Shown piece by piece: positions 1 through 64,000 of a DNA stretch of 64,000 nt (positions within the stretch are counted from its first letter, which is position 1; each line of letters begins with the position of its first letter). The DNA lies in assembly GCA_021776115.1 (NCBI GenBank), contig JAJFGN010000007.1:1-64000 (forward strand), given 5' to 3'. Under the pieces are notes generated by a model. It made no database searches, was not told where the DNA came from, and saw nothing but the letters and a program-made list of their open reading frames with translations. This DNA is from Kiloniellaceae bacterium. Lineage in GTDB: Bacteria; Pseudomonadota; Alphaproteobacteria; Kiloniellales; J153. A program made the translations under genes and the position numbers.

Positions 1-52
1 CCGAAGCCATAAAAGCTTCCGCGAAGCCAAGCTGCTTACCGCTCATCCCCAT
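1..52 (-). CDS. Possible 5' end of a gene running off the window
   Basis: On the minus strand an ATG at 52 (and a second in-frame ATG at 46) opens a reading frame that stays open to the window edge and would begin MGMSGKQLGFAEAF. A purine-rich AAGGAG and GGAGAA lie just upstream on that strand, as expected for a ribosome binding site. Only 17 codons are visible, so no family can be named and the call rests on the start context alone. Confidence 0.35.
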   Translation of the reverse strand, partial: MGMSGKQLGFAEAFMAS

Positions 53-120
53 TTCTCCAAAATTCTCCTTCACACAGAGAATCACGGCCAACAACTCAAC
101 GCCATCCCTTTTCGCAGAGG

Positions 121-168
121 TCTCCGGCGGGAGAGGGAGGGACCCGCACAGCGGGAGGGTGAGGGGCT
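121..168. repeat. CCCTC/GAGGG-rich palindromic intergenic repeat
   Basis: A G-rich stretch with the pattern GGGAGAGGGAGGG, then CCCGCACAGCGGG (a small inverted repeat), then GAGGGTGAGGGG. It resembles the class of GAGGG/CCCTC palindromic repeats seen again, in another subtype, before cobN and inside cobQ. No gene is seen in the rest of 53-237. Confidence 0.5.
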
Positions 169-237
169 ATTGCGTTACACTAAGCAGAACACGCACTATC
201 GCCTTGGTACAACCGGTCGCACCAAGGACAGCGCCTA

Positions 238-711
238 TCAGGCTCGATCGATTCGGCAGGAAAAGCAGTTGTTGAGCGACGACCGCACATGCACGTAGCG
301 CACGTCGTCGCGTTCGAAAATCTTGGCCGCGACCCCGGCCATGTTTTGCGAGGGCACGATTTGACCGGTTCCGTAAACGATACGATCGTCGGCGCCATAG
401 CCTTTCAAGAGATAGCTTTCGCGCTTAAGAAACATCCGTGGCGTACGACCGCTTTCCGGGTAACGCGCGCACGGCTCGGCGTGTAAAAAGATGGGACCGG
501 TCTCGGCGTAGGGCTGCGCCTCGGGAAAGGGCCGGTAGGCGAGGATCAGATAGGGCTCGCCCTCGGCGACATCCTGCTGGCAGTGCCGGCAGGGCACGCT
601 GCCGCCTTGCGAAATGTGGACTTCGGGTTTCTGTCCGTTGGCGTCGGGGCCGCCCGCCCAATAGGCCTCCGCCTCTGCGCTGGGCATGGAGAAAAAGCAA
701 ACCTCGGTCAT
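238..711 (-). CDS. DUF1203 domain-containing protein
   Basis: A 157-residue protein that matches the DUF1203 family as I know it. Features typical of that family are the CRHCQQDVAEGEPYLILAYRPF segment (two cysteines then GEPYLLLAYRPF-like), the GPIFLHAEPC motif and a C-terminal VHVRSS...CFSCRI stretch. The family is small, soluble and of unknown function; the conserved Cys/His residues suggest a metal or redox role, but that is inference. It stands alone, pointing towards the window start, and is separated from acs by about 320 bases. The ATG at 711 has AGAGAGG just upstream as a plausible Shine-Dalgarno sequence. Confidence 0.8.
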   Translation of the reverse strand: MTEVCFFSMPSAEAEAYWAGGPDANGQKPEVHISQGGSVPCRHCQQDVAEGEPYLILAYRPFPEAQPYAETGPIFLHAEPCARYPESGRTPRMFLKRESYLLKGYGADDRIVYGTGQIVPSQNMAGVAAKIFERDDVRYVHVRSSLNNCFSCRIDRA

Positions 712-861
712 GAAGATACCTCTCTCGGGTCAAGATGAGTGAAGATGACCCACGGCTGAATCCGAATCCATCCGAGTCTTGCGAGGCTAAGGAATGAGTT
801 CAAGCTTGACGCACTGCGGGGCAGGACCGGGCGGGGACGAACCGCTGCGGAGAAAAGAGGA

Positions 862-933
862 TTCACCGCGAAGACACAAAGGAGCCGCAAAGCAGAGTTT
901 TTTATCTTCGCGTCTTCGCGCCTTCGTGGCGAT
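862..933. repeat. Inverted repeat in the gap between acs and the DUF1203 gene
   Basis: ATTCACCGCGAAGACACAAAG is answered by CTTCGCGTCTTCGCGCCTTCG, giving an imperfect long hairpin around a T-run. The same family recurs at 44504-44596 between convergent genes, and partial copies occur near 19700 and 27130. It lies just downstream of acs and could act as a terminator. The remainder of 712-1030 holds no convincing gene. Confidence 0.55.
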
Positions 934-1030
934 CTCTTTCTAGTTGCCCTTGACCGAGCAATCGTCCTCGAAGAGATAGATCGAGAGCGACCAAACTTTG
1001 ACGGTGTAGAATTCGTACCCCGTTTGAGGT

Positions 1031-2971
1031 TTAGCGATTCGCGCGGTTTTCGACCAGATCGGTGACCACACCGGGATCGGCCAAGGTCGAGGTATCGCCC
1101 AGATTGCTGTAATCGTTCTCGGCGATCTTGCGCAGGATGCGGCGCATGATCTTGCCCGAGCGGGTCTTGGGCAGACCCGGCGCCCACTGGATCAGATCCG
1201 GGCTGGCGATCGGGCCGATCTCCTTACGCACCCACTGGACCAGTTCCTTGCGCAAATCTTCCGATGGTTCCTCGCCAAGGTTCAGGGTCACATAGGCGTA
1301 GATGCCCTGGCCCTTGATGTCGTGCGGATAGCCGACGACCGCCGCCTCGGCGACACTGTGATGCGCGACCAAGGCGCTTTCGACCTCGGCGGTCCCCATA
1401 CGGTGGCCCGAGACATTGAGCACGTCGTCGACGCGGCCGGTAATCCAGTAATAGCCGTCGCCGTCGCGCCGGCATCCGTCGCCGGTAAAATACTTGCCGG
1501 CGTAAGTTGAAAAATAGGTCTGCACGAAACGCTCGTGGTCGCCGTAGAGCGTCCGCATTTGGCCCGGCCAAGAGTCGGCGATGCACAGATTGCCTTGGCA
1601 GGCGCCGTCGAGGACCTTGCCGTCACCATCGACGATGACCGGTTTGATCCCGAAGAACGGCCGGGTCGCCGATCCCGGCTTAAGCGGCGTCGCGCCGGGC
1701 AAGGGCGTGATCAAGATACCGCCGGTTTCGGTTTGCCACCAGGTATCGACGATCGGGCACCGCTCGTCGCCGACCACCTTGTGATACCACATCCAGGCCT
1801 CGGGATTGATCGGCTCCCCAACCGTCCCGAGTATGCGCAAGGACAAACGTTCGGTCTTTTTCACCGGATCGTCGCCCTCGCGCATCAAGGCGCGGATCGC
1901 GGTCGGCGCGGTATAGAAAATGTTGACCTTGTGCTTGTCGCAGACTTGCCAGAAGCGCGAGGAATCGGGGTAGTTCGGCACGCCCTCGAACATCAGCGTC
2001 TTGGCCCCGTTGGCGAGCGGCCCATAGACGATGTAGCTGTGCCCCGTGACCCAACCGACGTCGGCGGTGCACCAGTACACCTCGCCGTCGCGGTAGTCGA
2101 AGACATACTGGTGGGTCATCGACGCGTAAACCATGTAGCCGCCGGTGGTATGCAGCACGCCCTTCGGCTTCCCGGTCGAGCCGGAGGTGTAGAGAATGAA
2201 CAACGGATCTTCGGCGCCCATCTCCTCCGCCGGACAGTCGGGCGAGGCGGCGGCGCAAACCTCGTGGTACCAAACGTCGCGGCCGTCCTTCATGTCGATG
2301 GCGCCGCCGGTCCGCTTGACCACGATGACCTTTTCGACGTGATCGATTTTCTCGACCGCCTTGTCGGTATTGGCCTTGAGCGGAATCGCGCGCCCGCCGC
2401 GCACGCCCTCGTCGGCGGTGATCACGAAATTCGAGCGGCAGTCCTCGATCCGCCCCGCCAAAGAGTCGGGCGAGAAGCCGCCGAAGACGACGGAATGCAC
2501 CGCGCCGATGCGCGCGCAGGCCAGCATGGCGTAAGCCGCCTCGGGAATCATCGGCATGTAGATCGTCACCCGATCGCCCTTCTTGACGCCCAAAGCCTTC
2601 ATGGCGTTCGAGAGCCGGCAGACCTCCTCGTGCAGTTGCCCGTAGGTGATGGTCTTGTGATCGGCCGGGTCGTCGCCCTCCCAGATGATGGCGACATCGT
2701 CCTTCTTGGCGGGCAGGTGGCGGTCGATGCAGTTGTAGGCCGCATTGGTCGTGCCGTCCGCGTACCATTTGATGTGGACGTCGCCGGGCCCGAAGGAGAC
2801 ATCCTTGACGCTCGAGAACGGCTTGAACCAATGGATCCGCTTGCCGTGCTCGGCCCAGAAGCCCTCCTGGTCGCTGACCGACTGCTCGTACATCTTGAAA
2901 TACCGGCCTTCGTCGCACCAGGCCTGGGCTGCGGTATCTTTTGGCACAGGAAAGACAAGGTTTTCGGACAT
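1031..2971 (-). CDS. acs: Acetyl-coenzyme A synthetase
   Basis: A 646-residue AMP-forming acetyl-CoA synthetase that activates acetate to acetyl-CoA through acetyl-AMP in the cytoplasm. The length is that of bacterial Acs. Visible family motifs are the P-loop-like [11 protein letters not shown], the WWQTETGG motif, [20 protein letters not shown] and, near the C-terminus, [15 protein letters not shown], whose lysine is the residue acetylated for control in known Acs enzymes. The N-terminal domain contains the [11 protein letters not shown] and [12 protein letters not shown]-type segments. The gene is monocistronic and divergent from the response regulator gene at 3297, with about 325 bases between them that should hold both promoters. 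The ATG at 2971 is preceded by GGGAGTG. Confidence 0.97.
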
Positions 2972-3121
2972 CTTGGGGCACTCCCTTTCTTAAACCCTTT
3001 GGACACGCGGCGCCGCCCGCCAGGGTGTCACTTCTAAGTCCCGCGATTATTTACGGATTTACCCCCGCCGCACAAGCACAGGCCTGAGCGGTGGATCCCG
3101 GAATATCGGCCGATTACACCC

Positions 3122-3137
3122 TTAATACGTGTATTAA
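3122..3137. promoter_or_regulatory. AT-rich palindrome between acs and the response regulator
   Basis: TTAATAC and GTATTAA form a 7-bp inverted repeat with a 2-base centre in the divergent intergenic region 2972-3296. It is a candidate operator for either flanking gene; nothing in the sequence identifies the protein that would bind it. Confidence 0.35.
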
Positions 3138-3296
3138 TACAGGATTCATACAACCAAGATAATTTTAAGCATCCTGCGCCGCGGCAGCTCTAAGAAGCGG
3201 CCAGCAGCGCCTGTTCGGGGTCGGCCAAGCTGACTTCGGGAAATTTGCAAGAGGCCCAATGGATAAGACCGGCGGCCGCTTGGAGTCCGGGATTTC

Positions 3297-3806
3297 ATGG
3301 CAAGTATCTCTCTGGAAGCGCTTAGCATTCTTGTTGTCGACGACAACAAGCACATGCACATGGTGGTCAAGGCGATTCTCAACTCCATGCGGATCAAGAA
3401 TATACGCTTCAGCGACAACGCGGCGGACGCCTTCATGGAATTGCGGAACTGGCATCCCGACATCGTCATCACAGACTGGGCGATGGAACCGCTGGACGGT
3501 CTCGATTTCGTTCGTTTGGTACGCAAGGGCGCCGACAGCCCCAACCCCTACGTCCCCATCATTTTGCTGACCGGTCACACGGAAATGCACCGGGTTCTGG
3601 AGGCGCGCGATTCCGGCGTCAACGAGGTCTTGGCCAAACCGATCTCCATCAAGTCGCTCTATTCACGCATGCTCTCCATCATCGAACAACCGCGGCCCTT
3701 CGTGAAATCGAAAAGCTATTTTGGACCCTGCCGGCGCCGCAGCGACGATCCTACTTACAAGGGCCCGGAACGGCGCGCGGACGCATTGCTGGACAGCTTC
3801 GGATAA
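3297..3806 (+). CDS. Stand-alone CheY-like response regulator
   Basis: A 169-residue single-domain receiver protein. The acidic pair is Asp15-Asp16 (ILVVDDNKHM), the phosphoacceptor is Asp60 in DIVITDW, the switch threonine is Thr92 in PIILLTGHT, and the conserved lysine is Lys114 in VLAKPIS. There is no output domain; instead a basic tail of about 35 residues carries FVKSKSYFGPCRRR and GPERR motifs, which I recognise from many alphaproteobacterial single-domain regulators. An Hpt-type gene follows about 60 bases later on the same strand, so the two probably exchange phosphate. No histidine kinase is nearby. Confidence 0.88.
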   Translation: MASISLEALSILVVDDNKHMHMVVKAILNSMRIKNIRFSDNAADAFMELRNWHPDIVITDWAMEPLDGLDFVRLVRKGADSPNPYVPIILLTGHTEMHRVLEARDSGVNEVLAKPISIKSLYSRMLSIIEQPRPFVKSKSYFGPCRRRSDDPTYKGPERRADALLDSFG

Positions 3807-3869
3807 CAAGACCGGTTATGGCACCGGGCCAAGCGGACATGCGGGTTGTTTTTGAAAGGGCGACCGAAA

Positions 3870-4355
3870 GTGAGCGATAAGAACACACAAATTATCAAGG
3901 TACCCAACCTGCTGCGCGCCAAGGTCGGCAATAGACCGGGCCCGGACCTGGATCAAATAGTCGAACAGGCCGAAGCCGCGATCGAAGATATGCAGGATCA
4001 GTACGAGGGCTGGATCCGTGACTACCTTGAAACGATCAACACGGCCCTGAGCGAGGCCCAGGCCAGCGTCCCGCCAAACCTGGACGCGATCGCGCGGATC
4101 CGAAAGACCAGCCACGAGATGAAGGGACAAGGCCTGACATTCGGCTATCCCTTGCTGACCCAAGTGGGGCATATGCTGCACGGGTTTATTGAGCGCGACG
4201 AAGCCAACGCCGCGCGCAACCTGGACCTGATCGCCGCCCACGTCGATTTCATGAATCTTGTGGTTCAAAAAGAAATTCATGGCGACGGCGGACCGGAAGA
4301 GGAACAGCTCCTCGGCGCCCTCGAGGAAGCCGCGAGAAAACTCTCGAAGAAATAA
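3870..4355 (+). CDS. Histidine phosphotransfer (Hpt)-type protein
   Basis: About 161 residues, mostly helical and acidic. The segment RKTSHEMKGQGLTFGYPLL fits the Hpt signature H-x-x-K-G-x-x-x-x-x-G, with the histidine as the likely phosphorylated residue. The N-terminus has an IIKVPNLLRAKVG motif found in related alphaproteobacterial proteins. It follows the CheY-like gene closely and is probably its partner. I chose the GTG at 3870 because AAAGGG lies about nine bases upstream; the frame is open further upstream to a TTG at 3846. The cognate kinase and the output are unknown. Confidence 0.72.
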   Translation: MSDKNTQIIKVPNLLRAKVGNRPGPDLDQIVEQAEAAIEDMQDQYEGWIRDYLETINTALSEAQASVPPNLDAIARIRKTSHEMKGQGLTFGYPLLTQVGHMLHGFIERDEANAARNLDLIAAHVDFMNLVVQKEIHGDGGPEEEQLLGALEEAARKLSKK

Positions 4356-4366
4356 CACGCTGCCGT

Positions 4367-4699
4367 TCAAGCGCGTGCCCTTATCCTTCCCGACCCATCG
4401 ATGAGAAGCGGCACCGGCGTCAAGCGGTCTCCCTCGCAGGGGCCGGAGACGCAAGCGCCGTCGGTAATCTCGAACAGAGCGCCGTGAGTGGCGCAAAGAA
4501 TCTGGCCGGTGTCGTCGCTGATAAATTTGTCGGGCGTCCAATCCAGCGGCGACCCCTGGTGTGGGCAAGAGTTGACGTAGCCATAAACCGCATCGCCTTC
4601 ACGGACCACGAAGATGTCGCGCCCATCGGCCAGGGCGAAGCCCTTGGCCTCACCGTCTTCTATATCGGAAACAAGGCAAAGCACGTCCTGACCGCTCAT
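4367..4699 (-). CDS. Rieske-type [2Fe-2S] ferredoxin-like protein
   Basis: A 110-residue protein consisting of one Rieske domain. The two cluster-binding motifs are CPHQGSPLDW (C-x-H) and CATHGALFEI (C-x-x-H), spaced as in small soluble Rieske ferredoxins and the ferredoxin subunits of nitrite reductase or dioxygenases. There is no membrane anchor. The start ATG overlaps the stop of the EVE gene (ATGA), so the two are probably translated together. Its electron partner is not visible. Confidence 0.88.
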   Translation of the reverse strand: MSGQDVLCLVSDIEDGEAKGFALADGRDIFVVREGDAVYGYVNSCPHQGSPLDWTPDKFISDDTGQILCATHGALFEITDGACVSGPCEGDRLTPVPLLIDGSGRIRARA

Positions 4700-5109
4700 G
4701 CTTCGGTCTGGCCCATCGCGCAAATCCGTCGCCATTCGGCGGCGCCAATGGGCGTGACCGAAAGGCGCGACTGGCGAACCAGGGCAAGTTCGCTCAACTC
4801 CGGTGTTTCCTTTATCTGGGCCAGGGTCACCGGCGCAGTGAAGGGCTTGACCGGCTTGACGTCGACCATGCCGAAACGTCCGCTTTTGTCGGTGTGGTCG
4901 GGGTAGTACTCCTTGACCACTTCGACAATGCCGACGACGCACTTTTCCTTGACCGAGTGATAGAAGAAGGCCAGGTCGCCCAGCTTCATCGCCTTCATGT
5001 TGTTCGACGCCTGATAGTTGCGTACGCCGTCCCAATGCGTACGGCCGTCGGCAACCAAATCGTCCCAGGAAAAGGAGCCGGGCTCCGACTTCATCAACCA
5101 GTAAGCCAT
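4696..5109 (-). CDS. EVE domain-containing protein
   Basis: A 137-residue EVE-domain protein of the PUA-like superfamily, similar to thymocyte nuclear protein 1. Typical features are the N-terminal WLMKSEP motif, W-DGVRNYQASNNM, GDLAFFYHS and the central GIVEVVKEYYPD segment. Members of the family are thought to bind modified bases in DNA or RNA; which one here is not known. It forms a two-gene unit with the Rieske gene (4-base overlap) and is divergent from the MFS gene. Confidence 0.9.
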   Translation of the reverse strand: MAYWLMKSEPGSFSWDDLVADGRTHWDGVRNYQASNNMKAMKLGDLAFFYHSVKEKCVVGIVEVVKEYYPDHTDKSGRFGMVDVKPVKPFTAPVTLAQIKETPELSELALVRQSRLSVTPIGAAEWRRICAMGQTEA

Positions 5110-5131
5110 GCTTCGTCCTTTGCTCGCGCGA

Positions 5132-6454
5132 ATGTTACAAACCTATGAGTGCAACGACTCCGGCGACAGTGTTAGCTCGAATCCCCAAGGGAGAAAACCG
5201 CCGGATGTCCCCTCGACAAGGCCGCACCGCTTGATAATCGGATCGAAGTGGACCTCGCTGACGATTCTATGTCTGTGCGAGGTGGCGGTCATGGCGCTGT
5301 GGTTTTCCGCCTCCGCGATCATTCCTTCCCTGAGCGCCGAATACCGTCTCGACGGCTTCACCCAGTCCCTTTTCACCAGTAGCGTTCAAGCCGGCTTCGT
5401 TGCCGGCAGCCTGACCAGCGCCATTCTCAGCCTCGCCGACCGGATCGATCCGCGGCGTTTCTTTATGGCCAGCGCCCTAATTGCCGCGGCCGCCAACGCC
5501 GCCCTTCTCCTGGTCGAGCCGACATCGCTGTGGGTCGTGCCGCTGCGCTTCGCGACCGGCGTGTGTATGGCCGGGGTTTACCCGGTCGGCATGAAGATCG
5601 CCGCGACCTGGGCCCGGGCCGGCGCCAAGAGCGATATGGGGTTATTGGTCGGCCTTCTTGTGGGCGCCTTGACCTTGGGGACCGCGCTGCCGCACCTTTT
5701 CAGCGCCCTCAGCGGTATCGATTGGCGCCTGACGCTGGTTCTCGCGTCGTTCTCGGCACTGGCCGGTGGGCTGGGCATCATGGCCGCGCATCTAGGTCCC
5801 AACATCCAGGCCGCGCCGCGCTTCGATCCCACGCACGCGCTCTCGGCTTGGCGCATCAAGCCGCTGCGCCTCGCGAACCTCGGCTACCTCGGCCACATGT
5901 GGGAACTCTATGCCATGTGGGCCTGGGTTGGGGTTTTCCTGCACGCCAGCTTTGCGCAGACCCTGGCCCCAGAGACCGCCGGTCTCGCGGCGAAGCTCGC
6001 GACTTTCGCCACGGTCGGCGTCGGGGCGGTCGGGTGTCTGGCCGGCGGCGTTTTCGCGGACCGACTTGGGCGCACGACTCTCACGATTTTGGCCATGGCG
6101 ATCTCAGGTACTTGCGCGGCCACGGTCGGTTTCTTGTTCGGGGGCCCGCCCTGGCTGCTGACCGCGGTCTGCCTAATCTGGGGTCTCAGCGTGGTCGCCG
6201 ATTCGGCGCAGTTCTCGGCCTCCGTCGCCGAGTTGTCCGACCGCTCTCTGGTCGGCACCATGTTGACGGTTCAAACCGCCATGGGCTTCACCCTGACCCT
6301 GATCACGATTCACTTGATGCCGCTGTGGGTCGATGCCCTGGGCTGGCGCTGGGCCTTCACGCCCCTGGCCATCGGCCCGTTCCTGGGGGTGTGGGCCATG
6401 GCCCGGCTGCGCGCGCACCCGGAAGCGAAGAGGCTGGCGGGAGGCCGGCGTTAG
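5132..6454 (+). CDS. Major facilitator superfamily transporter
   Basis: About 440 residues with roughly twelve hydrophobic segments, beginning with SLTILCLCEVAVMALWFSAS. The loop between helices 2 and 3 (LADRIDPRRFFMAS) and GVFADRLGRTTLTIL between helices 8 and 9 match the MFS loop motif. The substrate cannot be told. The frame is open back to 5108, but that ATG overlaps the start codon of the divergent EVE gene, so I chose the ATG at 5132; a TTG further in is also possible because the first helix begins about 40 residues later. The stop overlaps the stop of the convergent lipoprotein gene by four bases. Confidence 0.8.
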   Translation: MLQTYECNDSGDSVSSNPQGRKPPDVPSTRPHRLIIGSKWTSLTILCLCEVAVMALWFSASAIIPSLSAEYRLDGFTQSLFTSSVQAGFVAGSLTSAILSLADRIDPRRFFMASALIAAAANAALLLVEPTSLWVVPLRFATGVCMAGVYPVGMKIAATWARAGAKSDMGLLVGLLVGALTLGTALPHLFSALSGIDWRLTLVLASFSALAGGLGIMAAHLGPNIQAAPRFDPTHALSAWRIKPLRLANLGYLGHMWELYAMWAWVGVFLHASFAQTLAPETAGLAAKLATFATVGVGAVGCLAGGVFADRLGRTTLTILAMAISGTCAATVGFLFGGPPWLLTAVCLIWGLSVVADSAQFSASVAELSDRSLVGTMLTVQTAMGFTLTLITIHLMPLWVDALGWRWAFTPLAIGPFLGVWAMARLRAHPEAKRLAGGRR

Positions 6455-7401
6455 CTGGCGGGGACCGCCGCGGGATCGGTCGAGAATAGACCGACGAGAG
6501 CCGGCTCCGCCTTGCCGTCGGCGCCCGCGGCCGGTGTATGTATGGCCTTAACCCAAAACGCCTCGCGCGCGCCCAACGCGAACTTCCCCGGGATCATGGC
6601 CACGACCCAGCCCTCCCTGAAGGCGACATACCGGGTCGCGCCAGTGTAGCTCTTGAGTCCGTCGCGCACGTCGCCGATACCGACCTGAAGTTTATCGCCG
6701 TTCGGCAAGCGGTCTTCGAACAATACGACGATAACCCGGTCGGCGGCCCCCGGTGCCGGGGCCGTGGTGGGCGGAAGCTGGAGGGGCGTGGCCGAGGCCC
6801 TGACCGTGCGATAGAAATCGCCATAGGTCTTGGCCTTGGACAGGCCCGCTTGCAGCGCGGCCGCCGGAACCACATACATGACGGCCTTGGCGCCGCGCGG
6901 ATAGGCGGGCGCTAGTTTGGCCGAGGCAATCGACACGGGGCTTTCGCCAGCTATGCGATAGGCAATCTCGAACCCAACCGCGGCGTGGCGGTTATACCCG
7001 TCCGCGAAGTGCAAGTAGCCAGCGATCTCGCGTTCTCTAGGGCGATCCTCGTCAATCTCCAACTCGAGCAGCTCGATCTCCGTAACCGCGAAACCCTTAT
7101 AGTCGAAATTCGCCTCGGGACTGATCTTTTCACTCCCACCGACGCTCAGGGTTTTTTTCACCTGGGCCACGGATTGACCGCGCAGGCGCATGACCGCGGC
7201 GGCGAGTGCCGCTTCGGCATGCACGGGCAGTTCGTCGGCATCGAGCGGGTAGCGCGTGGCAACGTCGCGGAAGGGGTTGGCCTTCGACAAGCTGTCGGTC
7301 AGCTTGTTCAAGCCAAGGTCGTCGGTGACGCAGCCGGACAAGCCAAAAGCCACCGCTGCAAGGATCGCACCGCGGAGTAGATCGCGCGCTGAGGTGTTCA
7401 T
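6451..7401 (-). CDS. Putative lipoprotein of unknown function
   Basis: A 316-residue protein with a lipoprotein signal peptide: MNTSARDLLRG, a hydrophobic stretch, then the lipobox LSGC at about residues 20-23. The frame is open upstream, but the ATG at 7401 places the signal correctly. The mature part contains no family I recognise; it is a mixed alpha/beta sequence with a proline/alanine linker near residue 220 (PPTTAPAPG). The gene follows another exported protein gene by about 56 bases, so the two may be cotranscribed. Localisation to the inner or outer membrane is inferred from the lipobox only. Confidence 0.7.
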   Translation of the reverse strand: MNTSARDLLRGAILAAVAFGLSGCVTDDLGLNKLTDSLSKANPFRDVATRYPLDADELPVHAEAALAAAVMRLRGQSVAQVKKTLSVGGSEKISPEANFDYKGFAVTEIELLELEIDEDRPREREIAGYLHFADGYNRHAAVGFEIAYRIAGESPVSIASAKLAPAYPRGAKAVMYVVPAAALQAGLSKAKTYGDFYRTVRASATPLQLPPTTAPAPGAADRVIVVLFEDRLPNGDKLQVGIGDVRDGLKSYTGATRYVAFREGWVVAMIPGKFALGAREAFWVKAIHTPAAGADGKAEPALVGLFSTDPAAVPAS

Positions 7402-7457
7402 CTTCCGGCTCCAGGCATTGCGGTGAAGGAGAATCGACAAGAAAACCAAGGGGCCGC

Positions 7458-8195
7458 CTAGTACCCGGCGGCGACGCAGGCGCCGCCGCAATAAAGGTAT
7501 GTCTCCTTCCATTCGGAGGCATCTCTGGCCGCCGCGGCGGTGGCGCCGCGTCCGAATTGCGCCTGGATCTTTTCGTAGCCTTCATCGCCGAGCCATTCGC
7601 GCGCGGCATCGCGCGCACCGCCCTGCTTCATCCACTCAATCCACGCGCGCGCATCCTCAACGGACACGCCAAAAAAAACGGCGACCCCTTCTTCGGGTGT
7701 CAATTTTTCAAGGTTTTGGCGCATGCGCTCTTCGGTAGAGAGGGCTTCGGTCACCTCCTCGTTCACCCAGTGCGAAGGAGAATATCCGTACCCGCCCGCT
7801 GCCGTTCCACCACTGTCCTTCGCCTCGGTATCGTTGAATGAAGGAAAGCGGTACCTGATCCGGGCCCCCAACGAAAAGTCGGCCGAGTATTTCGTATAGA
7901 GCCCTCTGAGTTCGACCGGCGCCGGGGGCTTGTCGTCATCCTCATTTGCCCGGGCGCTCAAGGAAAGTCCGAAGCTGTATTTAGAGGCGATCGGATCGAT
8001 AATCGATCCCGTAAATCCAAGGGGCGGGTTGGCGGCTTCGTCCGCATCCCCGGCGTTTGGATCGTAGCGGATTTCGGGAAGCTTGAGGCGTGGACCCGCG
8101 CCGCCGCCATCGGCAGCCGCAAACGGCAGACTGGTGAATTGGGCCAAGGCCAGTACCGTCACCAGAACGGTCCAGCCACCACTGCTGCGCGCCAC
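7458..8195 (-). CDS. Hypothetical exported protein
   Basis: A 245-residue protein with a cleavable-looking signal peptide (MARSSGGWTVLVTVLAL...FAAA). The mature part has a GLSLSAR...FSLGARIRYRF section with alternating hydrophobic residues that could be beta-strands, followed by a helical acidic section (EEVTEALSTEERMRQNLEKL) and a short C-terminal YLYCGGACVAAGY tail with two cysteines. I do not recognise a family. It probably lies in one transcript with the downstream lipoprotein. Confidence 0.6.
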   Translation of the reverse strand: MARSSGGWTVLVTVLALAQFTSLPFAAADGGGAGPRLKLPEIRYDPNAGDADEAANPPLGFTGSIIDPIASKYSFGLSLSARANEDDDKPPAPVELRGLYTKYSADFSLGARIRYRFPSFNDTEAKDSGGTAAGGYGYSPSHWVNEEVTEALSTEERMRQNLEKLTPEEGVAVFFGVSVEDARAWIEWMKQGGARDAAREWLGDEGYEKIQAQFGRGATAAAARDASEWKETYLYCGGACVAAGY

Positions 8196-8278
8196 GGACT
8201 CGATTTCCTCAACTGTCGGTGCGAAAAATTTTGCGGCAACACTGATTCACAATGGTTAACAATAGGTTTACACTGAGC

Positions 8279-8563
8279 TTAGGCCGCCGGGATCACCTTG
8301 CGCCAGGGGCAGATGTTGACCGTCTTGAACAATCCGGCCTTGTTGTAGGGATCGTCGCTCGCGAATTTTTGCGCGGCTTCCAGGTTCCCGAAATCCATGA
8401 TCAGCAAGCTGCCGACCGGGCTCTGCCCGTCGTCGCTGAGCAGCGGCCCGGCCACCAGGATGTTGGCCTCGTGTGCTTTCAAGTGCTCGATATGAGCCGG
8501 ACGATTGTCGGTCCTGACGGCGCCATGGTCGGGCTTGTCCAAACAAACGATCGCGAAATGCAT
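8279..8563 (-). CDS. YciI family protein
   Basis: A 94-residue ferredoxin-like-fold protein of the YciI family. The conserved HIEHLK histidine, the ILVAGPLLSDDG segment with its aspartates, and the C-terminal ASDDPYNKAGLF and WRKV motifs are all present. Family members are small cytoplasmic proteins of mostly unknown role; some fused versions have chloride-dependent dehalogenase or peroxidase-like activity. It lies immediately downstream of gpsA on the same strand. Confidence 0.9.
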   Translation of the reverse strand: MHFAIVCLDKPDHGAVRTDNRPAHIEHLKAHEANILVAGPLLSDDGQSPVGSLLIMDFGNLEAAQKFASDDPYNKAGLFKTVNICPWRKVIPAA

Positions 8564-8617
8564 AAGCAGTCTCCTTGTCTGTAAATGAGTATCCGTCAGC
8601 GCCTTGCTTGGGCGGCC

Positions 8618-9625
8618 TTATGAAGTTTCGGCCGTGAAAGGACGCGCGAGCAAGCCTTGAATGGTGTCCTCGATACCGGCGCCGCGATTCAGAATCGCAT
8701 CGACCGCCGTAGCGATCGGCATCTCGACCCCTTGGCGCGCCGCCAGCTGCGTAGCGGCGGAGGCCGAGAACACCCCCTCCACCACCGAGCGGCGGCCGGC
8801 GAGAAGAGTCTCAAGGCTGTCTCCGGCGCCCAGCGCGGCACCGAGCGCATAGTTGCGCGACGCCCCGCTGGTGCAGGTCAGCGTCAGGTCGCCCAGGCCG
8901 GACAGCCCCATCAAGGTTTCGCGGCGGGCGCCCAGCGCCACGCCCAGCCTAACGACTTCCGCCAGAGCGCGGGTGATCAGCGCGGCACGCGCGTTATCGC
9001 CCAGGGCGCGGCCGGACACGATCCCGCAGGCAATGGCGATGACGTTCTTCACCGCCCCGCCGATTTGGGCCCCGATCGGGTCCTCGGAACGGTAAGGGCG
9101 GAAAGTCGCGCTGCCCAGGGCCGCGACAAGGGCGGCGCCGATATCGGCGTTCCGTGCCGCCAAGGTCATCGCACTGGGAAGCCCACGCGCCACCTCCGCC
9201 GCGAAGGTCGGGCCGGACAGGACGGCCAGGACCCGCCCCGGCAGAACGTCGGTCAAAACCTCGCTCATTAAGGCGCCGCTGCCCTGCTCGATGCCCTTGG
9301 CGCAGATAATCAGCGGCGGCCCGGCCGCGCCGGCAGGCAGGAGCGGCGCCAGTTTCGCGCCGATCCATCGAATGTGCTGCGCCGGCACGACGAGGAGCAA
9401 GGCATCGCTTCCAGCAGCTTGCGCCAAATCGCCGGTTGCGCGAATTGCGGGGTCGAGCGCGATGCCGGGCAAGTAATCCGGATTGGCGTGCTTCTCGTTC
9501 AGTCGCGCGGCCAGCGCCGGATCGCGCGCCCAAATCGTGACATCGCGCCCGGCGCGGCGCGCGGCGGTGGCCAGCGCCGTGCCCCAAGCGCCCGCACCGA
9601 GTACAGCTATCTTTTGTATTTTCAC
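8618..9625 (-). CDS. gpsA: Glycerol-3-phosphate dehydrogenase [NAD(P)+]
   Basis: A 335-residue cytoplasmic enzyme that reduces dihydroxyacetone phosphate to sn-glycerol 3-phosphate for phospholipid synthesis. The Rossmann motif GAGAWGTALA is at the N-terminus, followed by the NPDYLPG segment, CAKGIEQG, LSGPTFAAEVARGLPSA, the catalytic-region GGAVKNVIAIACGIV with its lysine, and GLGDLTLTCTS. I used the GTG at 9625, which gives the expected length and puts only four residues before the Rossmann strand; the ORF is open further upstream inside tsaD. It begins two bases after the tsaD stop, so the genes are coupled. Confidence 0.96.
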   Translation of the reverse strand: MKIQKIAVLGAGAWGTALATAARRAGRDVTIWARDPALAARLNEKHANPDYLPGIALDPAIRATGDLAQAAGSDALLLVVPAQHIRWIGAKLAPLLPAGAAGPPLIICAKGIEQGSGALMSEVLTDVLPGRVLAVLSGPTFAAEVARGLPSAMTLAARNADIGAALVAALGSATFRPYRSEDPIGAQIGGAVKNVIAIACGIVSGRALGDNARAALITRALAEVVRLGVALGARRETLMGLSGLGDLTLTCTSGASRNYALGAALGAGDSLETLLAGRRSVVEGVFSASAATQLAARQGVEMPIATAVDAILNRGAGIEDTIQGLLARPFTAETS

Positions 9626-9626
9626 C

Positions 9627-10694
9627 TCAGGCCTCGATGTTCTGGCGCCGCGTGGCGGCACCCACAGGGCCTCGCACCTCTTGCAACGGCCAGCGCGGAC
9701 GGGGCGCGAAATCGAGGCTATCCGTGAGCCCCAAGCGTAAGCGTTCCAGCCCGGCCCAGGCAATCATGGCCGCGTTGTCGGTGCAAAGCTTCGGCGGCGG
9801 CGCGATCATCTCTGTGCCGGCCGCGCGCGCGACCTTGTCCAAACGCGTGCGCAGATACGTGTTCGCGGCCACACCGCCGGCCACGACCAGCGGCCCCGCC
9901 TGGCCATAGTCACCGCGAAAACGCGCCAAGCCACGCGCGCATCTGTCGGCCAAAACATCCGCGACCGCGCCCTGAAACGAGGCCGCCATGTCGCAGACAT
10001 CCTGTGCCGCCGGAGGTTGAGCAAGCGCGACGACCCGATGGCGCACCGCGGTCTTGAGGCCGGAGAAGGAGAAGTCCAGCGACTCCCGGCCGATCATGGG
10101 CCGGGGCAAGGCAAAGCGCCTGTCGTTACCGCCGCGCGCGGCGGCCTCGACCGCCGGGCCGCCAGGATAACCGAGGTTCAGAAGCTTGGCCGTCTTGTCG
10201 AAACATTCGCCGGCCGCGTCGTCGATGGTGCCGCCCAGGTGCCGGTAGACGCCGACGCCTTCAACCGCGGCAAGCTGGCAATGGCCGCCGGAGACCAGCA
10301 GCAGAAGATAGGGAAACGCGGCCTCGCCACTGAGGCGCACGGTCAGGGCGTGGCCTTCCAGATGATTGACCGCGATGAAGGGCAAGTGCCGCGCCGCCGC
10401 CATCGCCTTGGCCGTCATCACGCCGACGAAGACTCCGCCGATCAAACCGGGACCGGCGGTCGCCGCGATCGCATCAAGCTCCGCGAAGCCGACTTTCGCT
10501 TGATCCAGCGCGCCGCGAATCAGGCCCTCCAGATGATCGAGGTGGCTGCGCGCCGCGATCTCGGGCACCACCCCGCCGTAGGGGCGATGCTCTTCTAGCT
10601 GCGAGAACACCAGATTGCTCAGAATCCCAGCGTCCGCGCTCACCACCGCGGCGGCGGTTTCGTCGCAAGACGTCTCGATTCCAAGAACCTTCAT
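9627..10694 (-). CDS. tsaD: tRNA N6-adenosine threonylcarbamoyltransferase TsaD
   Basis: A 355-residue ASKHA-family protein that transfers the threonylcarbamoyl group to A37 of ANN-reading tRNAs, working with TsaB, TsaE and TsaC. It starts with [16 protein letters not shown] and holds the metal-binding NHLEGH motif (H-x-x-x-H), the [12 protein letters not shown] phosphate motif, [10 protein letters not shown] and the C-terminal [12 protein letters not shown] segment. The ATG at 10694 is the canonical start. It is divergent from hemC, an arrangement common in Alphaproteobacteria. Confidence 0.97.
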
Positions 10695-10796
10695 AGCGCC
10701 GGACACTAACGGCTTGGGCACGACTTGACCACTATACCGAGCCTCGGCTCCTGCGCCCTTGCGCCGCTTGGGAGCAGCCCGTAAAGCTTGCCCGTC

Positions 10797-11747
10797 ATGG
10801 CCTCCGATTTCCTTCTGCGCCTCGGCACGCGAGGCAGCCCGCTCGCCCTCGCCCAAGCGCAGGAGGTGCGGCGGCGTTTGGCCGCCGCGCACGGCGACCT
10901 GGCGCCGGACGGCGCGGTCGAGATCGTCACCATTAAAACCACCGGCGACCGCATTCAGGACCGCACCCTGGCCGAGGCGGGCGGCAAGGGCCTCTTCACC
11001 AAGGAGATCGAGGACGCGCTGCTGGACAAGCGCATCGACGCGGCCGTGCATTCCATGAAGGACGTGCCGACCTGGCTGCCGGACGGTCTCGGCATGGTCG
11101 CGATTTTGCCGCGCGAGGACCCGCGCGATGCCCTGTTCAGCGACCAGGGCGAAACCCTCGCCACCTTGCCGGCGGGCACGCTCGTCGGCACGGCGTCGCT
11201 GCGCCGTCAGGCCCAGGTGCTGCTGGCGCGCCCCGACCTCAAGGTCGTGCCCTTGCGCGGCAACGTTCAGACCCGCCTGCGCAAATTGGCCGAGGGCCAG
11301 GTTGGCGCGACCTTGCTGGCGCTCGCGGGGTTGAAGCGGCTGGGCGTGGCGGAGCAGGCAACCGCGATTCTGTCGCCCGAAGAGATGTTGCCCGCGGTGG
11401 CACAGGGCGCGATCGGGATCGAAACCCGCCTGGAGGATACGCGCACGCGCGGCTACATCGCCGCCCTCAACGATTCCGCGTCCGAACGCCGGGTGGCGGC
11501 GGAACGGGCGTGCCTGGAAACCCTGGACGGATCTTGCCGCACGCCGATCGCCGCGCTGTCGGAATGGCGCGCGGAGGGCGCCGGTCTCAGGCTTCGCACG
11601 CTGATTTGCCTCCCCGACGGGACCGAGGCGCACCGCGCCACGCGCGAGGGCGCGGCGGACGACGCCGAACGCCTGGGCCGCGAGGCCGGTGAGGAATTGC
11701 GCGCCGCCGCCGGCCCCGCGTTCTTCGCCGCCCTGGCCGCGTACTAG
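10797..11747 (+). CDS. hemC: Hydroxymethylbilane synthase (porphobilinogen deaminase)
   Basis: A 316-residue enzyme that condenses four porphobilinogens to hydroxymethylbilane. Diagnostic segments are [14 protein letters not shown] at the N-terminus, [42 protein letters not shown], the arginine-rich [12 protein letters not shown] and [12 protein letters not shown], and [10 protein letters not shown], whose cysteine carries the dipyrromethane cofactor. The ATG at 10797 was preferred over a TTG at 10788. hemD follows 16 bases downstream in the same direction. Confidence 0.97.
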
Positions 11748-11763
11748 CGGCGGGCGGCTAGCG

Positions 11764-14052
11764 ATGCGTGTCCTCATCACCCGGCCGGAGGAAGACGCGG
11801 CGCCCCTGGCCGCGGCCCTGCGCGCGCGCGGGCATAAGCCGAGCCAGGAACCGCTGCTGCATATCGAACCGGCAGCCGGGGTGCGCGCGCCCCTCGACCT
11901 GGACGGCGTTCAAGCGGTCCTCTTCACAAGCGCCAACGGTGTCCGCGCCTTCGCGCGCCTCAGCCAAGAGCGCGGCCTGCCGGTATTCGCCGTGGGCGAC
12001 GCCAGCGCGCGCGCCGCGCGCGAGGCCGGTTTCGCCGAGGTCGCAAGCGCGGCCGGCGATGTGGAAGACCTGGCGCGCCTCGTCTCCGCCCGGCTAAAGC
12101 CCGAGGATGGGGCGCTTTACCACGGCGCCGGGCGCCGTCTCGCGGGCGACTTGAAGGCCCGCCTGGACAGCGCCGGATTCACCCTGCGCCGCGCGGTGCT
12201 TTACGAGGCGCACGCAGCGAGCGAATTATCGTCGGCGACACGTACGGCACTTTCCACCGGCGCGATCGACGCGGTCGCTTTTTTTTCGCCCAGAACCGCC
12301 CAGACCTTCGGTGAATTAATACAGCAGGCGGATTTAGCGGTGGCTTGCGCATCGCTCGACGCGGTATGTCTAAGCGCGGCGGTCGCTGAAAAGCTGCGCG
12401 TACTCCCCTGGCGAAACGTACGTATCGCCGCTCAACCCGATCAGGACGCGCTGCTCGATTGCGTTGATAGCCTGGCCGGGCGAAACGAGGCCACCGTCGT
12501 GGAGAGAGCGATGTCCACACAAGACGACAGTTCCCAAGACAAGGTCGGTGCCGAAGACAGCGGCGGCGCACCCGGAGCGGAATCGGCGGCGCACGAAATT
12601 ATCGCCAAGTTCGGCGGTATTCGGCCCATGGCGAACAAGCTTGGCGTCGCGGTCAGCACGGTCCAAGGCTGGCGTGAGCGGGCCTCGATCCCGGCCGCGC
12701 GGCACGGGCAAATCCAAGCCGCGGCCGATACCCACAAGATCGACATCGACGCCGAGGTGCTCGCGGCCAGCGATCACGCGCCGGAAGGCCACGCGCCCGA
12801 GGGTCACGCGCCAGGGGGTCACGGCGAGGATAAGGGTCACGGCGAAGCCGAGGGCGTCCCGGCCGCGTCCTCGCGCTGGATACCCGAGAGCGGCCGAACC
12901 CAAGAAAGCGAAACCGCGCCCCTAAGCGCCGAACCGGCGGAGACCACGGAAACTATTGCGCCAAACCGGACCGCGCGCGGCGGCTCCTGGACCGGAGCCT
13001 TCCTGATCGCGGCGGTCATCTTCACGGTCGCGGCGGGCGGCACCGTCCTGACCCGCGAGGCCTGGATGCCGTACCTCGCCCCCACACCAACCGAAACCAC
13101 GCCGGCAGAGGACCCCAACGCCGCGCGGATCGAGGCCTTGGAACGCCGCCTGGCGGATCTCACCGCCAAGGTATCCCAAGCGCCGGGCGAAGACCCGAAT
13201 ACCGCCCGGATCGAGGCCTTGGAAGGCCGGCTGTCCGATCTCGCCTCGCAGCCGTCCGGCGCCGCGGGCGAGGCGAATCTGAACGAGGCCCGCGCCGAGA
13301 TCGCCAAGCTGCGCCGCGACCTGGACGACCTTGCCTCGCGGTTGGAGTCGGTGGGTGAGATCGCGCGCGCCGGCGGGGATTCGGAGCAGCTTGGGGCCGC
13401 CTTGGCGCGGATCGACGCGGGCAAGGCCGAGACCGACCGCAGCCTCGCCGCTTTGCAGGCGCAAATCGCGTCCCTGGCCGAAACGCCCGCGCGCGCGCCC
13501 GCACCGGCCGGCGGGGCGGCAATGACCCTGGCGGTCCTGCAAATGCGCGATGCCTTGCGCGGGGCGGAACCCTTCGCGACAGCCTTGAACACGCTCGACT
13601 CGCTTGCGGCCGATTCGACAAGCGCCGACGCCGCTGTATTGCGCGAGGCGATCGCGCCGCTGCGGCCCTATGCCACCGCCGGCGCCCCCAGCCTTGAGTC
13701 GCTTCAGGCCGCCTTTCCGGCGGTGGCGCGCGCGGTTATCGCGAAATCGCGCGGCGGGCAGGGCGAAGGGTTCCTGGCGAACGCGCTTCGGCGCCTGTCC
13801 GGCCTGGTATCGGTGCGCCCGCACGGCCCGGTCGAAGGCGATAGCGTGGAAGCCGTCGTGGCCCGCGCCGAAGCGCACCTAGAGGCCGGCGATCTGACCT
13901 CGGCGCTGCGCGAGCTCGATAGCCTAAGCGGCCCGGCCTCGGACGCCGCCGCCGGATGGCGCGCGGAAGCGGAAGCCCGGCTCACGGTTCAGGCCGCCCT
14001 TGCGCGTCTGGGCGGGTTGCTCGCGGCCGGCCGCGTCGCCGGTCGGGACTAA
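11764..14052 (+). CDS. hemD: Fused uroporphyrinogen-III synthase / mitofilin (Mic60-like) protein
   Basis: One uninterrupted frame of 762 codons joins two genes that are separate in most Alphaproteobacteria. Residues 1 to about 245 are HemD ([36 protein letters not shown]), which cyclises hydroxymethylbilane to uroporphyrinogen III. Residues 278-333 form a helix-turn-helix-like segment ([22 protein letters not shown]). Residues about 337-362 are a His/Gly/Glu-rich linker with repeated HAPEG units. A transmembrane helix follows at about 409-430 ([15 protein letters not shown]), then a heptad-rich coiled coil (about 450-573) and a C-terminal helical domain typical of COG4223 mitofilins. An internal ATG at 12511 has GGAGAG eight bases upstream, so a separate mitofilin may also be made. 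No stop codon separates the parts; a sequencing error cannot be excluded. Confidence 0.85.
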
Positions 14053-14064
14053 GGATCGCAAACG

Positions 14065-15492
14065 ATGATCCGGGTGCTTTGGTTCGCGTTCAAGCTGGCG
14101 GTCCTGGTCGCGCTCGCCTATTGGCTGGCCGAGCGGCCGGGCGAAGTTTCCATCGATTGGCTGGGATACCGGATCGAAACCTCGGTCGGGATTCTGCTCG
14201 CGGCGATTGTTCTGGTCGCGGGGCTCTCGGCGCTGTCCTACCGCATCTGGCGGTTCCTGCGCCGCTCGCCGCGCAGCCTGGGCCAAAGCCGGCAGGCGAG
14301 CCGGCGCAAGCGCGGCTACAAGGCGCTCACGCAGGGCATGGTCGCCGTCGCGGCCGGCGAGGTCGACGAGGCCGCGCGCCAGGCCCGGCGCGCCGACTCG
14401 CTACTGGAAGAGCCGCCCTTGACGATGCTGCTCTCGGCCCAAGCGGCGCAACTCAATGGCGACGAGGCGGCGGCCAAGCGGTATTTCTCCGCCATGTTGG
14501 AAGATCCCGAGACCCGCTTTCTGGGTTTGCGCGGTCTTCTAACCCAGGCCCTGCGCGACGGCGACGAGCCGCAGGCCTTGGACTATGTGCGCCAGGCCCA
14601 CGTCCTACGCCCGCGCACGCCCTGGGTGCTGACCTCGCTTTTCGATCTGAGCGAACGCTGCGGCGATCTGGAAACGGCGGAGCGGGCCTTGATCGAGGCC
14701 GCGAAGATCAAGGTCCTGCCCGCGCCCGAGGCCGGCCGCAAGCGCGCGGTCATCCTGTTGGAACGCGCCGAAGCGGCGGCGCGGCGCGGCGACCGCCCGG
14801 CCGCCCTGGCGCATGCGCGCGAGGCCAACAAGCTGGCCCCGGATCTGATCCCGGGCGCGGCGATGCTGGCAGAACAGCTAATCGCGGGCGGACAGTTGCG
14901 CAAGGCCGCCAAGGTATTGGAGAAAGCCTGGGCGGCGGGCCCGCATCCCGACCTCGCGGCGCTCTATCTCAAGACTCAGACCAGCGGCGACGACATCGAG
15001 CGTTTGAAACGCCTGGGCCTCCTGACCGCCAAGCGGCCCGATCATCCGGAAAGCCATCTGGTTTTGGCGCGCGCCGCCCTGAAAGCGCGGCTTTGGGGCG
15101 AGGCGCGGCGTCACATCAAGGCCGCGGCCGGGCCGGAGGGCCTGGAGCACGCGCCCAGCGATTCCGTGTGCCGCCTGATGGCCGAGCTGGAGGAGCAGGA
15201 GAACGGCGACACCGCGCAGGCCCGCGTTTGGCTGACCCGCTCCGCCGGGGCGCCCAAGGACCCGGCCTGGGTCTGCACCTCCTGCGGCGCGGTTTCGGCG
15301 CGTTGGAGCGCACGCTGCGGCGCCTGCAAAAGCTTCGACTCCCTGGCCTGGCAACCGCCGCCCCGGGTCGCGCCCGCCTTAAGCCATGACGACAGCGATG
15401 ACAGGGGCAGTGGCAGGGGCGATGGCGGGGGCGGAACCGAAATCGACGCCCGGTTCGAGGCCGACCCGGCGCTGGCCCTGCCCAAGGCCTGA
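14065..15492 (+). CDS. hemY: HemY-type heme biosynthesis-associated TPR membrane protein
   Basis: A 475-residue inner-membrane protein with two N-terminal hydrophobic helices (LWFAFKLAVLVALAYWLA and GILLAAIVLVAGLSAL), a basic cytoplasmic linker, and a long helical TPR-type region (residues about 85-420) with repeats such as AARQARRADSLL and ALEYVRQAHVLRP-like units. Near the C-terminus a zinc-ribbon or rubredoxin-like module is visible: WVCTSCG, then CGACKSFDSLAW. This is the HemY N-domain family, conserved in heme clusters but not itself an enzyme. It starts 12 bases after the hemD-mitofilin frame, in the order typical of Alphaproteobacteria. Confidence 0.9.
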   Translation: MIRVLWFAFKLAVLVALAYWLAERPGEVSIDWLGYRIETSVGILLAAIVLVAGLSALSYRIWRFLRRSPRSLGQSRQASRRKRGYKALTQGMVAVAAGEVDEAARQARRADSLLEEPPLTMLLSAQAAQLNGDEAAAKRYFSAMLEDPETRFLGLRGLLTQALRDGDEPQALDYVRQAHVLRPRTPWVLTSLFDLSERCGDLETAERALIEAAKIKVLPAPEAGRKRAVILLERAEAAARRGDRPAALAHAREANKLAPDLIPGAAMLAEQLIAGGQLRKAAKVLEKAWAAGPHPDLAALYLKTQTSGDDIERLKRLGLLTAKRPDHPESHLVLARAALKARLWGEARRHIKAAAGPEGLEHAPSDSVCRLMAELEEQENGDTAQARVWLTRSAGAPKDPAWVCTSCGAVSARWSARCGACKSFDSLAWQPPPRVAPALSHDDSDDRGSGRGDGGGGTEIDARFEADPALALPKA

Positions 15493-15653
15493 TCTGGCCA
15501 GCGTGATCCGCCCAGCTTGCTCCACCTGCGTCGTTGACGAAAGCCCGCCCCCGCGACTAGGTTGCGCCGGTTGGCTTGTGCCGGTTAGGTTGCGCTGGGG
15601 GCGGGATGTTAACGGCTTGACCCTAGCTTCACCGCCACCGGAAACGCCAAAAC

Positions 15654-15729
15654 GCCGCCTTAGCTCAGTTGGTAGAGCACAGCATTCGTAATGCTGGGGT
15701 CGGGTGTTCGAGTCACCCAGGCGGCACCA
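15654..15729 (+). tRNA. tRNA-Thr (anticodon CGT)
   Basis: A complete cloverleaf can be folded: acceptor GCCGCCT paired with AGGCGGC, D arm GCTC/GAGC, anticodon stem CAGCA/TGCTG enclosing the loop TTCGTAA (anticodon CGT, reading ACG), and T arm GGGTG TTCGAGT CACCC. The discriminator is A and CCA is encoded. It marks the boundary between housekeeping sequence and the accessory stretch downstream, so its 3' end is a plausible integration site, although no second copy of the tRNA end was found. Confidence 0.97.
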
Positions 15730-15745
15730 TTTCCCGGAATTTGCT

Positions 15746-16384
15746 TTGAATGATTCTGGCTTACCGGATGACCTGTGGTCACATCTTGACGGTCGGCTGT
15801 GGCACGCAACAGACCGCAACGGCCTTCGCGGCATAATGGCCGATGGCGAAATAACGGCCGCATTCGGCAACCGATACAAAGGCTCATTTTGCCGCAATCA
15901 GGGCGGTGTCTGCCTTTTCGATTTTGGTCCGGCATCGGAAATGCTAGAGAGCCAAATTACCAATTGGCACGGATGGTTTGGCCACCAGCAAGACGCCAGA
16001 GTTCCGGTCTGGTTGGAGATTGATAGAGGTAGCGTGCGGGAGAACTTGCTTGACGCAAAAGCAGCGCGTGAAGGTGTGGACGCAATCATAGAAAAGCGGC
16101 TGACCGAAGGCGGGGTTCGGGGACAGGGAATCCAAATCATCCCTGGCGTCGAAGCTTGTCACAGTGGACCTGTCTCCCTGGCCGCCATCGTCGGTGTTTT
16201 GCTTATAGACCAGCACGATTTCAATCTTGTCCGTCGAATAGGTAGGCCAGACGACAATACTATTCGGCAAATCGCAGAATTCGAATCTACGCTGCCACCA
16301 TTTGAAGAAGATCCGACAGTGGTAGCGCTGCAAAAAGGCAGGCGGCGGGCCCTGGAGGAGCCTTTAGAAGACGATCAGGAATAA
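15746..16384 (+). CDS. Uncharacterised protein with ART-like (DarT/KptA-like) sequence features
   Basis: About 212 residues, beginning 16 bases after the tRNA-Thr. I do not recognise a named family. The N-terminal LWHATDRNGLRGIMADGEI resembles the H-x-T/H...L..I...G opening of ADP-ribosyltransferase-fold proteins such as DarT and Tpt1/KptA; VPVWLEIDR could be a central strand; and IIPGVEACHSGPVSL resembles the late glutamate-containing strand before a PIPL-like turn. These are pattern resemblances, not a demonstrated homology. The frame continues upstream into the tRNA, so the start is uncertain: I used the TTG at 15746; the first ATG in frame is at 15836. It lies 227 bases upstream of the TIR-APAZ gene on the same strand. 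Confidence 0.55.
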   Translation: MNDSGLPDDLWSHLDGRLWHATDRNGLRGIMADGEITAAFGNRYKGSFCRNQGGVCLFDFGPASEMLESQITNWHGWFGHQQDARVPVWLEIDRGSVRENLLDAKAAREGVDAIIEKRLTEGGVRGQGIQIIPGVEACHSGPVSLAAIVGVLLIDQHDFNLVRRIGRPDDNTIRQIAEFESTLPPFEEDPTVVALQKGRRRALEEPLEDDQE

Positions 16385-16611
16385 CAGAATGGCGAAGCGG
16401 TCTTAAAAACGAAATTACCCTACCAAACACGCGGGGTCTCTCTCATTTATACGAGCCCGCAATTTCGCCCGCCGCTTGGGCGACGATAGGCGCGACCGGC
16501 AGCGAGCACCGCGAGACATTCGCGCAGAACTCAGGTCTTGTCGGGGACCGGTTGCATGGTATGAGATATTATCTTCTGCGGGTTGTCTCAATTTTCTGCT
16601 AAATATGGCTC

Positions 16612-17991
16612 ATGGATGATGACGACAGGTCAGTGCGCACCAAGCTCTTTATTTCCAAAGCAACGCCGGGAGACGACGCGTTTGCCCTGTGGATCGCACC
16701 TCGGCTTGAAAATGCTGGATACGAGGTTTTCGCAGATATTCTGCACCTCGATACCGGAGATAGTTGGCGTCGTAAACTGACGACGTCCCTGCAAAATGAA
16801 TCCGCCAAATTGTTGTTATGTTGCAGCAATGAGACTCTCAGTCGCGAAGGCGTCTTTCAGGAAATCGGCATAGCAGCAGCTTTATCCAAAAGTCTAGACG
16901 ATCAAAATTTCATTCTCCCGCTCAAACTCAGGAGTTACAAACCGGTCTTTGGGATCGTCGATTTGCAATACATCGACTTTGAAAAAGGCTGGGCGGATGG
17001 GTTAGCAAAACTCCTAAAATCGCTCGACAGCCAAAAGGTACCAAAGAAGTCAAAGCCTCGAATTCAGCCTGAATGGGCTGCCTATCATCAACGACGCGCA
17101 ATTAAGCTTCTCAACGAACCAGAAGTACTTACTTCTAATTGGCTTCGCATTCTGTCGGTTCCCGATGAGGTTCGGTATATCGTACCGAAGGGGGCTCTTG
17201 AGCAATCCCGTCTAAAGAAAGCGAGTGCAGGTTTTCCATATCCAATTATTCCCTATGGCGAGGGGTTCATTACCTTTGCCAATTCTTTCGACGCCGATGA
17301 ACATTTTTCATCGATGGCTACCTTCGAATATGCGGGGGAAATTAAGTTTTCCGAGTTTTTGGAGGACGGATATGAAGCAATAGGAGTTGCTGATCGTGAG
17401 GCTCGTAACATGGTTGTCAACTTGTTGCGCCAAGCCTGGGAAATACATTGCAAGAATGAGGGGTTTTATGCCCACGAGTTTTCCAATGGCTTAGCGCAAA
17501 TCGTAGGTCACGAAAAAATGGACCTTGGGAAACGTATTCCCTGGGGCAAACAGGGGCAGCGTAGAAACTCGATGCTGCGAAATACTGCGCGCGGCAAAGT
17601 GTGGGAATATGGCGTAAGTGCCCGTGCCCATCTTTTTCCATTCCCACATTACCGCCTAAAAAGCCGCGTCTTGTTTTTGGACGTGGAGGAAGATGAAACC
17701 ACGACGATTATTGACAGCTTTCGCGTGCAGCACCGCCTGCGCCGCTCTATTGCTGGTTCCTGGCGCAATAAGGCTTGGCATGGGCGCCTTATGGCCTTCA
17801 TGGAAGTACTCGCCGGTGAAAGCCCCTACGTTGCTCTTCCGGTCCGGAGTGACGCGCATATCTACGTTGACGGAATGCCCATTCAAGCCACGTCACCCGT
17901 TACCGCACGGCAAACGAACAAACTTGGCGAGGACGGCGAAGAGATCGATGTGACGACCTTGGGTGGTCACTTTGACGAGGAGGAGGCCTGA
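16612..17991 (+). CDS. TIR-APAZ protein (effector subunit of a SPARTA-type short Argonaute system)
   Basis: 459 residues. Residues 1 to about 140 form a TIR domain: KLFISKATPGDDAFALWIA is the first strand and helix, ENAGYEVFADI the second strand, and ESAKLLLCCSNETL leads to VFQEIGIAAAL, where Glu84 occupies the position of the catalytic NADase glutamate. Residues about 160-459 are the APAZ region (analog of PAZ), the part that docks onto short Argonautes; EWAAYHQRRAIKLL begins it. In characterised SPARTA systems guide-directed binding of invader DNA causes oligomerisation and NAD(P)+ depletion, killing or arresting the infected cell. The stop overlaps the Argonaute start as TGATG, and AGGAGG at 17981-17986 serves as its ribosome binding site. 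Base composition is clearly more AT-rich than the flanking housekeeping genes. Confidence 0.92.
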   Translation: MDDDDRSVRTKLFISKATPGDDAFALWIAPRLENAGYEVFADILHLDTGDSWRRKLTTSLQNESAKLLLCCSNETLSREGVFQEIGIAAALSKSLDDQNFILPLKLRSYKPVFGIVDLQYIDFEKGWADGLAKLLKSLDSQKVPKKSKPRIQPEWAAYHQRRAIKLLNEPEVLTSNWLRILSVPDEVRYIVPKGALEQSRLKKASAGFPYPIIPYGEGFITFANSFDADEHFSSMATFEYAGEIKFSEFLEDGYEAIGVADREARNMVVNLLRQAWEIHCKNEGFYAHEFSNGLAQIVGHEKMDLGKRIPWGKQGQRRNSMLRNTARGKVWEYGVSARAHLFPFPHYRLKSRVLFLDVEEDETTTIIDSFRVQHRLRRSIAGSWRNKAWHGRLMAFMEVLAGESPYVALPVRSDAHIYVDGMPIQATSPVTARQTNKLGEDGEEIDVTTLGGHFDEEEA

Positions 17992-19544
17992 TGGATTTTC
18001 CTGAAACATCCCTCCAAGTCATCCATATTGATGAACCTGAGCTTGTCTTCGGATTTGATCAGGTACTCGACCACCCCAAGGATGGGCTGTTTCTCTACGG
18101 TCCGCACAAAGACCCCAAACGCCCGTCCATTAGCCTCGGTCTAATCGGAACCGATAGCGGTGAGGCTTTATTCAAGAGTTGGCTCAATGCAGCTCTGAAA
18201 CGCGTGCGTGTGCCTAAACCAAATAGAAGAGAGAAGATATTTCGACCGCACCTCTCCGATTTTCCCGGTTTGCAGGAAGCCTACGGCCTTACTATCGAGC
18301 CCGAAGATATTACCTGTTATTGCCTCGAACTCTCCGAGATCGAAGATCGCACGGCCATAGAAAATCATCACGAGGCCGTCGCGAGAACGGTAGACCTTTT
18401 TCTTGCCCCAATTGAGGAGCATCTAAAAAACGAAGAAAAGACAATCGACGTTTGGGTCTTTGCTGTGCCCGAGGTTGTATTTGAACGTTGCCGGCCTCTT
18501 GCTAGCGGACGGCGCAACGTGGAACTCTCCCCAGGTGAATTTGTCAGGAGGCAAAAGACTAAGTCCGACTTACCATTGTTGGCCGACGTGATTGATACGT
18601 CCGGCGAGGGCGTGTTTGATGACGTTCCGGATTTCCACCGACAAATTAAAGCGCGTCTCTTGAAACTTGGACAACCTTGCCAACTCATTCGTGAAACGAC
18701 CCTCGCCCCCCATAAGTTTCTTAACCGTGCAGGCAACCCAATACGCGGAACTCAAGATCCAGCGACCGTCGCATGGAACCTCGCCACCGGACTATTTTAC
18801 AAGAGTCAGGAATACCCACCTTGGAAAATTGCCTATATGCGGGAAGGCGTTTGCTATATAGGCCTCGTCTTTAAGCTCATCCCGAATCATCCTGAGAACC
18901 ACGCATGTTGTGCAGCGCAGATGTTCCTGAGCGAAGGCGATGGCGTCGTCTTTCGTGGCGCAAACGGGCCCTGGATGACTGAGAACAAAGAATTTCACTT
19001 ATCTGAGGACGCAGCCCAACAAATGATCGAAACGGTCATAAGCACCTATCGATCAAAATTCGGACAAAATCCAAAGGAACTATTCATCCACGGAAAAACT
19101 AAGTTCAACGATGAAGAGTGGGAAGCATTTTCCAAAGCGGCTCCCGATGACACGAACCTTGTCGCGGTGCGCATACAGCCCACTTATGGCGAGACAAAAT
19201 TTTTTAGAGTGGGTGACTATCCGTGTATCCGAGGGACAGCACTGATCCTTGGAGCAAATGACGCATTCTTATGGACCTCGGGTTATGTTCCGCGAATTGA
19301 CACCTATCTTGGTCCGGAAACACCGAACCCGATTTTTATCACCGTTTTGCGTTGGACAGCAGAGGAACCACAACTCTCAAATGTGCTTACCGACATCATG
19401 AGGTTGACAAAAATCAACTACAACTCGTCCAATTACAACGATGGTTTACCGGTAACTATCCGGTTTGCCGATAAGGTTGGTGAGATTCTTGTGATGGGAA
19501 GCGCAAAAGATGCAGAGCGCCAACCTTTCAAATTTTATATTTAG
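17991..19544 (+). CDS. Short prokaryotic Argonaute (MID-PIWI, catalytically inactive)
   Basis: 517 residues, the size of short pAgos, with only MID and PIWI-type domains and no N or PAZ domain. The MID part contains FVRRQKTKSDLPLL and CQLIRETT, in the region that binds the guide 5' end. The PIWI part has VCYIGLVFK where active Argonautes carry the first catalytic aspartate, so the DEDX tetrad is incomplete, as expected for short pAgos; ELFIHGKTKFNDEEW is a characteristic PIWI segment. The protein should bind a guide RNA and recognise complementary DNA, passing the signal to the TIR-APAZ partner encoded immediately upstream. The ATG overlaps the TIR-APAZ stop by one base, implying translational coupling and a fixed stoichiometry. 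Confidence 0.92.
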   Translation: MDFPETSLQVIHIDEPELVFGFDQVLDHPKDGLFLYGPHKDPKRPSISLGLIGTDSGEALFKSWLNAALKRVRVPKPNRREKIFRPHLSDFPGLQEAYGLTIEPEDITCYCLELSEIEDRTAIENHHEAVARTVDLFLAPIEEHLKNEEKTIDVWVFAVPEVVFERCRPLASGRRNVELSPGEFVRRQKTKSDLPLLADVIDTSGEGVFDDVPDFHRQIKARLLKLGQPCQLIRETTLAPHKFLNRAGNPIRGTQDPATVAWNLATGLFYKSQEYPPWKIAYMREGVCYIGLVFKLIPNHPENHACCAAQMFLSEGDGVVFRGANGPWMTENKEFHLSEDAAQQMIETVISTYRSKFGQNPKELFIHGKTKFNDEEWEAFSKAAPDDTNLVAVRIQPTYGETKFFRVGDYPCIRGTALILGANDAFLWTSGYVPRIDTYLGPETPNPIFITVLRWTAEEPQLSNVLTDIMRLTKINYNSSNYNDGLPVTIRFADKVGEILVMGSAKDAERQPFKFYI

Positions 19545-19546
19545 CG

Positions 19547-19640
19547 CGTAGGGCGCAATAGCGTAAGCGTATTGCGCCGCATGTCTTGCCGCCGCGAGCA
19601 TTCGGCGGGTTATGCTCACGCCAACTCGCCCTACCGCTTA
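19547..19640. repeat. Composite inverted repeat after the Argonaute gene
   Basis: GGGCGCAATAGCG and CGTATTGCGCC form a hairpin just after the Argonaute stop. GTAGGGCG at the left is answered by CGCCCTAC at about 19630-19640, enclosing a second hairpin-like GGCGGGTTATGCTCACGCC. This GTAGGGCGCAATAGCG...CGCCCTAC layout is a widespread type of bacterial intergenic repeat. It could terminate the SPARTA transcript. Confidence 0.6.
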
Positions 19641-19729
19641 TCTCACCGCTACGAGACGCGAGATTGCTTGGGTCCGGACCCCATGTCCTAACCGTGACCT
19701 GCGCGGCAGCTTTGTGCCTTCGCGTCTTT

Positions 19730-20035
19730 CGCGGTTCGCGAAGTTTCCACAGCCCTTTCGTTGTGCGCGGCCGGGCGGGCGCTAATCTCGGGGCGGGCAC
19801 GACGATGCAACTTAGGGCGCACCGTGGGACGAAGCCTGGAGCGAGGCCGATGATATCTCTCGAGCGATCCTGCACGGCCACCGCACAACTCCCTGTTTGG
19901 CGGAGAATTTTTTTTCCCTGTTCTCAGGGAATAACAGGGAAACGAAATGGCCCTTTACTGCAGCGCACCGCATCGCCGTGACCTTGATCTCGACCAGGCC
20001 GCCGGGGACGAGCGCGGCGCCGACGTGCTTCTCCA
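19730..20035. repeat. Dispersed repeat, copy A (ridA-tail / AACAGGGAA family)
   Basis: A block of about 300 bases shared with copies at 21340, 22845 and 27140. Landmarks in order are CCGGGCGGGCGCTA, GGGGCGGGCACGACGATGC, CTGGAGCGAGGCCGATGATA, the inverted repeat TTCCCTGTT...AACAGGGAA, and CTTGATCTCGACCAGG. Read on the minus strand the last part encodes VGAALVPGGLVEIKVTA, a RidA-like C-terminus without the rest of the gene. The full gap 19545-20235 holds this and the preceding repeat but no gene. Confidence 0.75.
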
Positions 20036-20235
20036 GGCGCAACAACCGCTCGTGCTTGGTTAACAATTTATGGCGGCTCCACACCCCGCGCACGCCGCCG
20101 GTGTGGCTCTAATTGTCAGGGAAATACCGTCTCAGCACATGCGGCTATTGGTAACGTTTCCGCAGTACGTGTCGTGTACGATTTCCCGGCTCGAAGTGCT
20201 TAGCTCACAAAATATGAGACTGCCCTGGTATATGC

Positions 20236-21243
20236 ATGTTCGATGCCTTTACTCAATTTATAGAACCGTCTTTTGAATTTATGACAACACAATTCATAAC
20301 TGTGTTGTCGTACCCATTTATCCCCAGTCAGCGTATTTTCTGGCTGTACATGTGCAGTTCAACCATTCTGGCTTTCTATGTCTTTCATGTAAGTACCCGG
20401 TTCGTTCCAGCACACAGATCGTCATTCAGGGCGTTTATCAGCTTTCTCTTCCCAAAGGATATCTGGCGCAACTCATCTGCTTGGCTGGACGTTAGATATT
20501 TCTTTTTTCATCAGGTAGTTCGCGTAATTATTTACGGTGTGTTTTTGACTGGCGTATTGAATCTCGTCTTTCATATTATCACCGGCGAGCCCAACCCGAT
20601 CGACGCTAGAAAGCTGACGATTGGCTCAAATATCGCAGATATAGCGATATCGACAGCGTACATGTTTGTTCTTTTCGCCTTCGTGGATTTCGTATCCTTT
20701 GGCATCCACTATTTGCAGCATAAGGTGCCGTTCTTATGGGAGTTCCATAAGGTTCATCACAGCCTGGAGGTGATGCACCCTTTGTCCAACTACCGCGAAC
20801 ATCCAATCGACAATATTGTTTATGCAGCGGTCACCGGAGCTACCTATGGGCTGCTTATGGGCTTAGCCAGAAATATGTTTGGTTACCTGCCCGGTGTGCC
20901 TCAGCTTTTGGGTGTTCCACTGTTGGCATTTGCCTTCAACGCCCTGGGTTATAACTTGAGGCATTCGCATGTGTGGCTACGCTGGCCGGGACGATGGTCG
21001 ATGCTGTTTGCCTCACCTGCGCATCATCATATCCATCACAGCTGCCATCCTGATCATATCGATAAGAACTTCGCGTTTGTATTTCCTTTCTGGGATGTTC
21101 TGTTTCGCACATACCATCTACCCGAAACAAACAAAGATGTCCGTTTTGGAATATCAATACATTACGTGAATGAATACAAAAGCTGCCTGGGTATCTACTT
21201 TATTCCCTTCAGAAACGCTTGGCATCGGTTCTCAAAAGGCTAG
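20236..21243 (+). CDS. Fatty acid hydroxylase / sterol desaturase family protein
   Basis: A 335-residue integral membrane protein with several long hydrophobic helices. The di-iron histidine boxes of the fatty acid hydroxylase superfamily are present: HYLQHK, then EFHKVHHS (H-x-x-H-H) and HHHIHHS. Between them lies a LSNYREHPIDN segment typical of the family. Such enzymes hydroxylate or desaturate lipids in the membrane using O2; the substrate is not evident. The gene is more AT-rich than the chromosome backbone, stands alone, and lies between dispersed repeat copies A and B, which suggests acquisition. Confidence 0.85.
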   Translation: MFDAFTQFIEPSFEFMTTQFITVLSYPFIPSQRIFWLYMCSSTILAFYVFHVSTRFVPAHRSSFRAFISFLFPKDIWRNSSAWLDVRYFFFHQVVRVIIYGVFLTGVLNLVFHIITGEPNPIDARKLTIGSNIADIAISTAYMFVLFAFVDFVSFGIHYLQHKVPFLWEFHKVHHSLEVMHPLSNYREHPIDNIVYAAVTGATYGLLMGLARNMFGYLPGVPQLLGVPLLAFAFNALGYNLRHSHVWLRWPGRWSMLFASPAHHHIHHSCHPDHIDKNFAFVFPFWDVLFRTYHLPETNKDVRFGISIHYVNEYKSCLGIYFIPFRNAWHRFSKG

Positions 21244-21339
21244 AACGTATCTTTAAGGAATTCGTTATCCGTTTTTGCTGCCAGCGATAGCCATATGACC
21301 GCCCGTTTTGTGGAAACGTGGTGCTCAGGCTAGCAGGTT

Positions 21340-21510
21340 GTATCCAGACTCTTTCGCACTTCGCGATCCTTCCACAGCCATTTCCTTGCGCGGGGCCGGG
21401 CGGTTGCTAGGCTCGGAGCGGGAGCGACGATGCCCATTGATAAGCGCCCTGGAGCGAGGCCGATGATATCGCTCGGGGGCGAGCGCGGCGCAGGCGCGGC
21501 AGGGCCAGGC
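21340..21510. repeat. Dispersed repeat, copy B (internally deleted)
   Basis: It has the landmarks GGGGCCGGGCGG, GCTAGGCTCGGAGCGGGAGC and CTGGAGCGAGGCCGATGATA, but then jumps directly to GGGGGCGAGCGCGGCGCAGG. Compared with copy C it lacks the AACAGGGAA inverted repeat and the GATCTCGACCAGG part, so it looks like an internal deletion derivative. The gap 21244-21572 holds only this element. Confidence 0.65.
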
Positions 21511-21572
21511 GCCATCGATTCTCAAAGACGAGACGGCTGGAACGCGGCGCGGCGATATCCGATGCCGGGCCA

Positions 21573-22496
21573 TCAGGCCACGGCCACACGACGCGCACCG
21601 TTGTCCTCGAACGGCGCCTCGCGTGTAACGGAGTCTTGGAGCAGGCTGTCAATCAAACGCCCCTGATAGAGCGCGGCGCTTAGGGATCGCCCGACCTCCA
21701 GCGCTTGTTCGGAATCGCAGCGCGCAAGAATGAGTCTTTCGGGACCGATTTGCTGGGCGGCCCGGCGCAGCTGATCGCCGCGCGCGCCATCCAGTTGGTC
21801 GTAGAGGTCGGGGTGCCAGAATAGTTTTACCAGGTCGAAGCCCAAGGCTTCGCGGTCGATGAGCGGTAGGGAGAGGTGGTTCATGCCGTCGAGGCAAAAC
21901 TTGAAGCCGCGCTCGCGCAGGACATCGCGTGCGTGGAAATAGTTGCCCAGGTCCGAATAGACGTCCATGAGCTGCAGCTCGATGATTATGCTGCCGCGCA
22001 TCCTCTCGCTAAGCCGGTCCCCGAGCTCCAAAAATTCGGGGGAGAGAAGAGTCAAAACATTAAGATTCAGGCTAAAAGAGTCGCACGCCGTTACGTCATC
22101 GTTCCAGGTCAGATAGTCGATCATCGGGCCGTCCAGGTACTCCGTGAGAGCCTGGAACAGCCAGCGGTTGGCATGGAGGTTGACGTTCGGCGTCAGTGTC
22201 CGGCGCAGCGATTGCATCGATGTATAGATCTCGTCGAACACGACCCGAGGTTCCTGACCCTGAACCACCGCGCAGACGGATTGCTTGCGGATCATCGTGG
22301 ATAGGTCGACCAGAGCAATCCCTTCCTGGATGACGGTCAAATTGGGTGGGTCGAGCGGTTTACCTGGCTGCGCCATGTCCTCGCCTTCCTCGGATGCTGC
22401 GTTTCGTCCATCGTGACTCGCGCGCGCGGTCACCGTGTTTCGCGCTGGCCCTTCTCCGGTTTCGTAGATGAGTCTCAGTTCTTTGACGTTTCTCAT
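21573..22496 (-). CDS. Degenerate EAL-like domain protein
   Basis: 307 residues from the ATG at 22496, which is preceded by ACGAGG; the frame is open upstream but the MRNVKELRLIYETG start looks right. The C-terminal two thirds follow the EAL fold: SFSLNLNVLTLLSPEF (the N-strand), SIIIELQ, then GFKFCLDGMN where active enzymes have the DD-F-G motif, and GFDLVKLFW where they have the D-x-x-K motif. The EAL signature is missing and the second aspartate is replaced, so cyclic-di-GMP hydrolysis is unlikely; a binding or protein-interaction role is inferred. It is monocistronic within the accessory region. Confidence 0.65.
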   Translation of the reverse strand: MRNVKELRLIYETGEGPARNTVTARASHDGRNAASEEGEDMAQPGKPLDPPNLTVIQEGIALVDLSTMIRKQSVCAVVQGQEPRVVFDEIYTSMQSLRRTLTPNVNLHANRWLFQALTEYLDGPMIDYLTWNDDVTACDSFSLNLNVLTLLSPEFLELGDRLSERMRGSIIIELQLMDVYSDLGNYFHARDVLRERGFKFCLDGMNHLSLPLIDREALGFDLVKLFWHPDLYDQLDGARGDQLRRAAQQIGPERLILARCDSEQALEVGRSLSAALYQGRLIDSLLQDSVTREAPFEDNGARRVAVA

Positions 22497-22844
22497 GCTC
22501 AAACCTCGTTCCTTTGGCCGCGTGTGACGCCCTCTAACCCGTGCGCTCAGTCGGTCGGGAAGGGACCGTCGAGCGGATGGGCGGAAATATCCGTGTACAA
22601 ATCGACGGCCTTCCAATCCTTGTTAAGCATATCGTCTTCCAGGGCGTGAACGATCGGAATATCTATTGTAGTAAAACATGATCTTGCGCAAATTTCAAGA
22701 AAAGATTTACGAATATAAAGGTTAGCGTGATTTTCTATTTGATGATTATTCAATCTTAATTATAGATATATTTATCGAAAATTTCGAACAAACCACAGCT
22801 CGCAGGGCAGCTTAGCGAAGCGTAACCCCGTTCAATGGTCGCTA
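22497..22844. other. Intergenic stretch without a gene
   Basis: This stretch lies upstream of the degenerate EAL gene. It contains an unusually AT-rich core at about 22660-22790 that could hold that gene's promoter or mark an insertion junction. I see no supported coding frame. Confidence 0.5.
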
Positions 22845-23115
22845 CGCGTATCTTCCACAGTCCTTTCGTTGCGCGGGGCCGGGCAGACGCTAGGCTCGGG
22901 GCGGGCACGACGATGCCCCCTTGGAACGCATCCTGGAGCGAGGCCGATGATATCTCTCGAGCGCGACTGCACCACCGCCGCGAAATTTCCTGTTCGGCGT
23001 AGAAAAAAATTCCCTGTTCAGCAGGGAATAACAGGGAAAGAAAATGCCCCCTCAAGTCACCGCCGCGACCTTGATCTCGACCAGGTCGCCGGGGGCGAGC
23101 GCGGCGCCGACGCAG
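22845..23115. repeat. Dispersed repeat, copy C (ridA-tail / AACAGGGAA family)
   Basis: Full-length copy with GCGGGGCCGGGCAGACGCTAG, GGGGCGGGCACGACGATGC, CTGGAGCGAGGCCGATGATA, TTCCCTGTTCAGCAGGGAA and AACAGGGAA, then CTTGATCTCGACCAGGTCG and GGGGGCGAGCGCGGCG. On the minus strand the end encodes VGAALAPGDLVEIKVAAVT, again only the C-terminus of a RidA-type protein. It ends about 40 bases from the 3' end of the acyltransferase gene. Confidence 0.75.
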
Positions 23116-23152
23116 GCGCAGCGGGGTCAGGCGCCGTCCTGGGCTGGACGCT

Positions 23153-25090
23153 TCAAGGTTTCAAACCGCTTGCCGCTGGTTTGCTGGAAGTCGAACTACC
23201 GGTATCGTTCGACGAAGGCCGCGCGGCAACTTGTGCCTTCGGCGCCGCACCTAATACGCTACGAAGAACCAGTTGGGCGCCCTCCTGGGTTAGGTGCCCG
23301 TAATCGAACTGCAACGGGATGCCGTTTTCGTCAGTTGTGAGGCACTGCTTCTTGGGACAGATTATTTCGAGAACGGAGTAATACGCCGCCGGCGAGTCGC
23401 GTAGCGCCGACTTCACGCGCCCATCAATCTCTGCAATCTGCTCATAGAGTCTGGCTTTCTTAAGTTGCCGCAACTCCTTTTCGCCATCTGCGAAGCGTGC
23501 AAGTAGAGCTGGAAGGGCTTGCGAGTACTGTATGACTGGGCCCAGCACAATGACGCGGTCGGTATATTTCTTGAGCAAGGTAACCGTGGCCAGAAGGTTC
23601 TTCACGTCGCTGTTCTGCCAATTGGCGGATACGATTACCGCATCGAATACGTTCTCTTTTACATAACGCGTCAGCACGCGTTTTATGAGCTCGGTGCAAC
23701 GCGGTGCTCCTGCGGACTTGATTGTAGGTCTGCACCCGCTGGACGTAGCTTGCGAAACGTTGATGTCGTAGTTTTTCAAACTGCTGTAGTAATGTGCAGC
23801 ATGACTGTCGCCTATAAGCAAAATATTTTTCCTACTTGCGTCCGTGTCGATACACGCTTGCTCGTCGAAGAGATTGACGTCGTCGGATTTGCTATACAGG
23901 AAACAGGTTCCGCTCCTCGCACTCATTTTGTAATCAATATAGTCCTCGTATACTAACTGCTCCTTCGGGAACATGAACCGGTAACCATCGCTGAGGACCG
24001 CGGCGATGCCAAAGGCCAGAAACGCTGCGGTAACCGCCGCGGTTGTTCCTAGTATTGAGACGGCATTGTTCTCAAGATTGATTGCCCGCGTTGGCTTCTC
24101 CACATAGCGCCAACTTAGATACCCGAGCAGAACCGAGAGCAAAAAGACGGCGAGCATATCGGCGGTCTCGAGAACAGGGTTGATATTGAGTTTATAAAAA
24201 ACGATCGCCGGCCAATGCCAAAGGTACAGCGAATAGGAAATGGTTCCGAAGAATCTTGCCGGAGGCAACGTAAGCACTTTGTGGAAAAGCGAATCCGGCG
24301 CCTTTGCACCAACAATCATTAGCGCCGTACCGGCGGTCGGCGGGAGCGCCCGTAATCCGGGGAATTTTGTCCATTCCGCGTAGATCTCGAAACTAACCAG
24401 AATCAGGAGGAGCCCGGCGAGCGAGAGGATATCTGAAGTGGACCGGCTATAGTCCGTATCCTTGAATTTTAGCGCGATAAGACTACCGGTTAGAAATTGC
24501 CAGAAGCGGGATGGCGACGCGAAGAAGGCTGTTGGTCTATCGTAGCCGACAAGCACTTCGCTGAGTATTAGCGAACATATCGCAATGATGAGCAAAAGAA
24601 GCGCGGCCCTCCGCTTATGATACCGGTATACGTACAGAAACAACGCGGGGAAAATAATATAAAACTGCTCTTCGACGGAAAGCGACCAGGTGTGGACGAG
24701 TGGGTTCAGTCTCAAATCGCCGCCGAAATAATCGCTCTCCGACAAAAAGAAAAAATTCGAAACGTACAGTATCGATGAAATGGCGCTCTTGCCGAACATA
24801 TCGATTTCGGCGGCCAGTCCGAATTGCATCACAAAAATGCTGCAGATGAGCAGCATCACGAATAGCGCCGGGAATAGCCGTCTTATCCGCTTCAGGTAGA
24901 AATTGGTAAAGGTAAATCGAGCGAATTCGAAGTCACGCCATACAATACTGGTGATTAGAAAGCCGGATATGACGAAGAAAATGTCGACACCCACATAGCC
25001 ACCGGCAAGGCCAGTCTCAAGATGAAACAGCAAAATGGCGAGGACGGCTAACGCTCGAAGTCCATCAATTTCATGCCGGTATGTATACAT
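23153..25090 (-). CDS. OafA/YrhL-type membrane acyltransferase with SGNH domain
   Basis: A 645-residue protein. Residues 1 to about 370 are a multi-spanning acyltransferase-3 domain, starting with YRHEIDGLRALAVLAILLFH and containing the GGYVGVDIFFVISGFLI, LKRIRRLFPAL and HTWSLSVEEQFY motifs. The C-terminal part is a periplasmic SGNH-like domain with ILLIGDSHAAHYYSSL (nucleophile Ser) and, later, YGHLTQEGAQL carrying the late histidine. Such proteins O-acetylate lipopolysaccharide or exopolysaccharide sugars. It is a lone gene, more AT-rich than the backbone, next to repeat copy C: a typical acquired surface-modification gene. Confidence 0.9.
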   Translation of the reverse strand: MYTYRHEIDGLRALAVLAILLFHLETGLAGGYVGVDIFFVISGFLITSIVWRDFEFARFTFTNFYLKRIRRLFPALFVMLLICSIFVMQFGLAAEIDMFGKSAISSILYVSNFFFLSESDYFGGDLRLNPLVHTWSLSVEEQFYIIFPALFLYVYRYHKRRAALLLLIIAICSLILSEVLVGYDRPTAFFASPSRFWQFLTGSLIALKFKDTDYSRSTSDILSLAGLLLILVSFEIYAEWTKFPGLRALPPTAGTALMIVGAKAPDSLFHKVLTLPPARFFGTISYSLYLWHWPAIVFYKLNINPVLETADMLAVFLLSVLLGYLSWRYVEKPTRAINLENNAVSILGTTAAVTAAFLAFGIAAVLSDGYRFMFPKEQLVYEDYIDYKMSARSGTCFLYSKSDDVNLFDEQACIDTDASRKNILLIGDSHAAHYYSSLKNYDINVSQATSSGCRPTIKSAGAPRCTELIKRVLTRYVKENVFDAVIVSANWQNSDVKNLLATVTLLKKYTDRVIVLGPVIQYSQALPALLARFADGEKELRQLKKARLYEQIAEIDGRVKSALRDSPAAYYSVLEIICPKKQCLTTDENGIPLQFDYGHLTQEGAQLVLRSVLGAAPKAQVAARPSSNDTGSSTSSKPAASGLKP

Positions 25091-25475
25091 ACGGATGCTC
25101 TCGAGAAGCCATCTTTACCGATTGGTAACCTTCTGCGCCGGCACCGCTCAAGCTTGGGTTGAGTACGACGCAATTGACGGGCGTTAGGCGCCCAATGTCG
25201 CCTCACCCCGTTGCAATACCTGGTTTTCCTTAAAATCTCGTTGGAACCAAGGGCCCGATCGGGATCGCGGGATCGTTCCGGAGGCTTCCGGCGAAGTCGG
25301 CGATGGCCGGATTTCCAAATGTTAGCGACTTGACCTCGAACCCGCCCCGTTCGCCGGTGACGCGGCCCCGCCCTACGGCTCTGTGTTATCGGCTCGACGC
25401 TGCCACGATATGGCCTTTGATTTTTCCGGCTACCGGGCCGGTGCTAAAGCGCGCCGGCGATAAAAGACATGGAAG
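25091..25475. other. Intergenic stretch without a gene
   Basis: The 385 bases between the acyltransferase start and the broken NUDIX gene contain only weak open frames without start context. The part nearest 25091 presumably holds the acyltransferase promoter. I see no repeat copy here. Confidence 0.5.
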
Positions 25476-25938
25476 CTACGCGCTTGCCGCAGAGTGGAGC
25501 AATTCCAACAAATTTTCTGGATAGATCGTCTCGGACGTTCGCGCCAACTCAATTGGCGACCACCAGCGATGGGCGGCCATCACCTCCCTTTCGAGGGCTG
25601 TCCAGCCGCCGCTTGAGATAGCACTCTTCGTGACCCTAACCAAATAGTAGCGCTCATCGGCCGCGACGCGCTCCCCAGTCGGTAGCTGCAGAACGAATTG
25701 CCTGCGGCCCACCTGACCGCCGATATCCTCGGCCTGGAGACCGGTCTCCTCCGCCAATTCCCGTATCGCCGCCTGTTATCGCCGCCTGTTCAAAAGTTTC
25801 TCCTTCCTCAAGCCCTCCGCCGGGCGTGGCCCAATAGTCCTGGCCCGCGAGCGAGCCTTTCCTATGGGCGAATCTGAACAGCAGCACACGGCTAGCCGGG
25901 TCAAGCAAGAGAAGGCGGGATGAAGGTCGGGAGCGCAC
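25476..25938 (-). pseudogene. NUDIX hydrolase broken by a 13-bp tandem duplication
   Basis: Two overlapping minus-strand frames together make one NUDIX hydrolase. The first encodes RLLLLDPASRVLLFRFAH and GGGLEEGETFEQAAI; the second resumes with ELAEETGLQAEDIGG and continues to the end (WWSPIELARTS). At the break, 13 bases are duplicated (25765-25777 and 25778-25790). Removing one copy joins the frames and restores a complete Nudix box (G-x5-E-x7-R-E-L-x-E-E-x-G-L) in a protein of about 149 residues. As it stands the product ends shortly after the first half of the box and should be inactive. The original substrate is unknown; the family cleaves nucleoside diphosphate derivatives. Confidence 0.85.
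25765..25790. repeat. 13-bp tandem duplication causing a frameshift
   Basis: Two perfect, adjacent copies of ATCGCCGCCTGTT. The length is not a multiple of three, so the NUDIX frame is shifted. A slipped-strand loss of one copy would restore the gene. Confidence 0.9.
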
Positions 25939-26181
25939 GGGTCACATCGAGTTGCACACTGGTTTCAGCTTCGCCGCGAGCCGGTCGCTTACAGGGACAA
26001 AGTTGCGGGGCCACGATACTAGCTAAATTTCACGCCGCGCCGAGATTTTGTTTTGCGCACCTGTAGTGGGCGGTGGCCGCAAGCCGCGCATCGCCACTTT
26101 ATAGCGATATTGCCGGTGCCGCGTTTGGGGGATAACTTGGCTTATCGCCTGGCTTAGAATGTTCATTGAGGTTTTGCATTC

Positions 26182-26895
26182 ATGTTTCGCGCGCTGTTCC
26201 TTGTACTCATGCTCTCGTTGTCCGCTTGCGCGACACAAAATGTGCCGGTACTGGATACACCGGTTTCAAGACTAGGCGTTATCAGCAATCTACCAACAAA
26301 CGCGAACAACATTTACATGGGCGTTACGGTGTTCGAGAACGACTTCGAGGAGATCCAAGTCCCCTGGGATTTTTCGAGCGCGGTCGTCGATGAATTCAAG
26401 AATCAGATGGAAGCGCGAGGCGGAGAGTTGCACGATCTCAGCGGCCGTCCCGAGATCGAGGCGCAACGCGGCAATTGGTTCGAGACCGGTTATTCACTGA
26501 AATTCGGATTGTCGGCGCACAAATTCAGCTCGGAAAATGCGGCGCTCCTGCGGCGCACGATGGCGGAGTACAAGCTGGACGCGATCCTTATTTTGCAACC
26601 TCGACGGTACAACAGCGACATCCCGTATGGCGAGGCTGACCCGAAAGGTGGGTTCGGGGTTTTCCGGCGCGGCGGTATTTTTCGAAAGGACCGGGCCTAT
26701 ACTTTCGTACAGATCGAGGGCCGCCTGATAGCAGGGACACCACCTTCGGTACTTGACGATCTGGATGGCAGCAACCTTGTTTCGATTGTCCGCGCCAATG
26801 AAAGGCTGAACTTGGGGAGCGATGGGTTCAAATCCCAAATCGCCGCGCAAATTAGGAGCGCGGTATCGAAGATGTTGGTGCAGCTCGGCATATAG
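26182..26895 (+). CDS. Putative lipoprotein of unknown function
   Basis: A 237-residue protein with a short lipoprotein signal: MFRALFLVLMLSLSACAT, lipobox LSAC with the cysteine at about residue 16. The mature part has no family that I recognise; it appears alpha/beta, with LDAILILQPRRYNSD and an AYTFVQIEGRLI strand pair. No neighbour suggests a function. It lies between the broken NUDIX gene and repeat copy D. Confidence 0.65.
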   Translation: MFRALFLVLMLSLSACATQNVPVLDTPVSRLGVISNLPTNANNIYMGVTVFENDFEEIQVPWDFSSAVVDEFKNQMEARGGELHDLSGRPEIEAQRGNWFETGYSLKFGLSAHKFSSENAALLRRTMAEYKLDAILILQPRRYNSDIPYGEADPKGGFGVFRRGGIFRKDRAYTFVQIEGRLIAGTPPSVLDDLDGSNLVSIVRANERLNLGSDGFKSQIAAQIRSAVSKMLVQLGI

Positions 26896-27139
26896 AAAGC
26901 TTGGCAGAGAAATTCGACGCTCCACTTCGGCGGCGCTTTCTGCTCGACGCGCCAGGTCCGCTTTTCTCCGCGTGATGTATGTCCAAGGCTCGCGAGCTTG
27001 CGAATCCGGCCGCCCCAAGTCTGCCCAATGGCTTTGGATTGTTGAGCCGCAAATTCGCCGAACTCCAGACATCCAGCGGCTGGCGCTTAGGCCAGCCCGC
27101 CCTACGACCTCCGTGCCTCCGGGCGTTGTCCTTCGCGCC

Positions 27140-27400
27140 TTCGCGGCTTCGTGGTGAAACCGGTTTCCACAGCTTCGTTCTTGCGCGGCGCCGGGCGGGC
27201 GCTAGGCTTGGGGCGGGAGCGACGATGCCCCTTGGTACGCCGCCTGGAGTGAGGCCGATGATATCTCTTGAGCGAGTTTGCGCCGCCGCCGCGAAATTTC
27301 CCGTTCGGCGGAAAAAAATTTCCCTGTTCTCAGGGAATAACAGGGAAAGAAATTGGCCCTTTGCTGCAGCGCAGCACACCGCCGCGGCCTCGATCCCGGC
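27140..27400. repeat. Dispersed repeat, copy D (AACAGGGAA family)
   Basis: Landmarks are GCCGGGCGGGCGCTAGG, GGGGCGGGAGCGACGATGCC, CTGGAGTGAGGCCGATGATA, TTTCCCTGTTCTCAGGGAA and AACAGGGAA, then GGCCCTTTGCTGCAGCGCA, the last also present in copy A. A half-copy of the TTCGTGG inverted repeat family precedes it. The gap 26896-27430 holds this repeat and no gene; the Bcr/CflA gene ends about 30 bases further on. It marks the approximate right end of the accessory stretch. Confidence 0.7.
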
Positions 27401-27430
27401 TGGGCCGCCCGGAAATAGGTTCGATATCCG

Positions 27431-28669
27431 TCATGGCGTCGGCTCCTTCTCGGTCACGGGGGTTTCCGCCGGATTTTCCACCGGGCACGCCAGCACCCAG
27501 CGGTACATGAGAATCGCGAGCGCGCCGCTGGCCACCATGACATACAGCGCCGCCCAGGGGGTTGCCGCCTGCACCAGGCCGACCGACTGCGACATCAAGG
27601 CGCCCAGCCCCATTTGCATGAACCCGGCCAGCCCGGCGGCGGTGCCGGCGAGCGCGGGATTGATGCTCATGGCTCCGGCGATCCCGTTGGGCAGCGACAA
27701 GCCGTTGCCGAATGCGACCAGGATCATGGGCAGGAACAGGCTGAATGGCGAGAGGAGGCCGAGGGAAACGGCGATCAGGCTGATCGCGCTGCCGCTAAAG
27801 GCCAGAAAGGTGCCGAAGCCGAGCATGCGATCGACGCCCAACGCTTCCGAAAAGCGCCCTGAAATCCCGTTGCCGGCCATGTAGCCGAAGGAAACCAGAA
27901 TGAACCACAGGCCGTAATCGAGCGGCGTCAGGCCCAGCACGACGACTGTGATATAGGGCGCCCCGGCCAGAAAGGAGAAAAACACACCGCTGGAAAAAGC
28001 GAGGGTCAGGGTATAGGCGACGAACTTCGGCTTGCCGAGCAAGTGGCGAAAGCCGGTGAGCAAACCGGAGAGAATGGGTGTCTCCTGCCGCTCGTGATGG
28101 GTTTCGTGCAACAGGGCGAGCGTGCCCAGCCATACCAGCGCCCCCAGGCCGCTGAGAAAGAAAAAGCTAACCTGCCAGCCGCCGAGTCCGTCCAGATAGC
28201 CGCCGAGCGTGGGCCCCAGCATGGGCGCCAAGACCCAGGCCATGGTCAAATAGCCAAGCACGCTGGCCGACTTCTCGCGGCCATAGAGATCGCGCACGAT
28301 CGCGCGCGAGATCGTAATGCCCGCCGCGCCGCCGACCGCTTGCGCCGCGCGCGCCAAGATCAGCACCTCGATCGTCGGCGCGAGCGCCGCCGCCAGGCTG
28401 GCGATCACGAAGATTCCCTGGCCCACGATCACCACCGGGCGGCGGCCGAAACGATCGGACAGGGGCCCGTAGAAAAGCTGACACACCGCCGTCCCGATTA
28501 GATAAAGGGTCAGCGTCAGCTGCGCCGTGGCGTAGGGCACATTGAAGGTCGCCTGCAGGCCCGGCATGGAGGGAATGAAGATGTTAAGCGCCAAAGGCCC
28601 GATGGCGCTCAAGGCAATGAGGATCGCCATCGACGGCTTACGCGCACGCGGCGCCTCGTGGTCAGGCAT
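27431..28669 (-). CDS. Bcr/CflA family drug resistance efflux transporter
   Basis: A 412-residue MFS exporter of the Bcr/CflA (12-helix, DHA1) type. It starts with PSMAILIALSAIGPLALNIFIPSMPGL, typical of Bcr, followed by the motif A region YGPLSDRFGRRPVVI, motif-C-like APMLGPTLGGYL and the second-half loop ISGRFSEALGVDRML. The frame is open upstream; the ATG at 28669 gives the family length. Substrates could include bicyclomycin-like or other drugs, or sulfonamides, but cannot be determined. It is divergent from the cobalamin riboswitch, so it is probably unrelated to the cob genes. Confidence 0.9.
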   Translation of the reverse strand: MPDHEAPRARKPSMAILIALSAIGPLALNIFIPSMPGLQATFNVPYATAQLTLTLYLIGTAVCQLFYGPLSDRFGRRPVVIVGQGIFVIASLAAALAPTIEVLILARAAQAVGGAAGITISRAIVRDLYGREKSASVLGYLTMAWVLAPMLGPTLGGYLDGLGGWQVSFFFLSGLGALVWLGTLALLHETHHERQETPILSGLLTGFRHLLGKPKFVAYTLTLAFSSGVFFSFLAGAPYITVVVLGLTPLDYGLWFILVSFGYMAGNGISGRFSEALGVDRMLGFGTFLAFSGSAISLIAVSLGLLSPFSLFLPMILVAFGNGLSLPNGIAGAMSINPALAGTAAGLAGFMQMGLGALMSQSVGLVQAATPWAALYVMVASGALAILMYRWVLACPVENPAETPVTEKEPTP

Positions 28670-28820
28670 GCTCAGGCTTACCCCCGGGAATCGGACGAGA
28701 AAACTGGACTTTGGAATACCGTGTCGGACCTCAAGATACATGAATACATGGCACCCCACGCCCCCCTTGACCACCCTGGCCGCCCCCCCCTTGTGCGGCG
28801 CCGCGCGGCTGGCTTAGTGT

Positions 28821-29037
28821 GGTTCCCGCGACGGTTCCCCGTTTGGGGATGAAAAGGGAATAAGGTGCGGCCGCTGTGTCCGAACTTGGACTCGCGGCTC
28901 AAGCCTTGGCTGCCCCCGCAACTGTAAGCGGTAAAGCGTGCCCGCGATCACGCCACTGGCTAGCATCCGCGTCGAAACGGATGCCGCTGGGAAGGCTAGG
29001 GAGCGCATAAAGATCCGCGAGCCAGGAGACCTGCCGC
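28821..29037 (+). promoter_or_regulatory. Cobalamin (AdoCbl) riboswitch
   Basis: The 5' GGTTCCCGCGACGG, the AAAAGGGAATAAGGTG segment, the B12 box core GCCCCCGCAACTGTAAGCGG, then GCCACTGG, GCTGGGAAGG and the closing GAGCCAGGAGACCTGCC appear in the right order and spacing for a cobalamin riboswitch. It should switch off the downstream cob genes when adenosylcobalamin is abundant. The first gene under its control is the beta-propeller protein at 29169. Confidence 0.95.
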
Positions 29038-29168
29038 CGCATGACCGCCAAAGCGGAGACCGCCGGTCGGGGACCCGGTGTTAGAGGGACACGGGATTGC
29101 CGTTTTTGGGCAAGACCGGCCCGCTCCGCGATGGCATGGGTAGGAAAGCCCGCATACGGAGGACACCC

Positions 29169-30365
29169 ATGTCTCACACGACCAGGCCGCAAGGATTTTC
29201 TTCGCTTCGCCGCGTTTCGATAGCGCTCGCCGCGCTCGTCGGCGCCGTCGCCGCCACGGCACCCGTCGCAAGCGCGCACGAAACGGACAGCGCCTATCTT
29301 TTCGTGCCCAATCGGGGTTCGGGCGATGTCGCGGTGATCGATACCGCACGCGACCAGGTCGTGGCGACGATCCCGGTCGGTCAGGTGCCGCATCAGATCG
29401 CGGTCTCGACAGAAACGCACAGGATCGTGGCCACCAACACCGCCGATAACACCATCACCATCATCGACCTCGACACCTGGAAGCCGGTCGCGACCCTGGC
29501 GCTGGGCATCGAGCCGGAGCACATGCAAATCAGTCCGGACGGCACGCTTCTGGCGGTCGGCAACATCGGCGCGGGCACGGTGTCGCTGGTCTCTCTCTCC
29601 ACAACGCGCGAGCTGGCGCGCGTGGACGGCCTGATCGCGCCGCACAACCTGACCTTCAACCGCGACGGCAGCCGTCTCTTCGCCGCCAACCTGGGCGCCG
29701 ATCATGTCAGCGTGATCGATGTCGCGAAGGGCCGCGTGGTCGACGAAATCTCGGTCTCGGAGCCAACCGCGCTGGCGGCGAAGGGGCGCGGAACCGATGC
29801 CGAGTATCAGGGTATCGTCAACGTCACGGCGACACCCGACGGACGCCTCGGCTTTGCCGCGCACGGCGAGGGCAATACCCTGGCCGTGATCGACCTGGAA
29901 GTCGGCGCGAAGATCAAGGACATAACCCTGGGCGAGTTGCCCTGGCGCGCCTACGGGACCGCCGACGGGCGTCTTATGATCGTGCCCAACAACGGTGACC
30001 AGACGATTTCCATTATCGACACCGAAAGTCAGACCGTGGTCGCCACCTTGCCCGGCGCGGCCGACATGACCGGCGTCAATACCGACAACGGCTCGACCAC
30101 GGCTTTCGTCATCAGCCGGGGCGAAGACAAGGCCATCGTGATCGATCTGACCGCCTTGTCGGTGGTGGGCGAGATCGCCCTGCCCGGCACACCCGAAACC
30201 GGCGTGGTCACGCCCGACGGCGGGAAGCTCTATGTCGCGCTCAGCGCCGCAAACAAAGTCGCGGTGATCGACGTGGCCACGCGCCGTGTCCTGCGCTCGA
30301 TTGACGACGTCGGCCAAGGGCCTTGGGGCGCGACCATGGCCAACGCACGCAACTACTGCCACTAG
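29169..30365 (+). CDS. YVTN/YncE-type beta-propeller protein, exported
   Basis: A 398-residue protein with a signal peptide (SIALAALVGAVAATAPVASA) and about seven beta-propeller blades, each with the VAVIDTA / VTIIDLDTWKPVATL / PHNLTF pattern of YncE-type (YVTN) repeats. The ATG at 29169 has CGGAGGA just upstream. It is the first gene after the cobalamin riboswitch, which implies a periplasmic role tied to cobalamin or cobalt supply; the ligand is unknown. A 13-bp perfect inverted repeat follows its stop. Confidence 0.88.
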   Translation: MSHTTRPQGFSSLRRVSIALAALVGAVAATAPVASAHETDSAYLFVPNRGSGDVAVIDTARDQVVATIPVGQVPHQIAVSTETHRIVATNTADNTITIIDLDTWKPVATLALGIEPEHMQISPDGTLLAVGNIGAGTVSLVSLSTTRELARVDGLIAPHNLTFNRDGSRLFAANLGADHVSVIDVAKGRVVDEISVSEPTALAAKGRGTDAEYQGIVNVTATPDGRLGFAAHGEGNTLAVIDLEVGAKIKDITLGELPWRAYGTADGRLMIVPNNGDQTISIIDTESQTVVATLPGAADMTGVNTDNGSTTAFVISRGEDKAIVIDLTALSVVGEIALPGTPETGVVTPDGGKLYVALSAANKVAVIDVATRRVLRSIDDVGQGPWGATMANARNYCH

Positions 30366-30377
30366 GCATCGGACAGA

Positions 30378-30421
30378 CCGAGGCCCGCCGTCATCCGCTT
30401 CGGATCGGCGGCGGGCCTCGG
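30378..30421 (+). terminator. Strong GC hairpin after the propeller gene
   Basis: CCGAGGCCCGCCG at 30378-30390 pairs perfectly with CGGCGGGCCTCGG at 30409-30421 around an 18-base loop. No T-run follows, so it may be a partial terminator or an mRNA-stabilising element within the cob operon rather than a full intrinsic terminator. Confidence 0.5.
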
Positions 30422-30434
30422 CGTTCGACGAACG

Positions 30435-31259
30435 ATGCTGCGCGTGCTCGGTCCCAAAGATCTTTTCCTCGGCGCGGGCCTTGCCCTGGCGTTGGGCGTT
30501 TGCGCTGCCGGGCCGGCGGCGGCCGCCGATTCCGTGACCCGCCTGATCGCGCGGGTTGAAGCCTACACGGGCAAGATCGACGCCGCGGCCCTGCGCCAAG
30601 TCTGCGAAGACGATGTGCGTTGCGCAGCCGAACGGATCGCCGCGACGCTCGGCGAAAGGGCGCGCCTTGAGCGCGTGGCGCACCCGACCACGGACACCAT
30701 CCGCTGGGCCGAGACCACTGCGTCCCTAGGCACGGTCAAGGACTTGCCGAAGCAGCGCCGCCTGATCGTGCTCAATCGCTTTGGCCGCAAGGTCGAACAA
30801 GACCTGAGCCACGCGCTGAAGGATGGAATCCGGGATATCGTGCTCGACCTGCGCGGCAATTCCGGCGGCGATTTCGGCCGCATGCTTCGGGTCGCCGGTT
30901 TGCTGATCGGGCCACGCGCCGAGGCGGTCACCCTGACCCACCGGAATGCCGCTGAGTCCCTCGACGTCCCACTGGTCACACCGGGCGCCCGCCCGCGCCG
31001 CATCGCGGTCCTGGTCGGTCCGGGCACCGCGAGCAGCGCCGAGGTTTTGGCCGCGCTTTTGCGCCGCCACGCCGGGGCGGAAATTCTGGGCACGCGCACG
31101 GCCGGGAAGGATTACTTGCTGCGCGTGATTGCCGTCGACCAGACCTGGCGGCTTTTGGTGCCGGCGGAACGCATCCTGGTACCGGGCGAGATCCTGGCCG
31201 GTGGCTTGGTTCCCGACCGCGCGTTGACGCCGGCGCTTCATGCCGCCTTGGCGCCATGA
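30435..31259 (+). CDS. S41-type (C-terminal processing) peptidase-like protein, exported
   Basis: A 274-residue protein with an N-terminal signal or anchor (FLGAGLALALGVCAAGPAAA). The core matches S41 peptidases: DIVLDLRGNSGGDFGRML, PGTASSAEVLAALL with the nucleophile serine, and LGTRTAGKDYLL with the catalytic lysine. The PDZ domain of classical Ctp proteases is missing, so it is a short version. The start of cobU overlaps its stop by four bases, which ties it to the cobalamin operon. Its substrate is unknown; processing of an envelope cobalamin-uptake component is only a guess. Confidence 0.82.
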   Translation: MLRVLGPKDLFLGAGLALALGVCAAGPAAAADSVTRLIARVEAYTGKIDAAALRQVCEDDVRCAAERIAATLGERARLERVAHPTTDTIRWAETTASLGTVKDLPKQRRLIVLNRFGRKVEQDLSHALKDGIRDIVLDLRGNSGGDFGRMLRVAGLLIGPRAEAVTLTHRNAAESLDVPLVTPGARPRRIAVLVGPGTASSAEVLAALLRRHAGAEILGTRTAGKDYLLRVIAVDQTWRLLVPAERILVPGEILAGGLVPDRALTPALHAALAP

Positions 31260-31807
31260 CGACGGGCACGCCGGTCACCTTGATCCTTGGCGGCGCGCGC
31301 TCGGGCAAGAGCCGTTACGCGGAACAGCTGGCCGAGGCCGGGCCCGGCGCTTGCGTGTACCTGGCAACCGCCGAGGCGGGCGACCGCGAAATGGCGGAAA
31401 GAATCGAGGCACACCGGGCCCGGCGCGGCGATCGTTGGACCACGCTTGAGGAACCGCTCGATCTGACCGGCGCGCTTAAGCGCGCCTGCGCGCCGGATCG
31501 CACCGTCCTGGTCGATTGCCTGACGTTGTGGTTGAGCAACCTTCTCGGCGTCGGGCACGATCCGGCACAAGAAACGGCGGCGCTTGTGCGCATCTTGCCG
31601 GACCTCGCCGGCCCAAGCGTCTTTGTCTCCAACGAAGTTGGCCAGGGCATTGTGCCAAGGAATGCGTTGGCCCGGCAGTTCGTGGACGAGGCCGGGCGTC
31701 TGCATCAAGCCCTCGCCGCCGCCGCCGACAACGTGATTTTCATGACCGCGGGCTTGCCGCTCACTCTCAAGGGCGCACCCGCTTCAACTAATACCAAATC
31801 TCGATGA
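31256..31807 (+). CDS. cobU: Adenosylcobinamide kinase / adenosylcobinamide-phosphate guanylyltransferase
   Basis: A 183-residue bifunctional CobU/CobP that phosphorylates adenosylcobinamide and then transfers GMP to it, in nucleotide-loop assembly. The P-loop GGARSGKSRYAEQL is at the N-terminus, YLATAEAGDREMAERI and DCLTLWLSNLL follow, and FVSNEVGQGIVP is the conserved C-terminal segment. It is coupled to the S41 gene through an ATGA overlap. The last residues (NTKSR) and the stop codon come from the inserted 263-bp element that begins at 31791, so the original C-terminus was probably a little different. Confidence 0.94.
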   Translation: MTTGTPVTLILGGARSGKSRYAEQLAEAGPGACVYLATAEAGDREMAERIEAHRARRGDRWTTLEEPLDLTGALKRACAPDRTVLVDCLTLWLSNLLGVGHDPAQETAALVRILPDLAGPSVFVSNEVGQGIVPRNALARQFVDEAGRLHQALAAAADNVIFMTAGLPLTLKGAPASTNTKSR

Positions 31808-32053
31808 TAATAACCCCTAGAGACGGCTTACCAAGGTTTTCGGCTAGGAGCGTGCGCCGTGGCGATGCGGGGCATCGCGAGGCGTGCGCGACGCCGTCCG
31901 AAAGCCTTGGTAAGCCGCCGATCCGGTCGCGGTGGCGGCCCGCCGGAGGGCGTCGGAAAGCCTTGACGATGCACCGCATCGCCTGCGTCTTCCCTCCTGC
32001 CCGGCGGACCGCCACCGCGATCTCTAGGGGTTATTATCGTCGAGACTTGGTAT
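31791..32053. mobile_element. 263-bp MITE-like element, copy 1
   Basis: ATACCAA at the left and TTGGTAT at the right bound an element with 33-bp terminal inverted repeats that differ at only two positions. The interior is almost the same as the copy at 41927 and contains no coding capacity. It sits between cobU and cobW, supplies the cobU stop codon and ends 15 bases before the cobW start. No transposase is encoded, so it would depend on one elsewhere. Confidence 0.85.
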
Positions 32054-32068
32054 AAGGACAGCTAATCC

Positions 32069-33097
32069 ATGACCGCGAAGATTCCGGCCACCGTCATCAC
32101 CGGCTTTCTAGGCGCCGGCAAGACCAGCATGATCCGTCACCTGCTGGGCAACGCGAACGGCAAGCGCCTGGCGTTGATCATCAATGAGTTCGGCGACCTG
32201 GGCGTCGATGGCGAAATTCTGAAGTCCTGCGGCATCGAAGGCTGCGAGGACGGTGATGTGCTGGAGCTCGCCAACGGCTGCATCTGCTGCACCGTCGCCG
32301 ACGACTTCGTGCCGACCATGGAAGCCCTGCTGGCCCGCCCCAACCCGCCGGATCACATCGTGATCGAAACCTCGGGCCTGGCGCTGCCAAAACCCCTGGT
32401 CAAAGCCTTCAACTGGCCCGAGATCCGCACCCGGGTGACGGTCGACGGCGTGATCGCGGTCATCGACGCGGAGGCCGTGGCCGCCGGCCGCTTTGCCCCC
32501 GACGTGGAAGCCGTGGCGGCGCAACGCGCGGCGGACGACGCCTTGGATCACGACAGCCCCTTGGAGGAAGTCTTCGAGGATCAACTTTCCTGTGCCGACA
32601 TGGTGGTGATCAACAAGATCGACCTCTTGGACGAAGCGGCTTTGACCCATGTCACCGGCGAAGTCGGCGCGCGCCTGCGCCCGGCGGTCAAGCTGGTGCG
32701 CGGCAGCCACGGCGCCATCGGCGGAGGCGTCTTGTTGGGCCTGGAGGCCGCGGCGGAGGACGACTTGGCGGCGCGCCCGTCGCACCACGACGGCTTGGAG
32801 GATCACGATCACGACGATTTCGAAAGCTTCTCTGTTTCGATCGGCGAATTGGCCGCGCCGGAAGACTTGCTGGCACGCTTGGCGCCCGTGATCTCGGCCC
32901 ACGACATCCTGCGCATCAAGGGCTTCGCCGCCATCGCCGGCAAGGACATGCGCTTGGTTTTGCAAGGCGTGGGCCCGCGCATTCAGCACTACTACGACCG
33001 CGACTGGCACGCGGATGAAGCGCGCGAGACCCACCTGGTCGTCATCGGCCAGAGCGGTCTGGACCGCGCCGCGATTTCCGCCGCGTTGGGTGGCTAG
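32069..33097 (+). CDS. cobW: CobW, cobalamin biosynthesis metallochaperone GTPase
   Basis: A 342-residue G3E-family GTPase that is thought to deliver cobalt to the CobNST chelatase. It has the P-loop TGFLGAGKTSMI, the metal-binding GCICCTV motif (C-x-C-C), NKIDLLDEA for guanine recognition and a His/Asp-rich loop HHDGLEDHDHDD before the C-terminal CobW_C domain. AAGGA lies about 11 bases upstream of the ATG. It lies between the 263-bp element and a palindromic repeat before cobN. Confidence 0.96.
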   Translation: MTAKIPATVITGFLGAGKTSMIRHLLGNANGKRLALIINEFGDLGVDGEILKSCGIEGCEDGDVLELANGCICCTVADDFVPTMEALLARPNPPDHIVIETSGLALPKPLVKAFNWPEIRTRVTVDGVIAVIDAEAVAAGRFAPDVEAVAAQRAADDALDHDSPLEEVFEDQLSCADMVVINKIDLLDEAALTHVTGEVGARLRPAVKLVRGSHGAIGGGVLLGLEAAAEDDLAARPSHHDGLEDHDHDDFESFSVSIGELAAPEDLLARLAPVISAHDILRIKGFAAIAGKDMRLVLQGVGPRIQHYYDRDWHADEARETHLVVIGQSGLDRAAISAALGG

Positions 33098-33117
33098 TCA
33101 GCCCATGCTTGCCCTGG

Positions 33118-33240
33118 CCCCTCACCCCCACCCCAGACCTCCCCCCCACCCAAACCCTCCCCCGTCGAGGGGGAGGGAGGAAAAGGGTGCGCGACTTTCT
33201 AAGCCCTCCCCCCTTGAGGGGGAGGGTTTGGGTGGGGGGT
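33118..33240. repeat. CCCTCCCCC/GGGGGAGGG palindromic repeat before cobN
   Basis: CCCACCCAAACCCTCCCCCGTCG, GAGGGGGAGGGAGG, CCCTCCCCCCTTGAGGGGG and AGGGTTTGGGTGGGG form a long imperfect palindrome. The same family is inserted inside cobQ at 38371-38476. It fills most of the cobW-cobN gap; the cobN start follows eight bases later. Confidence 0.8.
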
Positions 33241-33248
33241 AAGCCGTC

Positions 33249-36200
33249 ATGCATCTTCTCCAAGCACAAGCGGGCGGGATCGCCGACGGCAGCGAGGCGG
33301 TCGACCTGGGCCAGACGCCCGGCGAGATCGTCGTGCTCTCGTCTGCGGATACCGAGCTTGCCAATCTGGCCGCCGCGCGCGGCACCTTGGGCGACGGCTT
33401 TCCGCGCGTGCGCCTGGCCAATCCAATGCAGCTCGCGCACAACATGTCGGTCGATCTCTACATCGAAACCGTGATCGGCGAAGCCAAGCTGGTGGTCGCG
33501 CGCCTGCTGGGCGGGGCGAGCTATTGGCCCTACGGGGTCGAGCAGTTGGTTGCGACCTGCCGTAAGCGCGGCATCGCGCTGGCGCTCTTGCCCGGCGACG
33601 ATCAACCCGATGCGGAGCTAACCGGACTTTCCAACCTGCCCGCCGAAGCGACCCATCGCCTATGGCAGTACGGTGTGCACGGCGGACCGGCCAATGCGCG
33701 CAACCTTTTGGCCTATGGCGCCAGCCTGATCGGCCACGGGGTCGAATGGGTTGAGCCGCGCCCCTTATTGCGTGCCGGAATTTATTGGCCCGGACTCGAC
33801 AAGCCGGATATTGGGGCGTTGCGCGCGCAGTGGCGCGAGGAAGCGCCCGTGGCCGCCGTGGTGTTCTACCGCGCGCTTCTGCAGGCCGGTAACTTGGCGG
33901 CGACCGACGCCCTGATCGCCGCCTTGCAAGCGGCAGGCGTGAACCCCCTACCGCTTTATGTCTCCAGCCTGAAGGAGCCGATTTCCGCCGACACGCTTTC
34001 GCGTGTCTTCACCCAAGCCAAACCCGGCCTGGTGCTGAATGCAACCGGCTTCGCCGTCTCCGCACCGGGCGCGGCCCGGCGCGACGGCCCCTTCGATGCG
34101 CTCAACTGCCCGGTCCTGCAGGTCGTCTTTTCCGGCGGCACGCGGGAAGCCTGGGCCGAGGGGACGCATGGCCTTTCGGCGCGCGACCTGGCCATGAACG
34201 TGGCGCTGCCGGAGGTCGACGGCCGGGTGCTGTCGCGCGCGGTTTCCTTTAAGACAGAAGATCGCTTCGACACCGCGACCGAGTGTTCGCTCGCGGCCTA
34301 TGCGCCGGTGCCGGATCGGATCGATTTCGTGGCCAAGCTGGCCGCGAATTGGCTGCGTCTTGCACGCACGCCGCCAAGGAAACGCAAGGTCGCGCTCGTG
34401 CTCGCCAACTATCCCAATCGCGATGGGCGCATCGGCAACGGCGTCGGACTGGATACGCCGGCCGGGACCCTGAAGGTTCTACGCGCGCTCAAAGACGCCG
34501 GCTATACGACCGGCGACTTACCGGCGGACGGCGGCGCCTTGATCGCGCGCCTGCTGGACGGGCCGACCAACGCAAGCGCCGCCGCGCGCAGGATCGAGGA
34601 AACTCTGCCCCGGCCGGACTACGAACTTTTCTTTGGCGCCTTGCCGCATAAAGTGCGGGAAGCGGTCATCGCGCGCTGGGGCCCGCCGGAATGCGATCCA
34701 TTTTACCGCGTGGGCGAGTTGGACTGCGGCAACTTCGCGATTTCCGCCTTCCGCCTGGGCAAGATCGTGATCGGCCTGCAACCGGCGCGCGGTTACAACA
34801 TCAATCCCCAGTCCAGCTATCACGATCCCGCGCTGGTGCCGCCGCACGGCTACCTCGCGTTCTATGCCTGGCTGCGCGAGGCCGTGGGCGTGCACGCGAT
34901 TCTGCACATGGGGAAACACGGTAATTTGGAATGGCTGCCCGGCAAGGCGCTCGCCTTATCGCAAGACTGTTTTCCCGAGGCCGCGCTGGGGCCGATGCCG
35001 CACCTCTATCCCTTTATCGTCAACGACCCCGGCGAAGGCACCCAGGCCAAGCGGCGCGCCCAGGCGGTGATCGTCGACCATCTGACGCCGCCGCTGACCC
35101 GCGCCGAGTCTTATGGCCCGCTGGCCGAGCTCGAACGCCTGGTCGATGAGTACTACGAGGCCGCCGGCGTCGATCCGCGCCGGCTCAAGGTTTTGCGCGG
35201 CGAAATCCTGGAGCTGACACAGCGCATCGGCCTCGACCAAGATTGCGGTATCGCCAAGGGCGAAAACGCCGACAGCGCGCTTGCTAAACTCGACAACTAT
35301 CTTTGCGAGCTGAAGGAGATGCAGATCCGCGACGGTCTGCACATCTTCGGTCAATCGCCAACAGGCGATCAGGAAATCGATCTCCTGGTTGCGCTCACCC
35401 GCCTGCCGCGCGGCACCGGTAAGGACGGCGACGCCTCCCTGATTCGCGCGCTTGCGAGCGACCTCGGCCTCGGCCGTGAATTCGATCCGCTCGATTGCGC
35501 ATTAGGGGATACTTGGAACGCGCGGCGCCCGGCGGCCTTGGCGGCGGTATCGGACGAACCTTGGCGCACGAATGGCGATACGCTGGAGCGTTTGGAATTG
35601 CTGGCCCAAGTGCTGGTCGCGGGCAGAGCCGATGCGCCCCGCGAGCTGCATGCGACGCGCGCCGTGCTGCACACCATTGGTACCAGCGTCCGCCCAGCGG
35701 TCGCGGCCTGCGGCACGGCGGAGATCGCGGGTGTGCTCGCCGGACTGGATGGACGCTTCGTGATGCCGGGACCCTCGGGCGCGCCGACGCGCGGCAAGCT
35801 GGATGTCTTGCCGACCGGGCGTAATTTCTATTCTGTCGATACCCGGGTGGTGCCAACTCCGGCGGCCTGGACCCTGGGATGGATTTCGGCCACGCGTTTG
35901 CTGGAACGCCATCGGCAAGAACACGGCGCCTGGCCCAAGAGCCTCGCGCTTTCGGCCTGGGGCACGGCGAACATGCGTACCGGCGGCGACGATATCGCGC
36001 AGGCGCTCGCGCTGATCGGTGTGCGCCCGACTTGGGAGACCGCCTCGCGCCGGATAACCGGGTTTGAGATTCTGCCGCTAAGCGTACTCGACCGGCCGCG
36101 GGTCGACGTGACCCTGCGCATCTCCGGCTTTTTCCGCGACGCTTTTCCGGCCCAGATCGACCTGTTCGATTCCGCCGTGCGCGCGGTCGCCGCCTTGGAC

Positions 36201-36992
36201 GAGCCCGAGCCGCAAAACCCCCTGGCGGCGCGGGTGCGAAGCGATGCCGCGACGCTTGTCACGCAAGGCTTGGATGAGACGACGGCGAACCGGCGCGCCG
36301 GTTACCGCGTCTTCGGCTCCAAGCCGGGCGCCTACGGCGCCGGCCTGCAAGCCCTGATCGACGAGCGCGGCTGGGAGACGACAGCCGACTTAGCGCGCGC
36401 CTACCTCGCCTGGGGCGGCTATGCTTACGGTGCCGGCGCGGCCGGGACGGCGGAGCACGGGCTTTTCGAAGCGCGCCTATCCGGCGTCGAGGTCGTCGTG
36501 CACAACCAGGATAACCGCGAACACGACCTTTTGGATTCCGACGACTACTATCAGTTCGAAGGCGGGATGAGCGCCGCCGTCGAACACCTCTCGGGCCAAG
36601 CGCCCAAGGTGTACCACAACGATCACTCGCGCCCGGAAAGTCCCAAGGTGCGCACGCTGGAAGAAGAAGTCGCGCGCGTCGTGCGCGCCCGCGTGGTCAA
36701 CCCGAAGTGGATCACGGGCGTCATGCGCCACGGCTACAAGGGCGCCTTCGAGATGGCGGCAACGCTCGACTACCTCTTCGCCTTCGCGGCCACGACCGGC
36801 GCGGTGAAGGATCATCACTTCGACGCCGTGTACGACGCCTACCTTGAAGACGAAGCCGTGCGCGCCTTCTTGGCGGAAAAGAATCCGGCGGCGCTCAAGG
36901 AAATGGCCGAACGCTTGTTGGAAGCGCAGGCGCGAAATCTTTGGCGGCCGCGCGCGAACTCGGCGCAACTGCGCCTGAAGGAACTGACATGA
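33249..36992 (+). CDS. cobN: Cobaltochelatase subunit CobN
   Basis: 1247 residues, the usual size of the large CobN subunit of the aerobic, ATP-dependent cobaltochelatase that inserts cobalt into hydrogenobyrinic acid a,c-diamide together with CobS and CobT. Characteristic segments include GGASYWPYGVEQL, ILHMGKHGNLEWLPGK, LQPARGYNINPQSSYHDP, DVTLRISGFFRDAFP, and VHNQDNREHDLLDSDDYYQFEGG near the C-terminus. cobS and cobT are not in the window. The stop overlaps the cobO start (ATGA). Confidence 0.97.
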   Translation: MHLLQAQAGGIADGSEAVDLGQTPGEIVVLSSADTELANLAAARGTLGDGFPRVRLANPMQLAHNMSVDLYIETVIGEAKLVVARLLGGASYWPYGVEQLVATCRKRGIALALLPGDDQPDAELTGLSNLPAEATHRLWQYGVHGGPANARNLLAYGASLIGHGVEWVEPRPLLRAGIYWPGLDKPDIGALRAQWREEAPVAAVVFYRALLQAGNLAATDALIAALQAAGVNPLPLYVSSLKEPISADTLSRVFTQAKPGLVLNATGFAVSAPGAARRDGPFDALNCPVLQVVFSGGTREAWAEGTHGLSARDLAMNVALPEVDGRVLSRAVSFKTEDRFDTATECSLAAYAPVPDRIDFVAKLAANWLRLARTPPRKRKVALVLANYPNRDGRIGNGVGLDTPAGTLKVLRALKDAGYTTGDLPADGGALIARLLDGPTNASAAARRIEETLPRPDYELFFGALPHKVREAVIARWGPPECDPFYRVGELDCGNFAISAFRLGKIVIGLQPARGYNINPQSSYHDPALVPPHGYLAFYAWLREAVGVHAILHMGKHGNLEWLPGKALALSQDCFPEAALGPMPHLYPFIVNDPGEGTQAKRRAQAVIVDHLTPPLTRAESYGPLAELERLVDEYYEAAGVDPRRLKVLRGEILELTQRIGLDQDCGIAKGENADSALAKLDNYLCELKEMQIRDGLHIFGQSPTGDQEIDLLVALTRLPRGTGKDGDASLIRALASDLGLGREFDPLDCALGDTWNARRPAALAAVSDEPWRTNGDTLERLELLAQVLVAGRADAPRELHATRAVLHTIGTSVRPAVAACGTAEIAGVLAGLDGRFVMPGPSGAPTRGKLDVLPTGRNFYSVDTRVVPTPAAWTLGWISATRLLERHRQEHGAWPKSLALSAWGTANMRTGGDDIAQALALIGVRPTWETASRRITGFEILPLSVLDRPRVDVTLRISGFFRDAFPAQIDLFDSAVRAVAALDEPEPQNPLAARVRSDAATLVTQGLDETTANRRAGYRVFGSKPGAYGAGLQALIDERGWETTADLARAYLAWGGYAYGAGAAGTAEHGLFEARLSGVEVVVHNQDNREHDLLDSDDYYQFEGGMSAAVEHLSGQAPKVYHNDHSRPESPKVRTLEEEVARVVRARVVNPKWITGVMRHGYKGAFEMAATLDYLFAFAATTGAVKDHHFDAVYDAYLEDEAVRAFLAEKNPAALKEMAERLLEAQARNLWRPRANSAQLRLKELT

Positions 36993-37621
36993 CCGACATG
37001 AGCAAAGATGAAATCAATGCCCGCGCCAACGAGAAAGCGCGTAAGCGCAAGGAAGTGCGCAATCGCATGCTGGCGACAAAAACCCAGGAAAAGGGTTTGC
37101 TGATTGTTCACACCGGTAAAGGCAAGGGAAAATCGACCGCCGCCTTCGGCCTAGTTATACGCGCGATCGGCAACGGCATGCGTGTCGGCGTGGTGCAATT
37201 CGTCAAGGGCAAGTGGGAAACCGGGGAGCGCCCGGTGCTGGAGCGCTTTCCCGATCAGGTTGAGGTTCGGGTCTCCGGCGAGGGTTTTACCTGGGACACC
37301 CAAGACCGCGCGCGCGATATCCGCGCGGCGCAAGCCGGTTGGGCCATAGCCAAGGAGATGATCGAGGCCTGCAGGGGCGGCAAACCGCGCTACGACATGG
37401 TGCTGCTCGACGAGCTCAACATCGTGCTGCGTTACGATTACCTGCCGCTGGACGAGGTGGTCGCGTTCCTAGCAAACAAACCCGAGGACCTGCACGTCAT
37501 CGTCACCGGGCGCAACGCCAAACCGTTATTGATCGAAGCCGCCGACCTGGTAACCGAGATGACGGAGATCAAGCATCCCTTCCGCGCCGGGGTGAAAGCG
37601 CAAAAGGGCATAGAGTTCTGA
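36989..37621 (+). CDS. cobO: Cob(I)yrinic acid a,c-diamide adenosyltransferase
   Basis: A 210-residue CobO/BtuR-type ATP:corrinoid adenosyltransferase that attaches the 5'-deoxyadenosyl ligand to cobalt. The P-loop [15 protein letters not shown] follows an N-terminal charged helix, and the family motifs [22 protein letters not shown] and [17 protein letters not shown] are present. The ATG at 36989 overlaps the cobN stop, and the stop overlaps the cobQ start by one base (TGATG), so cobN-cobO-cobQ are translationally coupled. Confidence 0.96.
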
Positions 37622-39234
37622 TGGCGAAACCTGCGGCTCTCATGCTGCAGGGCACCGGGTCCGACGTCGGTAAGTCGTTGTTGGTCGCGGGCCTGGCGCG
37701 CGCCTTCACGCGGCGCGGTCTCAAGGTGCGGCCCTTCAAGCCGCAGAATATGTCGAACAACGCCGCGGTCACGGCGGAGGGTGGCGAGATCGGCCGCGCG
37801 CAGGCCTTGCAGGCGCGCGCCTGCGGCGCGGCGCCCTCGGTCCACATGAACCCGGTCCTGCTCAAACCGCAAAGCGATGTCGGCGCGCAGGTCGTGGTCC
37901 AGGGCAAGGTTTGGGGCAACGCCAGCGCGCGCGACTATGGCGCGCTCAAAGCCGAGCTCATGCCCAAGGTGCTGGAAAGTTTTCGGCTGGTATCGCAAGA
38001 CGCCGACCTGGTTCTGATCGAGGGCGCCGGCAGCCCGGCCGAAATCAATTTGCGCGACGGCGATATCGCCAACATGGGCTTCGCCGAAGCCGCCGACGTG
38101 CCGGTCGTCTTGATCGGGGACATCGACCGGGGCGGCGTGATCGCCAGCATCGTCGGCACCTGGACCTTGCTGCCGCCAAGCGAACGCGCGCGGCTAAAAG
38201 GTATCGTCGTCAATAAGTTTCGCGGCGACGTGACGCTTTTCGATAGCGGGCTGGATGTTATCGCGCGCGAAACCGGTCTGCCCTGCTTTGGGGTTGTGCC
38301 CTATTTTGCCGAAGCCCGCCGCCTGCCCGCCGAGGACGCACTGGCGATGGAGGGTTACAGAAACCACAAAGGGTCACCCCCACCCCGACCCTCCCCCGTC
38401 GAGGGGGAGGGGGAAGTGGGATTGGGCGGCCCCATGTTCCCTCCCCCCTTGAGGGGGAGGGTTAGGGTGGGGGGGAATCACGCCGCAGGATCCGATACGG
38501 ACCCCATCATTCGCGTCGCCGTGCCGGTGATCTCGCGCATCGCCAATTTCGACGACCTGGATCCTTTAATCGCGGAGCCGGATGTCGTGGTGACCTTCGT
38601 GCGCGCGGGCGAGGCGATACCGGGCGATGTTGATCTTGTGATTTTGCCCGGATCGAAAGCCACGATCGCCGACCTTGCTTTTCTGCGCGCCCAGGGCTGG
38701 GACATCGACATCGCGGCTCACCTGCGCCGCGGCGGCCAAGTGCTGGGCCTGTGCGGGGGCTATCAGATGCTCGGCACGATCGTGCGCGACCCTCGCGGCG
38801 TTGAAGGCGCGCCGGGCGAAGTCTCCGGCCTGAATCTGCTGGATATCAAAACCGACTTGAGTGGCGACAAAACCCTGAACGAAACAACTGGCACGGAATT
38901 GGTGAGCGGCGCCGCCGTGCGCGGTTACGAAATACATATGGGGCGCACCAGCGGACCGGCATGCGCGCGGCCGATGCTAAAGCTGGGAGACCGAAGCGAC
39001 GGCGCGGTATCGCCCGACGGACGCGTCATGGGCTGTTATCTTCACGGCCTCTTCGCCGCCGACGGTTTCCGTCACGCCTTTCTGACCCGCCTAAGGGAGC
39101 GGCCGGCAAGCGGCCTAGCTTTTGAGACCGAAATCGAGGCCGTGCTCAACCGTTTGGCAGCGCATTTGGAAACGCACATGAATTTGGATGCCCTGCTCAG
39201 GACAGCCCAAAGGCGAGACCCTCAGATCGCGTAG
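37621..39234 (+). CDS. cobQ: Cobyric acid synthase CobQ, with an in-frame repeat insertion
   Basis: 537 residues; amidates adenosylcobyrinic acid a,c-diamide at four positions using glutamine and ATP. The N-terminal ATPase domain begins [19 protein letters not shown] and includes FKPQNMSNN and [12 protein letters not shown]. The C-terminal class I amidotransferase domain holds the nucleophile in [10 protein letters not shown] and the late histidine in YLHGLFA. Between the domains, after LAMEGY, about 36 residues (rich in Pro, Gly, Arg) come from a palindromic repeat at 38371-38476. This accounts for the protein being longer than the usual 480-490 residues. The frame is intact, so the enzyme may still work, since the site is an interdomain linker. 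The 3' end overlaps the convergent DUF6356 gene by 13 bases. Confidence 0.95.
38371..38476. repeat. Palindromic repeat inserted in frame within cobQ
   Basis: CACCCCGACCCTCCCCCGTCG, GAGGGGGAGGGGGAAG, CCCTCCCCCCTTGAGGGGG and GGTTAGGGTGGGGGG match the repeat found before cobN (33118-33240). In the cobQ frame it reads without stops as [13 protein letters not shown]...[12 protein letters not shown]. The length keeps the downstream reading frame. Confidence 0.85.
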
Positions 39235-39536
39235 TCGGGATGAGCGTTGCTCTCGCCATTGGCGTCGTGCCCCGCTAAGCGGCCCGGCGGGTGGCGCCGG
39301 CGGCTCGTCACCATGCGCTCGTACAGGCCCGCGATCGCCAAGCTTCCGGTCTTGACGAAGAGGAAGGGAAACAGCGCGTGGACGAGGCAGGCGAGTCCAG
39401 CCAGCACCATGTGCAGGCCAAAGGACGTCGCGACCCCCATGTGCTCCATATAGGTTTCGTCCACGCTGGCCGGGTGTTCGGTAAATAGGCGTCGCAACAT
39501 TTGGGGATTGATCCTCGTTAAATGGGCCTCGTCCAA
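39222..39536 (-). CDS. DUF6356 family small membrane protein
   Basis: A 104-residue protein with [17 protein letters not shown] near the N-terminus, a hydrophobic stretch ([21 protein letters not shown]) and [14 protein letters not shown]. These match the DUF6356 family as I know it, a small inner-membrane protein common in Alphaproteobacteria and of unknown function. The gene converges on cobQ with a 13-base overlap of 3' ends and is divergent from the Lrp regulator. Confidence 0.82.
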
Positions 39537-39675
39537 GAGGCTTCGTCGATTGGTCTGAGGCGTCAGAATATCCCAAGGAAACGAAAAAAATTTTGCGTAT
39601 TGTGCTAACGATTTATTAATTAGAGCTATTTCATCCTATTGATTGTCTATTCTACAGAATGATATACTCATCTTC

Positions 39676-40137
39676 ATGGACGATATCGACCGCAAGATTC
39701 TGGATTGTCTGCAGCGCGATGCGACCCTTTCGGTCGCCGACATCGCGGAGCGGGTCGGGCTATCGACCACGCCCTGTTGGCGGCGGATCCAGAATCTTGA
39801 GAAAGCCGGCGTCATCCGTGCCCGGGTCGCCTTGCTCGACGCCGGAAAGTTGAATGCCGGGGTGACGGTCTTCGTGCGCCTGCGCACAAATCAGCACAAT
39901 CACGAATGGTTAGAGCGCTTTGCCAAGGCCGTCGCCAAGATGGATGAGGTGGTGGAATTTTACCGCATGAGTGGCGAGATCGACTATCTGCTCAAGGTCG
40001 TGGTGTCCGATATCGCGAGCTACGACGCCGTCTACAAGCGGCTGATCAAGGCGGCGGAGTTCTATGACGTCAGCTCCAGCTTCGCGCTGGAAGAAATCAA
40101 ATATTCCACTGCCTTGCCATTGAGTTACATGTCTTAG
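39676..40137 (+). CDS. Lrp/AsnC family transcriptional regulator
   Basis: A 153-residue regulator with an N-terminal winged helix-turn-helix (DIDRKILDCLQRDATLSVADIAERVGLSTTPCWRRIQNLEKAGVI) and a C-terminal RAM domain (GEIDYLLKVVVSDIASYDAVY) that senses small ligands, often amino acids, and mediates octamer assembly. I used the ATG at 39676; an in-frame upstream start exists at 39643. The AT-rich gap to the divergent DUF6356 gene probably holds an autoregulated promoter. The target genes and ligand are unknown. Confidence 0.93.
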   Translation: MDDIDRKILDCLQRDATLSVADIAERVGLSTTPCWRRIQNLEKAGVIRARVALLDAGKLNAGVTVFVRLRTNQHNHEWLERFAKAVAKMDEVVEFYRMSGEIDYLLKVVVSDIASYDAVYKRLIKAAEFYDVSSSFALEEIKYSTALPLSYMS

Positions 40138-40212
40138 GAGGCGTCGCCGCCCTTGCCTTGGGTCCCGGCTCTGCCTAGGTTATCTACGTGAAACAAGCGT
40201 GAAATAAGCCCT

Positions 40213-41451
40213 ATGTCCTCGCTCGCCGGTAAAAGGATTCTGCTGGTCATTTCCGGCGGAATCGCGGCCTACAAGACCTTGGAGCTGATTCGCCGGGTGC
40301 GGGAGCGCGGCGGCGCGGTCCGCTGTGTCCTGACCAAGGCGGGGGCCCAATTCGTAACCCCCTTATCCCTGGCGGCGTTGAGCGAGGACAAGGTCTACAG
40401 CGACCTGTTTTCCCTGACCGACGAGTCCGAGATGGGCCATATCCGCTTGTCGCGCGAGGCCGACCTGGTGGTGGTCGCCCCAGCGACCGCCGACATCCTG
40501 GCCAAGATGGCCCAAGGGCGCGCGGACGACTTGGCAACCACGGCCTTGCTGGCAACCGACAAGCCGGTCCTGGTAGCGCCCGCCATGAATCTGCGGATGT
40601 GGGACCACGCCGCGACCCAGGCCAACCTGGCCACCTTGAAAGCCCGCGGCGTCCTGAGCGTGGGCCCGAACGAGGGCGATATGGCCTGCGGCGAATACGG
40701 CTTCGGCCGCATGGCCGAGCCGGAAGAGATCCTGCGCGCGATCGAAGAATTCTTCGGCGCCGCCGCGCCCCTGGCCGGACGGCGCGCCCTGGTGACCAGC
40801 GGCCCGACCTACGAGGCGATCGATCCCGTGCGTTTCATCGGCAACCGCTCCTCCGGCCGTCAGGGCCACGCCATCGCCCTGGCGCTGGCCCGGTTGGGCG
40901 CGCGCACCACCTTGGTTTCCGGCCCGACCGGCCTTGCCGATCCGGCCGGCGTCGATACGCTTCGGGTCGAGTCGGCGCGCGACATGCTGGCCGCCTGCGA
41001 GGCCGCCCTGCCCTGCGATGTCGCGGTCTGCGCCGCCGCCGTGTCGGACTGGCGGGCCAAGAAGCCACGCACACAGAAGATGAAAAAGAACGGCAAGGCG
41101 CCGCCGGATTTGGAATTGATCGCCAACCCGGACATCCTGGCCAAGCTGTCGGCCGCCGGGAACGCGCGCCCGCAACTCGTTGTCGGTTTCGCCGCCGAAA
41201 CCGAAAAGGTCATCGAACACGCCCAGGCCAAGCTGGCCAAGAAAGGGTGCGATTGGATCCTGGCGAACGATGTCTCGGAGGGCACCGGCACCTTCGGCGG
41301 CGACGTGAACACTGTCCACCTGATCGACGCAGGGGGCGTTGATTCTTGGCCACGCATGACCAAGGACGATGTGGCGGCCAAACTGGCCACGCGTATCGCT
41401 AAGACCTTGGGACGCGCGCCGGACACAAAATCGGAGAACCGGAAATCGTGA
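40213..41451 (+). CDS. coaBC: Bifunctional phosphopantothenoylcysteine decarboxylase / phosphopantothenate-cysteine ligase
   Basis: A 412-residue Dfp (CoaBC) protein for two steps of coenzyme A synthesis. The N-terminal FMN-dependent CoaC half has [17 protein letters not shown], the [14 protein letters not shown] substrate motif and [19 protein letters not shown] (recognition flap). The C-terminal CoaB half has [22 protein letters not shown] and the lysine-rich [15 protein letters not shown] loop. The stop overlaps the dut start (GTGA), a pairing found in many bacteria. Confidence 0.97.
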
Positions 41452-41927
41452 CACCGCCTGTCATTCCCCTAAAACGCCTGCCGCACGGCGCCGACTTGCC
41501 GCTACCGGCGTATGCGACCGAACACAGCGCGGGCATGGACCTCTTGGCCGCGGTCGAGAACGACGTGATTCTGCAGCCGGGCGAGCGCCAACTCATTCCC
41601 AGCGGCATCGCGATCGCCCTGCCGGCCGGTTCCGAAGCGCAAGTTCGGCCGCGCTCCGGCCTGGCGCTAAAGCACGGCATCACGGTCTTGAATGCACCGG
41701 GAACCATCGATGCGGATTATCGTGGCGAGGTCGGGGTGATCCTGATCAACCTGGGGCAAGAACCCTTCACCGTATCGCGGGGCAACCGGATCGCCCAGAT
41801 GGTGATTGCACCGCACTACCGCGCCGTGTGGCAGCCGGTCGAAAAGCTAAGCGTGAGCACGCGCGGCGGCGGCGGCTTCGGTTCCACCGGCCTGCACAGA
41901 GAGCGCGAAGGCGCCGAGAGCGCCTAA
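41448..41927 (+). CDS. dut: Deoxyuridine 5'-triphosphate nucleotidohydrolase
   Basis: A 159-residue trimeric dUTPase that hydrolyses dUTP to dUMP and pyrophosphate. All five motifs are visible: [49 protein letters not shown] and the C-terminal GGGGFGSTG arm. It starts at GTG 41448, overlapping the coaBC stop. The last base of its stop codon is the first base of the second 263-bp element. Confidence 0.97.
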
Positions 41928-42189
41928 TACCAAGGATCGCTGAAGATGACCCCAAGAGACGGCCAACCAAGGTTTTCGGGCCGGAGCGGGCGCCGTGGCG
42001 ATGCGCGGCATCGCGAGGCGTGCGCGACGCCGTCCGAAAGCCTTGGTAAGCCGCCGTTCCGGTCGCGGTGGCGGCCCGTCGGAGGGCGTCGGAAAGCCTT
42101 GACGATGTGCCGCATCGCCCGCGGCTTCCCTCCTACCCGACGGACCGCCACCACGATCTCTAGGGGTCATCTTCAGCGATCCTTGGTAT
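41927..42189. mobile_element. 263-bp MITE-like element, copy 2
   Basis: The element has exactly the same length as the copy at 31791-32053 and a nearly identical core. Its 33-bp ends match each other at all but one position. The end sequences differ from those of copy 1 (for example AAGATGACCCC here, ATAATAACCCC there), yet in each copy both ends carry matching changes. It fills the whole dut-rrf2 gap; the rrf2 start codon lies four bases after it. Confidence 0.85.
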
Positions 42190-42193
42190 TTTA

Positions 42194-42649
42194 ATGTTGC
42201 GGCTATCGAAAAAACTTTTGTTCGCGATCGAGGCAGTGGTCGACGTTGCCTATCACACCGGCCCCGGCCCCGTGCGCTCCACAGATATTTCTCGCCGCCA
42301 AGGCATTCCGCGCCGCTATCTGGAGCAAGTGCTGCAGCACCTGGTGCACCGGGGCATCTTGGCCGGACAACGCGGCCCGCGCGGCGGGTATCGCCTGGCG
42401 CGCGAACGCAGGCGCATTACGGTCGGTGAAATTGTCCGTATCGTGCGTGAGATCGAGGGATCGAGCGACCCGGCGGACGCGCCCAACGGCTCCGAGATCG
42501 GAGTCAAGGTGGTGCGGCCGATCTGGCTGAACATGCAAAATGAAATGATGGGCCGGCTGGACGATCTGACCATCGAGGAATTGTGCAATCGCGCCCACGA
42601 GAGCGATATCGCGCGCGAGGCCGCGCAGATTCCGGACTTCAGTATTTGA
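42194..42649 (+). CDS. Rrf2 family transcriptional regulator
   Basis: A 151-residue Rrf2 protein with the N-terminal winged helix (LSKKLLFAIEAVVDVAYH, GIPRRYLEQVLQHLVHRGIL, RGPRGGYRLARE). The three-cysteine Fe-S cluster motif of IscR/NsrR is absent; only one cysteine is present, so it resembles CymR-type or cluster-free members. It is followed directly by cysK (stop and start are adjacent), which suggests control of cysteine synthesis, as CymR does in other bacteria. There is no clear Shine-Dalgarno sequence, because the leader is the end of the 263-bp element. Confidence 0.92.
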   Translation: MLRLSKKLLFAIEAVVDVAYHTGPGPVRSTDISRRQGIPRRYLEQVLQHLVHRGILAGQRGPRGGYRLARERRRITVGEIVRIVREIEGSSDPADAPNGSEIGVKVVRPIWLNMQNEMMGRLDDLTIEELCNRAHESDIAREAAQIPDFSI

Positions 42650-43642
42650 ATGGCGATGAACGAGATTAAAACCCCACCGACTCGATCCGCTAAACCGGTC
42701 GAGTTTCGCGGCCGCGTCTACGACAGCATCCTGGACACCATCGGTGCGACGCCACTGGTGCGCTTGCGCAAACTGGCGCAGGCTAGGGGCGTGAAAGCCG
42801 AGATCCTCGGCAAGTGCGAGTTCTTCAATCCCCTGTCGTCGGTCAAGGACCGCATCGGCTTCGCCATGATCGAGGCTTTGGAAGCGGCCGGTAAAATTGG
42901 CCCGAACACGGTGATCGTCGAACCAACCAGCGGCAACACGGGAATCGCGCTGGCCTTCGTCTGCGCGGCCAAGGGGTACCGCCTGATCCTGACCATGCCG
43001 GAAACCATGTCGGTCGAACGGCGCAAGATGTTGCGCCTGTTCGGGGCCGAGCTTGTGCTAACAGAGGGGGCGCAGGGCATGCGCGGCGCCGTCGCCAAGG
43101 CGGAAGAGATTGTGGCCGAGCTGCCGGACGCGGTTATCCCGCAGCAGTTCGAGAACCCCGCCAACCCGGCGATCCACCGCCGCACGACCGCCGAAGAGAT
43201 TTGGCGCGACACCGGCGGCGATGTCGATGTCATCGTCAGTGGCGTCGGCACCGGCGGTACCCTGACCGGGCTCGGTTCGGTCTTGAAGGAACGCAAACCG
43301 GATTTGCGCGTCGTCGCGGTCGAGCCGGAGGACAGCCCCATCCTTTCGGGCGGCGCGCCCGGACCGCACAAGATTCAAGGCATCGGCGCCGGCTTCGTAC
43401 CCGGCAATCTGGATACCGCCCTGATCGACGAGATCGTGCGAATCGGCAACGACACCGCCTTTGCCGTGGCGCGCGAGCTCGCGCGGGTCGAGGGGGTGCC
43501 GGGCGGCATCTCTTCCGGCGCCGCCGTCGCGGCGGCCCTGGAAGTCGGCGCCCGCCCCGGGATGGCCGGCAAAACCATCGTCGCCATCCTGCCCTCGCTC
43601 GCGGAACGCTATCTCAGCACCGATCTTTTCGAAGGCATGTAG
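42650..43642 (+). CDS. cysK: Cysteine synthase A (O-acetylserine sulfhydrylase)
   Basis: A 330-residue PLP-dependent enzyme making cysteine from O-acetylserine and sulfide. The PLP lysine lies in [14 protein letters not shown], the substrate loop is [10 protein letters not shown], and the phosphate-binding loop is [25 protein letters not shown] is the C-terminal conserved stretch. It directly follows the rrf2 stop; an alternative ATG is six bases downstream. moeB follows 19 bases later. Confidence 0.97.
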
Positions 43643-43661
43643 AAGAGCCGTCTGTTACGCA

Positions 43662-44495
43662 ATGGAATTCAGCGACGACCAGATCCACCGCTATGCCCGC
43701 CACCTGGTCCTGCCGGAGATCGGCGAGGACGGCCAGGCGAAGTTGCTCGGCTCGAAAGTCCTGGTAATCGGCGCCGGCGGCCTGGGCTCGCCCCTGCTGC
43801 TTTACCTCGCCGCCGCAGGGGTTGGCACGCTCGGCGTGGTCGACGACGATGCGGTCGACTTGTCCAACCTCCAGCGTCAGGTTCTGCACGACACCTCGTC
43901 CGTTGGCGCGCCCAAGACGCAAAGCGCGGCGGCGCGCCTGGCCGAGGTCAATCCCGAGGTCAAGGTCGTGCGCCACGACGTGCGCCTCGCGCCCGGCAAC
44001 GCGATCAAGCTGATGCGCGGCTACGATTTGGTGGCCGACGGCTCCGACAATTTTCCGACCCGCTTCCTGCTCAACGACGCCTGTTATCTGGCCGGCAAGA
44101 CTTTGGTCTCGGCCGCGATCATGCGCTTCGACGGCCAGATCGCGACCTACAAGGCGCATGCGCGCGACTCGGCTGAGACCGACACCGATCCCTGCTATCG
44201 CTGCATCTTCGGCGCGCAGCCCGAGGACCCGAAGCAGTCTTGTGCCGACGTCGGCGTCATGGGCGCCCTGGCCGGCACCATGGGTTCGCTGCAAGCGGTC
44301 GAGGTGATCAAGGAGTTGCTCGGCATCGGCGAGAGCCTGTCGGGCTCGATCCTGCTCTACGACGCGCTGGGCGCGACCTTCCGGAAGATCAAGACCAAGG
44401 CCGACCCGGCCTGCCCCCTCTGCGGCCCGCAAGCCACTATCCGCGATCTCGACAGCGTTTCCTACAACGAGAGGGAAGCCGTGTGCACGGTGTAA
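43662..44495 (+). CDS. moeB: MoeB/ThiF-type ubiquitin-like protein activating enzyme (E1-like)
   Basis: A 277-residue adenylyltransferase that activates sulfur-carrier proteins such as MoaD, ThiS or CysO. The nucleotide site GAGGLGSPLLLYLAAAGVG, DLSNLQRQ, DGSDNFPTRFLLND and the structural zinc cysteines CYRC and CPLCG are present; the candidate catalytic cysteine is in QSCADVGVMG. There is no rhodanese domain. Sitting behind cysK, it may serve sulfur transfer in cysteine, molybdopterin or thiamine synthesis; which carrier it uses is not shown. Confidence 0.92.
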   Translation: MEFSDDQIHRYARHLVLPEIGEDGQAKLLGSKVLVIGAGGLGSPLLLYLAAAGVGTLGVVDDDAVDLSNLQRQVLHDTSSVGAPKTQSAAARLAEVNPEVKVVRHDVRLAPGNAIKLMRGYDLVADGSDNFPTRFLLNDACYLAGKTLVSAAIMRFDGQIATYKAHARDSAETDTDPCYRCIFGAQPEDPKQSCADVGVMGALAGTMGSLQAVEVIKELLGIGESLSGSILLYDALGATFRKIKTKADPACPLCGPQATIRDLDSVSYNEREAVCTV

Positions 44496-44503
44496 GAGAA
44501 GGC

Positions 44504-44596
44504 TTCACCACGAAGGCGCGGAGACAACAAAGAACGCGAAGCAAAAAAATCATTCTCTTTGCGCCCCTTCGTGTCTTCGCGCCTTCGTGGTAAAAC
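44504..44596. repeat. Inverted repeat between convergent moeB and SDR genes
   Basis: TTCACCACGAAGGCGCG is answered by CGCGCCTTCGTGGTAAA, giving a long imperfect hairpin with the inner arms AAAGAACGCGAAGC and CTTTGCGCCCCTTCG. It belongs to the same family as the repeat at 862-933. Because it sits between two converging genes it probably works as a bidirectional terminator. Confidence 0.7.
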
Positions 44597-44597
44597 T

Positions 44598-45356
44598 TTA
44601 CCCTCGCCCGACGAAGGGCATCTTGGTCGCCATGACGGTCATGGTCTGAACGTTGGAGTCGAGTGGCAGGCTGGCCATGAAGGCAACCGCGCGGCCGATA
44701 TCCTCGACATCCATCCGGGGTTCGACCGCGATCGAACCGTCGGCCTGGGCCATGCCTTTCTTCATGGGCTCCGTCATCTCGGTCGCCGCGTTGCCGATAT
44801 CGATCTGACCGCAGGCGATGTCGTGCTTGCGGCCGTCCAACGAGGTCGATTTGGTTAGGCCGGTAATGGCGTGCTTGGTCGCCGTGTACGGGGCGGAATT
44901 GGGCCGGGGTGCATGCGCCGAGATAGAGCCGTTGTTGACGATGCGCCCGCCGCGCGGGTCTTGCGCCTTCATGATCTTGATCGCTTCCTGCGTGCACAAG
45001 AAGACACCCGTGAGGTTTACGTTCACGACCGCCGTCCACTGCTCGAAGCTCAAGTCCTCCATCGGCACCGGCGGTGCGCCCATGCCCGCGTTATTGAACA
45101 GAAAGTCGAGCCGGCCGAAGGTTTCCTGAGTCGCGGTGAAAAGCGCATGCACGGATTTCGGGTCGGCGACGTCGCTCGGCACCGCCAGAGTATTCTTGGC
45201 CAAGTCTCCGGCTTGTTTCTGGGTCTCCTCCAAGGCCTCGGCGCGCCGGCCCGCCAAAGCGACCTTGAAGCCGTCACGCAGAAGCGCGAGCGCCGCCGAG
45301 CGGCCGATGCCGCTGCCGGCCCCGGTTACGATGGCAACCCTGTTCCCCGCCGTCAT
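44598..45356 (-). CDS. Short-chain dehydrogenase/reductase
   Basis: A 252-residue classical SDR. The cofactor motif TGAGSGIG, the NNAG motif, and the catalytic Ser-Tyr-Lys set ([10 protein letters not shown] then YTATK) are all in place. An arginine pair in AGRRAEAL at the end of the second strand suggests NADP preference. The substrate cannot be deduced from sequence or neighbours. It appears monocistronic. Confidence 0.92.
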
Positions 45357-45486
45357 CTCCCAAACCTCCCTTTACGCGGCCCAGCACCCCGGACATCGCG
45401 ATCGAGTCGGTGTTCATAGCATATGCGGCCCACAGACGAGCCGGAGCGTGCTACCGGCCCGCAAGATGCGGGATCGCCAGTGCGCG

Positions 45487-45696
45487 TCAGTCTTCGAACT
45501 TGAAGGAGACGTTGATCTTGGCGCGGTAGGCCTCGATCTTGCCATCCTTCATGTGCACGTCGAGCTTGGTCACCTCGGCGATGCGCAGGTCGCGCAAGCT
45601 TTTGCTCGCCCGCGAAACGGCATTGGCGACCGCCTTCTCCCAGGACTCTGGGCTGCTGCCGACCAGTTCGATCACCTTGTAGACGCTGTTAGGCAT
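45487..45696 (-). CDS. Dodecin, flavin-binding protein
   Basis: A 69-residue protein matching the dodecin family: VYKVIELVGSS at the start, SWEKAVANAVSRASKSLRDL helix, then the strand pair VTKLDVHMKDGKIEAYRAKINVSFKFED. Dodecins form hollow dodecamers that store flavins or, in some lines, CoA. The frame is open upstream, but the ATG at 45696, preceded by GGGAGGAAG on that strand, gives the canonical length. Confidence 0.95.
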   Translation of the reverse strand: MPNSVYKVIELVGSSPESWEKAVANAVSRASKSLRDLRIAEVTKLDVHMKDGKIEAYRAKINVSFKFED

Positions 45697-45873
45697 GGTC
45701 TTCCTCCCTGCGATCCGGCGCGCCGGCTTGTCGCGGCCGCGCACGTTCGATGCGGACGCCGCCCCGGCCGACCGGCCGGGGTAGCGGTCTTGCGGCGGCA
45801 AAAGCATACCACGGTGGGTCCATAGCGAAAGGCCCCGTATCCGGGCACCGCGTTGGGCTTGGGCCAGGCCCCC

Positions 45874-46860
45874 CTAGAACATCGTTTCGATGACCCGGTC
45901 GGGCGGGGTGTGGCCGTCGGCAAAGGTCTTGATGTTGATGATGACCTTTTCGCCCATGGCGATGCGGCCCTCGATGGTCGCCGAGCCCATGTGCGGCAGC
46001 AAGATGACGTTTTCCATCTTGAGCAGTTTGGGGTTGATCGCCGGCTCGTGCTCGAAGACGTCGAGCGCCGCGCCCGCGATCTCGCCGGCCCCCAGCCCGC
46101 GAGCCAAGGCATTTTCGTCGATCACCTCGCCGCGGCTGGTATTCACGATGTAGGCAAGATCATGCAACAGCTTGAGGCGCCGCGCCGACAGCAGGTGATA
46201 GGTCGCCGGCGTATGCGGGCAATGGACGGAGATAATGTCCATGCGCGACAGCATCTGGTCCAGGCTTTCCCAATAGGTCGCCTCTAGCTCCGCTTCGATA
46301 TCGGGGTGGACTTTGCGCCGGTTGTGATAATGGACCGAAAGGCCAAAGCCCTTGGCCCGGCGCGCGACCGCCTGTCCGATGCGTCCCATACCGATAATGC
46401 CCAGGCGCTTACCCCAGATGCGGTGGCCTTGCATGGAGGTTGGGCTCCAGCCCTGCCAGTTGCCGGAGCGCACCAAGCGCTCGCCCTCGCTCAAGCGGCG
46501 CGGCAAGGCCAGAAGCATAGCCATGGTCATATCGGCCGTGTCCTCGGTCAGGACACCGGGCGTGTTGGTCACGGTAATCCCGCGCTGGCGCGCCGTTTTG
46601 AGGTCGATATGATCGACGCCGGTGCCGAAAGAAGCGATCAGCTTCAGGTTCGGCCCAGCCTGCGACAACGCGGCCGCGTCGATGCGGTCGGTGACCGTCG
46701 GCACCAGAACCTCCGATTCCTGCATCGCCTGAACCAGGCCCCCGTGGCTCATGGGGGTATCGTCCTCGTTCAAGCGGCAATCGAAGAGCTCCATCATCCG
46801 CGTCTCGATAACATCGGGCAACCGGCGGGTAATGATGACCGAAGGCCGCTTTGTGGTCAT
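45874..46860 (-). CDS. D-2-hydroxyacid dehydrogenase (glyoxylate/hydroxypyruvate reductase type)
   Basis: A 328-residue NAD(P)-dependent enzyme of the D-isomer family. The Rossmann motif GIIGMGRIGQAVARRAKGF, the catalytic arginine in VNTSRGEVIDE, the glutamate in LDVFEHEP and the histidine in LLPHMGSAT are visible. The SFGTGVDHIDL and NTPGVLTEDTADM segments are typical of glycerate dehydrogenase/glyoxylate reductase members. The ATG at 46860 fits the family. Exact substrate is inferred only. Confidence 0.9.
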   Translation of the reverse strand: MTTKRPSVIITRRLPDVIETRMMELFDCRLNEDDTPMSHGGLVQAMQESEVLVPTVTDRIDAAALSQAGPNLKLIASFGTGVDHIDLKTARQRGITVTNTPGVLTEDTADMTMAMLLALPRRLSEGERLVRSGNWQGWSPTSMQGHRIWGKRLGIIGMGRIGQAVARRAKGFGLSVHYHNRRKVHPDIEAELEATYWESLDQMLSRMDIISVHCPHTPATYHLLSARRLKLLHDLAYIVNTSRGEVIDENALARGLGAGEIAGAALDVFEHEPAINPKLLKMENVILLPHMGSATIEGRIAMGEKVIINIKTFADGHTPPDRVIETMF

Positions 46861-47069
46861 GTAAGCTCCGTTTTCGGCCGGGCCGGGCGGGCCCGTCCTG
46901 CAGGTCGAAGTGTGCCCGGACTGGGCGTCTGCCATAGCAGGCGGGCGCTACCTTTGTCCAGAGCCCGCCGCCCGCGTGACGGCAGCAAGGGGTCCTTGAC
47001 CCCATTACGCAAGGCGCGTTTAGTTGGGACGGTGCGGCCGGGGGCCGCCGTCTCTTGGAGACACTCGTC

Positions 47070-47627
47070 GTGCGCACAGGAACCATGTCCAGCATTGCCC
47101 GCTTCGGCGCCATCGCTCTGATGGTGCTGGCGCTCAGCGTGCGCCCGACCCCTCTGATAGCCCAGACCGCAACCGAGGGTGAGGCCGCGCCCCAAACGCA
47201 ACGCCAAGGCGAAAGCGGCCTGCCCCTGCCGCGTTTCGTGTCGCTGCGCGCGCCCAAGGTCAACCTGCGCACCGGCCCGGGCGTGCGTTATCCAATCGAC
47301 TGGGTCTACAACCGCGCGGGCTTGCCGCTCGAGGTCGTCGACGAGTTCGAAACCTGGCGCCGGGTGCGCGATTGGGAAGGCAGCGAGGGCTGGGTGCACC
47401 AGAGCATGCTGAGCGGCGAGCGCAAGGTCATGATCCGCGGCAAGCAACACTTGCTGCGCGACGAACCCGACCCGGCATCGCCCGGTGTCGCGCTCCTGGC
47501 ACCTGGGGTTATCGCGGATCTCGACCGCTGTATCGATGCTTGGTGCCAGATCGAAGTCGAGGAGAAAATCGGCTGGTTGCGGCGGATCGACGTCTACGGA
47601 CTGTACCCCGAGGAGACCGTTCCCTAG
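47070..47627 (+). CDS. Exported SH3-like domain protein
   Basis: About 185 residues with a signal peptide (SIARFGAIALMVLALSVRPTPLIAQ) and two bacterial SH3-like repeats of the SH3_4 type: VNLRTGPGVRYPIDWVYNRAGLPLEVVDEFETWRRV with DWEGSEGWVHQ, and a second half ending IEVEEKIGWLRR. Such proteins are periplasmic and probably bind peptidoglycan or proteins. The GTG at 47070 has GGAGA eight bases upstream; the ATG at 47085 is the alternative. Its stop codon TAG lies at the edge of a TACCAA half-element. Confidence 0.85.
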   Translation: MRTGTMSSIARFGAIALMVLALSVRPTPLIAQTATEGEAAPQTQRQGESGLPLPRFVSLRAPKVNLRTGPGVRYPIDWVYNRAGLPLEVVDEFETWRRVRDWEGSEGWVHQSMLSGERKVMIRGKQHLLRDEPDPASPGVALLAPGVIADLDRCIDAWCQIEVEEKIGWLRRIDVYGLYPEETVP

Positions 47628-47655
47628 TACCAAGGGTCGTTGATATTGTGCCATT
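47625..47655. repeat. Half copy of the TACCAA element end
   Basis: TAGTACCAAGGGTCGTTGATATTG resembles the left end of the 263-bp elements but has no core or right end. It begins at the stop codon of the SH3 protein gene. Confidence 0.5.
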
Positions 47656-47686
47656 TCACCGGGGGCTTGGGCGAACCGCGGCTCAA

Positions 47687-48310
47687 CTACTCCGCGGCGA
47701 CCAGTTTAACCGTGCGCAATTCGGACCGCGATTGCCGAATCACGGACTGCCCGGCCCATAGCGCGAGGGCCGCCATAACCAGACCGACGGCAAGATCGGG
47801 CCAGGCGGTGCCGGTCGCGAAGACGCCAAGAGCCGCGGCCAGGACCGCGAGATTGCCGATGGCATCGTTGCGGCTGCATAGCCAGACCGCCCGCAGGTTG
47901 GCGTCGCCCCCGCGAAAGCGAAACAGGATCAGCGCCGAAACGACATTCGCGACAAGCGCCAGGGCGCCGACCCACCCCATGACCAGCGCCTGTGGCGCGG
48001 CGCCGCTGAAGGCGTTGTAAAAACTGGCGCCGAGGATGAAGAACCCAAATCCGGCCATGACCACGCCCTTGGCCAAGGCGGTAGTGGCACGCCAAGCCAA
48101 GGAACGGGCGAGCACGAAAAGAGCCACCGCGTAGTTGACCGAGTCGCCGAAGAAATCCAGGGCGTCGGCCTGAAGCGCGACCGATTCCGCCGACCAGCCC
48201 GCGATGACCTCGGTCACGAACATGGTGAGGTTGATCGCCAGAACAACGCCCAGGGCCCAGCGCTGGGTGCGCAGGACGGGTGCGTTCACCTCGTGGGCGC
48301 AGCCGGCCAT
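47687..48310 (-). CDS. Cation diffusion facilitator (CDF) type metal efflux transporter
   Basis: A 207-residue inner-membrane protein with about six hydrophobic helices. The family signature metal-site pattern is seen in SVALQADALDFFGDSVNYAVAL (D-x-x-x-D) and later LCSRNDAIGNLAVL (N/D-x-x-x-N). The C-terminal cytoplasmic domain is minimal, so it is a short CDF. The gene directly follows an ArsR/SmtB-type gene (start two bases after its stop), which indicates metal-responsive control. The probable cargo is Zn or Cd/Co, inferred from this context. Confidence 0.88.
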   Translation of the reverse strand: MAGCAHEVNAPVLRTQRWALGVVLAINLTMFVTEVIAGWSAESVALQADALDFFGDSVNYAVALFVLARSLAWRATTALAKGVVMAGFGFFILGASFYNAFSGAAPQALVMGWVGALALVANVVSALILFRFRGGDANLRAVWLCSRNDAIGNLAVLAAALGVFATGTAWPDLAVGLVMAALALWAGQSVIRQSRSELRTVKLVAAE

Positions 48311-48311
48311 C

Positions 48312-48620
48312 CTATCGGTGGCCTTCGCGCATGTGCTCTGCCATATCGCGCAGGACCGAACGAACATGGGCGTCGTCGAGGGTGTAGAAGACCTGCTTAC
48401 CGCGTCGCTCGGCCCGAACCAGGCGGCGCGCGCGCAGCAGGCGCAAGTGGTGACTAACCAGGGACAGCGAATGGCCCGTCGCCGCCGCGATCTCACCCAC
48501 CGAATGGGCGTCGTCCATCACCAGCATCAGGATACCCAGGCGGCTCGGGTCTCCCATCAGATGAAAGACCTCGGCCAACTCGGCGGTTTGGTCCTGAGTC
48601 TCAGCGACAATCGTCGTCAT
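48312..48620 (-). CDS. ArsR/SmtB family metal-responsive repressor
   Basis: A 102-residue winged-helix repressor: LAEVFHLMGDPSRLGILMLV, SVGEIAAATGHSLSLVSHHLRLLRARRLVRAERRGKQVFYTL and a C-terminal helix ending DMAEHMREGH with histidines that may form an alpha5-type metal site (D-x-H...H). It is expected to release its operator when Zn or a related metal binds. The ATG at 48620 was chosen. The CDF gene is immediately downstream, and a matching operator lies about 50 bases upstream. Confidence 0.93.
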   Translation of the reverse strand: MTTIVAETQDQTAELAEVFHLMGDPSRLGILMLVMDDAHSVGEIAAATGHSLSLVSHHLRLLRARRLVRAERRGKQVFYTLDDAHVRSVLRDMAEHMREGHR

Positions 48621-48669
48621 GGCACGCCCGCCCACAATTCGCCGTGTTGGAACGACAAATATATAACAC

Positions 48670-48685
48670 TTGAACAGTTATTCAA
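48670..48685. promoter_or_regulatory. SmtB/ArsR-type operator
   Basis: TTGAACAGTTATTCAA is an imperfect inverted repeat of the TGAACA/TGTTCA type known for SmtB/CzrA/ZiaR regulators, within an AT-rich promoter region in front of the arsR-CDF operon. AATATATAACACTTGAAC contains candidate -10 bases on either side. Confidence 0.7.
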
Positions 48686-48748
48686 TTGTTAACTGACGGG
48701 AATGCGGACCCTGCCGAGCCAGCGATGGATATCGCTTCGGATCGGGTT

Positions 48749-48781
48749 ATATCAAAGGTCATTGATAATGACGTTTGGTAT
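48749..48781. repeat. 33-bp miniature TACCAA palindrome
   Basis: ATATCAAAGGTCATT and AATGACGTTTGGTAT pair with few mismatches around a very short centre. It looks like both ends of the 263-bp element joined without a core. It lies eight bases beyond the stop of the DUF3501 gene (minus strand). Confidence 0.6.
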
Positions 48782-48788
48782 TAGATAC

Positions 48789-49379
48789 TTAGTCGAAATC
48801 TCCGGCGAGGGCCGCGCGCACGGCTTCCGGCATCACCGACATGTGGGCGTAGTGCGGATGTTTGAAGCCAAGCACGGCCTGCGCGCCGGGCCGGCGAAAC
48901 GCCTCGACCTCGGTATCGGTGAAGGGGAAGTGAATGAACTGTACCGCCGACGCCTTGCCGGCCGCGCTGGTACGGTCGAGATCCGCCTCGGGCTTGCCGT
49001 TTACGATCCTATCGCCGATCTGGATGAAGGCGGTTTCCTCGACCCCGCCTAGCTTACCGAGAAGGGCCCCGCGGCGAACGGGATCGTCGATCTCGAACAT
49101 GACGGTCGCGACCAGCTCGCGCCCCTGGGGGATCAGCGGATTGTAAGCGTTAAGCTCGTCCTCGATCTGGGCCTCGCCGCCTTTTTCGATGAACAGCATC
49201 TCGTGGATTTGGTTCCACATGGTTTCATAGTTTTCAAAATAGAAGGAGCACACCGGGCCGACCTCAACCCGCCGGTTACGCTTCAGTTCGACCAGCGCGC
49301 TGCGACGATTCTTGCGCTCGCCCGCGTACTGCTCCACCGGAATGATATGGTCGCGCGTGATCTCGTGCTTGCCTGACAT
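48789..49379 (-). CDS. DUF3501 family protein
   Basis: A 196-residue protein that I recognise as DUF3501 by ITRDHIIPVEQYAGERKNRR, the RVEVGPVCSFYFENYETMWNQIHEML segment and the C-terminal QFIHFPFT...V-GF-HPHYAH motif. The family has unknown function but is regularly encoded beside rubrerythrin and an Fe-S oxidoreductase, as here (17 bases after that gene). A role in peroxide or iron handling is inferred. The frame is open further upstream; the ATG at 49379 is preceded by GGAGGACG. Confidence 0.88.
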   Translation of the reverse strand: MSGKHEITRDHIIPVEQYAGERKNRRSALVELKRNRRVEVGPVCSFYFENYETMWNQIHEMLFIEKGGEAQIEDELNAYNPLIPQGRELVATVMFEIDDPVRRGALLGKLGGVEETAFIQIGDRIVNGKPEADLDRTSAAGKASAVQFIHFPFTDTEVEAFRRPGAQAVLGFKHPHYAHMSVMPEAVRAALAGDFD

Positions 49380-49396
49380 GATCGAGACGTCCTCCT

Positions 49397-50752
49397 TCAA
49401 TCGCGCCCGGGCGTCACGCCGTAGGCCTGGGCGAAAACTTCGATGGGATGCCGCGACTCCGTGAACGCGGGCTTGGTCTCGGCGTCGAGACGCTCGATCC
49501 CCTGCATCAGATGTTCCCCCGCCAGCGGGCATTCCGAGGCGAGATACGTCTGGCCGCTTTTCGCCGCTTGGCGGGCGGCCGGTTTACCGATCTTCAGTGC
49601 GGTTTCGAAATTCTGCTTCATGATGCCCCAGGAACCGCCATGGCCGGAGCATCGCTCGATCACCGACACCTCGGCCTGCGGGATCAAACGCAACATCTCG
49701 GCCGCCTTGGCGCCGATGTTCTGAGCCCGCGCGTGACAGGCCATGTGCAAGGCCACACCGCCATCGAGCGGCTGCAAGCCCGTGGCCAAGCCCTCTTTCT
49801 TCGCGATCGCGACCACGTATTCGGTGATATCCGAGGTCGCCCGCGCCACGGCCTCGATGGCCTCGTCGCCCGGCATTAAGAGGCGCCATTCGAACTTAAG
49901 CATAAGAGCGCAGGAGGGCGTGAGCGCGATCACCTCGTAGCCCTTGTCGATCCAAGGCTTCAGCTCGGACGCGATGCGCCGCGCCTTGGCGGCGACCGCT
50001 TCGATCTCACCGCGTTCAAGTTGCGGCATGCCGCAACAGGACGGATAAACGACTTCGGTCTCAACCCCATTGCGGGCCAAGACCGCGCGCGCCGCCTCGC
50101 CGATGCCGGGATTGTTGTAGTTGACGAAGCAAGTGGCGTAGAGCACCGCCTTGCGCCCAAAGGCCGGGGCCTGCGCGTTCACCTCCGGCGCGCTTTGCTT
50201 GGCCCGCAGCGCGAAGGTCTTGCCATGGAACTTCGGCAGCGCGGCCTCGCGGTGCACCTTGGCAACTTTTTCCAGGACTGGGCGCGTTAGGCCGTTCTTG
50301 GTATCGCTCGCCCAGTTCGCGATGCCGGGGGCCAGGCTGGCCAATTTGCCGTTGCGGTCGGTCTTGGTCAGTTCCTTTTCCAGCCCACCGGTCTTGCCCT
50401 GGTGGATCTGGGCGGCGCGGTAACGCAGCATGAGGTGCGGAAAATCCAGGTTGAACTCATGCGGCGGCACATAGGGACAACTCACCATGAAGCACATGTC
50501 GCACAGGGTGCAGGCGTCGATAACGGGCTCGAAATGCGCGCTATCGACCGTGTCGAGCTCGCCCGATTCCGACTCGTCTATGAGGTCGAAGAGCTTGGGA
50601 AAGGAATCGCACAGGTTGAAGCAGCGCCGGCAGCCATGGCAGATATCGAAGACCCGCCGCAACTCCGCGTCGATTTTTTGCGGATCGTGGAAATCGGGAT
50701 TCTGCCAATCGAGTGGATGCCGAACCGGCGCTTGCAGGCCGCCTTCGCTCAT
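49397..50752 (-). CDS. Fe-S oxidoreductase of the GlpC/heterodisulfide reductase type
   Basis: A 451-residue protein. Two [4Fe-4S] ferredoxin motifs lie near the N-terminus: CHGCRRCFNLCDSFP and CTLCDMCFMVSCPYVP. The C-terminal half has two CCG-type domains, the first with CFVNYNNPGIGEA...YPSCCGMP, the second with MACHARAQNIG...CSGHGG. This is the GlpC/HdrD-like electron-transfer architecture. Being located between rubrerythrin and DUF3501, it may pass electrons to the rubrerythrin for peroxide reduction; this is inferred from context. Confidence 0.88.
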   Translation of the reverse strand: MSEGGLQAPVRHPLDWQNPDFHDPQKIDAELRRVFDICHGCRRCFNLCDSFPKLFDLIDESESGELDTVDSAHFEPVIDACTLCDMCFMVSCPYVPPHEFNLDFPHLMLRYRAAQIHQGKTGGLEKELTKTDRNGKLASLAPGIANWASDTKNGLTRPVLEKVAKVHREAALPKFHGKTFALRAKQSAPEVNAQAPAFGRKAVLYATCFVNYNNPGIGEAARAVLARNGVETEVVYPSCCGMPQLERGEIEAVAAKARRIASELKPWIDKGYEVIALTPSCALMLKFEWRLLMPGDEAIEAVARATSDITEYVVAIAKKEGLATGLQPLDGGVALHMACHARAQNIGAKAAEMLRLIPQAEVSVIERCSGHGGSWGIMKQNFETALKIGKPAARQAAKSGQTYLASECPLAGEHLMQGIERLDAETKPAFTESRHPIEVFAQAYGVTPGRD

Positions 50753-50904
50753 GACGTGAGGCCCTCTCACTTGGATCCCGCGCACAAAGCCAATGCCTGG
50801 CTCTGGTCGGCCGCCAGCCAAATCGCGCGCGGGTAGTTTCGGTTCAGTCTTTCGGGGTGCGGCGTAATACCCGCACCCCGAAAGTTAGGAGCCCGAGACC
50901 GGGT

Positions 50905-51324
50905 TTACGAAAGCGTGTCGAGAGCCTTCTGGAACCGGCCGGCATGGCTCTTCTCAGCCTTGGCCAAGGTCTCGAACCAGTCGGCGATCTCGTCGAAGCC
51001 TTCCTCGCGGGCGCTACGCGCCATGCCCGGGTACATGTCGGTGTATTCGTGAGTTTCACCGACGATCGCGGCCTTGAGATTCAAATCGGTGCCACCGATC
51101 GGCTCACCCGTCGCAGGGTCTCCGACCTCCTCAAGGAATTGCAGATGCCCGTGGGCGTGGCCGGTCTCGCCCTCCGCGGTCGAGCGGAACACGGCGGCAA
51201 CGTCGTTGTAGCCCTCGATATCCGCTTTTTGCGCGAAATAGAGGTAGCGCCGGTTGGCCTGGCTTTCGCCGGCAAACGCGTCCTTCAAGTTCTGTTCCGT
51301 TTTCGAGCCCTTCAACTGCGCCAT
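50905..51324 (-). CDS. Rubrerythrin-type di-iron protein
   Basis: A 139-residue ferritin-like protein with the four-helix di-iron ligands: [15 protein letters not shown] (E), [14 protein letters not shown] (E-x-x-H) , [15 protein letters not shown] (E) and [12 protein letters not shown] (E-x-x-H). The C-terminal rubredoxin domain of classical rubrerythrin is missing, so an external electron donor is needed; the Fe-S oxidoreductase gene about 150 bases downstream is the obvious candidate. It is probably a peroxide-scavenging enzyme. An ICE-like sequence lies about 110 bases upstream. Confidence 0.92.
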
Positions 51325-51431
51325 CGTGCCCTCCCTTGGCATAAAATTCATGAAACCGCTCACTACGGCTGGCGACGGCTCCGCCCGGCCGCTAACCCGT
51401 AGATAGGTCATAGCGCGGCCCATGTCAATAA

Positions 51432-51449
51432 ATTAGAACGATTCTAGAA
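51432..51449. promoter_or_regulatory. Candidate ICE box (Irr binding site)
   Basis: TTAGAACGATTCTAG fits the iron control element pattern TTTAGAA...TTCTAAA known for Irr, with one mismatch between half-sites. It sits in the AT-rich gap between the rubrerythrin promoter region and the 3' end of irr. Confidence 0.65.
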
Positions 51450-51476
51450 AATAAAATATCGCTAAGAGAGAGCGCG

Positions 51477-51899
51477 TTATTTTTCGCCCGGAGATAGGCG
51501 AATGATGACATCGACGCGCTCGATCTTGGTTCCGGGCGGGGCCGGCGGCACGCTGTTCAAACCGACCTGATCGCCGGGGATGTCTTCCAAGCGGCCCGAG
51601 GCCTCGTGGAAAAAGTGGTGATGGTCATCCACGTTGGTATCGAAATAGGACCGGCCGGGCTCCACCACGACCTCACGCAGCAACCCGGCGCCGGTAAACT
51701 GATGCAGGGCATTGTAGACCGTCGCCAGCGATACCGGCACCCGCTCCGCCGCCGCCTCGGCATGGAGTTGCTCCGCCGTCAGGTGGCGATTGCCCTGGTC
51801 GAACAGTAATCTAGCCAGGGCCAAACGTTGGCGCGTTGGCCGCAGGCCCGCCGTTTTAAGGCGGTCGATGAGCGAGGAAAAAGGGCGTTCCTGTACCAT
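51477..51899 (-). CDS. irr: Iron response regulator Irr (Fur family)
   Basis: A 140-residue Fur-superfamily regulator. AGLRPTRQRLALARLLF, HLTAEQLHAEA and VPVSLATVYNALHQFTGAGLLREV form the winged helix. YFDTNVDDHHHFFHE carries the HHH motif tied to haem sensing in Irr, and the C-terminal IERVDVIIRL ending is the Irr type rather than the Fur type. The N-terminal haem-regulatory cysteine motif of Bradyrhizobium Irr is absent. It represses or activates iron and haem genes under iron limitation. It lies beside fabA, a common arrangement in Alphaproteobacteria, and is divergent from it. Confidence 0.92.
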   Translation of the reverse strand: MVQERPFSSLIDRLKTAGLRPTRQRLALARLLFDQGNRHLTAEQLHAEAAAERVPVSLATVYNALHQFTGAGLLREVVVEPGRSYFDTNVDDHHHFFHEASGRLEDIPGDQVGLNSVPPAPPGTKIERVDVIIRLSPGEK

Positions 51900-52146
51900 G
51901 CCCCATTATATGGCAACCGCTATCGGAAATTAAAGTGTAAAATCAGTCTATTGGTAATTTTTTTGGAATTAATTTAACTGTCTTTTCAAGGCCGGCGATG
52001 CCGGGCTGAAGAACCGTATCCGGTTGATCGCACGCCCGCACCTCGTGTTATAGTCGCCGCGATTTGAGCGGCACGTAATCTCACGTGCGCGCGGGGTCAG
52101 GGCTATCCGGTCCGCCGCTAGAAACGCAAGCGCTGAGGGGGCATCC

Positions 52147-52677
52147 TTGCAGCTACGAAAAAACAGCTACGCTTATGCGGACCTGATCCAATGCGCTCAC
52201 GGTAAGCTATTTGGGCCCGGCAATGCGCAACTGCCGCTACCGCCCATGTTGATGTTCGACCGCATCACGAAGATTTCCGAATCCGGCGGCGCCCACGACA
52301 AGGGCGAGATCGTGGCCGAACTGGATGTGAAGCCAGACCTTTGGTTCTTTAAGTGCCATTTCGAGGGCGATCCGGTGATGCCGGGCTGCCTGGGTTTGGA
52401 CGCGCTGTGGCAGTTGGTCGGGTTCTTTCTGGGTTGGTTAGGCTCTCCGGGCCGGGGCCGGGCGCTGGGCGTGAGCGAGGTCAAGCTGACCAAGCTGGTA
52501 CTGCCGGACGCGAAGCTTGTGACTTACCGATTGAATCTGAAGCGTGTGATCCAACGTAAATTGGTCATGGGAGTTGCCGACGGCGCCATGCTGGTGGATG
52601 GCGAACCCGCATACCAAGCGCTTGGCCTCAAAGTCGGCCTGGTCGGAGCCGCGCAACCCATCCCGGGCGCCGCCTGA
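52147..52677 (+). CDS. fabA: 3-hydroxydecanoyl-ACP dehydratase/isomerase FabA
   Basis: A 176-residue hot-dog-fold enzyme that dehydrates 3-hydroxydecanoyl-ACP and isomerises the product, opening the route to unsaturated fatty acids. [45 protein letters not shown] (active-site His, and Asp in the LGLDALWQ helix) and LGVSEVKLT are all family motifs. The start is TTG at 52147, because GAGGGGG lies a few bases upstream and [13 protein letters not shown] is the canonical FabA N-terminus. fabB follows after 25 bases. Confidence 0.96.
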
Positions 52678-52702
52678 TCGCGCGGCGGAGGAGACACAAA
52701 CT

Positions 52703-53923
52703 ATGCACCGCGTCGTTGTCACCGGCTTAGGTGTCGTCTCGAGCATCGGGAACGACAAACAAGAGGTACTCGAGTCGTTAAAGACCGGGCGTTCCGGCAT
52801 ACGTTTCTGCGAAACCTATGCCGAGATGGGATTCCGCAGCCATGTCTACGGCGATATCCGGCTCGACCTCGATGCGCTGGTGGACCGCAAGACGCGCCGT
52901 TTCATGGGCGACGGCGCCGCCTACAACTATGTCGCCATGAAAGAAGCCATCGCCGACGCCGGGCTGGAAGACAGCGACATCTCGAACGAACGAAGCGGTC
53001 TCATCATGGGCTCCGGCGGGCCCTCGACGTCCAACCAGGTCTTGGCCGCCGACATTGCGCGCGAAAAAGGCCCAAAACGTGTCGGGCCGTACATGGTGCC
53101 GCGCTGCATGTCGAGCACCAACTCGGCTAACCTTTCGACCGCGTTCAAGATCAAGGGGCTCAGTTTTTCCATCAGTTCCGCCTGCTCGACCAGCGCCCAT
53201 TGCATCGGCACCGGCTACGAACAGATCCAGATGGGCAAGCAGGACATCGTCTTCGCCGGCGGCGGGGAGGAGATACATTGGAGCCTTTCGGTCCTGTTCG
53301 ACGCCATGGGCGCCTTGTCCAGCAAGTACAATGATCGGCCGGAGCAGGCCTCGCGCCCTTACGACCGCAACCGTGACGGCTTCATCATTTCCGGGGGCGC
53401 CGGTGTCGTGGTCCTGGAGGAATTGAACCATGCGCGCGCGCGCGGCGCGAAAATTTATGCCGAGCTCGTCGGATACGGCGCAACTTCGGACGGCCTCGAT
53501 ATGGTCGCCCCTTCCGGTGAGGGCGCGGTGCGCTGTATGCGCCAGGCGCTTTCGGGACTGGGGAACACCAAGATCGACTACATAAACGCGCACGGCACCT
53601 CAACTCCGGTGGGAGACATGGTCGAGTTGCGTGCCGTGCGCGAAGTCTTCGGCGCCGACTTTCCGCCGCTCGGCTCGACAAAGTCGCTGACCGGTCACGC
53701 GCAGGGCGCGGCCGGGGTGCAGGAGGCGATCTATTCGCTGCTGATGCTCGAGCACGGCTTCTTGGCCGCCTCCGCCAACATCGAGGAACTCGATCCAGAA
53801 ACCGGCGATGCGCCCATCTTGCGCACACGCGTCGACAACGCGTCCCTCAATTGTGTCATGTCCAACAGCTTCGGCTTTGGCGGCACCAACGCATCGCTCG
53901 CCTTCAAGCGTTACGAAGCCTAG
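52703..53923 (+). CDS. fabB: 3-oxoacyl-ACP synthase I FabB
   Basis: A 406-residue condensing enzyme that elongates unsaturated intermediates produced by FabA. The catalytic cysteine is in [14 protein letters not shown], and the two histidines are in [12 protein letters not shown] and [13 protein letters not shown]. The C-terminal [14 protein letters not shown] motif is present. The ATG at 52703 has GGAGGAG upstream. It is the second gene in fabA-fabB-fabI, the standard alphaproteobacterial order. Confidence 0.97.
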
Positions 53924-53974
53924 AGCCCTGTTCGAATTCGACCGGGTTGAGCGCGGGAAAGGACGGCCGAGACG

Positions 53975-54823
53975 GTGACGGACGGCAACACGAGGGATGG
54001 GATGCAGCAAGGCCAAAGTCTCGGCTCGTTGATGGCAGGCAAGCGTGGCCTCATCATGGGAGTCGCCAACGATCGTTCGATCGCTTGGGGTATTGCCGAC
54101 AGGCTGCATCGCCAGGGCGCGGAACTGGCGTTTACTTACCAGGGCGACGCCTTCGAACGGCGCGTGCGGCCCTTGGCGCAATCGCTTGGCTCCGATCTCG
54201 TTCTGCCCTGCGACGTTTCGCGTGAATCGGATATCGACTCGGTTATCGCCACTCTTGGAGAGGCCTGGGGCACCCTGGACTTCGTGGTTCACGCGGTCGC
54301 TTATTCAGACAAGGACGAACTCAAGGGACAATACTTGGATACGACACGCGACAACTTCGCTAAGACCTTGGTTGTCTCCTGTTATTCCTTTACCGCGCTC
54401 GCACGGCGGGCGAGCGCGCTGATGACCGGCGGCGGCAGCTTGATCACGCTGAGTTATCTGGGCGCGAAACGGGTCACGCCTAATTACAATGTGATGGGTA
54501 TCGCCAAGGCGGCCCTGGAAACCAGCGTGCGCTACCTGGCCGCCGATCTGGGCGGGGCAGGCGTCCGGGTCAACGCGATTTCCGCAGGTCCCATGCGTAC
54601 GCTCGCAGGTTCCGCCATCGCCGATGCGCGCTTTGTCTATCGGTGGAACGGGACCCATGCGCCGCTCGGGCGTAACGTCACCCTGGAAGAGGTCGGATCG
54701 GCAGGGCTCTACTTGCTATCCGATCTGTCCGCCGGCGTGACCGGCGAGACGCTGTACGTCGACGGTGGCTACAACACCGTCGGGATACCCTCGCCACGCC
54801 GCCTTGGGCCTGAGCAAAATTAA
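53975..54823 (+). CDS. fabI: Enoyl-ACP reductase [NADH] FabI
   Basis: A 282-residue SDR-type enoyl-ACP reductase completing the elongation cycle. GVANDRSIAWGIADRLHRQGAELAFTYQG is the cofactor region, FVVHAVAYSD the central strand, and TLSYLGAKRVTPNYNVMGIAKAALE includes the active tyrosine and lysine (Y-x6-K). NAISAGPMRTLAGSAI is the substrate loop. The start is GTG at 53975 or ATG at 54002, the latter with GAGGGA upstream; the extra N-terminus is poorly conserved. Confidence 0.96.
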   Translation: MTDGNTRDGMQQGQSLGSLMAGKRGLIMGVANDRSIAWGIADRLHRQGAELAFTYQGDAFERRVRPLAQSLGSDLVLPCDVSRESDIDSVIATLGEAWGTLDFVVHAVAYSDKDELKGQYLDTTRDNFAKTLVVSCYSFTALARRASALMTGGGSLITLSYLGAKRVTPNYNVMGIAKAALETSVRYLAADLGGAGVRVNAISAGPMRTLAGSAIADARFVYRWNGTHAPLGRNVTLEEVGSAGLYLLSDLSAGVTGETLYVDGGYNTVGIPSPRRLGPEQN

Positions 54824-54839
54824 TATCATTAAGCGTTAT

Positions 54840-55574
54840 CTATGTGAGCGCGGCAACCATTGGCCCCGGTGTGTCGGTTATGATGCAATCGACTCCGCGC
54901 GCGATCAGAGCTTTGGCGCGCTTGAGATCGTTGATGGTGAACGCGGCCAAGCCATAGCCGGCGCTTTTAATCTCTTTCACCCTGCGCTTCGAAAGCCAAC
55001 GTCCGGAAACATGGATCGTGCTGCAGTCCAGGGACTTGGCGATGCTGCGCCAGTTGTTAGCTGGGCGGCGCATTAGAAATCCGCGCGGGACTTGCGGGGC
55101 AACACGCTGGGCAGCGGTCAGACCTTCAATGCTAAAGCTGCTGACGAGCGCAGGCGCGCGGTTCAGCGGCCAGCATCTGGCCATGACTTCCGCGGCGGCG
55201 CACCCCGTCGCCTTATCCTTACCCTTGCTAGGCTTGATTTCGACATTGGGAGAGAGCCCCGATTCCAGTAAAAACGCCAGCGCCTCTTCGAGCGTTGGGA
55301 TCGGCTCTCCGGCAAACTTTGGCGCCAACCAAGCGCCGGCCTCAAGCGTACGCAGTTTTGCAAGCGGCGTGTCCGCCATCATCGCCGCGCATCCAGTGGT
55401 TCGCTTTAAACTGTCGTCATGAAATAGGACCGGTACGCCGTCGCCGCTCAACATGACGTCGAATTCAACCCACCGCGCGCCCTGTTCAGCCGCCGTACGC
55501 AGGCTGACAAGGGTGTTTTCCGGGGCTACTCCCGCGGCGCCGCGGTGTCCCATGATGCGTGGCAGTGCGAACAT
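54840..55574 (-). CDS. ugpQ: Glycerophosphodiester phosphodiesterase
   Basis: A 244-residue GDPD-family enzyme that hydrolyses glycerophosphodiesters to sn-glycerol 3-phosphate and an alcohol. MGHRGAAGVAPENT (catalytic His-Arg and metal Glu), WVEFDVMLSGDGVPVLFHDD (metal Glu/Asp and second His) and SPNVEIKPSKGK are the family motifs. There is no signal peptide, so it is cytoplasmic like UgpQ. It converges on fabI. It lies downstream of pnp on the same strand but is cut off by the pnp terminator, so its promoter should lie near 55580-55635. Confidence 0.93.
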   Translation of the reverse strand: MFALPRIMGHRGAAGVAPENTLVSLRTAAEQGARWVEFDVMLSGDGVPVLFHDDSLKRTTGCAAMMADTPLAKLRTLEAGAWLAPKFAGEPIPTLEEALAFLLESGLSPNVEIKPSKGKDKATGCAAAEVMARCWPLNRAPALVSSFSIEGLTAAQRVAPQVPRGFLMRRPANNWRSIAKSLDCSTIHVSGRWLSKRRVKEIKSAGYGLAAFTINDLKRAKALIARGVDCIITDTPGPMVAALT

Positions 55575-55635
55575 GACCGGCCTCGCTTCCGGCGGTTGGC
55601 TTGCCCGGCGATTGGTTTGCAGTGACGCGAGCAAT

Positions 55636-55670
55636 AAAAAGGGCGAATGCGTAAAACGCATTCGCCCAAA
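55636..55670 (-). terminator. Intrinsic terminator of pnp
   Basis: Read on the minus strand: GGGCGAATGCGT, loop TTT, ACGCATTCGCCC, then a run of five T. The 12-bp stem is perfect. It lies about 30 bases after the pnp stop codon. Confidence 0.92.
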
Positions 55671-55695
55671 CTAAGTTCGATTAAGCGGCGCTCCT

Positions 55696-57816
55696 CTAAC
55701 TGGCTTGGGCGGTCGCCTCCAAGTCCTCGCCAGTCTGTTGGTTGACGCGCTTCATCGACAACTTGACCTTACCGCGATCGTCCAGTCCGATAACCTTGAC
55801 GTGGACCGTATCCCCTTCCTTGACAACATCGCCGGTATGCTGGACCCGCTCGGGCGCTAGCTCGCTGATGTGCACTAGGCCATCGCGCGGCCCGAGGAAG
55901 TTCACGAAGGCGCCAAAGTCCATGATCTTCACGACCTTGCCCTTGTAGACCACGCCGACTTCCGGCTCCGCCACGATCGAGCGGATCCAGTCGATCGCCG
56001 CCTGGCCTTGACTTTGGTCAACTGCGGCCACTTTGATCGTGCCATCGTCCTCAATGTCGATCTTAGCCCCGGTGGTCTCGCAGATCTCGCGGATCACTTT
56101 ACCGCCGGTGCCGATCACTTCACGGATTTTGTCTTTTGCGATGTTGATGATCGTAATACGCGGTGCGTTTTCCGATACGCTGTCGCGTGCGCCGGTCAGC
56201 GCGCTGGACATTTCGCCCAAGATGTGGAGGCGCCCATCACGCGCCTGCCGCAGGGCGATCTCCATGATCTCATGGGTGATCGAGGTGATCTTGATATCCA
56301 TTTGAAGCGAGGTTACGCCGGCTTCGGTGCCCGCGACCTTGAAGTCCATGTCGCCCAAATGATCCTCGTCGCCCAGAATGTCCGACAAGACGGCGTAGTC
56401 GTCGCCTTCCTTAATCAGACCCATCGCGATGCCCGCCACCGGCCGCGTGAGCGGCACGCCGGCGTCCATCAACGCGAGCGAAGACCCGCACACCGTAGCC
56501 ATCGAAGACGATCCGTTCGATTCGGTGATTTCGGAGACAATGCGCATGGTATAGGGGAAATCTTCCTTGGCCGGCAGAAGCGGCCGCACGGCACGCCAAG
56601 CCAACTTTCCGTGGCCGATTTCGCGGCGGCCCGGCGAGCGCAGGAAGCTGGCTTCGCCAACCGAATACGGTGGGAAGTTGTAGTGCAGCATGAAGTGCTC
56701 GCGGTACTCGCCTTCCAGCGCGTCGATGATCTGCTCGTCCTGCCCGGTGCCCAGCGTGGTCGTAACCAGAGCCTGGGTCTCGCCGCGCGTGAAGAGCGCC
56801 GATCCATGGGTGAGCGGCAGGACGCCAACTTGGCAGTTGATTTGCCGTACATCCGAGGTCGTGCGGCCGTCAATGCGCTTGCCGGTCTTGAGGATATTGC
56901 CGCGTACGATGTCGCTCTCCAGCGATTTCAGCACGCCCGGCGCGACCGCCAATTCGTCCTCGTTCTCGGCCAGGGCGTCTAGGCCGGCTTCCTTCGCGGC
57001 GCCGACCTTCTCTTGCCGAAGCATTTTGTCCGGCTCTTGATAGGCCTCGGCCAGTTGGGTCCCGATCTGCGCGGCGAGCTTCTCGCGTACAATGGCGACT
57101 TCCGGGGCCGGCTCGGGCACGGCCCAGGGCGTCTTGGCGGCGCGTTCGGCCAATTCGATAATCGCGTCGATCACCGGTTTCATGCCGTCATGGCCGAAAG
57201 CCACCGCGCCAAGCATAATCTCTTCGCTCAGCTCCTTGGCCTCGGATTCGACCATCAGGACACCGTCGCGCGTACCGGCCAAGATTAGATCGAGTTCAGA
57301 TCCCTCAAGGTCTTCGGTGACCGGGTTCAATAGGTAAGCACCGTCCTTGTAGCCGACCCGGCAACCACCGATCGGTCCAAGAAATGGCAGGCCGGAGATG
57401 GTGAGCGCAGCCGAGGCCCCGACCATGGCGACGACGTCCGGATCATTCTCCAGGTCGTGGCAGAGAACCGTACAGATGACCTGAGTCTCGTTACGATAGC
57501 CCTTGGCGAACAGGGGCCGGATCGGGCGGTCGATGAGGCGCGAGGTGAGGGTCTCTTTCTCACTCGGCCGGCCTTCACGCTTAAAGAAGCCACCCGGAAT
57601 CTTGCCGGCGGCAAAGGTTTTTTCCTGATAGTTGACGGTCAGGGGAAAGAAATCGATCCCCTTCTTAGGCTGCCTTTGCCCAACCGCCGTACACAGCACC
57701 ACCGTGTCGCCGTAGGTCGCCAGCACCGCGCCATCGGCCTGCCGGGCCATGCGCCCGGTCTCCAAGGTAAGCTTGCGCCCACCCCAATCTAATTCCTTCT
57801 TAATTACGTCGAACAT
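55696..57816 (-). CDS. pnp: Polynucleotide phosphorylase
   Basis: A 706-residue phosphorolytic 3'-to-5' exoribonuclease of the RNA degradosome. Two RNase PH domains ([47 protein letters not shown]) are separated by a helical linker. The second carries [15 protein letters not shown] domain ([22 protein letters not shown]) and an S1 domain ([33 protein letters not shown]) follow. It lies 254 bases downstream of rpsO, in the usual rpsO-pnp order, with strong hairpins in the leader that may be targets of RNase III autoregulation as known in E. coli. Confidence 0.98.
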
Positions 57817-57932
57817 GGTCCGTTCGTCCTTCCAACATGTGGCCGGCAGAAGTTGACCGGACCCGCGTAAGGGGCGCCGCGGCAGGTGTTATACATCCCG
57901 CTACGCCCCTTACGACGGCCCGGCCTAGCCTC

Positions 57933-57960
57933 GGCGCCGCCCCGGCCATGCGGCGGCGCC
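57933..57960 (-). promoter_or_regulatory. Hairpin in the rpsO-pnp intergenic leader
   Basis: GGCGCCGCC and GGCGGCGCC form a perfect 9-bp stem with a 10-base loop. It could be the rpsO terminator/attenuator or the RNase III site used for pnp autoregulation. No U-run follows on the minus strand, so an RNA-processing role is more likely. Confidence 0.55.
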
Positions 57961-58070
57961 GTTCTAAGTGAAATCGAGTTAGCTCGAGCAACGCGGCGTG
58001 CCCTGCCTGCCCGCGGCCAATCGGCGGCGGGCTTCGCGGGGACAATCGCAACCATTGGGCTCAAGCCTCT

Positions 58071-58340
58071 TCAGCGGCGCAAGCCCAGGCGTTGGATAAG
58101 CCCCGTGTAACGGGATGCGTCCTTGCCTTTGACATAGTCAAGCAAGCGCCGCCGCTGTCCGACCATGACCAGCAGGCCACGGCGCGAATGAAAATCCTTT
58201 TTGTGCGTTTGGAGGTGTTCGGTGAGGTTCTTGACCCGCTCCGAGAGGACCGCGACTTGGACCTCCGGCGATCCGGTATCGCCCTCATGAAGCGCGTACT
58301 CACGCATGAGTTCGCTCTTGCGTTCGGCTGTGATCGACAT
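58071..58340 (-). CDS. rpsO: 30S ribosomal protein S15
   Basis: An 89-residue S15 that binds 16S rRNA helices 20-22 early in 30S assembly. The family motif runs through [53 protein letters not shown]-type segments, here complete to the C-terminal LIQRLGLRR. The ATG at 58340 is canonical. It lies between truB and pnp. Confidence 0.98.
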
Positions 58341-58362
58341 CGTGACTCCATCAACTAGAAGA

Positions 58363-59304
58363 TTAAACGTTAAGGACCCGTACCGGGTGAATATCGCCTG
58401 CCTCATAGCGCGCCAGCGCCACGGGTTTGCCTCCGGAGGAGGCATACACGATGGCGCCATTGGTGAAGTCGCGAATGCGCTCCCGATTGGCGCGGGCCAG
58501 CATGGATACCGCTTGGCCACGCCGCAGACAATTCGCCTCGGTTTCCGTCAAGGCCAGGGCCGGGATGTCGTCCAGCGCCGCCTCGATCGGAAGCACGGCT
58601 CCCGAATCGGCGGCACTATGCCCGAGGGCCTCCAACGACTCCAGAGAAATCGCATGGGCTTCGCCGAAGGGTCCGACGGTGCTTCGCCGCAACGCCACGA
58701 CGTGAGCGCAGGTACCCAAGGCACGGCCCAAATCGCGGGCCAGGGCCCTCATGTAGGCGCCTTTGCCGCAAATCGCCTGGAAGGTGGCATAGTCGGGGCC
58801 GCACCGCTCCGGCCCAGGATCTTCCAGCAATTTCAAATCCGTAATCAGAACCCGGCGGGGTTCGAGCACGAAATCCTCCGCCGCCCGGGCCCGGTCATAA
58901 GCCCGTTTGCCGGCCACCTTGATCGCCGAGAAGATGGGCGGTGTTTGCTCGATCGAACCCAGAAACTGGGGCAGGATGGCGCGAATCTCGGTACCGCTGG
59001 GCCGCGTGAGCGATCGTTCGATGACCTCGCCCTCGGCGTCGTCGGTCGCGGTGGCCTCGCCCCAGCGTACGGTGAAGCGATAGGTCTTAACCCCATCCAT
59101 AATGTAGGGCACGGTTTTGGTGGCCTCCCCCATGGCAATGGGAAGCAGGCCGCTGGCCAGGGGATCCAGGGTGCCGCCATGCCCGACCTTGCGGGGCTGG
59201 AACGCCCGGCGCACCCGTCCCACGACCTGGGTCGAGGTTAGCCCGAGCGGCTTGTCGATGACGACCCAGCCGTTGATCGGGTAGCCTTTTTGCCTACGCG
59301 CCAT
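58363..59304 (-). CDS. truB: tRNA pseudouridine(55) synthase TruB
   Basis: A 313-residue pseudouridine synthase acting on U55 in the tRNA T loop. The catalytic aspartate lies in [35 protein letters not shown] is the N-terminal motif, and KAYDRAR-like [10 protein letters not shown] and [15 protein letters not shown] are conserved further on. The C-terminal extension is of PUA type. Its first 11 bases overlap the end of rbfA, so translation is coupled. Confidence 0.97.
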
Positions 59305-59740
59305 TATCACTCTCCACGACCCCGGCTTTGGGCTGGTCGGGATCCTCGGCGGCTTCGGTGACCAGGTCACGGCGCACGCTTGGGCGCGCTAGGATATCGT
59401 TCACATGGCTCGCCTCGTCGTACGATCGGTCGGCCTCGAAGACGAGCCGCGGCACATGGCGCAAAGTCATCTCGTGTCCGACCTGACCGCGCAGGAAACT
59501 GGCGGCGCGATTGAGGGCGCTGACCGCAGCCACCATCTCGCCGCCACCCAATGGCACCACGAAGGCCGTGGCATTCTTCATATCGGGGCTAATGCGCACT
59601 TCAGTCACGGTGAAATTTGCTTCGACCAGAATCGGATCGCGCAGCCCTCCGCACGCCAACACGCGCGCGATCACGTGCCGCATTTCCTCGCCGACCCGCA
59701 ATTGACGTTGGCTCGGCGGCCGTTTGGTTCTCGCCGTCAT
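59294..59740 (-). CDS. rbfA: 30S ribosome-binding factor RbfA
   Basis: A 148-residue KH-type assembly factor for the 30S subunit. RQLRVGEEMRHVIARVL at the N-terminus, the VTEVRISPDMKNATAFVVPLGG strand region and LRHVPRLVFEADRSYDEASHVNDIL near the end are typical. The acidic C-terminal tail is of the alphaproteobacterial type. It lies 59 bases downstream of infB and overlaps truB. Confidence 0.96.
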   Translation of the reverse strand: MTARTKRPPSQRQLRVGEEMRHVIARVLACGGLRDPILVEANFTVTEVRISPDMKNATAFVVPLGGGEMVAAVSALNRAASFLRGQVGHEMTLRHVPRLVFEADRSYDEASHVNDILARPSVRRDLVTEAAEDPDQPKAGVVESDNGA

Positions 59741-59799
59741 ATCGCGAAGTCTAGGGCCATGCGTCAGCGGTGCGACACGCCTGCTCCATGCTCAAAGGC

Positions 59800-62408
<2,609 letters not shown>

Positions 62409-62412
<4 letters not shown>

Positions 62413-63146
62413 GTGCGTTCTCTGGCCCCCGCGGGCATCTCGCGCAACCCGCTGAGGCGGGCCGCCTCGTCGCAAAGGCGCCGCGCCAGCGCGCCGCGGT
62501 CCAGTGCAACATGGACAAAGGGTCGATCGCCAAAAGCCTGCCCCAAATCCCCAGCGTCGAGGCAATCAACGACAGGAAGAACAGGAACCCGCGCGCACGC
62601 CATTGTCCGCAACTTGCGCCGGCCGTCCTCAGCCGCGTCGCGCGCCTGTACGAGAACACCCGCAGCGCCACAAGAGATGCGGCCCGCGACCTTTTCGAAG
62701 CCGCCAACCGCGATACCCGCGCGCCGCGCCAATCCAAGTATTTCGATGCACCGCCGCACCAGCAGGCGCTCCACCTGATCGGCAAGGTCAGGCGCCGGAT
62801 GCAACGGCGCCTTCGCAGCCCTTGCAAAAGCATTTCGAGCGCAAGCCGTATGTATCACATCCCGGCGTGCCGACAACCATAAACCGCGCCCCGGCAACTT
62901 CTCGGCGAGGTCGGGAACCACGCGACCGTCGGGCCCGGCGACAAAGCGGACCAGTTCCTTCTTAGATCGTATTTCACCCGATACAATGCAACGGCGCAGA
63001 GACTTTGCCCCGGATTCCGCGCCGCCGGGGTGCATCGGCGCCGCACCTTTGGCCACCGGGTCCTGCGGCTCACGGACACGTCGATCCTCGCCGCGGGACC
63101 GTGAGTCCCGCTGGATCGTTTCGTCGTGGGCCGCCGCAAGCGTCAT
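62409..63146 (-). CDS. ylxR: YlxR/DUF448 RNA-binding protein with L7Ae-like domain
   Basis: A 245-residue nucleic-acid-binding protein. The DUF448 (YlxR) domain is [41 protein letters not shown]-type, near residues 50-95. The C-terminal half ([26 protein letters not shown]...[14 protein letters not shown]) is L7Ae/YlxQ-like, a fusion usual in Alphaproteobacteria. The ATG at 63146 has GGGGAGGAC upstream. It is located between nusA and infB, and overlaps infB by four bases; RNA binding during transcription or translation is the inferred role. Confidence 0.93.
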
Positions 63147-63171
63147 GACCGTCCTCCCCTGGCCCCGGAGC

Positions 63172-64000
63172 CTAGATCCCGGCCGCCGGGCCTTCGCCCG
63201 CACCCTTGCCTTGGCCGGCGTCGCCCTGGCTGGCATCGTTTTGAGTTGCCTCGCCTCCCGCGGCCTCGGAGTCCGGTGCGACGGCTTCTTCATCGTCAAA
63301 CCAATGGGCCCGGGCCGCCATGATGACAGCGTCTGGATCGGCTATGCTGGGGGCTAGGTCACCTAGCATTTCAACCAACTCGTCGCTGGCTAGATCACCC
63401 AAGTCGTCGAGAGTCTTGATCTCGCTCTCGCCCAACTTGACCACGATCTGGGGTGTAAGGCCGGGGAGCTTCGCAAGCTCGTCCGTCACGCCCAGCGCCT
63501 GTCGGCGCTCCTCGTTCTGGCGATCGAGTTCGGCTAGAAAATTGCGCGCCCGCGCCCGCAACTCCTCCGCGACCTCGTCATCGAAGCCCTCGATGCCGGC
63601 CAATTCCGCGACCGGCACAAAAGCGACTTGCTCCAGGGACCCGAAGCCCTCCGCGACCAGCAGGTGCGCGATCACGTCGTCAACGTCGAGCGCCTCAATG
63701 AACATTTGCGAGCGCTGCCGCATCTCTTCCTGACGCCGACGCGATTCCTCCTCCTCGGTCATGATGTCGATGTCCCATCCCGTGAGCATCGAGGCGAGGC
63801 GTACATTCTGGCCGCGCCGGCCGATCGCCAGCGAGAGTTGCTCGTCCGGAACGACGACTTCTATCCGGCCCTGCTCCTCGTCGAGCACGACCTTGGTCAC
63901 CTCCGCGGGCGCCAGCGCATTGACGACGAAGGTAGCGGGATCGCCCGACCAGGGAATGATATCGATCTTCTCACCTTGCAATTCGCTAACAACCGCTTGA
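63172..64000 (-). CDS. nusA: Transcription termination/antitermination protein NusA (C-terminal part)
   Basis: The last 276 or so codons of NusA; the 5' part lies beyond the window edge, and the frame is open to position 64000. Visible are the end of the first KH domain region ([13 protein letters not shown]), the second KH motif ([25 protein letters not shown]), and two C-terminal helix-hairpin-helix NusA repeats ([39 protein letters not shown]-type; [37 protein letters not shown]-type). It ends with an acidic tail. The ylxR gene follows 25 bases downstream. Confidence 0.97.

Follow-up and report, generated by a model that had tools for sequence, protein, structure and literature searches.

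HemD (uroporphyrinogen-III synthase) and a mitofilin (Mic60-like) protein are encoded by a single open reading frame in the 64,000-nucleotide stretch of a Kiloniellaceae genome analysed here (hereafter, the window), and comparison with related genomes confirms that this in-frame fusion is real, inherited and recurrent. Judged from the sequences of the related loci, it appears to be an operon fusion that recurs with a conserved internal start.

Architecture and genomic context of the fused frame

That no stop codon separates the two domains had been proposed in a preliminary description of this DNA, and we can corroborate it: sequence and open-reading-frame checks found the frame uninterrupted from its ATG to its stop codon, and both domains score above their curated cut-offs (Table 1). 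The HEM4 match is nearly full-length (profile positions 3–230 of 231). The mitofilin match covers the C-terminal part of the PF09731 profile (positions 442–606 of 614), and a transmembrane helix predicted from hydropathy precedes it. In the genome, which is 98.7% complete, the fused frame is the sole match found for mitofilin (PF09731) and also for HEM4 (PF02602), so that the fusion presumably supplies HemD; its HemD domain is likely to be enzymatically active. A helix-turn-helix (HTH) domain at residues 277–328 had gone unnoticed in the preliminary description.

Table 1 Features of the fused frame and of its neighbours in the window
Feature	Coordinates	Strand	Evidence and remarks
hemC, hydroxymethylbilane synthase, upstream neighbour	10797..11747	+	TIGR00212 338.6 bits, cut-off 164; own stop TAG 11745–11747
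Whole fused frame, HemD–HTH–TM–mitofilin	11764..14052	+	762 aa; ATG 11764, stop 14050–14052
HemD (uroporphyrinogen-III synthase) domain	11806..12456	+	Residues 15–231; PF02602 HEM4 142.3–145.8 bits, cut-off 27.5
GGAGAG, Shine-Dalgarno-like site of the internal start	12501..12506	+	GGAG kept in 4/4 genus members
Internal in-frame ATG, proposed start of a short Mic60-like product	12511..12513	+	Residue 250; 513 aa
Cro-like helix-turn-helix (carph-isopro, NF046037)	12592..12747	+	Residues 277–328; 63–67.4 bits, cut-off 38
Predicted transmembrane (TM) helix	12994..13050	+	Residues 411–429; highest 19-residue Kyte-Doolittle window, 2.17
Probable coiled coil, approximate limits	13126..13503	+	Inferred from weak matches to SMC/Rad50/RacA coiled-coil models, ~residues 451–574
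Mitofilin domain	13519..14001	+	Residues 586–746; PF09731 56.2–59.1 bits, cut-off 27.4
hemY-type TPR membrane protein, downstream neighbour	14065..15492	+	PF07219 HemY_N 99.3 bits

The ATG of the fused frame starts 16 bases past the hemC stop codon, and on the minus strand next to hemC lie two genes that, by their sequence, we take to be tsaD and gpsA. A tsaD–gpsA operon head to head with a hemC–hemD–mitofilin(IMMP)–hemY operon is described for Alphaproteobacteria in the accessible part of PMC7641849, where the mitofilin of that operon is called a diverged HemX homologue; the hemD–mic60–hemY neighbourhood is already published there. The window has these genes in the same order: hemC, hemD, mitofilin and hemY run on the plus strand, after tsaD and gpsA on the minus strand. 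In contrast, that part of the article lists hemD and mitofilin separately, whereas the window has them in a single frame with a putative nested start.

Distribution of the fusion among relatives

We searched 143 genomes, the window's own included; 122 matched, and DNA was examined for 94 of them (95 loci), the rest being mostly weaker matches. Duplicates were removed (13 loci by hand, then 28 exact HemD duplicates), and L110 (a placeholder region) and L068 (G060, no HemD) were left out. Six genomes (G004, G006, G007, G016, G029 and G058) gave no HemD match in a search run without a positive control and were not scored as lacking the gene. Named records, the best 80 of 265 relatives picked by HTH patterns and score, are biased to HTH-bearing, high-scoring loci; they were kept out of the prevalence figures and included in the 43-locus start test and in the tree described below.

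Three other genomes of the window's genus have the same uninterrupted frame at 64–72% identity, and all six loci found in the family are fused, a count that stands apart from the family genomes G004, G006 and G007, which gave no HemD match. Of the 55 loci examined across the order, 19 have the fusion and 36 have separate genes; in the rest of the class sample, 9 of 40 are fused and 28 separate, while three have no mitofilin in the DNA piece examined. The 147 distinct loci total 51 fused, 93 separate and 3 undetermined. The comparison of homologs for a stop codon between the genes thus gave a uniform answer within the family and many separate loci elsewhere. The preliminary description had called the two genes normally separate, and separation is indeed the commoner state (36 of the 55 order loci), but the fusion is recurrent rather than singular. 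It had also held that relatives with a stop codon between the genes would tell against the fusion; many relatives have one, and the fusion in the window stands.

Since the window is a contig of a draft genome in 85 contigs, a sequencing or assembly error might have deleted a real stop codon. However, the three genus members and two sister-genus loci share the open frame at 40–72% identity by segment (in one of the latter, from G008, HemD is cut by the contig end), and isolates elsewhere are fused too. Among the best 80 of 265 relatives, fused loci occur in the cultured strains Ferruginivarius sediminum, Inquilinus limosus DSM 16000, Aestuariispira insulae, Curvivirga aplysinae, Hwanghaeella grinnelliae, Marivibrio halodurans and Tistlia consotensis (same DNA as L018). 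These comparative data make an error so very unlikely that we give it practically no credence, and it was rejected on the strength of the fused relatives and isolates.

Apart from these counts, G047 was found to have, beside its HTH-type locus, another hemD, with a mitofilin that lacks the HTH behind it (L057, G047:C170); this may be a copy or contamination.

A conserved candidate start inside the fused frame

An internal ATG at 12511 preceded by GGAGAG had been suggested to give both long and short products, and the support that we can add to this suggestion is comparative. The linker between HemD and the HTH is hardly conserved, a single methionine excepted, and GGAG...ATG is kept in all four members of the window's genus. 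Among 43 fused HTH-type loci, 39 have an in-frame ATG in the linker, in 32 of them with a Shine-Dalgarno-like site; in a control stretch of equal length just after the HTH, the corresponding figures for the same 43 loci are 11 and 3. The definition of the site was loose (any of seven motifs of 4–6 bases at a spacing of 4–11), and a strict version used four motifs.

Under the loose definition, a site precedes 34 of 48 linker ATGs versus 24 of 227 other in-frame ATGs (Fisher p 4e-17, a value that, like the others given here, overstates independence because the loci are related, and is not a true probability). Out-of-frame linker ATGs have a site in 4 of 51 cases. The excess persisted when loci were thinned at 70% HemD identity (22/33 linker versus 17/159 other ATGs, p 7e-11) and at 60% (15/23 versus 14/120). 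With the strict motifs it was smaller, at 18/48 linker versus 21/227 other ATGs (p 5e-6), and, after additional thinning at 60%, 8/23 versus 12/120 (p 0.005). Separate HTH-type loci, in which a start is certainly needed, have a site in 48 of 72 cases by the loose and 22 of 72 by the strict definition, compared with 32 of 39 and 18 of 39 for the fused HTH-type loci that have a linker ATG. By this measure, the internal starts compare well with genuine ones.

The linker ATG is missing in four of the 43 fused HTH-type loci: L016, L070, L124 and L130. In L124 and L130, the linker contains a GTG whose site is weak; the sole candidate in L070 (from G005) is a GTG with a site at the limit of the permitted spacing, and in L016 (from G008) there is none. 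L070 and L016, which belong to the sister genus in the same family, are apparently obligate HemD–Mic60 fusions that have lost the internal ATG. Eight further fused loci lack the HTH and stand outside the start test. Within 70 bases of the HemD end, an ATG or GTG accompanied by a site is present in five of these and an ATG lacking a site in two; one has neither.

Gain and loss of the fusion

To follow the fusion across relatives, we used a quick maximum-likelihood tree of 132 loci built on the HemD, HTH and mitofilin columns; it is unrooted and carries SH-aLRT support only, which, the tool warns, should be trusted less when a quick tree has long rows. On this tree, the label fused or separate changes at least 20 times, and at least eight changes are forced by branches with support of 95% or more. 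All six loci of the family fall into a single fused clade (97% support), and sister species differ at two well-supported places, where G043 is fused and G041 separate, and G035 is fused and G047 separate.

In the 93 separate loci, the two genes lie in the same frame in 42 cases and in the other two frames in 26 and 25. In 28 of the 93, the frames are in register with exactly one stop codon, 3 bases, between them (Azospirillum is over-represented among these single-stop loci; the set not picked by HTH patterns has 10 in 64), so the step between fused and separate can be small.

The preliminary description saw in the fusion a tie between haem synthesis and the origin of MICOS-type proteins. This goes too far: the operon link is already published, and the fusion state, having changed at least 20 times on the tree, reveals little of the ancestor. 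On its own, the fusion is no proof of a haem-synthesis origin of crista proteins.

Proposed products of the fused frame and alternative explanations

We consider it probable that the frame is a nested gene from which both a membrane-tethered HemD–Mic60 and a free Mic60 are made. With loss of the hemD stop codon, hemD and the adjacent mic60 would have become one frame, in which the old mic60 start, consisting of the Shine-Dalgarno site and the ATG at 12511, would have been kept. Ribosomes starting at 11764 would make the long protein only; as no stop codon intervenes, each HemD made from this start would stay attached to the remainder of the protein unless later cleaved. All HemD would then be a cytoplasmic domain joined, via the HTH and one transmembrane helix, to a coiled coil and a mitofilin domain in the periplasm. 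The frame and the predicted helix together point to the tethering of HemD at the membrane, an idea already put forward in the preliminary description. Ribosomes entering at 12511 would make a free HTH–TM–Mic60 of 513 residues, and because the kept internal start would add this product, Mic60 could exceed HemD. The expected effect is an excess of Mic60 over HemD, with HemD held at the membrane. We infer the production of both products, the topology and this effect from sequence.

Two other explanations deserve weight. In one, the fusion is obligate, the long HemD–HTH–TM–Mic60 is the only product, the internal ATG being a remnant. A ribosome from 11764 meets no stop codon until 14050, and the sister-genus loci of G005 and G008 keep the fused frame without the internal ATG, so a fused-only state seems to exist next door. 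For the window, we nevertheless think this distinctly unlikely, given that the ATG and its Shine-Dalgarno-like site are present in 4/4 members of its own genus and that in the 43 fused loci such starts occur far above background, at a rate like that of the starts of separate genes. In young fusions, the internal start could be a fossil.

The other explanation, neutral drift of the stop codon, concerns the benefit of the fusion and is compatible with a nested gene. The fusion would have no role, a missing stop being tolerated as HemD and the Mic60 N-terminus are both cytoplasmic, and HemD may be cut free afterwards. The changes of state on the tree (at least 20), a fused and a separate sister species (G043 and G041) and the single stop codon that parts in-register frames in 28/93 separate loci (10/64 outside the HTH-pattern set) all speak for drift, whereas the stability of the fusion in the window's family, a clade of six with 97% support, speaks against it. 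We find drift nearly as credible as its opposite. The many switches favour tolerance of the tether at least as much as a benefit to haem synthesis.

If the fusion works, HemD tolerates or benefits from a position at the membrane beside a crista-type protein. Related and partly cultured bacteria offer a natural series: the genes may be separate, fused with a nested internal start, or fused without such a start and then apparently obligately so. The series bears on the question of what Mic60 has to do with haem synthesis.

A Cro-like domain on Mic60

The HTH of the fused protein matches the carph-isopro domain (NF046037) above the curated cut-off. When a 34-row profile of the HTH was compared with solved structures, Cro (3bd1) was matched with an E-value of 1.2e-4 and P22 Cro (1rzs) with 0.008. 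The predicted fold (pLDDT 89) agrees, with Cro chains at ranks 1–7 and TM-scores of about 0.6, the best Foldseek E-value being only 0.094. The invariant residues of the domain include the presumed recognition helix. Of the 55 order loci, 53 have an HTH ahead of the Mic60 transmembrane helix, as do 10 of the 40 class loci, regardless of whether hemD is fused, and the domain therefore belongs to the Mic60 of this branch rather than to the fusion. It is a testable lead of its own on how bacterial Mic60 connects to the rest of the cell.

RodZ and CadC are membrane-bound HTH proteins. The predicted arrangement here, a cytoplasmic HTH followed by a single transmembrane helix, is like that of proteins of the RodZ and CadC type, with an HTH that is nearest to Cro. 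It is conceivable, if improbable, that the Mic60 of Rhodospirillales-like bacteria binds DNA from the membrane, that its HTH ties the chromosome or the hem promoter to the inner membrane, and that the nested hemD fusion determines how much Mic60 carries the enzyme relative to the free form. A single polypeptide would then combine haem-precursor synthesis, membrane shaping and gene control. The tsaD–hemC intergenic stretch, where an operator for the HTH might lie, was inspected by eye in three of six loci, and no palindrome was seen.

The literature searched contained no report of a HemD–Mic60 fusion or of an HTH on Mic60; the main Mic60 papers lie outside that search and could mention the fusion. 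Literature searches for carph-isopro and for mic60 together with hemX found no paper. PMC6412816, in which mic60 and helix-turn-helix occur together, was set aside, as helix-turn-helix there denotes a CHCH domain.

Relation to Mic60 and HemX

A 32-row profile of the mitofilin region matched the solved MIC60 domain 7pv1 with an E-value of 3.8e-11. With the mitofilin model, Foldseek gave no match below an E-value of 0.001, and a second fold comparison placed 7pv1_D at rank 10 (Z 7.2, rmsd 2.0 over 52 residues, 40% identity), its Z-score being tied with those of unrelated helical bundles. Alphaproteobacterial Mic60 shares with the fused protein a transmembrane helix, a probable coiled coil, a C-terminal mitofilin domain and an adjoining HemY-type TPR protein. 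The fused protein differs in its additional N-terminal parts, the Cro-like HTH and HemD. To our knowledge, no Mic60 with an N-terminal Cro-like HTH and HemD is known in print. The role of alphaproteobacterial Mic60 in membrane shaping is reviewed in PMC12136173.

HemX occupies the same operon slot in other Proteobacteria. The fused protein resembles fused HemD/HemX (NF005411, PRK06975) in that HemD is followed in frame by a membrane protein, the architecture of the latter being taken from the name of the model. An assignment to NF005411 was rejected, since the score was 31.6 bits against a cut-off of 414 and covered only HemD residues 1–108. The HemX domain PF04375 had no match in this genome, whereas the E. 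coli control matched. Whole-protein profiles of HemX and alphaproteobacterial mitofilin align end to end with a probability of 85% (reversed control, 1%), compared with 13% for HemX against the mitofilin domain alone. The evidence for homology between HemX and mitofilin is suggestive; placing the two in the same family was rejected, as PF04375 is absent from the genome and the profile match involves the whole protein and not the domain alone. Within a sample of 30 HemX frames, the HemD profile found no HemD–HemX fusion.

Other features at the downstream end of the operon

At its C-terminus, the hemY-type protein has a LapB-like zinc ribbon (15268–15345) that scores 24.7 bits, just below the cut-off of 25.7. 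Between the hem operon and a gene for a TIR-domain protein lies a tRNA-Thr (CGT) at 15654–15729, a possible insertion site for defence genes. The TIR-domain protein (16612–17991) matches PADLOC models named Aga_TIR-PNTD1-PNTD2 at 499.7 bits, and we presume it to be the partner protein of a short-Argonaute defence system.
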